Of a DNA stretch of 35,919 bases, positions 1 to 35,919 are shown one piece after another (the stretch's first letter is position 1; each line of letters starts with the position of its first letter). Made by a program: the position numbers and the translations under genes. The notes under the pieces were generated by a model, which made no database searches, had not been told where the DNA came from, and worked only from the letters and a program-made list of their open reading frames with translations. Source of the stretch: Gammaproteobacteria bacterium (GTDB lineage: Bacteria > Pseudomonadota > Gammaproteobacteria > CAIRSR01); assembly GCA_963575655.1 (NCBI GenBank), contig CAUYTY010000190.1, positions 1 to 35,919 on the forward strand, written 5' to 3'.

Positions 1-63
1 GATTTATATTGACTGTGGTGGGTGATGAGGAGGTTTCCGATAAGGTCTAATGTCTCCGAGAAA

Positions 64-83
64 TCTCGCTCTTTAGGGCGGGA
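64..83 (+). repeat. IS200/IS605-type right-end hairpin (candidate)
   Basis: The arms TCTCGCTC (64-71) and GGGCGGGA (76-83) pair with G-U wobbles around a TTTA loop, preceded by GAAA and followed by AGG. This stem-CTTTAG-stem-GAGG layout is the usual right end of IS200/IS605 elements and the 3' end of the TnpB guide RNA. A short open frame at 3-50 that ends just before it could be the last codons of a tnpB lying left of the window, but it is too short to prove. Confidence 0.4.
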
Positions 84-89
84 AGGAAA

Positions 90-108
90 GGAGACGGTTT
101 TCGTCTCC
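90..108. repeat. 7-bp perfect hairpin next to a tnpA remnant
   Basis: GGAGACG (90-96) and CGTCTCC (102-108) form a perfect stem with a GTTTT loop. It sits just beyond the 3' end of the tnpA remnant on the minus strand, where IS200-like elements carry terminal hairpins recognised by TnpA. It could also act as a simple terminator-like structure. Confidence 0.4.
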
Positions 109-122
109 ACAGTTACAGGCCT

Positions 123-230
123 TTAATGATTGCGCTGGTTTTCAACGTATTGCTTAATCACTTCTAGTGGAGCTCCACCCGCACTCACCGCGAAGTAACT
201 TAGAGATCAAAGTACGCTATTGTAATAACG
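123..230 (-). pseudogene. tnpA: IS200/IS605 TnpA (Y1 transposase) C-terminal remnant
   Basis: Read on the minus strand, the codons ending at 123 give SYFAVSAGGAPLEVIKQYVENQ and a few more residues, which is the characteristic C-terminal end of the small Y1 HUH transposases of IS200/IS605 (SYF..S.GGAPLE..KQYIE.Q). Just upstream the frame meets a TGA (207-209) where the family normally has Trp-containing sequence, and I find no HUH motif or catalytic tyrosine segment. It is therefore a decayed 3' fragment with no function of its own. Confidence 0.75.
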
Positions 231-659
231 CTTGGCAATGTCTGACCTTTCAATTCGAAGAAACCTGCTTGATGTTCCTTTTAACTTATCTGATTCTGTA
301 AAACATACTGATCGCTAGTATGAGTATTCTTTTTTGCGTTAAAAAACCAGGGGGCTACTGCCTCCCGGACTCCCGTTTTTCCCTCCATTCCCAGTGTTCG
401 TTTCTAATTTGTCAGAATCGTATGGTCTGTTTGTCACAAAGACAAAAGAAAGGGAAAAGAGAGAAAAAGAAAAGAAGGTTAATCCTGGGCGAGGCGAAAA
501 CAGAGATTGTTGCTTCGGGTGTCCGGCGTGGTGGAGTCGCGCACCGCCGCGAATCACACGCCGATCACTCGCGTCATCTTTGCATGCGCATTGCTGCTCC
601 ATCCCCTTATATGCTGCGTCATAAGCTGAACACCTGCGGTTCGCTCATTTTTTATCCAG
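231..659. other. No convincing gene
   Basis: Several overlapping frames are open here on both strands, but none has a plausible ribosome binding site or a recognisable protein family. The stretch at 428-485 is purine-rich. I read the region as degenerate sequence between IS remnants. Confidence 0.5.
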
Positions 660-959
660 TTAGCGCGATTGTACCGAATCGGGTATAAACGAAACGGACT
701 CAGGAAATCCCAATAATTTTAGTACGCGACGCTGTAATGCCGTTAGCGAAGTGAGGAAAGGAGATGCGCCTGGCATGGAAATTCGGCTGATATTTCTGAA
801 GGCGCGTAGAACCAGTTCGGCCGAAGGGCAACGTGTGGCCCGTTTTTTGTTTCCCGGATAAAGCCCCCGTAATGGCTCATCGGTGCTCCTCAATGCTTGA
901 TGGAAAAGGAAGTCAAACAGCGTCAACGCACATAAAGCGATGGAGAGTAGGCGCACCAT
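660..959 (-). pseudogene. Possible IS4-superfamily (IS1634-like) transposase C-terminal fragment
   Basis: The minus-strand frame reads VRLLSIALCALTLFDFLFHQALR, then a short basic linker, then an LVLRAFRNIS segment and LTALQRRVLKLLGFP. A hydrophobic helix followed by 'RPTxxxVLxxFxxI' and a 'LTxLQxxILxxLG' tail resembles the end of IS1634/IS4-type DDE transposases as I remember them. No DDE residues are present. The 5' end abuts the IS630 terminus at 970, so the gene was probably split by that insertion, but I do not find its other half after 2953. The family assignment is an inference from pattern only. Confidence 0.35.
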
Positions 960-987
960 GCCGGTGATATAGCAAAGCCATTATAAA

Positions 988-1053
988 GTGATTAAACCCA
1001 TGACATATTCAATTGATTTCCGTCGCAAAGTGCTCGCCATACAAGAACAAGAA
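988..1053 (+). pseudogene. IS630 transposase, 5' fragment
   Basis: GTG at 988 opens IKPMTYSIDFRRKVLAIQEQE, identical to the start of the inverted IS630 transposase at 2835. The match breaks abruptly after the codons for QEQE at 1053, where GGTGGTG (IS1-family-like terminal sequence) begins. Only the first part of the N-terminal helix-turn-helix is left, so it is non-functional. Confidence 0.8.
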
Positions 1054-1318
1054 GGTGGTGTTTCAGACCTGGATATTGCGGTAGCCATTCTTCAAACATG
1101 GGTATCGGGTGACTTTCTGCCATAATTTTGAAGTATTATCGTGCGCAACGAGAACTTTACTTGGAAAGAACCTCCAATGGCTGACAGAGCTGTTTTGTGT
1201 CCATGCTGTAAATGGGCACTGGTCTATTTTGATTCTTGCTATAATCGATTGAAAATTATACACTATTCTATCTTAAGCTAAAATCATCCCATTTCCTGAT
1301 AATTTGAAGAAGCTCTTA

Positions 1319-2149
1319 ATGTTGACCACAATCCGCTGCCTTCATTGCAATTCTGAAGACTGCCGTATCTCCAAAACTTATAATACATCCAGCAACGGCA
1401 GCAGAAATCTTTATGAATGCAATAGCTGTCGGAATGTTTTTTCAGAAACAAAAGGAACATTTATGGAGAATATAAAAAAACCCATAAGCCTGATTGCAAA
1501 GGTACTCCAGGCGCGAAGTGAGGGAATTGGCTTTAACGCTGCCTGCCGACTTTTTGGAATAGCAAAAAATACGTTATTAGAATGGGAGAGAAAACTTTCT
1601 GATTTAAAAGGAACTTTGATGATCTATGCACTGGTGCATCAGTTTATTTCCCAGGTGATTGAGGGAGATGAACTATACACAAAAGTAAATAAGAACGTTC
1701 CGGTGGAAGAGAGCGAAGGCTGGACGATTATGCTGATGGAGCGTGCTAGTCGTTTTATTTGGGCATTAGGGTGTGGAAAAAAGGATCGCGCACTGTTTTT
1801 CTATGCAATACAGATTCTTAGGAATGTTGTTGAGCAAACAAGGGACATTACATTAGTTACGGATGGTGAGCGCCGTTATGGAAATTTGTTATTCGGAATT
1901 TGTTGCGAGGTATTTCGTTCTGGTCGTCGCGGACGACCACCAAAGGTGCTTCGTGAAGGAATTAAAATAAGAATTAAGAATAACTCAAGTTGCCACCTAC
2001 TTGCCCCCTCCCCAGCCCTCCCCGTAAACGGGAAGGGAGTAGGCCGCAGAAGAGGGGACTGGTTCAGATTGCGCCCACTTATGTTCGATGGGATTGAAAT
2101 CTGGCGAATAAGGGGGGTAAATATCCCAGAATATGGCCCGCATTTTTGA
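1319..2149 (+). pseudogene. IS1-like family transposase, 3' truncated
   Basis: From ATG 1319 (an in-frame TTG lies 15 nt earlier) the protein starts with a zinc-ribbon (CLHC...CNSC), followed by a helix-turn-helix (GIGFNAACRLFGIAKNTLLEWERKL) and the DDE part (IEGDELYTKV, then LVTDGERRYGN), as in the IS1-family branch with one long frame and no frameshift. The transposase match runs to about 1980 (FRSGRRGRPPKVLREGIKIRIKN). The last residues come from a MITE half and from antisense IS630 sequence, so the true C-terminus, including the last catalytic Glu region, is missing. The probable left terminus GGTGGTG lies at 1054. Confidence 0.75.
1981..2050. repeat. MITE type A, left half only
   Basis: The terminal repeat TAACTCAAGTTGCCACCTA starts at 1981, followed by the same interior as the full copies at 23579 and 34622, including the CCCTCCCCGTAAACGGG hairpin arm and GTAGGCCGCAGA. 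Homology stops at about 2050; the right half and right terminal repeat are gone. It has replaced the end of the IS1-like transposase gene. Confidence 0.8.
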
Positions 2150-2835
2150 TGGATTGTTGAATGTTCAATCGTTTATGAAAAGTTGCGTTATCCATCACAA
2201 GAACGCAATTGGGAGGAAGTTTTGGGAGTAAATCTTGGGTGATCCAAGAGTAAAACACATTACTATTGATGGTTCCGGTAAAGAGCGTTACACATACCAA
2301 TCAACGCTCCAATGGCGTTCACTCGCCCTTTAGCATTCCAATCTTGCTTGCCAATCGGCGCGTAGCCGTTGCGGCGTGGCATATCCACCGCGAATCCCGC
2401 CTCATCGATAAAAACTATGCTTCTCCCTTCTGTTTCATATACTTCCATTCGCTCTTGAAAGGCTGTTCTCTTCTCTTCATTTGCTTTTGGGTGTGATAGT
2501 GTTTTTTTCTTATAGCTGATTCTCATGCGTTTTAATGCTTGACCAATGCCGCTCCTACTCACCCCTAAACGTTTAGCTCGCTCGAATTGATAGGCGTCAG
2601 GGTGCATTGCAACATCACGCGCCAGCGATTCCCTATTAATTTTCGTGGCGGGTTTGTCACGAGTTAGTTTTGGTTCCAGGCGTGAACGCCACCGCGTCAA
2701 AGTGGCAATCCCAATCCCAATCCCAATCCCAATTCCAAAGCGGCTTGCGATTTCTGCGTAGGTGAGCTGTTCTTGTTCTTGTATGGCGAGCACTTTGCGA
2801 CGGAAATCAATTGAATATGTCATGGGTTTAATCAC
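2068..2835 (-). pseudogene. IS630 family transposase, frameshifted, inverted copy
   Basis: GTG at 2835 (or ATG 2823) opens an N-terminal HTH, then the DDE core: VFIDEAGFAVDMPRRNGYAPIG, then LVMDNATFHK, then YLPPYSPDFNPIEHKWAQ if corrected. Two frameshifts break it. Near 2285 the frame moves by one base between IGALIG and VTLFTGTINSNVF, and near 2115 an extra C in a CCCCCC run scrambles YSPDFNP. The gene stops matching at 2068 after HKWAQ; the missing end is the separate + strand fragment at 2855. A CCCAAT hexamer repeat (2707-2734) adds a GIGIGIGI stretch to the HTH region. Confidence 0.85.
2707..2734. repeat. AATCCC hexanucleotide microsatellite in IS630 transposase
   Basis: About four and a half tandem copies of AATCCC give alternating Gly-Ile in the minus-strand protein (FGIGIGIGIGIATLTRW). 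The repeat lies in the helix-turn-helix where family members normally have a short turn, so it is probably a slippage expansion. Its length is a multiple of three and preserves the frame. Confidence 0.8.
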
Positions 2836-2854
2836 TTTATAATGGCTTTGCTAT

Positions 2855-2929
2855 AAGTGGGCGCAATTAAAGGCGATTCGCAAAAGAGAACGCTGTACTA
2901 CCGAGGAAGTCTTCGCAAATTATGCGTAA
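2855..2929 (+). pseudogene. IS630 transposase, 3' fragment
   Basis: The + strand reads KWAQLKAIRKRERCTTEEVFANYA and stop, the normal C-terminus of this IS630 transposase and the direct continuation of the HKWAQ where the inverted copy ends at 2068. The junction with the inverted copy lies at 2851-2857. The right terminal inverted repeat follows (2930-2953). Confidence 0.8.
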
Positions 2930-3087
2930 TCATTTTATGGTGGCTTTGCTATACAATGTAAAGTGGTCGAAACGAGGAGTAGTAGCCAAAAGAAAAGGCC
3001 AGGCTACTTTCTTTTGGAAATGTAACCTGACCTCTTTAGGTGGATCGTTTTCGTCAAAAAGACTAGGAAAAAGGAACTCTGCAGGGG

Positions 3088-3417
3088 TTACTCATCAACC
3101 TCGGCGGTGGTGGTAGGCTCTTCTTCCTCTTCGGAGACGTTGCCTTCTTCGTCCTCGTTGGTGGTGGCGGCGGGGAAGATAAGGCGTGAGGCGGTGCTGG
3201 CGGGGGGGGCGGCGCCTGGTTTGTCGCGGTTGAGGCGATCAACGATGGCCTCGACAGCATGTTCCACGTCGGCTTGGATCCCCGCCCGATAGCCGGTCAG
3301 GGTGACCACATTGTTCACGCCGATCTCGTAGTAGAACCACTCTCCCTGGGCTGGTGGCGCCATACCCGCTGGTCCGCGTTGTTCAAAGGACATGACTTTG
3401 TATTTGGGATGTGCCAT
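3088..3417 (-). CDS. Small acidic protein of unknown function
   Basis: The 109-residue product starts MAHPKYKVMSFEQRG. Residues 20-60 look like a compact folded part (GEWFYYEIGVNNVVTLTGYRAGIQADVEHAVEAIVDRLNR), and the C-terminal third is low complexity with a glutamate-rich, threonine-rich tail (NEDEEGNVSEEEEEPTTTAEVDE). There is no signal peptide or membrane segment, so it is probably cytoplasmic. I do not recognise a family. It lies alone between the IS630 region and the right end of the IS607 element, and its ribosome binding site is weak. Coding is supported by a sensible start-to-stop length, GC-rich codons and a balanced N-terminal domain. Confidence 0.55.
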   Translation of the reverse strand: MAHPKYKVMSFEQRGPAGMAPPAQGEWFYYEIGVNNVVTLTGYRAGIQADVEHAVEAIVDRLNRDKPGAAPPASTASRLIFPAATTNEDEEGNVSEEEEEPTTTAEVDE

Positions 3418-3624
3418 GGTTTTTTGTACCTGATTTCAAGCTGTGTTCCACATGGGGAACGATAAGAGCTGGACCGAGTCAGAGAACAGCGGACCTGAAT
3501 CATACCGCTATGACAAAATAGAAAAAGAGGGGGGAGGGAAAAAGTTTGTGATGGGGATGTTGCTTAAATTTTGGGCAACTTTCAGAAAATAGGCTACCAA
3601 GAAGACAATCGTTTACTTCTGCTT

Positions 3625-5019
3625 CTAAAAACCCGGACAAACTTGGACATCCAGATTTTTAGATATTTCGCTCTCCGTTGATAGGTTTGTCGGCCCGCAA
3701 CTGGAGTCCTGGTTGGACAGTCTCAACCGGAGGCGCTCGGTCCGTTCTAGCAATATAGATTTCACCTTCTTGAAAGGCGTCCATCGATCTATCCCCGGAT
3801 CGTGAAGTCTTGCTAAAACGTTTCGCGCAGCGTTCTCATCCGCCTGCAAAACCACCCCGTCGAAACAGTGAAATTGATCCCCTTTGCGGCTACCTAGTAA
3901 ACAGCCGCTCCGAGAATCCATTTGTGAGGTATAAGCAGGATTAACGAGAACCAACGTAGAACCTCTACGCTGGGATACATTCTCAATCGCCTCGGCGATG
4001 ATGCCTTTGGTCCAATTCGCCAAACGACGATTCACATTTCTACCAAAATTCTTGCCACTCATTTGAGCGGTCAAATCTTCCGCTACTATCACACTAGCTT
4101 TATCAACAACGGCATGAACCGCCTGGTAAACTTTATCACGAATCTGAGCCTTTATTATTCTTGCATGACGCTGTTTTTTCTTGCGGCCAAGATTGTGTTT
4201 GAGTATGTGTTGACGCTTACGGTTATTACGAGTGTTCTCGGCGATAGCTCGAAGTTTTGCTCGGCGCTGATTTTTGCTTTTGAGTGCGTCGGATTCAGTG
4301 GATAGCAATTCACCAAGACCTTTTCCGTGATGTTCACCATCGGAATCAACTAATACTTCCGTGTATCCTTTGTCCACACCAATTATTTGTACGCCACAGT
4401 CGTTTGTTTGGGTAACTTCGACTGCGTAATGCACTTCCACTTTCGCTTCGCGTAAAATTAATCGTAAGGTGCCAGTTGGTTCCACGATGGTATTCAAAGG
4501 GATCGCTATGCGTTGCCCGCGTTCTAGTCCTGGGATTTTTATCCAGGCATGTCCACCCAATTGAAAGGATGTGTAACTATCTGAACGAACAATGATTTGA
4601 TTGTGCGTATGATTATGGCCCCGATTCCAATACTTGCGCATCACGCGCGCCAGATAACGATCCTCAACGAATTGATTTGTTTTTAACCTTGCGTAAAGAC
4701 TCTTACGTTCTTGAACATCAGGGCTGTGATTACGAATCGCTTGTCTAGCCTTTACCTTAGCCGCTTCGACCGTCATAACGATGTTGGTTTCCGCATCACG
4801 CAAGGTTTCCTTCCAAGCATTCGCCAAAACCGGAAAGGTACGTTTTTCATTTATCCAGGTATCACGAATCTGACGATCCGTCAGTCTAAGAGCTTGAATC
4901 GAACCATAGCGCTGCCAGACTTCTGAACGGATAGCGCCAAGCCTTTGCGCTTGTTCTTCTAGCGCTGATAGCTTTCCTGGATTAAGTTGTTTGCTCAACG
5001 CTATCCGAGTCGTTTTCAT
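3625..5019 (-). CDS. tnpB: IS607-type TnpB RNA-guided nuclease, zinc-finger cysteines lost
   Basis: The best start is ATG at 5019, giving 464 residues (a TTG 21 nt earlier is also in frame); residue numbers here count from that TTG. The RuvC triad is intact: D223 in GVDKGYTEVLVDSDG, E321 in IVAEDLT and D401 in LQADENAARN. A basic arginine-rich stretch at 255-300 would contact RNA. The usual CxxC...CxxC zinc finger between the last two motifs is altered: where TSQxCxxCG is expected the protein has TSQMDSRSGCLLG, and FxCxxCG is FHCFDG. TnpB proteins use an RNA from the element's 3' end to cut DNA and help the transposon persist. It overlaps tnpA by 38 nt, and its last codons lie in the element's end repeats. 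It appears full length. Confidence 0.85.
   Translation of the reverse strand: MKTTRIALSKQLNPGKLSALEEQAQRLGAIRSEVWQRYGSIQALRLTDRQIRDTWINEKRTFPVLANAWKETLRDAETNIVMTVEAAKVKARQAIRNHSPDVQERKSLYARLKTNQFVEDRYLARVMRKYWNRGHNHTHNQIIVRSDSYTSFQLGGHAWIKIPGLERGQRIAIPLNTIVEPTGTLRLILREAKVEVHYAVEVTQTNDCGVQIIGVDKGYTEVLVDSDGEHHGKGLGELLSTESDALKSKNQRRAKLRAIAENTRNNRKRQHILKHNLGRKKKQRHARIIKAQIRDKVYQAVHAVVDKASVIVAEDLTAQMSGKNFGRNVNRRLANWTKGIIAEAIENVSQRRGSTLVLVNPAYTSQMDSRSGCLLGSRKGDQFHCFDGVVLQADENAARNVLARLHDPGIDRWTPFKKVKSILLERTERLRLRLSNQDSSCGPTNLSTESEISKNLDVQVCPGF
3635..3648. repeat. IS607 right-end phased GGAC repeats
   Basis: GGAC occurs at 3635 and 3645, exactly 10 bp apart, inside the last codons of tnpB. Their complement matches the GTCC-N6-GTCC repeats at the other end of the element (5631, 5641, 5651) in inverted orientation. 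They are good candidates for TnpA binding sites. The exact cleavage point is not visible because IS607 makes no target duplication. Confidence 0.6.
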
Positions 5020-5627
5020 GGTGTTCTTCTTGGGTTTCAAGAGATTCTTTCAATACCTGCTTATACTTTCGTAACCCGTATAAACGACAGGAAAAAGTAT
5101 GAACGATGGCCATCAAATCCTCAACCATTTCATGTTGTGGACTTAAATGCTCTTGGTTAGCGACGATAATTTCACATCCATTTTCTTGAGCCATTATCTG
5201 AATAATAATCAAGGCCGAAGCGCACTAAACGATCTTTGTGTGCAATGATAAGACACTTGATTTCTCCCAACTGAATCTGCGACATCAATGATAAAAATAA
5301 TTTTCGCTTAAAATTCATGCCACCACCAATTTCCTTGATCCACGTATCCACAGCAATCCCTCGTGCGAGACAAAATTGTTCCATTGCGGCAACTTGCGAG
5401 GCAAGATCATTTTCCTGGTTCTGGCTAGAAACACGGCAATATACGACGACATGCCGATCCTGTTCCTTAGCGCCAAGATAAGAGCGGACATCAGATTCAT
5501 CATAATAGCGATGCCCACTGGGACGACGTTTCGCAACCAATTTCCCCTCGGCTTCCCAGCGACGCAGTGTTCGTGTTGTCACTCCGATTTTTTTGGCAAG
5601 TTCTGAAGGGTGGTATATTTCGGACAT
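4982..5627 (-). pseudogene. tnpA: IS607 family serine recombinase TnpA, frameshifted
   Basis: From ATG 5627 (an in-frame TTG is at 5636) the protein has a MerR-type HTH (YHPSELAKKIGVTTRTLRRWEAEGKL...GHRYYDESDVRSYLG) followed by the small serine-recombinase domain with catalytic serine in VVVYCRVSS and a normal RHxxR-type helix (IIAHKDRLVRFGLDYY). Near 5195-5205 an extra base moves the frame. The rest (NGCEIIVANQEHLSPQHEMVEDLMAIVHTFSCRLYGLRKYK) continues in the next frame to 4982. The two parts together make a normal-length IS607 transposase. The break looks like a recent single-base indel; there is no clear slippery site, so programmed frameshifting is unlikely. Confidence 0.85.
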
Positions 5628-5654
5628 GAGGTCCAAGATAGTCCGATATTGTCC
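5622..5654. repeat. IS607 left-end phased GTCC repeats
   Basis: GTCC lies at 5631, 5641 and 5651, a strict 10-bp period (one helical turn), with an opposing GGAC at 5622. Inverted counterparts (GGAC at 3635 and 3645) lie at the tnpB end. The repeats overlap the tnpA start region, so TnpA binding could also repress its own gene. The role is inferred from position and symmetry. Confidence 0.6.
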
Positions 5655-6013
5655 TTAAATCAAGATGAAGTTTTTAGCTCCTGGGAGCGCGGGAGTTTCG
5701 CCCGTTTTGAGGTAGTTAAGGGACACGTCCCCAGGGGGATCTGAATGGGTTGTTCCAGGGGAAAAGGTTTTACAGGTTATTTTCCAGAGAGTTAGATTGG
5801 TTCGCACGCTGGTTGCGTGTTGCCTGTTGCTCAAACAGATTGCAACGCGACCCACGATACCTGGTAACATGAACGCCACGGTGGTGAATGCCCTGATAAT
5901 GTGTTCGAATGCATCCCTTGCGGGCATCGGGCAGAGGGGATAAGCTATTTACCTACGTCAGTTTCATGTGTAAGACGGCTGGGTAAGGTGCTGCGCGCGA
6001 GCTAGTTCCAACG
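5655..6013. other. Gene-free stretch left of the rimP leader
   Basis: No supported gene. At 5672-5697 there is a small GC-rich inverted motif (CGGGAGTTTCGCCCG), a common intergenic repeat type. I looked for tRNA genes, since rimP often follows tRNA-Leu or tRNA-Met, but the one TTCGAAT-like site (5914) has no pairing T-arm stem or acceptor. The operon promoter must lie in this stretch, but I see no site strong enough to name. Confidence 0.5.
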
Positions 6014-6039
6014 AGGCCCCGACTTTCGGGGTCTTTTTT
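6014..6039 (+). terminator. Rho-independent terminator upstream of rimP
   Basis: AGGCCCCG (6014-6021) pairs with CGGGGTCT (6027-6034) around ACTTT, followed by a run of T. It is the first of two consecutive terminator hairpins in the leader. It may end an upstream transcript or act with the next hairpin as an attenuator. Confidence 0.8.
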
Positions 6040-6046
6040 TGTCGGG

Positions 6047-6074
6047 AGTGGGCCTTGTGCCCACTTTTTGTTTT
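6047..6074 (+). promoter_or_regulatory. rimP leader attenuator hairpin
   Basis: AGTGGGC (6047-6053) and GCCCACT (6059-6065) form a perfect stem with a CTTGT loop and a TTTTTGTTTT tract. A GTGGGC...GCCCAC terminator just ahead of rimP matches the known rimP-leader motif of gammaproteobacteria, thought to attenuate the rimP-nusA-infB operon, in which NusA can act as feedback sensor. It is about 100 nt upstream of the rimP start. Confidence 0.7.
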
Positions 6075-6172
6075 GCAGCCCTGTGACTTGTTGGGCGAGT
6101 AGCACAAGATGCGCGGGGTTCCGATGGGTTGTTGTGGGTTACGGTGGGGCATGGGCAAGTCTGGCGAGAGGC

Positions 6173-6682
6173 ATGGGCGTGGTTAAGGCGCCGTTACGGT
6201 TGCAACAATTGCTAGAGCCGGTGGTCACGGCGATGGGTTACGAACTGGTCGGAATGGAGTACGTCGGTCAGGGGCGTCGTCACATCCTGCGTCTCTATAT
6301 AGACACTCCCGTTGGGGTGACTCTAGATGACTGTAGCCGAGTGAGCCACCAGGTGAGTGGCATTCTGGAGGTGGAGGATCCCATTTCGGGTCCGTATACC
6401 TTAGAGATCTCCTCGCCGGGCTTAGATCGCCCGTTGTTTGGGGGCCGCGATTTCGAGCGGTTCATTGGGCGTAAGGTCCAGGTGAAACTCTCCTCCTCGC
6501 CCTACGGTTCTACCCCGGAAGAAGAAGGGGAGCGTGGTGTGGGGTCGATAGCGGGACGGCGTAAGGTCGTGGGGGTGCTTAAGGGCGTACAGGGTGGAAA
6601 TGTTGTGGTGGAGGAGCAGGGCCATGAGTTGGTTCTGCCTCTGGAACGAATCGAGAAGGCCAATCTGATCCCAGAGGTCTAA
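6173..6682 (+). CDS. rimP: Ribosome maturation factor RimP
   Basis: RimP binds the 30S subunit and is needed for its maturation. The frame is open from 6068, but ATG 6173 fits best: it has GAGAGG ahead of it and gives 169 residues, starting LRLQQLLEPVVTAMGYELVGMEYVGQG as in the family. The N-terminal alpha/beta domain contains LRLYIDTPVGVTLDDCSRVSHQVSGILEVEDPISGPYTLEISSPGLDRPL, the classic signature. The C-terminal SH3-like domain follows and contains a 15-20 residue insert (GSTPEEEGERGVGSIAGRRK) compared with the 150-residue E. coli protein. It is the first gene of rimP-nusA-infB-rbfA-truB. Confidence 0.93.
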   Translation: MGVVKAPLRLQQLLEPVVTAMGYELVGMEYVGQGRRHILRLYIDTPVGVTLDDCSRVSHQVSGILEVEDPISGPYTLEISSPGLDRPLFGGRDFERFIGRKVQVKLSSSPYGSTPEEEGERGVGSIAGRRKVVGVLKGVQGGNVVVEEQGHELVLPLERIEKANLIPEV

Positions 6683-6703
6683 ACGCCGCCCCGAGAGGTG
6701 AAC

Positions 6704-8194
6704 ATGAATAAAGAGATACTGCTGGTCGTTGAAGCGGTTTGCAATGAGAAGGGTATTGCCAAAGAAGCCATTTTTCAGGCAGTAGAGTCGGCGCTCGCGA
6801 TGGCCACGAAGAAGGGCAAGATCGCCGATATTGAGGTACGTGTTGCTATCGATCGCAACACTGGTGATTACAGCACTTTTCGGCGTTGGCTCGTGGTTGG
6901 CGACGACGAGGCGGAAGTACTCGAAAATCCCACGTCTCAGATGCGTTTGTCAGTCGCTCGTGACAGGGTACCTACCGTGGAGGTGGGTGGATACATAGAA
7001 GAACTTGTGGATTCGGTACCGTTTGGACGGATCGGCGCCCAGGCTGCCAAGCAGGTAATTGTTCAGAAGGTGCGGGAGGCGGAGCGGGCGCAACTAGTGG
7101 AGAGTTATCTGCGTCGGGTGGGGCAGCTTGTTACCGGGGTGGTCAAGCGTGTCGATCGTAGTGGTGTGATCATGGACCTTGGTGGTAACGCTGAGGCATT
7201 CATCGACCGCGCCGAGCTCATCCCGCGCGAGGCAGTGCGTAATGGAGACCGAGTTCGCGGCTATCTCAAGGCGGTGCGTTCTGAGTCTCGTGGTCCGCAG
7301 CTCTTTGTCAGCCGTACCGCCCCTGAACTGCTTGTGGAGCTGTTCAAGCTGGAGGTCCCGGAAGTGGGCGAGGGGCTGATTGATATCATGGCCGCTGCGC
7401 GCGATCCGGGGTTACGTGCCAAGATCGCGGTCCATTCACGTGAGGCCCGTATCGATCCGGTAGGGGCCTGTGTCGGGATGCGTGGTTCACGGGTGCAGGC
7501 AGTGTCCAACGAGCTGATCGGGGAGCGTATCGACATCATCCCCTGGGATGCCAACCCTGCCCAATTCGTGATCAATGCCATGGCCCCGGCAGAGGTGACC
7601 TCCATCATGGTAGATGAGGATTCACACTCCATGGATGTGGCAGTGCCGGAGGCGCTGCTGGCCCAGGCGATTGGTCGTAATGGTCAAAATGTGCGTCTAG
7701 CCAGCCAGTTGACGGGCTGGGAACTCAACGTGATGACCGAGACCCAGGCCGTCGCGAAGAACGAACAGGAAACCGCGAAGCTCTACCAGTTGTTTGTAGA
7801 GGGGCTCGGGGTGGATGAGGAGTTGGCTGCCGTCTTGGTCGAGGAAGGGTTTTCGACCTTGGAAGAGGTTGCCTATGTCCCTGTCCATGAAATGCTTCAG
7901 ATTGAAGGGATGGACCAGGATTTAGTAGAGGAACTGCGTAACCGGGCACGGGATGTTTTACTGACTCGTGCCATTGCCAGCGAGGAGCACGCCGGGGGCG
8001 AACCATCGTCTGACTTGCTGGCTATGGAAGGGATGGATGCAGCACTTGCCCACATACTTGCGAAGCGGGGGGTGACGACTATGGATGAACTGGCGGAGTT
8101 GGCGGTGGATGACTTAACGGACATCGAAGAGGTGAGTCAGGAGCGTGCGGCGCGTCTGATTATGACCGCACGTGCGCCTTGGTTTGCCGAGTAG
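6704..8194 (+). CDS. nusA: Transcription termination/antitermination factor NusA
   Basis: ATG 6704 follows GAGAGGTGAAC, a good ribosome binding site; an in-frame GTG two codons earlier is part of that site. The 496-residue protein has the RNA polymerase-binding N-terminal domain (to about 130), an S1 domain ([32 protein letters not shown]), two KH domains ([31 protein letters not shown] and [23 protein letters not shown]) and two C-terminal acidic repeats (from about 365 and 440) as in E. coli. It controls pausing, termination and antitermination. It starts 21 nt after rimP and ends 27 nt before infB. Confidence 0.97.
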
Positions 8195-8221
8195 GACCAG
8201 GCCTGAGGCCGGGAGTGAGAG

Positions 8222-11200
8222 ATGGCAGAAGTAACCGTAAAACAGTTTGCAGAGGTGGTCGGGATCCCGGTGGAGCGCCTGTTGGTGCAGCTCGGGGAGG
8301 CCGGTCTCACCAAAAAGACGTCGGATGAGAGCATCTCCGAACAGGAGAAAGTACAGCTCCTGGGCTACCTGCGCCGCAGTCACGGTGAGGTAACCGGGAT
8401 GGCTGGGCCACAGAAGATCACCCTCAAGCGCAAAACGGTAAGCGAGATTCGCACGACCGGTGCCCAGGGCAAGGCCAAGACCGTGAGCGTCGAGGTGCGT
8501 AAAAAACGTACCTATATCAAACGCGATCCCGATGAGGTCGAGGTGACGCATCAGGCCGTTGATGATGATGCGCATCGTCGCGCAGAGACCGAGGAGGTAT
8601 CGACCCCCGAGGTAGTGGCTTCGCCGGTTAGTGAGGCAGTCAAGCCTACCCCAGGAGATGAGGTGGTACGTCGTACCGAAGGTGAGGTGGTGCGCCATGT
8701 CGTCGAGGAGGAAAAGACGACACCTCGGGCAACCGAAGAACGTTCACAAGAACGGGCCGAAGCTGCGCCCCGAGTAGCGGAGGTTGCGCGTTCGGAACCA
8801 ATTGCTCCAGTACCACCGCCCCCGGTCGTTCCTGTTGCTGTTCGTTCCACCGAAGAGGTGGTGGTATCTCCGCCCTCCGTTCATTCGGTCGCGCCCCATC
8901 CGGTTACTCCTCCTGTCGAGGAACCAGCGCTGCTCCATCTTGCCACTCGTGCTGCTGAAGAGTCGGTGGCCCCCCGTCCTGCGGTAGTTCGTCCCACCGA
9001 GGAACCGGCAACACCTCGTTTGGTTACTCCTTCTGCTGAAGAACCAGCCTCCGCTCCTCGTGCCGAAAAACCAGCGACTCGTCCCGCTGCTCGGACTGGC
9101 GATGGGAATCGTCCCTCCACCCCCGGTGAGGGAAATCGTGCCTCTACTGCTCGTTCCGCTGAAGGGGCGGGGACTCGTCCTGCTGGTGCACGTCCTGGCG
9201 AAAGACCCGGGGCTCGTTCCGGTGAAGGTGGCCGCTCTGGTGAGGCTGGACGTTCCGGTGCTCGACAACCTGCGGCGGCTGGCGAACAGCGTCCAGCGGC
9301 GCGGTCCGGGGATCGCCCGTTTGGGGAGCGTCCGTCTGGGGAGCGTCCGTCTGGGGATCGTCCGTCTGGGGAGCGATCTGCTCCACGGTCTGGGGATCGC
9401 CCCGCACAACAACGTTCAGGGGATCGTTCGGGCGCACCACGGTCCGGGGATCGTCCTGCGCAACAACGCTCGGGGGATCGTCCAACGGGAGATCGTCCGG
9501 CGGCTCGTTCTGGGGAGCAACGCCCCAGCGGAGAGTCACGTTCCGGGGATCGTTCGGCTCCACGGACCGGGGATCGTGCCGCGCCGCGCTCGGGGGATCG
9601 TCCAGCGCCTCGTACGGGGGATCGTCCTGCCGCTCGTCCGGGAGAACGAACCGGAGATCGTCCCGCCGCTCGGTCGGGGGAACGCTCTGGAGAGCGGACC
9701 GGGGATCGGTCTTCCTCGCGTTCTGGTGGTGAGCGGAGTGGAGGAGCGCCGGGAGGGGCCGCGCGTGGTGGTGCGGGCTTAGCGGAAGGTCGTGGGCGTA
9801 GTGATGTGGTGCGTACACGTCGTCGCGGTGGTCCTGCGGAGCAGCGTTCTGAGGAGGACCGTGATCCATTCGGTCGCGAGGAGTTTCAGGGCAAAGGGAC
9901 GCGACGCAAGAAGCGCCCACCGGCACCTACTACCTTGCGCGGGGCAATGCAGGCTCTACAAGGATTTCAAAAGCCGACCGGTCCTGTCGTCCGTGAGGTA
10001 ATTCTCCCGGAAACCATTAGTGTTGCCGAGTTGGCAAGCAAGATGTCGGTCAAAGCCACGGAGGTGATCAAAACCCTGATGAAGATGGGGACCATGGTCA
10101 CGATCAACCAGGTCTTGGACCAGGAAACGGCCACCATTGTGGTCGATGAGATGGGTCACAAGGCGAAGCTGCTGCGTGAAAACGCCCTGGAAGAGGCCCT
10201 GGAGGTCGAGCAACAGACCGACAGTGTGCGCGGAGGACGGCCACCAGTGGTTACGATCATGGGCCATGTTGACCACGGTAAGACCTCACTGTTGGACTAC
10301 ATCCGTCGCACCAAGGTGGCGGCCGGCGAGGCCGGAGGCATTACTCAGCACATTGGCGCCTATCACGTTGAAACGCCTAAGGGCATTATCACCTTCCTTG
10401 ATACCCCTGGTCATGCAGCCTTTACCGCCATGCGTGCTCGTGGCGCCAAGGTGACCGATCTGGTGGTCCTGGTAGTGGCGGCGGATGATGGGGTCATGCC
10501 TCAGACTTTGGAAGCCATTCAACACTCTCGCGCCGCTGAGGTGCCGATGGTGGTGGCGGTGAACAAGATCGACAAGGCGGGTGCCGACCCCGATCGAGTC
10601 CGTAATGAACTCGTCCAGCACCGTGTATTACCCGAGGAATGGGGTGGTGATAGCATCTTCGTTAATGTCTCGGCCAAGACCGGTCAGGGCATCGACGCGC
10701 TACTGGATTCCATCCTGGTCCAGGCCGAGGTGTTGGAATTGCATGCCACCCGCGACCAACGTGCGACTGGAGTGGTCATTGAGTCGGCTCTTGATAAGGG
10801 CCGTGGGCCAGTGGCTACCCTACTGATTCAGAACGGAACGCTACGTAAGGGCGATATCTTGCTCACGGGTCAGGAGTACGGTCGAGTGCGCGCCCTGTTG
10901 GATGAGACGGGGCGTCAGATCGAGGAGGCGGGGCCGTCTATGCCGGTAGTGGTTTTGGGGCTCTCGGCTCCACCCAATGCTGGTGACCCCGCGATAGTTG
11001 TACCGGACGAACGTAAGGCACGAGAGATTGCTTTGTTCCGGCAAGGCAAGTTCCGTGAGGTTAAACTCGCCCGCCAGAGCAAAGTGTCGTTGGAAAATGT
11101 CTTCGCTCAATTGGGTGAGGGCGAAAGTCGCCAGCTCAATATCGTCATCAAGTCCGATGTCCAGGGTTCTGCCGAGGCATTGAACGAGGCGTTGAGCAGA

Positions 11201-11749
11201 CTCTCCAGCGATGATGCCCGCGTCAAGGTAGTGGCCGCTGGGGTGGGTGGTATTACCGAATCTGATGTCAACCTGGCGGTGGCCTCAGGGGCCATTCTCA
11301 TTGGCTTCAACGTGCGTGCGGATAGCGCAGCACGGCGACTCATCGCCGAGGAAGAGGTTGATACCCATTACTACAGTGTGATCTACGACGCCATTGATGA
11401 TGTTAAGAAGGCGCTTATTGGAATGCTCGCCCCCGAGTACAAGGAGGAGATCATCGGATTGGCGGAAGTCCGCGATGTCTTCCGTTCGCCCAAGTTTGGG
11501 GCGATTGCCGGGTGTGTGGTCATGGATGGCGTGGTCAAGCGTCACAATCCTATCCGGGTACTGCGCGACCACGTCGTGATCTTCCAGGGCGAATTGGAGT
11601 CATTGCGGCGTTTCAAGGATGATGTCAGTGAGGTTCGTTCTGGATTCGAGTGCGGTATTGGCGTGCGTAACTACAGCGATGTCCGTGCAGGTGATCAGAT
11701 TGAGGTCTACGAACGGGTCCAGGTCCAACGTACTACCCTAGGAAGTTAG
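8222..11749 (+). CDS. infB: Translation initiation factor IF-2, with expanded repetitive linker
   Basis: IF2 places fMet-tRNA on the 30S subunit and promotes subunit joining using GTP. ATG 8222 follows GGGAGTGAGAG. Order: IF2N helix bundle (1-57), IF2-associated basic segment, a long low-complexity linker (about 130-560), a second IF2N-like domain (about 597-655, [25 protein letters not shown]), the GTPase (G1 GHVDHGKT at 681, DTPGH, NKID, SAK), then domains II, III and the tRNA-binding C2 domain. At 1175 residues it is much longer than E. coli IF2 (890). The excess is a tandemly repeated S-G-D-R-P/A-type stretch at about 340-530, encoded by repeats of GGGGATCGTCC type. Confidence 0.97.
9305..9730. 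repeat. Degenerate tandem repeats inside infB
   Basis: Units containing GGGGATCGTCC or GGGGAGCG recur roughly every 15-30 bp in this part of infB, producing many copies of [15 protein letters not shown] and similar. Units are in frame and vary in spacing, so the array probably expanded by slippage or unequal crossover under selection to keep the frame. Confidence 0.8.
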
Positions 11750-11787
11750 TCGGTTTTCTGAGTAGAAAGGCGAGACATTAAAATCAC

Positions 11788-11820
11788 AAGACTTTCCTTT
11801 TGCTATAAAAGGGAAGCCTT
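11788..11820 (+). promoter_or_regulatory. Stem-loop in the infB-rbfA spacer
   Basis: AAGACTTTCCTTTT (11788-11801) pairs with AAAAGGGAAGCCTT (11807-11820) over 14 positions with two wobbles and a GCTAT loop. There is no T tract, so it is not a normal terminator; it may be an RNA processing or stability element. It lies about 46 nt before the rbfA start. Confidence 0.55.
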
Positions 11821-11866
11821 GTGGTTGTTATTATTGAGAATAGAAGAAAATTCGACGAATCTTTCT

Positions 11867-12322
11867 ATGCCAAAAGAATTCAGCCGGTCTCTCCGCCTCG
11901 GCGACCAGATTCAGCGGGAATTGGCGGAACTCCTGGAGCGCGAGGTCAAGGACCCGCAAATAGGGATGGTAACCATCACAGCGGTCAAGGTGACCCGCGA
12001 CCTAGCCCATGCCAAGGTCTACATCACGGTTCTGGGAGATGCCGACGCCGTCCGTGTGTCGTTGCAAGCCTTACAACGTGCAGGGGGATTCCTGCGGAGT
12101 GCCTTGGCGGGTCGTCTTCGAGTCCGTACTGTCCCATCTCTACACTTTGTCTATGATGCCTCCGTGGAAAGGGGTATCCGCATCGGGGCGCTGATCGCCG
12201 CTGCGGTCGCCTCTGACCGACGTTTCCACGATGGTGAGGAATCTTCGTCTTCCCAACCTGCTTTCTCTGAGGAAGACGAGACCTCTGACGACGACAACGC
12301 ATCGAGAAATCCTCACTCATGA
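11867..12322 (+). CDS. rbfA: 30S ribosome-binding factor RbfA
   Basis: RbfA binds the 5' end helix region of 16S rRNA during late 30S maturation and cold adaptation. The frame is open from 11819, but ATG 11867 gives the family N-terminus (MPKEFSRSLRLGDQIQRELAELLEREVKDPQIG). The KH-like core follows (VTITAVKVTRDLAHAKVYITVLGD and LRVRTVPSLHFVYDASVERGIRI). At 151 residues it has a Ser/Glu/Asp-rich tail (about 118-151) not present in short homologues. Its stop overlaps the truB start by 4 nt (ATGA), so the two are translationally coupled. A clear Shine-Dalgarno is lacking before 11867, which leaves the start slightly uncertain. Confidence 0.93.
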   Translation: MPKEFSRSLRLGDQIQRELAELLEREVKDPQIGMVTITAVKVTRDLAHAKVYITVLGDADAVRVSLQALQRAGGFLRSALAGRLRVRTVPSLHFVYDASVERGIRIGALIAAAVASDRRFHDGEESSSSQPAFSEEDETSDDDNASRNPHS

Positions 12323-13272
12323 AGCGCCATCACTCTCGCGGACGCGATGTTAACGGCATCCTGTTGCTCGACAAGGCTATTGGGCTTACCTCTAATGCCG
12401 CCCTGCAGGAAGTCAAACGCCTCTATCGGGCACGTAAGGCTGGCCATACCGGCAGCCTCGATCCGTTGGCCTCGGGCATGTTGCCTCTGTGTTTGGGGGA
12501 GGCCACCAAGATCTCCGGCTTCTTGCTGGACGCGGATAAACGTTACTGGGCCGAGTTTCATCTTGGTGTGACCACCAATACTGGTGACTCCCATGGCGAG
12601 GTCCTAAAGACTTTGCCGGTTGGGACCCTCGATCCTGACGAAGTGCGCGCGGCGTTCGCTCGCTACACCGGACAGATCGAGCAAACCCCACCCATGCACT
12701 CGGCCATCAAGGTTCAAGGTCGTCCCCTTTATACCTTGGCTCACCAGGGCATAACCATCGAACGTGCCCCCCGCACGGTTAACGTCTACGATTTCAGCCT
12801 GCTCTCCATCTCAGGAGATCGTTGTACGGTTCGTATCCACTGCTCCAAAGGGACCTACATTCGGACTTTGGCCGAGGATGTGGGCGCGGTGTTGGGGGTG
12901 GGGGCTCATGTGAGTGCCCTGCGTCGTCTAGCGGTGGGACCTTTTACCAACCCGGAATCTACCGTGACAATGGAACGACTGCGCGCTGCCGGGGAGGAGG
13001 GGGATGCGGTCCTAGAGTCACTGCTCCTACCTATGGATAGTGCGCTTGGTCAGTGGCCAGCGGTTACTCTGACGAATGACAGTGCTTTTTATATGCGTCA
13101 GGGTCAGCCGGTCTTAGTCCCTCGCGCCCCTACCTCGGGTTTGGTGCGCCTTTATGCTCGAGGCAAGACTCCCGGTGGAGTGGGAGAGGGGGAGGTTTCC
13201 CCCTTCATTGGGGTGGGAGAGGTCATGGAGGATGGACGTATTGCTCCTCGACGCTTAATCGCCTCCCCGTGA
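12319..13272 (+). CDS. truB: tRNA pseudouridine(55) synthase TruB
   Basis: TruB isomerises U55 in the T-loop of tRNAs. The 317-residue length matches the family. The start ATG overlaps the rbfA stop. The catalytic motif is GHTGSLDPLASGMLPLCLGEATK, with the nucleophilic Asp in SLDPLA; other family segments are KRYWAEFHLGVTTNTGDSHGEV, the YTLAHQGI region and GTYIRTLAEDVG. The C-terminal domain (about 250-317) is a PUA-like RNA-binding domain. rpsO and pnp, which often follow truB, are not here; the operon seems to end at 13272. Confidence 0.96.
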   Translation: MKRHHSRGRDVNGILLLDKAIGLTSNAALQEVKRLYRARKAGHTGSLDPLASGMLPLCLGEATKISGFLLDADKRYWAEFHLGVTTNTGDSHGEVLKTLPVGTLDPDEVRAAFARYTGQIEQTPPMHSAIKVQGRPLYTLAHQGITIERAPRTVNVYDFSLLSISGDRCTVRIHCSKGTYIRTLAEDVGAVLGVGAHVSALRRLAVGPFTNPESTVTMERLRAAGEEGDAVLESLLLPMDSALGQWPAVTLTNDSAFYMRQGQPVLVPRAPTSGLVRLYARGKTPGGVGEGEVSPFIGVGEVMEDGRIAPRRLIASP

Positions 13273-13609
13273 CGACTCACGCTACGCAACTATTTGATTG
13301 TGTGAAATCTTTCGGAAGTAGTCTAGAACTTGTCTGATTTTTCGTTCGGGTCGAAAGATTCAAGGCGCGAAATTTTTCCCTTGAAATTAAAAGAGGAATC
13401 TTTTACCCTTTTGATGCCGGTTCTAAGGGTAATTCCTTGGAACAGCCCGCAGAATAGCTGACGCGGGAAGCGTGTGGTTCATGGTTGATGTCGTGCCTCG
13501 GGCCATGGTACACCCCACGAGTTAGCGGTTGCTTTGAGTGCAGCCAGGTAAATTCCTGGCTGGACTTGATGTCCCCCCACCCCCCCGGTAATCCCCCAGA
13601 GACCTTTCT
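13273..13609. other. Gene-free spacer between truB and the DsbC-like gene
   Basis: No gene is supported. AATCTTTCG (13304) and CGAAAGATT (13352) are a perfect 9-bp inverted repeat with a loop of about 40 nt, and AGCCAGG/CCTGGCT (13543-13562) is a 7-bp hairpin without a T tract. A small structured RNA is possible but nothing identifies a family. Confidence 0.4.
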
Positions 13610-14377
13610 ATGTACAAACACGTTGCCGCTTTGCTTCTGCCACTTGCCCTTTTCGCAAGCATCCCCGTTGCTATTGCGGACCAGGATCAGGATATTGCCC
13701 AGATCCGAGAGACCATCAAGACCCTAAGTACCACACCCCTAGAAAATACCGTCACCCCGAGTCCCATTCCCGGTATCTACGAGGTCGTGATGGGGCCAAG
13801 CATTGCGTACTTTAGTGCCGATGGGCGCTACATGCTAATTGGCGACCTAGTGGATACGAAAGGCTACAAGAATCTCACGGCCCCACGTCGTAATGAGTCT
13901 CGAATTAGTGCGATCAATGCGCTGAGCGAAGATGAGATGTTCATTTTCGCTCCGGAAAAGGAGGCCAAGCACACCATTACTGTGTTCACAGATATTGATT
14001 GTGGCTACTGTCGTAAACTCCATCGAGATATCAAGTCGTATAACGATAACGGTATTAAGGTTCGTTATTTGCTGTTCCCGCGTGCGGGCAAGGATTCGGT
14101 CTCTTATGAGAAGGCGGTGAGTGCCTGGTGTGCCAAGGATCGTAATGCCGCCCTGACCCGAGCTAAGAATGGCGAGGAGCTGGAGCGTAAGGATTGTCCC
14201 AATCCCGTTAAACGGCATATGGCGCTGGGAGAGTTGTTAGGCGTAACGGGTACCCCGACCATTATCACCGATACCGGCGAGATCCTGCCCGGCTATGTCC
14301 CCGCCGCCCCGCTTGCCAAACTTTTGAATGGCGAAGTCTGGGAAGAAAAAGCTAAGGATAGAGTGAAGATTAAATAA
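13610..14377 (+). CDS. dsbC: DsbC-like periplasmic thiol:disulfide isomerase
   Basis: The 255-residue product has a signal peptide (1-23, LLLPLALFASIPVAIA, cleavage near AIA-DQ), an N-terminal dimerisation domain, and a thioredoxin fold with CGYC at 131-134, identical to E. coli DsbC, preceded by VFTDID. The structural disulfide pair C174 and C196 and the cis-proline loop TGTPT (214-218) are also present. It should rearrange wrong disulfides in exported proteins and be kept reduced by DsbD. It stands alone with gaps and repeats on both sides; the nearest terminator is inside the MITE at 14491-14519. Confidence 0.9.
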   Translation: MYKHVAALLLPLALFASIPVAIADQDQDIAQIRETIKTLSTTPLENTVTPSPIPGIYEVVMGPSIAYFSADGRYMLIGDLVDTKGYKNLTAPRRNESRISAINALSEDEMFIFAPEKEAKHTITVFTDIDCGYCRKLHRDIKSYNDNGIKVRYLLFPRAGKDSVSYEKAVSAWCAKDRNAALTRAKNGEELERKDCPNPVKRHMALGELLGVTGTPTIITDTGEILPGYVPAAPLAKLLNGEVWEEKAKDRVKIK

Positions 14378-14384
14378 CGAACAG

Positions 14385-14400
14385 TGGGGGCAGGTCTTAC
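14385..14400 (+). repeat. 16-bp repeat shared with 23533-23548
   Basis: TGGGGGCAGGTCTTAC follows the stop of the DsbC-like gene by 7 nt; an identical copy follows the M16 gene at 23533. Both are soon followed by MITE-type sequences in the same order, so they may mark a larger repeat unit. Confidence 0.7.
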
Positions 14401-14458
14401 GCTATTTCATGAATTACAGGTATCAGTTATCCGCCTAATCCGCGACACCTTGGCTTCC

Positions 14459-14532
14459 TTAACTCGGATAGCTACTTCGCACGCTTTTCTCCCCTCTCCC
14501 CCTGGGAGAGGGGATTTTTCGTTTCTCACGTA
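14459..14532 (+). repeat. MITE type B, diverged copy with intrinsic terminator
   Basis: TTAACTCGGATAGCTACTTCGC resembles the left terminal repeat of the copy at 23731, and the interior (CTTTTCTCCCCTCTCCC...GGGAGAGGGG...TTTTTCGTTTC) matches it too. CCCCTCTCCC (14491-14500) and GGGAGAGGGG (14504-14513) plus ATTTTT form an efficient rho-independent terminator, which probably ends the DsbC-like transcript. A flanking CGCGACACCT/AGGTGTCGCG pair (14440-14449, about 14551-14560) is a second, outer inverted repeat. Confidence 0.65.
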
Positions 14533-14724
14533 AGAGTGTAGGGACAATGCGTAAGAATTAGGTGTCGCGACGGTAGCCTGCATATCTTGGTAGTTCGAAT
14601 GTCAGGGAATAAAAATACGCAGCAAAATGTCAATTGTAAAACCTGACCACAGATCCTGTTAGATGATATTTCAGTGCCACAGTAACATCAAAGTGTTCGT
14701 TGGTTAATGTGGTAGGGGGTATTT

Positions 14725-16404
14725 ATGGTTGCTATTGCCAGTGATAACAAAATGTCTAATGATAAACCCGGCTGGTTCATTGTAGTGTCTCAGAAGAGTG
14801 GGGAGTTGCGTCTGTTTTTTCCAGATGTTCATCTTTCCAGGAGCGGAGTGGTAATTGGTCGTTCCCAAGATTGTGATATAACTATTGATGACCCGTATCT
14901 TTCTGGGCAGCATTGTCGACTTCAACTTTTTAAGGGAAAGCTGCAAGTCACTGACGTGGGATCGAAGAATGGTGTGTTTGTTGCGGAGAAACGATTGGGA
15001 TCGGGAGAATCCGCAACCTTAGCTTTTAGTGATCGCTTTCGTCTCGGAGGTACCGGTCGGGACGCGATCGAGATCGCTGTCGAGAGAACGGTCCCTCAAG
15101 ATTTGTCTGATGGCACACTCCTGGTCGATGACGATGACTACACCGAGGATTCGCCGCCCCCAATACGGATGGGCGTTAATCGCAGTGTAGTGTTTGGTGG
15201 GGCCGCGTCCAACGGTAAAGGGTTGCCACCCTTTTCTATGGCTACCAAGGATATGCCTGCATGGTCTGTAGACGAAATTACACCGCGTGGTCAACCGCAA
15301 CCGGTTTCGTCCGCAAAAAGATCCTCGCCAATTCTAATTGTAACGGGGGTAGTCATACTGGCGGCGGCTACCGGATTCGGGGGGTACACCGCGAAGAACT
15401 ACTACAAAACTATCCAGAAAACTACCCAAGAGGCGGTTGTTACGCCACCTACGCCCGTTGCAACGCACCCCATTGAGGCTACTGCTCCGACCTCCGGAAA
15501 GGTAGCTGTTCTGTCGTCCGCCGAAACATCTGTACCTATCCCTCTGGTTTCTCCTACGGTTAAAGAAATCTCTTCCCGCCCCCAACCCGTACCATCGGTA
15601 TCTGCGTTGTCAACGATTCGGGAAATTGCGCCGGGCAAAAAACGTCAGGAACGTATCATTAAGAATACGCTCGCTGAGCAGTATCGTGCGATTGACTTCG
15701 GTAATTATTCGGCATTGGTCATTGGTAACAATGAGTATCGCTATGTGCCTAAACTCGACAATGCGGTCCAAGATGCCGAGGCGGTTGCTGATAGTTTGGT
15801 GAACAATTATGGTTTCAGCGTGACAATGATTTTGAATGGCAGCCGGAGTGATACCCTTTCGACGCTAGATCGAATGCGTGGCAAGCTAACGCAAAAGGAC
15901 AATCTGCTCATTTTTTTTGCGGGACATGGAATATACGACCAGGCATCGGATCGGGGATATTGGCTCCCCGTTGATGCTCAGCCTGATACCCGCGCTAATT
16001 GGATATCGAATACCGATATTACCGATTCGATGAAGGCGATTCAGGCCAAGCATATTCTGGTTGTCGCAGATAGTTGCTATTCAGGTACCCTGACACGCTC
16101 GGTAATGCCCGAGCTGCCTTCTCCCAGTGTGGTCGAGCGGATCAACGGTCATCGTTCTCGGACAGTTTTGGCCTCAGGTGGAATCGAACCAGTAGTGGAT
16201 GGCGGTGGTGCCAGTCAGCATTCTATCTTTACCTCGGCCTTCCTTGACGCACTAAAAAATAATACTGCCGTTATTGATGGCTCGGGCATGTTTGGCCAGA
16301 TTCGTGACCCGGTGCGTCTCAATGCGGATCAGATGCCAACCTATGCCGATATTCGGAACGCTAATCATGAGATTGGCGGTGATTTCCTTTTCGTGCGACG
16401 CTGA
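14725..16404 (+). CDS. FHA domain - transmembrane - caspase-like (C14) protease
   Basis: ATG 14725 follows AGGGGGT. The 559-residue protein has an FHA domain at about 18-118 with the phosphothreonine-binding set (G45-R46-S47, S60, H63, GSKNG near N82), a proline-rich linker, one transmembrane helix (about 202-220), a second linker rich in Pro/Ser/Thr (235-300), and a C14 caspase-like domain from about 325 to the end. The catalytic dyad is intact: H401 in FFAGHGIYD and C451 in VVADSCYSG. The FHA is expected in the cytoplasm, which would place the caspase domain in the periplasm unless topology is reversed. It shares a transcript with the PP2C gene 3 nt later. Substrates are unknown. Confidence 0.88.
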   Translation: MVAIASDNKMSNDKPGWFIVVSQKSGELRLFFPDVHLSRSGVVIGRSQDCDITIDDPYLSGQHCRLQLFKGKLQVTDVGSKNGVFVAEKRLGSGESATLAFSDRFRLGGTGRDAIEIAVERTVPQDLSDGTLLVDDDDYTEDSPPPIRMGVNRSVVFGGAASNGKGLPPFSMATKDMPAWSVDEITPRGQPQPVSSAKRSSPILIVTGVVILAAATGFGGYTAKNYYKTIQKTTQEAVVTPPTPVATHPIEATAPTSGKVAVLSSAETSVPIPLVSPTVKEISSRPQPVPSVSALSTIREIAPGKKRQERIIKNTLAEQYRAIDFGNYSALVIGNNEYRYVPKLDNAVQDAEAVADSLVNNYGFSVTMILNGSRSDTLSTLDRMRGKLTQKDNLLIFFAGHGIYDQASDRGYWLPVDAQPDTRANWISNTDITDSMKAIQAKHILVVADSCYSGTLTRSVMPELPSPSVVERINGHRSRTVLASGGIEPVVDGGGASQHSIFTSAFLDALKNNTAVIDGSGMFGQIRDPVRLNADQMPTYADIRNANHEIGGDFLFVRR

Positions 16405-16407
16405 CCT

Positions 16408-17268
16408 GTGAAAAAAAACCGGCCTGGAATCTGTCTGCAAAAGATTCATCGACGCTTTGAAGTGGCGGCTGTTACCGATCGGGGCAGCGTGCGCACGTCA
16501 AACGAGGACGGTTTTCTGGTAGACCCCCATCTGGGATTGGTAGTTGTCGCCGACGGGATGTCTGGGCAGAGTGGTGGAAGTGGTGTTGAGGCCAGCGCGC
16601 TGACCATTAAGAGTATTTACAGCTATCTTTCCGGAGGCAAACTCGAGACGACACTGCCTTCGGTATCGGATGAGACGATTCTCTCTACGGGGGGAAATAT
16701 CGACTCATACCCGATGGCGAAAGGGAACCACCAGATTTTACCTCTCGAACAGATGAGAGAGGCGATTGCCTACGCGAATTCTCAGATCTATTCCGTAAAT
16801 CACGCCTGCGGACGACCTGATCGTAAGGGGATTGGCGCCACTCTGGGGGGGATCTATTGGCCATCTCCTGCCGAAGGACGCGCAATTATCTTCCATGTTG
16901 GTGATTGTCGGGTCTATCGACTCCGTGATGCGGTATTGCACCGGTTGACTCAGGATCACAGTGCCTGCCAGAAGTGGATCGACAATGGTATGCAGGGAAT
17001 TCCTCCCGCGCGTAACCTCATTCTCCGCGCTGTGGGTCCCTGTGCCAATGTTGAGGCGGATATCTCTACGCATATGCTACTTCCTGGCGATGTGATCCTC
17101 TTGTGTAGTAACGGGCTTACCCTCATGGTCTCTGACCGTGATATCAAAGCTCTTTTGTACCAAGTAGCTGCGGGGATTGGTGTTGAACAGGGGGCGCTCC
17201 AATTGGTCGATATGGCCAAGGCCAACGGTGGCAAAGACAATATCACCGTCGTGTTGGGAATGATTTAG
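16408..17268 (+). CDS. PP2C-type Ser/Thr phosphatase with altered metal site
   Basis: GTG 16408 starts 3 nt after the caspase stop, so coupling is likely. The 286 residues have the PP2C layout: TDRGSVRTSNEDGFLV (E33/D34), VVVADGMSGQSGG (D49), HVGDCRVYRLRDAVLHRLTQDHS and GGKDNITVVLG (D277). The motif that normally reads CSDGLTxMV is CSNGLTLMV, with N235 replacing a metal-ligand aspartate, so activity may be reduced or the protein may be a phosphate-sensing scaffold. An insert of about 45 residues follows the second motif (75-120). Paired with an FHA protein, it is the expected eraser of the phosphothreonine the FHA reads. No kinase gene lies in the window. Confidence 0.9.
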   Translation: MKKNRPGICLQKIHRRFEVAAVTDRGSVRTSNEDGFLVDPHLGLVVVADGMSGQSGGSGVEASALTIKSIYSYLSGGKLETTLPSVSDETILSTGGNIDSYPMAKGNHQILPLEQMREAIAYANSQIYSVNHACGRPDRKGIGATLGGIYWPSPAEGRAIIFHVGDCRVYRLRDAVLHRLTQDHSACQKWIDNGMQGIPPARNLILRAVGPCANVEADISTHMLLPGDVILLCSNGLTLMVSDRDIKALLYQVAAGIGVEQGALQLVDMAKANGGKDNITVVLGMI

Positions 17269-17318
17269 CGGTTGATGTTTTTGTGAGATCGAATATGGGT
17301 GACGATTATTGAATTACG

Positions 17319-17364
17319 AAAAAGGCCGCCATTCCGGTATTCTCTACCGAGGGGACGCCCTTTT
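17319..17364 (+). terminator. Hairpin after the PP2C gene, imperfect copy of 18229-18275
   Basis: AAAAAGGCCGCCATTCCGG is followed by the same TATTCTCTACCGAG as in the hairpin at 18229, but the right arm has decayed (GGGGACGCCCTTTT), so only a shorter stem can form. It lies about 50 nt after the PP2C stop and may still terminate that transcript. Confidence 0.6.
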
Positions 17365-17388
17365 CCATGGGATTGCTTATATTCAAAA

Positions 17389-17424
17389 GCGTTGGGCTTC
17401 GTAAAAAGACGCTCAGTCCAACCT
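17389..17424. repeat. Intergenic repeat, copy 1 (with 18111-18146)
   Basis: The segment containing GTTGGGCTTCGTAAAAAGAC and GCTCAGTCCAACCT matches the downstream copy around 18111-18146. Its own ends GTTGG/CCAAC are complementary. This belongs to a family of short palindromic repeats common between genes in repeat-rich bacteria. Confidence 0.65.
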
Positions 17425-17485
17425 GTGTGTTTATCAAGTGGTTTAGTATAAAATAATCTCCCATTTAAAAAATGAGGGTTTGGCG

Positions 17486-18031
17486 ATGTTAGAAAACGAC
17501 GATATTCGTTACGGTTTAGTGTCCCGCATGTTGCATTGGGGGATGGCGCTTATCATTGTTGGAATGATTGGTATCGCGGCGGTAATGGTAGATATGGATA
17601 AAGACGATCCACTGCGCTTGAGACTGTTTGGCATACATAAAAGTTTCGGCGTATTAGTTCTATTATTGACTGCGATTCGTATCATTTGGTTACGTATTTC
17701 TCAGGCACCACCACTACCGATAATGTTGGTAGCATGGGAGCGTGCGCTGGCAAAAATAGTGCATTCATTGCTGTACTTGCTAATGCTGCTCGTTCCCATT
17801 GCTGGCTACGTAATGTCGATTACAGGGGGGTACACGGTCAACTTTTTCGGATTATTCGACCTACCGATATTACTAGATAAAAATCACGATACCCATGAAC
17901 TTTTCGAGGAAGTACATGAGTTATTGGCGTGGACGTTTACTGGTCTCATTCTTCTGCATTTTGTCGGTGCATTGAAACATCGTTTCATTGACTCTGACGA
18001 GGGCGATGTCATGAAACGAATGCTTGGGTAA
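17486..18031 (+). CDS. Cytochrome b561 (CybB-type, diheme)
   Basis: ATG 17486 (a TTG two codons earlier is also in frame) gives 181 residues with four transmembrane helices (about 18-36, 52-70, 90-112, 146-165). The four heme-binding histidines are H17 (RMLHWGM), H51 (GIHKSFG), H144 (EVHELL) and H158 (LLHFVG), with the same spacing as E. coli CybB. It should move electrons from quinol in the inner membrane to periplasmic acceptors, or scavenge superoxide as shown for CybB. It is a single gene bracketed by two copies of a hairpin and two copies of another repeat. Confidence 0.9.
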   Translation: MLENDDIRYGLVSRMLHWGMALIIVGMIGIAAVMVDMDKDDPLRLRLFGIHKSFGVLVLLLTAIRIIWLRISQAPPLPIMLVAWERALAKIVHSLLYLLMLLVPIAGYVMSITGGYTVNFFGLFDLPILLDKNHDTHELFEEVHELLAWTFTGLILLHFVGALKHRFIDSDEGDVMKRMLG

Positions 18032-18046
18032 TTTCTTACTGGATAA

Positions 18047-18150
18047 GCGCGTAGGTTGGCTGACGAAGGAGTCTCAATATAATTTTCCACGAATTTCTTA
18101 TGTTTCAGAGTGTTGATCCTCGCAAAAAGACGCTCAGTCCAACCTACGTG
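18047..18150. repeat. About 104-bp inverted-repeat element
   Basis: GCGCGTAGGTTGGCTGACG at 18047 is the near complement of CGCTCAGTCCAACCTACGTG at 18131. The right arm is also homologous to the repeat at 17389-17424. The element begins 16 nt after the cytochrome stop and has no coding capacity, so it looks like a MITE or REP-like unit. Confidence 0.65.
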
Positions 18151-18202
18151 TTACGTGCTGGATTTCGGTAATCCCTGCCGGAATAACGATGTAACGGAAT
18201 TA

Positions 18203-18222
18203 CAGGTAGCAACTTGAGTTAA
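18203..18222. repeat. Solo MITE terminal repeat
   Basis: CAGGTAGCAACTTGAGTTAA equals the right terminal repeat of the element ending at 23823. The 40 bp to its left (GGTAATCCCTGCCGGAATAA) resemble, in reverse, the interior of the element at 34771-34923, so this is a fragment of that type. Confidence 0.65.
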
Positions 18223-18228
18223 GTTATG

Positions 18229-18275
18229 AAAAAGGCCGTCATTCCGGTATTCTCTACCGAGATGACGGCCTTTTT
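18229..18275. terminator. Bidirectional terminator between convergent genes
   Basis: AAAAAGGCCGTCAT (18229-18242) pairs perfectly with ATGACGGCCTTTTT (18262-18275), and GGTA/TACC extends the stem inward around TTCTC. A-rich and T-rich flanks make it work on both strands. It separates cytochrome b561 (+) and the citramalate-synthase-like gene (-), whose stop is 16 nt away. Confidence 0.85.
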
Positions 18276-18290
18276 AGGTAATAGATGTTG

Positions 18291-19832
18291 CTATCCCATC
18301 GCCTTTGCCTTTTGCATCTGGATATTAAGCATACGGATGGTGGCCTTCATCGCGGCAAATACCTGGTTGGAATGTACACCACGGGTACGCAAGGTCTCGC
18401 TGCCGGTGTTCCAGGTAATGAAACACTCCGTCAATGCGCTACTTTTTCCACCACCATAGGGAATGCGTACCTCGTAATCCACCAAATCTGGGAACGCGAT
18501 ACCGAGTTTGTCCCGCAACTTTTTTAGCGCCTCCATGAAGGCATCAAATCCACCGTTGCCAACTCCGGCCGATAAACATTCGCTATCACCGATGCGAACG
18601 CGAATACTAGAAGTGGATTCCAGATCCAGTCCACTAGTGACGGAACAATTCAATAGTTCAATATGATCGTAATCCCTACTCTCCAGCACTTCGGCGATGA
18701 TAAAGGGCAGGTCCTCCGCAGTAATTTCTTGCTTAGCATCACCGAGTTCTATTACGCGCTTGAGCACTTTATCCTGATCGGCAGCGGAGAGGGTTAGGCC
18801 GAGTATTTTCAAATTATTGACCAAAGATGCCTTACCGCTCATCTTACCGAGTGCATAACTACGGTCTCGTCCGAAACGTTCTGGGCTGAGTTCGGTTTGA
18901 TACAGATTGCCCTTTTTATCTCCGTCGGCGTGGATGCCCGCAGTTTGGGTGAATACGTTCATACCTACAATTGGGGCGTTATCTGCCAGACGCTTGCTGG
19001 AGAAATTCTCTACCATTTGACTGATATGCACCAAGTAATGTTCGTCTACTGAGAGTATTGCCCCCAGCCGGTCTTTAAGATTGACTACTACTTCCGCTAA
19101 TGAGGCATTACCCGCACGTTCGCCCAGACAATTTACGGTACAGTGAATGGTGGTAATCCCCGCGTGTGCTGCCATCAGGCAATTGGCGGTGGCTAGACCG
19201 TAATCATTGTGAGGGTGAAAATCAAAATGAGTCTCCGGAAAGCGGCCAATCATATCGCGGAGACTGTCAAATACCTGGTTGGGAGTCATTACCCCCAGGG
19301 TATCGGGTAGCATGAAATGATCAATCCCCGTATCCTGTAAAGATTCCACCAGGCGGTACACGTAGCCCCGCGAATCGCGATACCCATTAGACCAATCCTC
19401 CAGATACATATTGACCGTGAGCCCCTGTTCTTGGGCGTAGCCGATGGTGCGGCGAATATCCTCTAGGTGTTGTTCCAGAGTTTTGCCAAGCTGGTTATGG
19501 CAGTGTTTCTCGCTCCCTTTGGCCAGAAGATTCAACACCTGACCCCCTGCACTACGAATCCAATCCACACTACGCTGAAAGTCGACGAAACCAAGTACCT
19601 CCACCCGTTTGGCAAGGTTCACTGACCTTGCCCAATCGACGATACCAGCTACCGCCTCCTGTTCGCCTATAGAAACGCGAGCCGAGGCGATTTCGAGGCG
19701 GTCCACCTTGAGCTGTAGCAGCATTGCCTGGGAGATGTGTAATTTCTCTGAGGGAGAAAATGACACCCCTTGGGTTTGCTCGCCATCACGTAGCGTGGTA
19801 TCGAGGATTTTGATCTTTGGTGCTGCGTTCAT
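18291..19832 (-). CDS. cimA: (R)-citramalate synthase-like, LeuA/CimA family
   Basis: The 513-residue protein has a TIM-barrel lyase domain (1-270) and a C-terminal LeuA-type regulatory domain (about 390-510). Visible catalytic parts are DTTLRDGEQTQGVSFS (R15, D16), YLEDWSNG (E145) and FHPHNDYG (H206, H208), then GERAGNASL. It resembles the Leptospira/Bacteroidetes type CimA along its whole length, and L80, L103 and Y143 line up with the hydrophobic pyruvate-pocket residues I recall for Leptospira CimA (L81, L104, Y144). It would then condense pyruvate and acetyl-CoA to citramalate for isoleucine synthesis, with feedback by isoleucine. A 2-isopropylmalate synthase role is the alternative. It starts at ATG 19832 and has no LeuBCD neighbours. 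Confidence 0.8.
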   Translation of the reverse strand: MNAAPKIKILDTTLRDGEQTQGVSFSPSEKLHISQAMLLQLKVDRLEIASARVSIGEQEAVAGIVDWARSVNLAKRVEVLGFVDFQRSVDWIRSAGGQVLNLLAKGSEKHCHNQLGKTLEQHLEDIRRTIGYAQEQGLTVNMYLEDWSNGYRDSRGYVYRLVESLQDTGIDHFMLPDTLGVMTPNQVFDSLRDMIGRFPETHFDFHPHNDYGLATANCLMAAHAGITTIHCTVNCLGERAGNASLAEVVVNLKDRLGAILSVDEHYLVHISQMVENFSSKRLADNAPIVGMNVFTQTAGIHADGDKKGNLYQTELSPERFGRDRSYALGKMSGKASLVNNLKILGLTLSAADQDKVLKRVIELGDAKQEITAEDLPFIIAEVLESRDYDHIELLNCSVTSGLDLESTSSIRVRIGDSECLSAGVGNGGFDAFMEALKKLRDKLGIAFPDLVDYEVRIPYGGGKSSALTECFITWNTGSETLRTRGVHSNQVFAAMKATIRMLNIQMQKAKAMG

Positions 19833-19840
19833 GATTTTTC

Positions 19841-20515
19841 TTAGAATGGGTTCCAGGAAGGCGCAGTAGTGATATGCAGATAGCTAACGCTGGCCCCGGT
19901 CCGAAATCCAACGCCCAGGCGGATAGGTGCAAGCACAATTCCGTTGTTTTCTAAATAAGTCACACCAAGCCCCGCGAAATAATAGAGATTGCCATCGACG
20001 CCTGGAAAGCGTCGAAAGATTGCGTCCGCGTCGGGTAGGTGATAGACCAGAATAAAGACTTTCGAGACATTGAGACCTAGGTCAAGCCCTAAGGACGGAC
20101 CCTGCCAATAGACGCGACGCACGCTACCGTTATAGCTGGTCAATACCCCATCTCCGTAACAGACACCCACCGTCATTGCCCCTGCAACCTCTTGGCCCTC
20201 AATATAGGCATTGGGGCGACCGTACTTCTGAAAGGCATTTTCAGCGGCCTTTGCGAATTCTTCGGTGGCATCGCCAAAAAAGGCTGTAGCCTTTTGGATG
20301 ATGGTCGTCTGGTCGTAGGTTGGTTCTTCGGCGGGTAGTCGCCCGCCTTCCCCTGGGATTTCCGGTATTTTTCCGGTCGGGAGCGCGTCGGTGGTCTGTG
20401 TGGCCACGGGAGAGGGTAGGGGAGTGTTTACCTCTGTGGCGCCAGCATCGTGGGGGAGGTAGACGGCAAAACTCAGGGTGAGACTGAGGAACAGCGCAGC
20501 AAATGGACGTACCAT
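19841..20515 (-). CDS. DUF1134 (EipA-like) periplasmic protein
   Basis: The 224-residue protein has a signal peptide (1-26, ending DAGA-TE), a Pro/Thr-rich linker, then a DUF1134 domain from about 88: GRPNAYIEGQEVAGAMTVGVCYGDG, VYWQGPSLGLDLG, FRRFPGVDGNLYYFAGLGVTYLE, VLAPIRLGVGFRTGASVSYLH and the conserved ending PSWNPF. Members such as Brucella EipA fold as small periplasmic beta barrels needed for envelope integrity; the molecular role is unknown. It lies 8 nt upstream of the citramalate-synthase-like gene on the same strand, so the two are probably cotranscribed. It is divergent from the M16 pair. Confidence 0.85.
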   Translation of the reverse strand: MVRPFAALFLSLTLSFAVYLPHDAGATEVNTPLPSPVATQTTDALPTGKIPEIPGEGGRLPAEEPTYDQTTIIQKATAFFGDATEEFAKAAENAFQKYGRPNAYIEGQEVAGAMTVGVCYGDGVLTSYNGSVRRVYWQGPSLGLDLGLNVSKVFILVYHLPDADAIFRRFPGVDGNLYYFAGLGVTYLENNGIVLAPIRLGVGFRTGASVSYLHITTAPSWNPF

Positions 20516-20683
20516 AGGGGCCTCGGAACGGTGAGATAAAGCATTGATTGTCGTTGTAACGCGAACCTCGTCTTGCCCACCATCCTACTTCAGGCACGGA
20601 GAGCGGGTGAAGCGAGGTGGGCAAAACGACGATTGAGAACCGGATATAGACGCAATCTTAACCCAAGCAGGAGTTGCAATACT

Positions 20684-22207
20684 ATGCAGAATCAAAGAAT
20701 TGGCCGAGGGCAATGGATTTTGGCAGGGGTAATTATCATGGTTGCCATGGTGTTGGCGACAGGAGCGACCGCTGCCGAGGAGGCGCACCAGCAGGAGGGG
20801 CCAGTGTTACGCCCGCCGGAAGGCCCGCTAGTGCAGCCGGTGGTTCAGCCGGAAGCCCTGGTCTCGGTGGCGCGTAAGCAGCAAAACCTCGCGCTACCCG
20901 TCCACGAATTCCATTTGGATAATGGGCTAAAACTCCTGGTGAAGGAAGATCATCGGGCACCGGTGGTGGTTTCCCAGGTTTGGTATCGGGTGGGTTCCAG
21001 CAATGAATATTTGGGAGGCACGGGCATCTCTCACATGTTGGAACACATGATGTTCAAGGGAACTGCACAGCACCCAGCGGGCGATTTGTCACGCATTATT
21101 GCCGCCAACGGTGGTACTGAGAATGCTTTTACGGGGCGTGATTACACGGCCTACTTCCAGAGTTTGGAGAGCAGTCGCCTCGATGTCAGTTTTGCGTTGG
21201 AGTCGGATCGAATGCGTAATCTGCTGCTCCCTTCAGAAGAGTTTGCCAAGGAACGCCAGGTGGTGATGGAGGAACGACGGCTACGTACCGACGATAACCC
21301 TCGCGCCCTCACCCAAGAACAACTCCTTGCTACGGCCTTTGTGACTAGTCCCTACCACTGGCCAGTTATCGGTTGGATGGGTGATATCGAGGGTTTGACC
21401 GTGGACGAACTGCGTGCCTGGTACCACCGCTGGTATGTTCCCAACAATGCTAGCGTGGTGGTAGTCGGCGATGTGAATTCAGAGGAGGTTTTGGAATTGG
21501 TACGGCGCTACTTCGGGCCACTGACCTCCGATGGTACGCCACCGATTCAGAAGGACCGTTCCGAACCTGTTCAGCGTGGCGAACGACGTGTTACGGTCAA
21601 AGCCCCTGCCCGTTTGCCCTATCTGGTCATGGGCTATCGTGCCCCGGTTTTGCATGGGGTTGCCATATCCTGGGAACCCTACGCTTTGGAGGTACTCGCT
21701 CAACTCTTGGATGGCGATGCGAGTGCCCGGTTTTCGCGTGAACTGGTCCGTGGCAGTGAAGTGGCGGCGGAGGTCGGCGCGAGTTATAGCCTGTATGCGC
21801 GCCTTCCTGACCTCTTTACCATCGGCGGTATTCCTGCCCAGGGCAAAGATATCAAGACTTTGGAGACTGCTTTGCGAGAACAGGTGCGTCGCGTCCGGGA
21901 AGAACCGGTCAGTGTTGCGGAACTCGAACGGGTTAAGACCCAAGCGGTAGCGGATCACGTCTACGAGCGTGATTCGGTGTTCTATCAGGCGATGCAGATC
22001 GGGATGCTGGACGCCTCTGGCCTCGATTGGCGCGTAGCGGATGAGTACGTAGACCGTGTTCATGCGGTTACGGCGGAGCAGGTTCAGTCCGTGGCGCGCA
22101 AGTATCTGTTGGATGATCAACTCACTATAGCGATTCTCGACCCTCAACCCATCGAACCCGGACAGATTATTTCCGACGCACCCACCGGAGGTAGCCATGT
22201 ACATTAA
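20684..22207 (+). CDS. M16 family zinc protease, catalytic subunit
   Basis: ATG 20684 follows AGGAG and gives 507 residues; the frame is open from 20573 but the longer N-terminus is basic and not secretory. A signal peptide/anchor (WILAGVIIMVAMVLATGATA, about 12-31) exports it. The inverted zinc motif HMLEHMMFKG (HxxEH) plus the downstream ENAFTGRDYTAYFQSLE glutamate region mark an active peptidase of the PqqL/mitochondrial processing peptidase family; an M16 C-terminal domain follows (TVDELRAWYHRWYVPNNASVVVVGDV). It overlaps the next gene by 11 nt, and the two usually form a heterodimer that degrades periplasmic peptides. Confidence 0.92.
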   Translation: MQNQRIGRGQWILAGVIIMVAMVLATGATAAEEAHQQEGPVLRPPEGPLVQPVVQPEALVSVARKQQNLALPVHEFHLDNGLKLLVKEDHRAPVVVSQVWYRVGSSNEYLGGTGISHMLEHMMFKGTAQHPAGDLSRIIAANGGTENAFTGRDYTAYFQSLESSRLDVSFALESDRMRNLLLPSEEFAKERQVVMEERRLRTDDNPRALTQEQLLATAFVTSPYHWPVIGWMGDIEGLTVDELRAWYHRWYVPNNASVVVVGDVNSEEVLELVRRYFGPLTSDGTPPIQKDRSEPVQRGERRVTVKAPARLPYLVMGYRAPVLHGVAISWEPYALEVLAQLLDGDASARFSRELVRGSEVAAEVGASYSLYARLPDLFTIGGIPAQGKDIKTLETALREQVRRVREEPVSVAELERVKTQAVADHVYERDSVFYQAMQIGMLDASGLDWRVADEYVDRVHAVTAEQVQSVARKYLLDDQLTIAILDPQPIEPGQIISDAPTGGSHVH

Positions 22208-23531
22208 GTCTCTCTCGCTGCGCTGGTACTGGGCTTTTTTGGGTGCGTTACTGGTGGGTTGGGTCGTACCGGTGACGGCTACTACTCCCCGTATCCAGCA
22301 TTGGAAGATGGACAATGGGGTACGGGTCTACTTCGTGGAGGCCCATGAGCTGCCCATCGTAGACCTCCAGGTGGTGTTCGATGCGGGCAGTGCCCGCGAT
22401 GATGCCGCTCATCCCGGGCTTGCCTCCCTGACCAATGGCCTCCTGGACCAAGGAGCGGGGGCGTGGAACGCGGATGCCCTTGCCGAAGGGCTGGCGCGTC
22501 TTGGCGCCCGGACCGACACCTCTGCGGGGCGCGACATGGCGGCGGTGAGCTTGCGTGCGCTGGCGCAGGCTACCATCCTGAGGCAAGCAGTAGACTTCCT
22601 AGCGGCGATTATTGTTCATCCCACCTTTCCCCCTGATGCCTGTGAGCGCGAGCGTTCTCGTACCCTTACTGCCATCGAAGAGGAAAAGCAGTCCCCAGAT
22701 TCCGTTGTGGGCAATGCTTTCTATCGGGCGATCTATGGTAACCACCCGTATGCCCACCCTTCTTTGGGTACTGCGGAGGGTGTAGCCACCCTCACGCGAG
22801 AGGATTTGGTGAACTTCCATCGCCGTGCCTATGTAGGGCGCAACGCGGTGATTGCCCTCGTAGGTGATCTCGACCGGGCTGCGGCTGAGGCGTTGGTGGC
22901 GCGTGTTGTCGGAGGATTGCCGGCAGGTGAGGCTGCCCCGCCGTTACCCCCGGTACCGGCACTTACCTCAACCGTAGGAACCGAGACTATTCCCTTCCCG
23001 ACGACCCAAACCCACGTACTGTCTGGGCTGCCCGCTGCCTGGCGTGGCGATCCTGACTATTTTCCGCTCTATCTAGGTAACCATATTCTGGGAGGGAATG
23101 GTTTGGTCTCACGAATTTCGACAGAGGTACGGGAAAAGCGGGGATTGTCCTATTCCGCTTATAGCGAATCCCAACCCATGCGTGTCGCGGGTCCCTTTGT
23201 GATGGGGGTCCAGACCCGTAACGATAAGGTCGGAGAGGCTCGCCAGGTTTTACAGCAGACGTTGGAGAAATTTGTGCAAGAAGGGCCTACCGCAGATGAA
23301 TTACTAAAGGCCCAACAGAATATTACTGGTGGTTTTGCACTACATCTGGATAGTAATCGCAAGGTGACCGAATATCTGGCAATGATTGCCTTCTATAGTT
23401 TGCCTTTGGACCATCTGGATCGTTTCAAAAGCAATGTAGAGGCAGTGACGGTGGCGCAGATTCGTGACGCCTTCGTGCGTCGCATTGATCCCACACATCT
23501 GGCAACGGTGGTAGTGGGAGGAAGTGAGTAG
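22197..23531 (+). CDS. M16 family protease, non-catalytic partner
   Basis: ATG 22197 lies inside the end of the upstream M16 gene. The 444-residue protein has a signal peptide (about 1-29, ending PVTA-TT). The HxxEH motif is replaced by HPGLASLTNGLL in the equivalent helix, so it cannot bind catalytic zinc. The C-terminal half keeps RGLSYSAYSESQP and related partner-subunit features (arginine/tyrosine substrate-binding pair). It should contact the upstream subunit and help hold substrate. The signature 16-bp repeat follows its stop by one nucleotide. Confidence 0.92.
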   Translation: MYIKSLSLRWYWAFLGALLVGWVVPVTATTPRIQHWKMDNGVRVYFVEAHELPIVDLQVVFDAGSARDDAAHPGLASLTNGLLDQGAGAWNADALAEGLARLGARTDTSAGRDMAAVSLRALAQATILRQAVDFLAAIIVHPTFPPDACERERSRTLTAIEEEKQSPDSVVGNAFYRAIYGNHPYAHPSLGTAEGVATLTREDLVNFHRRAYVGRNAVIALVGDLDRAAAEALVARVVGGLPAGEAAPPLPPVPALTSTVGTETIPFPTTQTHVLSGLPAAWRGDPDYFPLYLGNHILGGNGLVSRISTEVREKRGLSYSAYSESQPMRVAGPFVMGVQTRNDKVGEARQVLQQTLEKFVQEGPTADELLKAQQNITGGFALHLDSNRKVTEYLAMIAFYSLPLDHLDRFKSNVEAVTVAQIRDAFVRRIDPTHLATVVVGGSE

Positions 23532-23532
23532 T

Positions 23533-23548
23533 TGGGGGCAGGTCTTAC
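23533..23548 (+). repeat. 16-bp repeat, second copy
   Basis: TGGGGGCAGGTCTTAC is identical to 14385-14400 and again lies directly after a gene's stop codon on the same strand, ahead of MITE sequence. Confidence 0.7.
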
Positions 23549-23578
23549 ACTTTTCATCAATGTCCTGTTGTCTTAATC

Positions 23579-23727
23579 TAACCTAAGTTGCTACCTACTT
23601 GCCCCCTTCCCAGCCCTCCCCGTAAACGGGGAGGGAGTAGGCCGCAGACCTCCCCCCGTTTACGGGGGGATTGAGGGGGGACGATTGGATGCGATCCCGA
23701 ATTTTGAATAGGTGGCAACTTGGGTTA
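23579..23727. repeat. MITE type A, full copy (149 bp)
   Basis: Terminal inverted repeats TAACCTAAGTTGCTACCTA and TAGGTGGCAACTTGGGTTA enclose an interior with two GC-rich palindromes (CCCTCCCCGTAAACGGGGAG and CCCCCCGTTTACGGGGGG) and a unique GATTGGATGCGATCCCGAA tail. The copy at 34622-34770 has the same length and almost the same sequence; 1981-2050 is a left half. There is no open frame, so a transposase would have to act in trans. Confidence 0.85.
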
Positions 23728-23730
23728 ATC

Positions 23731-23823
23731 TAACCTAAGTTGCTACCTAGCGCGCCTTTCTCCCCCCTCCCAGGGGGAGAGGGGCCTTTTCGTTTCCCAC
23801 AGCACAGGTAGCAACTTGAGTTA
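23731..23823. repeat. MITE type B, full copy (93 bp) with hairpin
   Basis: It has the same terminal repeats as type A (TAACCTAAGTTGCTACCTA and CAGGTAGCAACTTGAGTTA) but a different interior, CTTTCTCCCCCCTCCC...GGGGGAGAGGGG...CCTTTTCG, a terminator-like hairpin. It is separated from the type A copy by only ATC, and another left terminal repeat follows at 23827-23845 after ATT, making a chain of elements. Confidence 0.8.
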
Positions 23824-23863
23824 ATTTAACCCAAGTTAGGCAACCCTCGATAAGTGCGTTTTT

Positions 23864-24547
23864 CTAAAAAGGGAAGAGGGCGCTAATAAAGAATCGTCCG
23901 AGCCAACCCATGGTATTAGCATCGGCCACAGCACCCGTTCCGCCATAGGAGATGGTAGCGTTGGCTATGGCCGTAGAGGATACGGTATTGTCGGCATGAA
24001 TATCAGCCGGGCGAACGATACCAGAGAGACGTACGTATTCACTGCCTTGGTTGAGTCCGATAACCTTGTCGCCCCGGATTACCAAATAGCCATTAGGCAA
24101 AACTTCCGTTACCGTTACGCTGATACTTCCCGAGAGGCTGTTGCTTTGGGTGCTATCACCGCTGCCGTCGAATGTGGAGCTACCAGAAAGGCTGTTGCTG
24201 GCCAAACCCGCGATGCTGGGTTTGCGGCCAAATAAGGTGGTAATGGAGGTATCTACCGAATCGGATTTGCTTAGCGAAGTGGCAGCCTTTTTGGTGGCGT
24301 TGGTTTTCTCGACCAGTAGAACCGTGATGATATCTCCGACGCGACGCGCGCGATCGTCTTCGAAGAGAACAATGTCGTAGCCGGCGTGGAAGATAGCGCC
24401 ATCCCGTGGTGGCGGTGTATGGGCGGCGAGTGGCAGTGTCGGTGCGTAGGACGGATTGTGCTGAGGAATCTCGGCGCAGCCTTCCAAAACCAAGATGGTC
24501 AGAAATAATAGAATGATGCGCACTGGAGTAATCACGATGGGCCTCAC
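23864..24547 (-). CDS. flgH: Flagellar L-ring protein FlgH
   Basis: FlgH forms the outer-membrane bushing around the rod. The 227-residue product is a lipoprotein precursor (hydrophobic 9-21, lipobox VLEGC with C24). Family segments are [28 protein letters not shown], the Ser/Gly-rich middle, [40 protein letters not shown] and a C-terminal GWLGRFF...FPF. The start overlaps the flgG stop by 4 nt. flgI, which normally follows, is absent; a MITE chain begins 19 nt after the stop. Confidence 0.95.
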
Positions 24548-25329
24548 ACGTTGCTGGAAAGATAACCCAGCATCTGGTCGGTAGTGGAAATAGCTTTGGA
24601 ATTCATTTCATAGGCGCGTTGGGTTTCGATCATGTTCACCATTTCCTCAACGACGTTGACATTGGAACTTTCCACCGAGCCCTGGAGGATGGTGCCCATT
24701 CCGTTAAGGCCGGGTGTGGCGGTTTGGGGAGCGCCACTGGCGGCAGTTTCTTGGAACAAATTATCACCAATGGCCTGGAGCCCCGCTGGATTGACAAAAT
24801 CAGCGAGTTGGAGGTTTCCAAGCTGTTGGGGAGCGGCCTGACCTGCAAGTTGAATGGATACGGCGCCATCACTACCGATGGTGACACTCTGGGCGTTGGC
24901 AGGAACCGTAATTGAAGGCTGCAACAGCAAACCACCGGAAGTTACCATCTGCCCCTGATTATCGAGCTGGAAGGAACCGTCGCGGGTATAAGCAATGGTG
25001 CCGTCGGGGCGCAAGATCTGCAAAAACCCCCGACCGTTGACCGCCACATCCAGAGAATTCTCGGTTTGAATGATATTTCCCTGACTAAACAACTTTTCCG
25101 TGGCTACGGTACGTACCCCAGCGCCCAAGGAAAGTCCCGAAGGTAGCAACGTATTCTGCGAAGACTGGGCACCCGGCTGGCGTACATTCTGATAGAGCAG
25201 GTCCTCGAATATCGCTCGTCCTTTCTTGAAGCCAGTGGTGCTGACATTGGCGAGGTTGTTAGAGACCACGGCCATGCGCGTTTGTTGCGCATCCAGACCG
25301 GTTTTGGCAATCCACAGGGCACGGTTCAT
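24544..25329 (-). CDS. flgG: Flagellar distal rod protein FlgG
   Basis: The 261-residue length equals the family norm. The N-terminal heptad region [47 protein letters not shown] and C-terminal [39 protein letters not shown] (written here from the family: the copy reads [12 protein letters not shown]) are the two halves that coil together in the rod. A CTGGAGAACG ribosome binding site precedes ATG 25329. It is separated from flgF by 390 bp, which is unusual and holds a small frame. Confidence 0.96.
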
Positions 25330-25508
25330 TATCGTTCTCCAGTTAAAACTAGGCGATTCGGTTTATATTTTCTGATTCGGATAGAACGTTAGCATCCAAT
25401 AACATCAATCGTCCGCGGAAATTTCTACCTATGGTTTTCGCGCGCCAACTGGTTATCGTTTTATCAGGCAGATCATCTTAATCACTCTATTTATTCGGTT
25501 TGTTTTTG

Positions 25509-25664
25509 CTATGCTTCAACGGCCGGCCACAGGCCTAATGTTTCTTTTTGGGTGTACTTGTAAGTTAGAATTTCAATAAAGTCTAATGCTTCCAAGGCTG
25601 TGGTGCTGGGTAGTTCTCTAATCTTGTCGAGGATGCCACTCTTTGTGAGTCTTTCCAGATTCAC
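25509..25664 (-). CDS. Small protein between flgF and flgG, DUF2281/antitoxin-like
   Basis: GTG 25664 gives 51 residues; the frame stays open back to 25769, where it would overlap the flgF end. The core LERLTKSGILDKIRELPSTTALEALDFIEILTYKYTQ resembles the short helical 'I..LP....EVLDFIEFL' proteins of the DUF2281/antitoxin group. No toxin gene is next to it. No strong ribosome binding site is visible, so the start and even expression are uncertain. Its location splits the rod genes, which are usually adjacent. Confidence 0.45.
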   Translation of the reverse strand: MNLERLTKSGILDKIRELPSTTALEALDFIEILTYKYTQKETLGLWPAVEA

Positions 25665-25719
25665 ATTGATTGTATCATTGGTTAGTATCGTATGACACCC
25701 CCTATTTAAGAAATAAATA

Positions 25720-26460
25720 CTATTGAAGCTGCAATAGTTTAGACGCTGCCGCCGCATTATCCTCTCCACTCCTCATCATTTTTACCTGCATCTCATACTG
25801 GCGTTGAAGGTTAATCATCGTTACCAACGAGTCAACAGGATTTGCATTACTTCCCTCGACTGCCCGAGAGCTTATGGTTACGCTTGCGTCGGGGGGGGCG
25901 GTTTCACCATTGGGTAGATGGAAGAGACCTTCTAATCCCTTTTCCACTTGCTCTAAAGGTGGGTTGACTAATTTAATCCGATCCAGAACCACCATAGCGT
26001 TGGGGGCTTGACCCAACGGACGGGCAGTGATGGTCCCATCATCGGCAATCTCGATTTTTTCGTAGGGAGGGATGGAGATGGGACCATTATTACCGAGCAC
26101 ATAATGACCGGTACCGGTAGTGAGTACTCCACCAGGTCCCAGAGTTAGATCACCGCCCCGGGTATAGGCTTCATTGCCATCCGGGCCTTGCACTGCAATA
26201 AATCCATGTCCCTTTATTGCTACGTCCAGATCGTTTCCGGTGGAAATAATCGGGCCAGGCGTAAAGTCGATGCCGGGGCGTTCGCTCATGGAATAGACCC
26301 GAGTAGGGTATACCTGACCGAAGACCGGCATCGCCCGGAATTGATTGAGGTCGGCACGGAAACCGGTAGTGCTCACATTGGCCAGATTGTGATTGTTCGC
26401 CTCTTGGGCCTGCATTACCTGCTTGGCCCCAGACATGGCAACAAAGAGCATACGGTCCAT
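25720..26460 (-). CDS. flgF: Flagellar proximal rod protein FlgF
   Basis: The 246-residue protein begins [48 protein letters not shown], typical of FlgF, and ends with the rod C-terminal helix EGSNANPVDSLVTMINLQRQYEMQVKMM. The hook-basal-body core motif GHGFIAVQGPDG is present. A GGGGAAA site precedes ATG 26460, 33 nt after flgE. Length is normal. Confidence 0.95.
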   Translation of the reverse strand: MDRMLFVAMSGAKQVMQAQEANNHNLANVSTTGFRADLNQFRAMPVFGQVYPTRVYSMSERPGIDFTPGPIISTGNDLDVAIKGHGFIAVQGPDGNEAYTRGGDLTLGPGGVLTTGTGHYVLGNNGPISIPPYEKIEIADDGTITARPLGQAPNAMVVLDRIKLVNPPLEQVEKGLEGLFHLPNGETAPPDASVTISSRAVEGSNANPVDSLVTMINLQRQYEMQVKMMRSGEDNAAAASKLLQLQ

Positions 26461-26493
26461 GGTCGTTTCCCCAATTGTGTTTTAAATGCTCAC

Positions 26494-28782
26494 TTAGCGC
26501 AGATTGACGATAGTCTGGGTCAAGGTGTCAACAGCGGAGATTACTTGAGCATTGGCCTGGAAGCTCCGCTGAGACACAATCATATCGACTAATTGCTTGG
26601 TAAGGTCGACATTGGATGATTCTAACGCCCCGGACTGAATCGTTCCCATATTACCTGGGCCACCTGGTGTTCCCGGTACGGGCGTCCCGGAGGTGGAAGT
26701 CTGCGCCCACTCGGTATTTCCTACCGGTCGCAGTCCTTGGATATTAGCAAAATTAAACATCGCCACTTGACCAAGAGTACGGCTGTGACCGTTGGTAAAG
26801 AGGCTGGAAACGGTACCGTCGTTGGCTACATTGATGCTACTGATATGCCCAGTGGCGTAACCGTCTTGGGTAATAGCGGATACGCCGGAGGGGCTACCGT
26901 ATTGCGTGATTTTCCCGTTTTCATTACCCAGATCCATCGTGAAATCAATGTTGGCTGCCCCATTGTTCATCACGGCAGTGAGTTTGATTTTCCCAAGGTC
27001 AGCGGGTGTTGCCGGTGGGGGATAGGTAGTATTCAGTGTTCCATTGCTATCAAACTCTAGCGTCATCGGCGAGCCAGTACCGTTAGGCTCTTTAATCTCC
27101 GCGCCATCCACAAAGGTATGTACATCCCAAAGTTTGGAGCCAGTTTTTACAAAGTAAAAGGAGGTTAGGTGAGAGCCACCCTGTGAATCGTAGATCGTGG
27201 TAGAAGTGGTATAGTCATAGCTCGCAGGGGTGGGAAGACTGCCTGGGGCTGGGTCGGTCCAGATCTTCCCCACGTTACCATTCGCGTTTAGGGTAGGGTT
27301 TACTATTTCTTTATTCTGTAGGCCATTGAGGCTGAACTTAAGGGGGTCAGCCAAACCGCCCGGATTTTGAATGGTGTATTGGAATTGATCCGGTTGCGTG
27401 CGGAGCGTCCCATCCATATTGGCAAACACTTTTATGGGGCTGGGATTATTCGAATCGAGAAAGACTTCCTGCCCATAGGGGGCGTTAACAAGGTTGCCAC
27501 CCGCGTCTCGCGCATCTACGAATGCGTGCATATCCCACTCTCTGGACCCGTACCCTTTTGAGACGAAATAGAGGGTGGCATTGTGGTCTACCCCCAAGGA
27601 ATCTTTACCTATGGATTTAGTGATAACACCGACATTACTGTCGTAGGTTAAAGGATCCGCAGGATTAAAGGCTCCTACAGGTAGTGTCGTTCCCGGTGGA
27701 ACGGCAGTATCCAGTGCCGCCGTTGAGGCGCTGTTTAATCCTAAAGTATCTATATTCTCGCCAGCGGTTTGGATAGCGTTATCGAGATTAATGGTGAAAT
27801 TGATGGGGTTGGCATTATTAATCGGATTGATAAGACCAGGGTCTGGTTGGATATGGTTAGAGATACCGTCAATATTGTTGAAGGTGAGTTGGAGTGGGTT
27901 TTGGGTTTTTATAGCACCGGTGGTGGAATTGAAGGTTACCTTGGCGAGGGTCGGTGGATTGGTCCCAAAATTCGGGTCATTGGGGGCAAATGCAGGGAAT
28001 ACTTCAACACCACCCTGAACACCGTTCACATTGTCTACGACAGTATGTACCGTCCAAACAATATCGTTGTTTGCATCAAGTTCGCCAGTATTGACGAAGT
28101 ACATACTGGCGGTATGAGAGATTCCCTTAGAATCGTAGATCGTGGTTGAAGTCTTACTATTGTAAGTACTTGGCACCGCTGAGTTAAAGGGCGGATCGTT
28201 TGGTATTATCGCTGCCTTGGCATTCAAGCGCAGCCCCTTAACGGTTAAAGTATCGGTTGCCTTAGGATAGGCCTCCGCAGAGTTTAGGTTGATAACCGCA
28301 GACAAGGAAGTTGTCGGCGAGGGGTCGATATCGCTCTGATCTACGTGGAGCTTATCGATCGATCCGATAATCTCTCCGGTGGAGGTGTCGGCCTGATAGA
28401 CATTTAGGTATTGACCCTGAGCATTGACCACATCATTGTTCTTATCGATATGGAAGGCGCCATTCCGAGTGAATAGGGGATTTTGGCTGCCGCTATCAGT
28501 AACGCGGAAGAAGCCGTCACCAGAAATGGCTAGGTCTAGGCTTTGATCCGTGGTATTGGCATTGCCCTGAGTGAATTGTTGGACTACACCGGTGACTTTT
28601 ACCCCGCTGCCGATTCGAGCGCCGCTGTAGGTTCTCAGTGAGGCGCTGTAGAGATCAGCGAATTCGGTGCGTGAGAATTTGAAACCCGTCGTGTTAGCGT
28701 TGGCAATGTTATTGCCAATCACGGAAAGGTCGGTGGATGAGGCATTGAGACCGCTCAGGGCAGTATTGAAGGACATAGACAT
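26494..28782 (-). CDS. flgE: Flagellar hook protein FlgE, enlarged with repeated domains
   Basis: FlgE polymerises into the hook. Residues 1-75 (MSMSFNTALSGLNASSTDLS and NNIANANTTGFK) and the last 60 (LESSNVDLTKQLVDMIVSQRSFQANAQVIS) are the coiled D0/D1 ends. At 762 residues it is nearly twice the E. coli length (402). The middle holds three related segments starting at about 207 (STTIYDSKGISHTASMYFVNTG), 379 (GVDHNATLYFVSKG) and 523 (STTIYDSQGGSHLTSFYFVKTG), each followed by a W-x-V/M-H-x-x-V/F-V-D strand, so the outer D2 domain appears triplicated. A GAGGAG site precedes ATG 28782. The hook surface should be thicker than usual. Confidence 0.95.
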   Translation of the reverse strand: MSMSFNTALSGLNASSTDLSVIGNNIANANTTGFKFSRTEFADLYSASLRTYSGARIGSGVKVTGVVQQFTQGNANTTDQSLDLAISGDGFFRVTDSGSQNPLFTRNGAFHIDKNNDVVNAQGQYLNVYQADTSTGEIIGSIDKLHVDQSDIDPSPTTSLSAVINLNSAEAYPKATDTLTVKGLRLNAKAAIIPNDPPFNSAVPSTYNSKTSTTIYDSKGISHTASMYFVNTGELDANNDIVWTVHTVVDNVNGVQGGVEVFPAFAPNDPNFGTNPPTLAKVTFNSTTGAIKTQNPLQLTFNNIDGISNHIQPDPGLINPINNANPINFTINLDNAIQTAGENIDTLGLNSASTAALDTAVPPGTTLPVGAFNPADPLTYDSNVGVITKSIGKDSLGVDHNATLYFVSKGYGSREWDMHAFVDARDAGGNLVNAPYGQEVFLDSNNPSPIKVFANMDGTLRTQPDQFQYTIQNPGGLADPLKFSLNGLQNKEIVNPTLNANGNVGKIWTDPAPGSLPTPASYDYTTSTTIYDSQGGSHLTSFYFVKTGSKLWDVHTFVDGAEIKEPNGTGSPMTLEFDSNGTLNTTYPPPATPADLGKIKLTAVMNNGAANIDFTMDLGNENGKITQYGSPSGVSAITQDGYATGHISSINVANDGTVSSLFTNGHSRTLGQVAMFNFANIQGLRPVGNTEWAQTSTSGTPVPGTPGGPGNMGTIQSGALESSNVDLTKQLVDMIVSQRSFQANAQVISAVDTLTQTIVNLR

Positions 28783-28848
28783 GACGCTCTCCTCTACTTC
28801 AGTGTGTTTAGTGTTGTATGGGTTATGGGTTTATGACAAAATTGTGTT

Positions 28849-29556
28849 TTACATCAGCATGGACACTTGGTCCAAACCTACCTCACCTAGATCCTCCAGC
28901 TCTAATACTAATCCGGAAGAACCGAGGGCTACGCTATTTACGCGAGCAGCGACCAGAGTATCTGCTGTTACCTGTTTTCCATCTTGGAGGTAGCTAGCTT
29001 TTACTTGATAGGTACCGCTCGGGGCGTGTTGTCCGTTAGCAAGGGTTCCATCCCAAGAGAAGGGAATCGTGCCGGCAGAATTATTCCCCAGGCTGAGAGT
29101 CTGTACCGTATGTCCGGCCGCATCTTGGACCTCAACCGTCAACGAATTGGTAGAGGCCGGCAGATTTACCGCACCGGTTAGTGGCAACGTATCGGTCAAT
29201 TCCCCACGGCTCCCAGTAGCCAGTACTTGGTGGCCGACTAATGAAGTTCCCTGGACCAGTTGAGAGGACTGCAAGCTCGAAGAAACGCCCTTCATGGTCG
29301 TATTAAGGTCGGTGACACCCGCCAAGGCGCTGAATTGAGCGAGTTGTGAGACGAATTGGGTGGAATCCATCGGCTTGCTGGGGTCCTGATTCTTGAGCTG
29401 GGTCGTCAGAAGTTTTAAGAAATCAGTTTGCCCCAAAGTTTTACTGCTGCTAAGGGCACTGAAGGCACTACTTCCCGTCGATGCAGCAGCGGAGCCACCC
29501 TTAATGGTCGTCAAGGGATTGGAGGCGGCGGCGCTGTTGGTATTCATGGTGCTCAT
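28849..29556 (-). CDS. flgD: Flagellar hook-cap protein FlgD
   Basis: FlgD caps the growing hook and is later removed. The 235-residue protein has the N-terminal signature (SSKTLGQTDFLKLLTTQLKNQDPSKPMDSTQFVSQLAQFSALAGVTDLN) followed by the Ig-like FlgD domain (PLTGAVNLPASTNSLTVEVQDAAGHTVQTLSLG, FSWDGTLANGQHAPSGTYQV). Length is close to E. coli (231). It is 66 nt upstream of flgE in the operon. Confidence 0.96.
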   Translation of the reverse strand: MSTMNTNSAAASNPLTTIKGGSAAASTGSSAFSALSSSKTLGQTDFLKLLTTQLKNQDPSKPMDSTQFVSQLAQFSALAGVTDLNTTMKGVSSSLQSSQLVQGTSLVGHQVLATGSRGELTDTLPLTGAVNLPASTNSLTVEVQDAAGHTVQTLSLGNNSAGTIPFSWDGTLANGQHAPSGTYQVKASYLQDGKQVTADTLVAARVNSVALGSSGLVLELEDLGEVGLDQVSMLM

Positions 29557-29592
29557 GGTCGTTCTCTTTGCGACGTAATCTCAAGGGGAATC

Positions 29593-30003
29593 TCAGCGAC
29601 CTAATTCCAGGGTCCGGGACATTAATTGCTTGGAGGTGTTGAGCACCTCCACGTTGTCCTGATAGGAACGGGAGGCGGAGATCATATTGGCCAGCTCTTC
29701 TACCGGGTTTACATTCGGTAGGTATATATAACCCTCAGGATTGGCCAAGGGATGATCAGGGTGGTACTCCATGCGAATTGGCGCCGGACTTTCGACGATG
29801 CCACGCACCCTAACCTCGGCCCCAACGGAATCCTTGGCTTTGTCTAGTAACGCAGAGAACACCGGATGGCGCGCACGATAAGTCTGATTGACACTGCTGC
29901 TCACGCTCTCGGCGTTGGCCATGTTGCTGGCGGTGGTGTTTAGCCGCACGCTTTGGGCGCTCATCCCCGAACCAGCGACATCAAAAATGCGATAGAGAGA
30001 CAT
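29593..30003 (-). CDS. flgC: Flagellar proximal rod protein FlgC
   Basis: The 136-residue product has the normal length and begins MSLYRIFDVAGSGMSAQSVRLNTTASNMANAESVS. The middle keeps YHPDHPLANPEGYIYLPNVNPVEEL and the end MISASRSYQDNVEVLNTSKQLMSRTLELG, a typical rod C-terminus. It starts 3 nt after flgB, using a GGGGAA ribosome binding site inside the end of flgB. Confidence 0.96.
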   Translation of the reverse strand: MSLYRIFDVAGSGMSAQSVRLNTTASNMANAESVSSSVNQTYRARHPVFSALLDKAKDSVGAEVRVRGIVESPAPIRMEYHPDHPLANPEGYIYLPNVNPVEELANMISASRSYQDNVEVLNTSKQLMSRTLELGR

Positions 30004-30006
30004 GGC

Positions 30007-30411
30007 TTATTCCCCTTTAATGGCAGTGAGCATGGTGCGTACCCGCCCATCAAGGAAGGTAATACTCGCCTGATAGCCAAGAGCGTTACTGGCAAATTCG
30101 GCGCGTTCCAGATCAGGATCTACGGTGTTTTCATCTACCGAAGGCTGATTGGGCATTCGGTATTTGAGTGGAAACGCTGTGTCGCCGAGTGTCCCTTCCA
30201 GGTGGGTTGGATGAGTGCGATTCATCGCAACCTGCGGGTTTTCGTTTTGATCCTGGATACCAGACAAGATGGACTTGAAATCAATGTCACGGGCTTTGTA
30301 GTAGGGGGTGTCGGCGTTGCTCAGGTTCCCCGCCAGGATCTCGGCGCGGCGGGCGCGTAGAGACAGGGCTTCAGGGTGGATCCCGAGGGCCTGACTGAAG
30401 TTGATTGGCAT
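30007..30411 (-). CDS. flgB: Flagellar proximal rod protein FlgB
   Basis: The 134-residue protein (normal length) starts MPINFSQALGIHPEALSLRARRAEILAGNLSNADTPYYKARDIDFKSIL and ends EFASNALGYQASITFLDGRVRTMLTAIKG. GGAGG lies 9 nt before ATG 30411. It is the first gene of flgB-C-D-E-F-G-H, read from a sigma-54 promoter about 40 nt upstream. flgA and flgM are not upstream; the next gene is the unrelated BepA-like protease. Confidence 0.96.
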   Translation of the reverse strand: MPINFSQALGIHPEALSLRARRAEILAGNLSNADTPYYKARDIDFKSILSGIQDQNENPQVAMNRTHPTHLEGTLGDTAFPLKYRMPNQPSVDENTVDPDLERAEFASNALGYQASITFLDGRVRTMLTAIKGE

Positions 30412-30448
30412 GGGGGTAACCTCCGACGTTGCTCTGCGAGAAGTAACA

Positions 30449-30464
30449 GCAAGTCTCGGGCCAA
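30449..30464 (-). promoter_or_regulatory. Sigma-54 promoter of the flgB operon
   Basis: The minus strand reads TTGGCCCGAGACTTGCT, against the consensus TTGGCACG-N4-TTGCT: one mismatch and exact -24/-12 spacing (GG and GC 10 bp apart). The transcription start would fall near 30437, leaving a leader of about 26 nt with a GGAGG ribosome binding site. Rod and hook genes are RpoN-dependent in Pseudomonas and Vibrio, which supports it. Confidence 0.8.
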
Positions 30465-30590
30465 GATGTTTTTGATACGTGTAATCAGTTGGTTACTGAA
30501 ATTCTGGGGGGCGTCTGCGGCGCGACGACAGGATTCTGACACTGTACTGGGAGGCGATGCGACGGAAAAAAGGCAATCTATTGCTGTTTT

Positions 30591-30651
30591 GGGCGACTGT
30601 CTTTACATCATTCCCACGCTTTGCGTGGGAATGATGTAAAGACAGTCGCCC
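30591..30651. repeat. Perfect 29-bp-arm palindrome
   Basis: The arm at 30591-30619 (beginning GGGCGACTGTCTTTACATCA) is exactly complementary to 30623-30651 around a TTT loop. The core CATTCCCACGC/GCGTGGGAATG is also found at 34304-34326 and 34470-34493. It lies between the 3' end of the bepA-like gene and the flgB promoter, so it may end transcription from bepA and insulate the flagellar operon. No T tract follows on either strand. Confidence 0.85.
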
Positions 30652-30704
30652 GTGAGGCGGGTGAAAGTGTCGCGCAGCTATGAGTCGCGGGTTAAGTGGG
30701 TAGC

Positions 30705-32243
30705 CTAATTTCCCCAGCCCCCTTTGGTTCGTTCTTTTTCTGCGGCCAATTCTTCATCCAGTACTTTGATCCGCGCCTCGATGCGTGACCCTGTATAAAA
30801 GTCCAGATTTGGCAAGGCCAGGGCTTTACGTAATTCGTAGGCAGCGGTGCGAGTTTCTCCCGTTAGGTATAGATATTCCGCCACAGCTTCGCGGGAGGCG
30901 GGCGTGTTTCCGACTTCTCCCTCCGCTTGGGCGAGGAGTTTGTACCAGGCTGGATTGGGTGAGCGGTCACGCATAAACCCTTGGAGCAGATCCCGGGCCT
31001 CTTTGGGACGCTTTGCTTGGAGCAGGGTCCGCGTCTCGTTTACGGTCACACTTAAATTGTTGGGATAGAGACGCTGGGCCTGTCCGTACACCGTTAGGGC
31101 GGCGGCGGTGTTGCCTGTGGCTAGCTCAATGTCGGCTTGGGTGATCAGATAGGGAATGCGTTCTGGGTCGGCGGTGAGGAGTCGTGCGACCTCAACGCGC
31201 GCCGCTTGTGGATCGTGGTTGGCAAGGAGGGCTAAAGCGTAGGCATAATGGGTTGCCGCAGCATTGCGATAACTACCATTGTCGAGAGAATGTTTTAGCT
31301 CCTGCACTCCCTGTGCGGGAGACGGTAATGCACGAATCTTGAGACGAGCCCGTACTAGATGGTAGGCAAGCGAATCTGCCCGTTGACGGTATGAAAATTG
31401 TTCTGCGCGATTGCGGGCATCGGTGATACGTGACTCCGTTACTGGGTGGTCACGCAAAAATTCTGGGAGTGTGCCGACATCGTAACGTGCGCTTTTTTGT
31501 AGATGCTCGAAGAAACCCGCCATGGCGCGCGGGTCGAAGCCTGCCCGCTGGAGCGACTGAATGCCCACGCGATCCGCCTCTTGTTCGTTGCCGCGCAGAA
31601 AGTTGATCTGCATCTGGGTACTACCGGCAGCAGCCGCTGCAATGGCGGCCTCTCCCGCTTGGCCAGTTTGGCTGGCAATCACGATGGCAGCCAACATCGC
31701 GGCAATAGTGGGTATGCTCATGCGATCTCCCATCTCTATGGAACGGGCGATGTGGTGTTGACTGACGTGGGCAACCTCGTGGGCAATTACCGCCGCCAGC
31801 TCGTGTTCTGAATCGGTCGCTAGGAGAAGTCCTGTATTGATCCCAATATGGCCACCAGGGCCAGCGAAGGCGTTGATGGTGGGGTCGTCTACCGCGAAGA
31901 AGTCAAAACTCTGGATTGGGGTGTCGGCATTGGCGACTATCTGATAGCCCAAAGAATGGAGGTAGTCGGTTACGATGCTATCGTCCACGAAACTAATCGA
32001 GCGGCGCAGGTTGCGCATGAATGCCTCCCCCAAGCGACGATCCTCTTCAGGAGAGAGATAACGACCGGCGGATTCCCCGATAATGGGCAGGTTTAGATCC
32101 AGGGGGTCAGCAATGGCAACGCTAGACCCGAAGGGCGTGCTAACCAGTAGCAGTAATAGGGGATAGTTCAAGGCAAGAACTCCTAAGGTAAGGACGATAG
32201 CAATCCAAATAGCGAGTGTCGTGAGATAACTATTTATCTTCAT
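30705..32243 (-). CDS. bepA: BepA-like periplasmic M48 metalloprotease with TPR repeats
   Basis: BepA checks outer-membrane assembly, degrading misfolded LptD and BAM substrates. The 512-residue protein has two hydrophobic N-terminal stretches (8-37) and a likely cleavage near AIA-DP (45). The protease domain contains HEVAH (H155, E156, H159) and third ligand E222 in NEQEADRVG, followed by the catalytic-site loop at RDHPVTESRI. From about 300 there are TPR-like helices (YRNAAATHYAYALALLANHDPQAARVEVARLLTADP and later units). It is a little longer than E. coli BepA (487). No clear ribosome binding site precedes ATG 32243. It is divergent from tusA. Confidence 0.92.
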   Translation of the reverse strand: MKINSYLTTLAIWIAIVLTLGVLALNYPLLLLLVSTPFGSSVAIADPLDLNLPIIGESAGRYLSPEEDRRLGEAFMRNLRRSISFVDDSIVTDYLHSLGYQIVANADTPIQSFDFFAVDDPTINAFAGPGGHIGINTGLLLATDSEHELAAVIAHEVAHVSQHHIARSIEMGDRMSIPTIAAMLAAIVIASQTGQAGEAAIAAAAAGSTQMQINFLRGNEQEADRVGIQSLQRAGFDPRAMAGFFEHLQKSARYDVGTLPEFLRDHPVTESRITDARNRAEQFSYRQRADSLAYHLVRARLKIRALPSPAQGVQELKHSLDNGSYRNAAATHYAYALALLANHDPQAARVEVARLLTADPERIPYLITQADIELATGNTAAALTVYGQAQRLYPNNLSVTVNETRTLLQAKRPKEARDLLQGFMRDRSPNPAWYKLLAQAEGEVGNTPASREAVAEYLYLTGETRTAAYELRKALALPNLDFYTGSRIEARIKVLDEELAAEKERTKGGWGN

Positions 32244-32539
32244 TCGGAAAATGAGTGAAAGGATGAGGAATGAGGGCGTGCGTCGCCGTTACTTCAGCAT
32301 TTTCCGAGTGAAGCAAATGGTTATATTGTGGGTAGGTGGTCTCTCAGGTGGGCAGAATCGGAGACAATCCGAGTCTATGGTAGTATGGCCGCCGCTCAAG
32401 CCCCAACACCGGCGGGGAAGGCTGCCCAAGCACCTCGCCTCGGATCGTACCACCCGAGTGGCCGCTTCCTGTGTTTGGTTGACCCACCCCTGTTTTCTAA
32501 CCCCCTAATCAAGGGGATCACTTTAGTAGGAGAGTGACA

Positions 32540-32770
32540 ATGGCGAATTACGATCAAGTCCTGGATGCCTCTGGCCTGAATTGCCCACTGCCGATTTTGC
32601 GCGCCAAAAAGGCACTCACTGCCATGGAGAGCGGTAAGGTGTTGCGTATCATTGCCACCGACCCCGGTTCCGTGAAGGACTTCGACTCTTTTGCCAAGCA
32701 GACCGGTAATCCGCTCCTGGAGTCTGGTGAGGAAGATGGCAAGTTCGTCTTTTTAATCAAGAAAGCGTAA
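32540..32770 (+). CDS. tusA: Sulfur-carrier protein TusA
   Basis: ATG 32540 follows AGGAGAGTGACA; a GTG two codons earlier is part of that site. The 76-residue protein has the TusA CPxP motif (LDASGLNCPLPILRAKKAL, sulfur-carrying Cys15) and the usual two-helix, four-strand pattern (VLRIIATDPGSVKDFDSFAKQTGN). In sulfur oxidisers TusA shuttles sulfane sulfur between rhodanese, DsrE2/DsrEFH and the Hdr-like or Dsr systems, apart from its tRNA thiolation role. It lies 29 nt before dsrE2. The 290-bp upstream region shared with bepA has no named promoter. Confidence 0.95.
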   Translation: MANYDQVLDASGLNCPLPILRAKKALTAMESGKVLRIIATDPGSVKDFDSFAKQTGNPLLESGEEDGKFVFLIKKA

Positions 32771-32799
32771 TTCTGCGCCCGTTTTCGGAAGATTATCCC

Positions 32800-33264
32800 A
32801 TGTCTAAAAAGCTTGCCATTATTGCCACCAAGGGTACCCTCGATTGGGCCTATCCGCCCTTTATCTTGGCCTCCACTGCGGCTGCCCTGGGATACGATGT
32901 CCAGGTATTCTTTACGTTTTATGGCCTCAAACTCCTTCAGAAGGATTTGGATCTTCAGGTGAGTTCTCTAGGCAATCCGGGCATGCCGATGCCGATGCCG
33001 GTGCCAGTACTCATCCAGGCCCTGCCGGGAATGCAGCGCATGATGACGATGATGATGAAAAAGAAGATGAAGGACAAAGGAGTGGCGAGCCTTGAGGAAT
33101 TGCGCGCACTGTGTGTTGAGGCAGAAGTAAAAATGGTTGCCTGCCAGATGACGGTGGACCTTTTCGAATTCAACCCGGCCGATTTTATCGGCGGTATTGA
33201 ATTCGGCGGGGCAGCTACATTCTTTGAATTCGCAGGGGAAGCGGACGTCTGCCTCTATATTTGA
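32800..33264 (+). CDS. dsrE2: DsrE2-family sulfurtransferase
   Basis: The 154-residue protein begins KKLAIIATKGTLDWAYPPFILASTAAALGYDVQVFFTFYGLKLLQKD, the fold of DsrE-like proteins. It has the DsrE2 middle segment, rich in Met, Pro and Lys (GMPMPMPVPVLIQALPGMQRMM and MMKKKMKDKG), and cysteines in LRALCVEAEVKMVACQMTVDLF, the second in the position of the active cysteine. It ends in FFEFAGEADVCLYI. With TusA next to it, it would bind and transfer sulfane sulfur in the cytoplasm. The typical rhodanese gene is missing. A strong hairpin follows. Confidence 0.93.
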   Translation: MSKKLAIIATKGTLDWAYPPFILASTAAALGYDVQVFFTFYGLKLLQKDLDLQVSSLGNPGMPMPMPVPVLIQALPGMQRMMTMMMKKKMKDKGVASLEELRALCVEAEVKMVACQMTVDLFEFNPADFIGGIEFGGAATFFEFAGEADVCLYI

Positions 33265-33371
33265 GAGGCGACAAAAGATTCGGGGTCGCAGTGCGCCGCT
33301 AAGATTATGAGGTAGCGTGTGTGTCTGATTACGATCCATGAGCATACAACTGTTTAGGCAGTTGGGAGTAG

Positions 33372-33440
33372 AAAATACCCATCGTCCCTCTTCCCTGTAT
33401 CTTTTCTTATGGGCAGGAGAGGGGCGATGGGTATTTTTTT
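33372..33440. terminator. Long hairpin with T tract between dsrE2 and the DUF2058 gene
   Basis: AAAATACCCATCGTCCCTC (33372-33390) pairs with the complement at 33417-33435 (GAGAGGGGCGATGGGTATTTT) with one or two mismatches, then TTTT follows. The A/T flanks make it bidirectional. It ends 108 nt after the dsrE2 stop and starts 127 nt before the DUF2058 start, so it may be a terminator for tusA-dsrE2 or an attenuator for the next gene. Confidence 0.8.
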
Positions 33441-33498
33441 GCTTCCAACAGCTTGGGTCAGTATTCATTTATCTAATGAGACTCGATGGAGTCGGATT

Positions 33499-34056
33499 AT
33501 GGGTAATTCATTACGTGATGCGTTGACAAAGGCGGGGGTAGTCAACTCCGCACAGGCAAAAGTATCTGCTCAACAAGCGAAAAAGCAGACACGTCAGGAG
33601 CTTCACACGAAGCGTACCGGGGCGCCCCCGGTGCGGAATGAAGCGGCCTTGGCCGCTACTAAGGCTCAGGAAGAAAAACTGGCCCGAGACCGGGAGATGA
33701 ATCGAGAACGGGAGGCCGCAATTGCTGCCAAGGCCGCCCGCGCCCAAGCCCGACAGATGTTGCGAGAACGGATGCAAAACGATGAGTCTGCTGATCTTAC
33801 CTTCAATTTTGTGGAAGGTGGTCACATTCGCCATATCTACGTGACCGCACCTCAACGGGTTGACCTCGAAAAAGGTCGTCTTTCTGTCGTTGCTTTGGTG
33901 GATCGTCATTATTTAGTACCTACCGAAGTGGCAGATAAGGTTCAGACTCTCATCCCCGAGATCTTTGTCTATCGCCCGGCGTCAGAAGTAACTCAGGTTA
34001 TTCCCGAAGACGACCCCTACGCTGCCTATCAGATCCCCGACGACCTAATGTGGTAA
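33499..34056 (+). CDS. DUF2058 family protein (YaiL-like)
   Basis: The family is nucleoprotein/polynucleotide-associated in annotation only; no function is established. ATG 33499 gives 185 residues starting MGNSLRDALTKAGVV, the usual DUF2058 start; the 30 longer residues upstream come from the hairpin. An N-terminal charged coiled-coil (about 15-95: many Ala, Lys, Arg, Glu) is followed by a compact domain (NFVEGGHIRHIYVTAPQRVDLEKGRLSVVALVDRHYLVPTEVADKV) and an acidic C-terminus (DDPYAAYQIPDDLMW). It is cytoplasmic, alone, downstream of tusA-dsrE2. Confidence 0.88.
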   Translation: MGNSLRDALTKAGVVNSAQAKVSAQQAKKQTRQELHTKRTGAPPVRNEAALAATKAQEEKLARDREMNREREAAIAAKAARAQARQMLRERMQNDESADLTFNFVEGGHIRHIYVTAPQRVDLEKGRLSVVALVDRHYLVPTEVADKVQTLIPEIFVYRPASEVTQVIPEDDPYAAYQIPDDLMW

Positions 34057-34265
34057 TTATATTTCACCATTCGCCATAGAAAATCGCGAGTAATTATTAT
34101 GCGCCTATGTTTATAAGAGAAGATAATTAGTGTTAGGTATGATTTCTGGGCCTTGATCATCGTTTCGTCAGGTTTCCTTATTTGCCCCAATGGGGTGAAA
34201 TAGCCCGCGTAGAATGCGCTAAGGAACGAGCCGCATTATTCACCTCATTTACCACCGCTGATAAC
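34057..34265. other. Gene-free spacer
   Basis: AT-rich sequence with no supported gene. It ends where the inverted-repeat element begins at 34266. I see no terminator with a T tract directly after the DUF2058 stop. Confidence 0.5.
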
Positions 34266-34536
34266 TAATGCTTGACCGGAAACCCCGATTTTGTGTTTTT
34301 CATCGTTCCCACGCTCCGCGTGGGAATGCGTCCCGCGATGCTCCCGCGTCGCGTGTCTCGAAATATGGCATATCCATTGTGGTGATTCCATTCCATAGGT
34401 CATATACCGCGATGACTTCCGGCTTGTTCGTGATCCCCACCAATACGCGACGCAGGAGCGTCGCGGGATGCATTCCCACGCGGAGCGTGGGAACGATGTA
34501 TGAACGTGTATAAAACCGAGGTTTTCGGCCAGACAC
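34266..34536. repeat. 271-bp long-inverted-repeat element
   Basis: The left end CTTGACCGGAAACCCCGATT (34271) pairs with the complement of TAAAACCGAGGTTTTCGGCC (34511), and the next 60 bp on both sides continue the inverted repeat: GTTCCCACGCTCCGCGTGGG (34305), then GTCCCGCGATGC, against GCATTCCCACGCGGAGCGTG (34469). The unpaired centre of about 90 bp has no gene. A partial direct copy of the left end is at 34558-34592. It has MITE structure. Confidence 0.8.
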
Positions 34537-34555
34537 TAGGTAGCAACTTGAATTA
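34537..34555. repeat. Solo MITE terminal repeat
   Basis: TAGGTAGCAACTTGAATTA is a near copy of the type A/B right end, directly abutting the long inverted-repeat element. It is probably the leftover of an excised or truncated unit. Confidence 0.65.
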
Positions 34556-34621
34556 ACTAATGCTTGACCGAAAACCCTGATTTTGTATTTTGTAACCCGG
34601 GGAATTGCTAGAGTTGCTACT

Positions 34622-34770
34622 TAACCCAAGTTGCCACCTACTTGCCCCCTCCCCAGCCCTCCCCGTAAACGGGGAGGGAGTAGGCCGCAGACCTCCCCCC
34701 GTTTACGGGGGGATTGAGGGGGGGCGATTGGATGCGATCCCGAATTTTGAATAGGTGGCAACTTGGGTTA
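34622..34770. repeat. MITE type A, full copy (149 bp)
   Basis: TAACCCAAGTTGCCACCTA and TAGGTGGCAACTTGGGTTA are perfect inverted terminal repeats. The interior is nearly identical to 23579-23727, and the length is the same. The two copies are over 11 kb apart, so the family is probably recently active. Confidence 0.85.
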
Positions 34771-34923
34771 CTTATCATTCGTTAGGTCGTCATCCCGGCA
34801 GGGATTGTCGGAATCTAAGACACAGGGACGTGAGTCTCTGATCAAGCCATCCATGGTATCTGGATTCCGATACTCTCTGTCGGAATGATGGTTGGATTGA
34901 GTCATGGGTAACAACTTGGGTTA
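34771..34923. repeat. MITE-related type C element
   Basis: It is bounded on the right by GGTAACAACTTGGGTTA and on the left by the type A end. The interior is an inverted repeat of its own: CATCCCGGCAGGGATTGTCG with GGAATC (34790-34815) against GGATTCCGATACTCTCTGTC and GGAATGATG (34862-34889). A fragment in reverse lies at 18166-18222. Confidence 0.65.
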
Positions 34924-34996
34924 CAAAAGGAAATCTGATGAAACGATGAGCAAGGCCGACTTCTGTAGCGAATGGTGAGCCATAAGGTAGAATAAA

Positions 34997-35884
34997 ATGC
35001 GCATCCGCAGAAATGACAGTCCTAACGTCTTGAAATCATCCTTCCTGAAAATAACCATTCTGTTTGCGCTCGTGAGCGCGATTATCCTGGTTAGCGCCTA
35101 CGGATCGTACTTGTTCTTTGCCAACGAAATGCTCAATCATGAACGGGAAGATTTGCAAAGCCTCGGCAAGATGAAGGCAGAACGCATTAATGATCTGCTA
35201 AATAACTGCCATAGTGATACAAATATTTTCATTGCACGATCCTCAGTATGGAAAACCTTGATGGCAATCGACGCGGTAGAGGAGGCGCGCCGTCTCACCA
35301 AGGCAATTACTAACATGCTACAAAGCGGTAAGAATTATCGTCGCATTCTCGTGGTTGACATGGCATTTCAGCTCGTCGCACCAACCATCTCACATCGATT
35401 TGAACCTATTGAGTTGTCTGCCCTACGGGAGGCTGTCAAAACCCGTGATTTTGTGCTGGTCGATCTACACCGCATCGAAGATGGCGTGATCGTCTATGGC
35501 GCTGCCCACCCAGTCTTCGCAAACGACGATAGTAACGGCGCAGTAGTGGGCGCTGTCTACTTTGAACGTGCCGCTCAACAAGATCTATTCCCGCTTTTGG
35601 AATTAGAATCTACGTCTAGTTACTCATTAGAGACCTTGATAGCGCGCCAAGAAGGTAACGACATATTGTTTCTAAGCCCACTACGTTTCAAGCCAGATGC
35701 GTCACCATTATCGTTTCGCATGTCAATCAACAACTATCAAACTCTGGCCGGAAATGCACTGGTCCGTGGCCAATTCGGTCTAGTTACCGGCCACGATTAT
35801 CACGGTAACGATGTTATCGGGACCACCCGTGCGGTTCCAGGCACTCCATGGGTAATGATCACGAAGAGGCGGATTCAACCTTGA
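34997..35884 (+). CDS. Membrane-anchored Cache-type sensor domain, output missing
   Basis: ATG 34997 follows AAGGTAG. Residues 15-43 form a transmembrane helix (FLKITILFALVSAIILVSAYGSYLFF), followed by a long extracytoplasmic region of about 250 residues with the double-Cache pattern: a helical entry (LNHEREDLQSLGKMKAERINDLLNN), AITNMLQSGKNYRRILVVDMAFQLV, VIVYGAAHPVFANDDSNGAVVGAVYF, and GTTRAVPGTPWVMITKRRIQP. In sensor kinases, chemoreceptors or GGDEF proteins the TPWVxxxK segment is followed by a second membrane helix and an output domain. Here a TGA at 35882 ends the protein. A stretch of 37 bp to the window edge does not restore one, so the gene may be truncated or frameshifted. Confidence 0.8.
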   Translation: MRIRRNDSPNVLKSSFLKITILFALVSAIILVSAYGSYLFFANEMLNHEREDLQSLGKMKAERINDLLNNCHSDTNIFIARSSVWKTLMAIDAVEEARRLTKAITNMLQSGKNYRRILVVDMAFQLVAPTISHRFEPIELSALREAVKTRDFVLVDLHRIEDGVIVYGAAHPVFANDDSNGAVVGAVYFERAAQQDLFPLLELESTSSYSLETLIARQEGNDILFLSPLRFKPDASPLSFRMSINNYQTLAGNALVRGQFGLVTGHDYHGNDVIGTTRAVPGTPWVMITKRRIQP

Positions 35885-35919
35885 AGTGCAACGGGTGGGT
35901 TAATCGATTGTAACTCATT

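Follow-up and report, generated by a model that had tools for sequence, protein, structure and literature searches.

A candidate FHA-transmembrane-caspase and PP2C gene pair that may couple Ser/Thr phosphorylation to proteolysis outside the cytoplasm

Introduction

Bacterial orthocaspases and metacaspases (PF00656, MEROPS C14) share a p20-type fold, a His/Cys catalytic dyad and the acidic residues of the S1 pocket, and they are frequently exported or anchored in a membrane. Although caspase homologues are abundant in bacteria, the control of most of them is a gap. MALT1 is a cytosolic paracaspase that is activated by Bcl10 filaments. The T6SS threonine phosphorylation pathway (PpkA-PppA-Fha) works by a kinase/PP2C/FHA logic. 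It is common for bacterial C14 proteins to carry accessory domains of many kinds, and the main text of a 671-protein survey names no FHA fusion among them; the survey further counts 14 metacaspase operons with OmpA and 23 with signalling domains, its text naming no kinases among them (PMC3501461).

Here we describe a two-gene locus in a gammaproteobacterium that sets a caspase among phospho-signalling domains. "The window" means the whole stretch of DNA that was analysed, 35,919 nucleotides long. Where orthocaspases and metacaspases have a signal peptide or lipobox, the window protein has an FHA-transmembrane arm, and unlike MALT1, its caspase domain is predicted to be periplasmic. Its component domains are known singly, but we found no description in open-licence papers of an FHA-TM-caspase fusion paired with a PP2C, nor of any FHA-C14 fusion, and to that extent the arrangement is new.

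Results

The two open reading frames lie on the forward strand and are separated by 3 nt, as the earlier note had described them. Their features are as follows.

14725..16404, + strand: FHA-TM-caspase (C14) protein, 559 aa, ATG start (Pfam; full-length orthologue in the sister species)
14848..15048, + strand: FHA domain (aa 42-108) with R46, S60, H63 and N82 (Pfam; nearest solved structure, GarA/Rv1827)
15325..15387, + strand: single predicted transmembrane helix, aa ~201-221 (hydropathy; same position in the orthologue)
15700..16401, + strand: caspase-like domain (C14; aa 326-559), for which a periplasmic location is predicted (profile, alignment, model)
15772..15774, + strand: Asp350, a predicted acid of the S1 pocket that aligns with MALT1 Asp365 (invariant in the relatives' alignment)
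15925..15927, + strand: catalytic His401, AGHG (alignment)
16069..16071, + strand: Asp449 (DSC), second predicted S1-pocket acid (invariant in the relatives' alignment)
16075..16077, + strand: catalytic Cys451, DSCYSG (alignment)
16405..16407, + strand: intergenic gap, 3 nt (equal length in the sister species)
16408..17268, + strand: PP2C-family (Stp1/IreP-like) protein, 286 aa, GTG start (Pfam, NCBIfam)
17110..17112, + strand: Asn235 at the motif-8 metal-ligand Asp site, CSNGL rather than CSDGL (alignment)

Pfam matched both halves of the 559-aa protein, the FHA domain at 3.1e-17 (aa 42-108) and the C14 domain (PF00656) at 1.8e-20 (aa 330-540; 74.1 bits against a cut-off of 21.4). The residues named in the earlier note (R46, S60, H63, N82, H401 and C451) were all found at the positions it gave, and the sister species has the same residues there. 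R46, S60, H63 and N82 are the pThr-site residues, and they are conserved in the orthologue. Elsewhere the window holds a TnpB-like open reading frame with a Cas12f1-like TNB domain (3625-5040) and a long FlgE flagellar hook protein of 762 aa in which three FlgE D2 stretches were matched (26494-28782).

Only one other genome of the genus was available, that of a sister species (G001; the window's own genome is G000). It carries an orthologous pair, with the FHA-caspase 55% and the PP2C 65% identical, and the 3-nt gap and GTG start recur there. The locus differs between the two genomes. In the window the pair sits after truB-dsbC, whereas in G001, G002 and G003 other genes follow dsbC and the pair is absent from that position; what follows there is a gene of 138-146 aa and, in some, a larger membrane-type open reading frame and a regulator-like one. 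The small gene (L234, L235, L236) is missing from the window, where the pair and a cytochrome b561 gene take its place (14378-14724 flank). Since the loci differ but the spacing does not, we concluded that the two genes travel as a unit; that this unit recurs with identical spacing and start codon is beyond chance. By region, identity between the orthologues is 51% in the FHA domain, 19% in the cytoplasmic linker, 34% in the periplasmic linker and 79% in the caspase domain. The strongest constraint therefore falls on the protease.

Surveys of 369 genomes of the same class and 398 of the same phylum yielded no further protein matching both the FHA and the C14 halves, and a Pfam scan of 72 caspase relatives found an FHA domain in only two, the G000 and G001 proteins themselves. 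A contig scan with the full-length protein gave no matches; one with the caspase-domain alignment gave 80 loci. Profile searches of the own genome miss weak matches (PF00656 skipped the window caspase, which hmmscan finds, and PF13672 skipped the window PP2C), and absences from them are not proof. A wide distribution of the exact fusion was rejected on the two surveys and the Pfam scan, and the FHA-C14/PP2C module is, as far as sampled, narrow and restricted to the genus. The adjacency proposed by the earlier note is therefore kept in both genomes of the genus but does not extend across the wider samples.

The catalytic His401/Cys451 dyad is intact, in GHG and DSC motifs, and H401, C451, D350 and D449 are invariant in the alignment of 72 relatives. 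An AlphaFold2 model of the caspase domain had a pLDDT of 85 and a pTM of 0.86, and its top structural match was MALT1 (Z 23.9, rmsd 2.5 over 201 residues, 18% identity), with plant metacaspases and caspases also matching. The loop after the catalytic Cys was poorly predicted. As far as this model tells, the domain is not collapsed, a collapsed pocket being one of the two outcomes that the earlier note had named as fatal to its proposal. Besides the fold, MALT1 shares an acidic S1 residue, D350 aligning with MALT1 D365 (the MALT1 residue number was read off the alignment by hand), and D449 lies two residues before C451. In relatives with Arg/Lys specificity, these two positions, MALT1 Asp365 and the Asp two before the Cys, make up the acidic S1 pocket. 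With both acids kept, the caspase domain is predicted to be specific for Arg or Lys. The protein missed the curated cut-off for the EACC1-associated caspase (NF047832; 71.3 bits against 140), and the PADLOC caspase profile gave a weak match of 31.4 bits with partial profile coverage. No defence genes were found among the neighbours of the pair that were scanned.

The window protein has no signal peptide and one hydrophobic helix (aa ~200-222). Counts of Lys plus Arg on the two flanks of the helix are 4 and 0 in the orthologue, a clear N-in pattern, and 3 and 3 in the window protein, which is neutral. An N-terminal export-type hydrophobic segment is present in 84 of 97 complete relatives, and about 40 have a lipobox, so this caspase subfamily works outside the cytoplasm. 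Because almost all relatives are exported or are lipoproteins, we predict a cytoplasmic FHA domain and a periplasmic protease. The single helix, the exported relatives and the flanks of the orthologue thus support, as a prediction, the suggestion that the FHA and protease domains are on opposite sides of the membrane.

The earlier note had cast the PP2C as the enzyme that erases phosphothreonine, and this part of the proposal was weakened. The PP2C_2 match in Pfam is barely above its cut-off (7.3e-06; 26.1 bits against 24), and the NCBIfam Stp1/IreP-type PP2C model matches at 2.4e-43 and 148 bits, short of the 230 bits that its equivalog cut-off requires. Motifs 1, 2 and 11 are intact. Motif 8 of the window protein, however, reads CSNGL (Asn235) where CSDGL is expected, a change that needs a single base, and motif 5 of the G001 protein reads VGKNR, with Lys for Asp, where VGDSR is expected, a change that needs more than one. 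The full set of metal-ligand Asp residues (motifs 1, 2, 5, 8 and 11) is therefore incomplete in both proteins, with a different Asp lost in each. The Asp residues of motifs 2, 8 and 11 hold the binuclear metal centre and that of motif 5 holds a third metal (PMC12088040). Mutation of an M3 ligand abolishes the activity of PPM1B (PMC13142519), but there are reports that M3 is merely supportive in bacterial enzymes (PMC12088040), so the motif-5 lesion in G001 is by itself no proof of inactivity. That the two orthologues carry different lesions speaks against a strong eraser, and both proteins are likely, judging from these residues, to be weak phosphatases or pseudophosphatases. In a 15-row tree the window PP2C grouped with caspase-linked PP2Cs, not with other PP2Cs of its own family (97/96).

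Among the caspase relatives, Sel1-repeat lipoprotein caspases were often found next to Ser/Thr kinase genes. A kinase gene lies within 4 kb at 23 of 33 such loci, which are mostly gammaproteobacterial, as against 3 of 63 loci of other exported caspases (Fisher p 2e-11, related loci being counted as independent); of the latter three, two are truncated loci of the Sel1 type. Most of the caspase-linked kinases keep their catalytic-loop and DFG motifs; two of the kinase genes (L155:1705-2702 and L199:3549-5354) are split over two reading frames, through either decay or sequencing error. A PP2C is also present at 5 Sel1-caspase loci, and FHA genes occur at some, the latter being under-counted because the search profile was made from two sequences and two Pfam-confirmed FHA neighbours fell outside the tally. 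One locus (L209, 666-8343) has the order OmpA, Sel1 lipoprotein caspase, Ser/Thr kinase, PP2C, Crp-type regulator and FHA/cyclase. An operon-like order of OmpA, Sel1 lipoprotein caspase, Ser/Thr kinase and PP2C was seen at three others in Gammaproteobacteria (L201, L207, L223). Neither the kinase linkage of Sel1 caspases nor a kinase-caspase operon was found described in open-licence papers.

These operons share with the window pair a caspase domain (46-52% identical), export and phospho-signalling neighbours; they differ in belonging to a separate caspase clade, in having the FHA unfused and in having the kinase adjacent. Since the FHA-caspase pair falls outside the Sel1 clade in the caspase tree, the coupling of caspases to phospho-signalling probably arose more than once. 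The kinase-adjoining Sel1 clade lends independent support to phospho-control of such caspases. Caspase-linked kinases scatter over several lineages in the kinase tree, which has long branches, and from this tree no cognate kinase could be named for the window pair.

No kinase gene is present at the window locus itself, but the search for a Ser/Thr kinase that the earlier note proposed found several elsewhere in the genome. The PP2C gene of G001 shares one base with the minor pilin gene behind it, stop and start codon overlapping in TAATG, and more pilin-like genes follow. The G000 orthologue of that minor pilin (59% identity) lies inside a type-IV-pilus-like cluster that also encodes a two-FHA T2SSE ATPase, T2SSF, PilM-like and transglycosylase-like proteins and an FGE-domain Ser/Thr kinase that is 77% identical in G001. 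The cluster was located at G000:C228:~58300-69500 (L081, L231), G001:C352 (L232) and C28, and G002:C37 (L233); in G001 the minor pilins sit apart from the rest of it, adjoining the FHA-caspase/PP2C pair. On the strength of gene order in one of the two genomes, a phospho-regulated pilus machine is our best guess for where the FHA-caspase acts. A cluster of a CHASE2-like kinase, a motif-complete PP2C and a double-FHA protein at G000:C166 (L079:3308-7530), conserved in G001:C199 (L080), is a second candidate partner. The T6SS link raised in the earlier note did not hold: no T6SS genes were seen among the genes examined at the window or the G001 locus, so a reading as a T6SS threonine phosphorylation pathway was rejected. 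The output domain of the pair, a caspase, is a further difference from that pathway.

Discussion

We propose, with a probability of roughly 0.5, that this two-gene module ties Ser/Thr phosphorylation in the cytoplasm to a protease held on the periplasmic side of the inner membrane, FHA docking activating the protease and the PP2C tuning it. The architecture, residues, pairing and lesions come from the sequence, and the topology, fold and specificity are predictions. The two genes are probably translationally coupled. A Hanks-type kinase encoded elsewhere would make the phosphothreonine on which the cytoplasmic FHA domain docks, and docking might cluster or dimerise the single-pass protein and so activate it. 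The periplasmic MALT1/orthocaspase-like domain would then cleave an envelope substrate after Arg or Lys, our best guess being pilus or envelope proteins. The PP2C may act on that phosphosite as well, tuning or sensing it either with weak phosphatase activity or as a pseudophosphatase that binds it. Part of the phospho-controlled protease envisaged in the earlier note is supported, namely the domains, dyad, helix, topology and genus-level pairing, to which the kinase linkage of the Sel1 caspases adds; the PP2C as eraser, the wide adjacency and the T6SS connection are weakened or find no support.

The same architecture would also fit a signal running inwards, in which the periplasmic caspase senses stress and cuts a partner or its own chain. 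The cut would free or change the FHA domain in the cytoplasm and thereby shift the activity of phosphoproteins bound to that domain, for instance the FHA-FHA pilus ATPase or the kinase belonging to it. The long, low-identity linkers flanking the helix could hold cleavage sites, and the genome has an FHA/kinase pilus cluster; but the lipoprotein caspase relatives are still kinase-linked although they have no cytoplasmic part to release, and we regard this direction of signalling as unlikely.

We give still less weight to two simpler readings. A plain on/off switch, in which a kinase writes, the FHA domain reads and a fully active PP2C erases, as the earlier note proposed, draws on the intact motifs 1, 2 and 11, the overall PP2C match and the grouping of the window protein with Sel1-caspase-linked PP2Cs in the small tree. 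Against it, positions that bind the catalytic metals (PMC12088040) are altered in both proteins, Asn replacing the motif-8 Asp in the window protein and Lys the motif-5 Asp in that of G001, and PPM1B loses its activity when M3 coordination is lost (PMC13142519); together these points make such a switch improbable. An ordinary stress or defence orthocaspase, with an FHA tail that merely localises it and a PP2C that is an incidental neighbour, seems equally hard to credit. Accessory-domain-rich C14 proteins are common in bacteria (PMC3501461), and the weak PADLOC match (31 bits) points the same way, but the pair stays together, equally spaced, at separate loci in the two genomes, the subfamily is exported rather than cytosolic, and the scanned neighbours include no defence genes.

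A broader extension of the proposed phosphorylation-to-protease module is more speculative than the module itself. Exported bacterial caspases might make up a broad class, so far without a name, of envelope proteases that are coupled to phosphorylation and have repeatedly been combined with kinases, PP2Cs and FHA proteins; the window's genus would have condensed such an arrangement into an FHA-TM-caspase and a pseudophosphatase PP2C serving a phospho-regulated type-IV-pilus-like machine; we consider this possible but doubtful.

For the families concerned, the locus is a reminder that an adjoining PP2C gene is no guarantee of an active phosphatase. A caspase fused to an FHA domain across the membrane, together with a kinase-linked clade of exported relatives, offers a testable route from phosphorylation inside the cell to proteolysis outside the cytoplasm, and suggests an overlooked link between protein phosphorylation and extracytoplasmic proteolysis.
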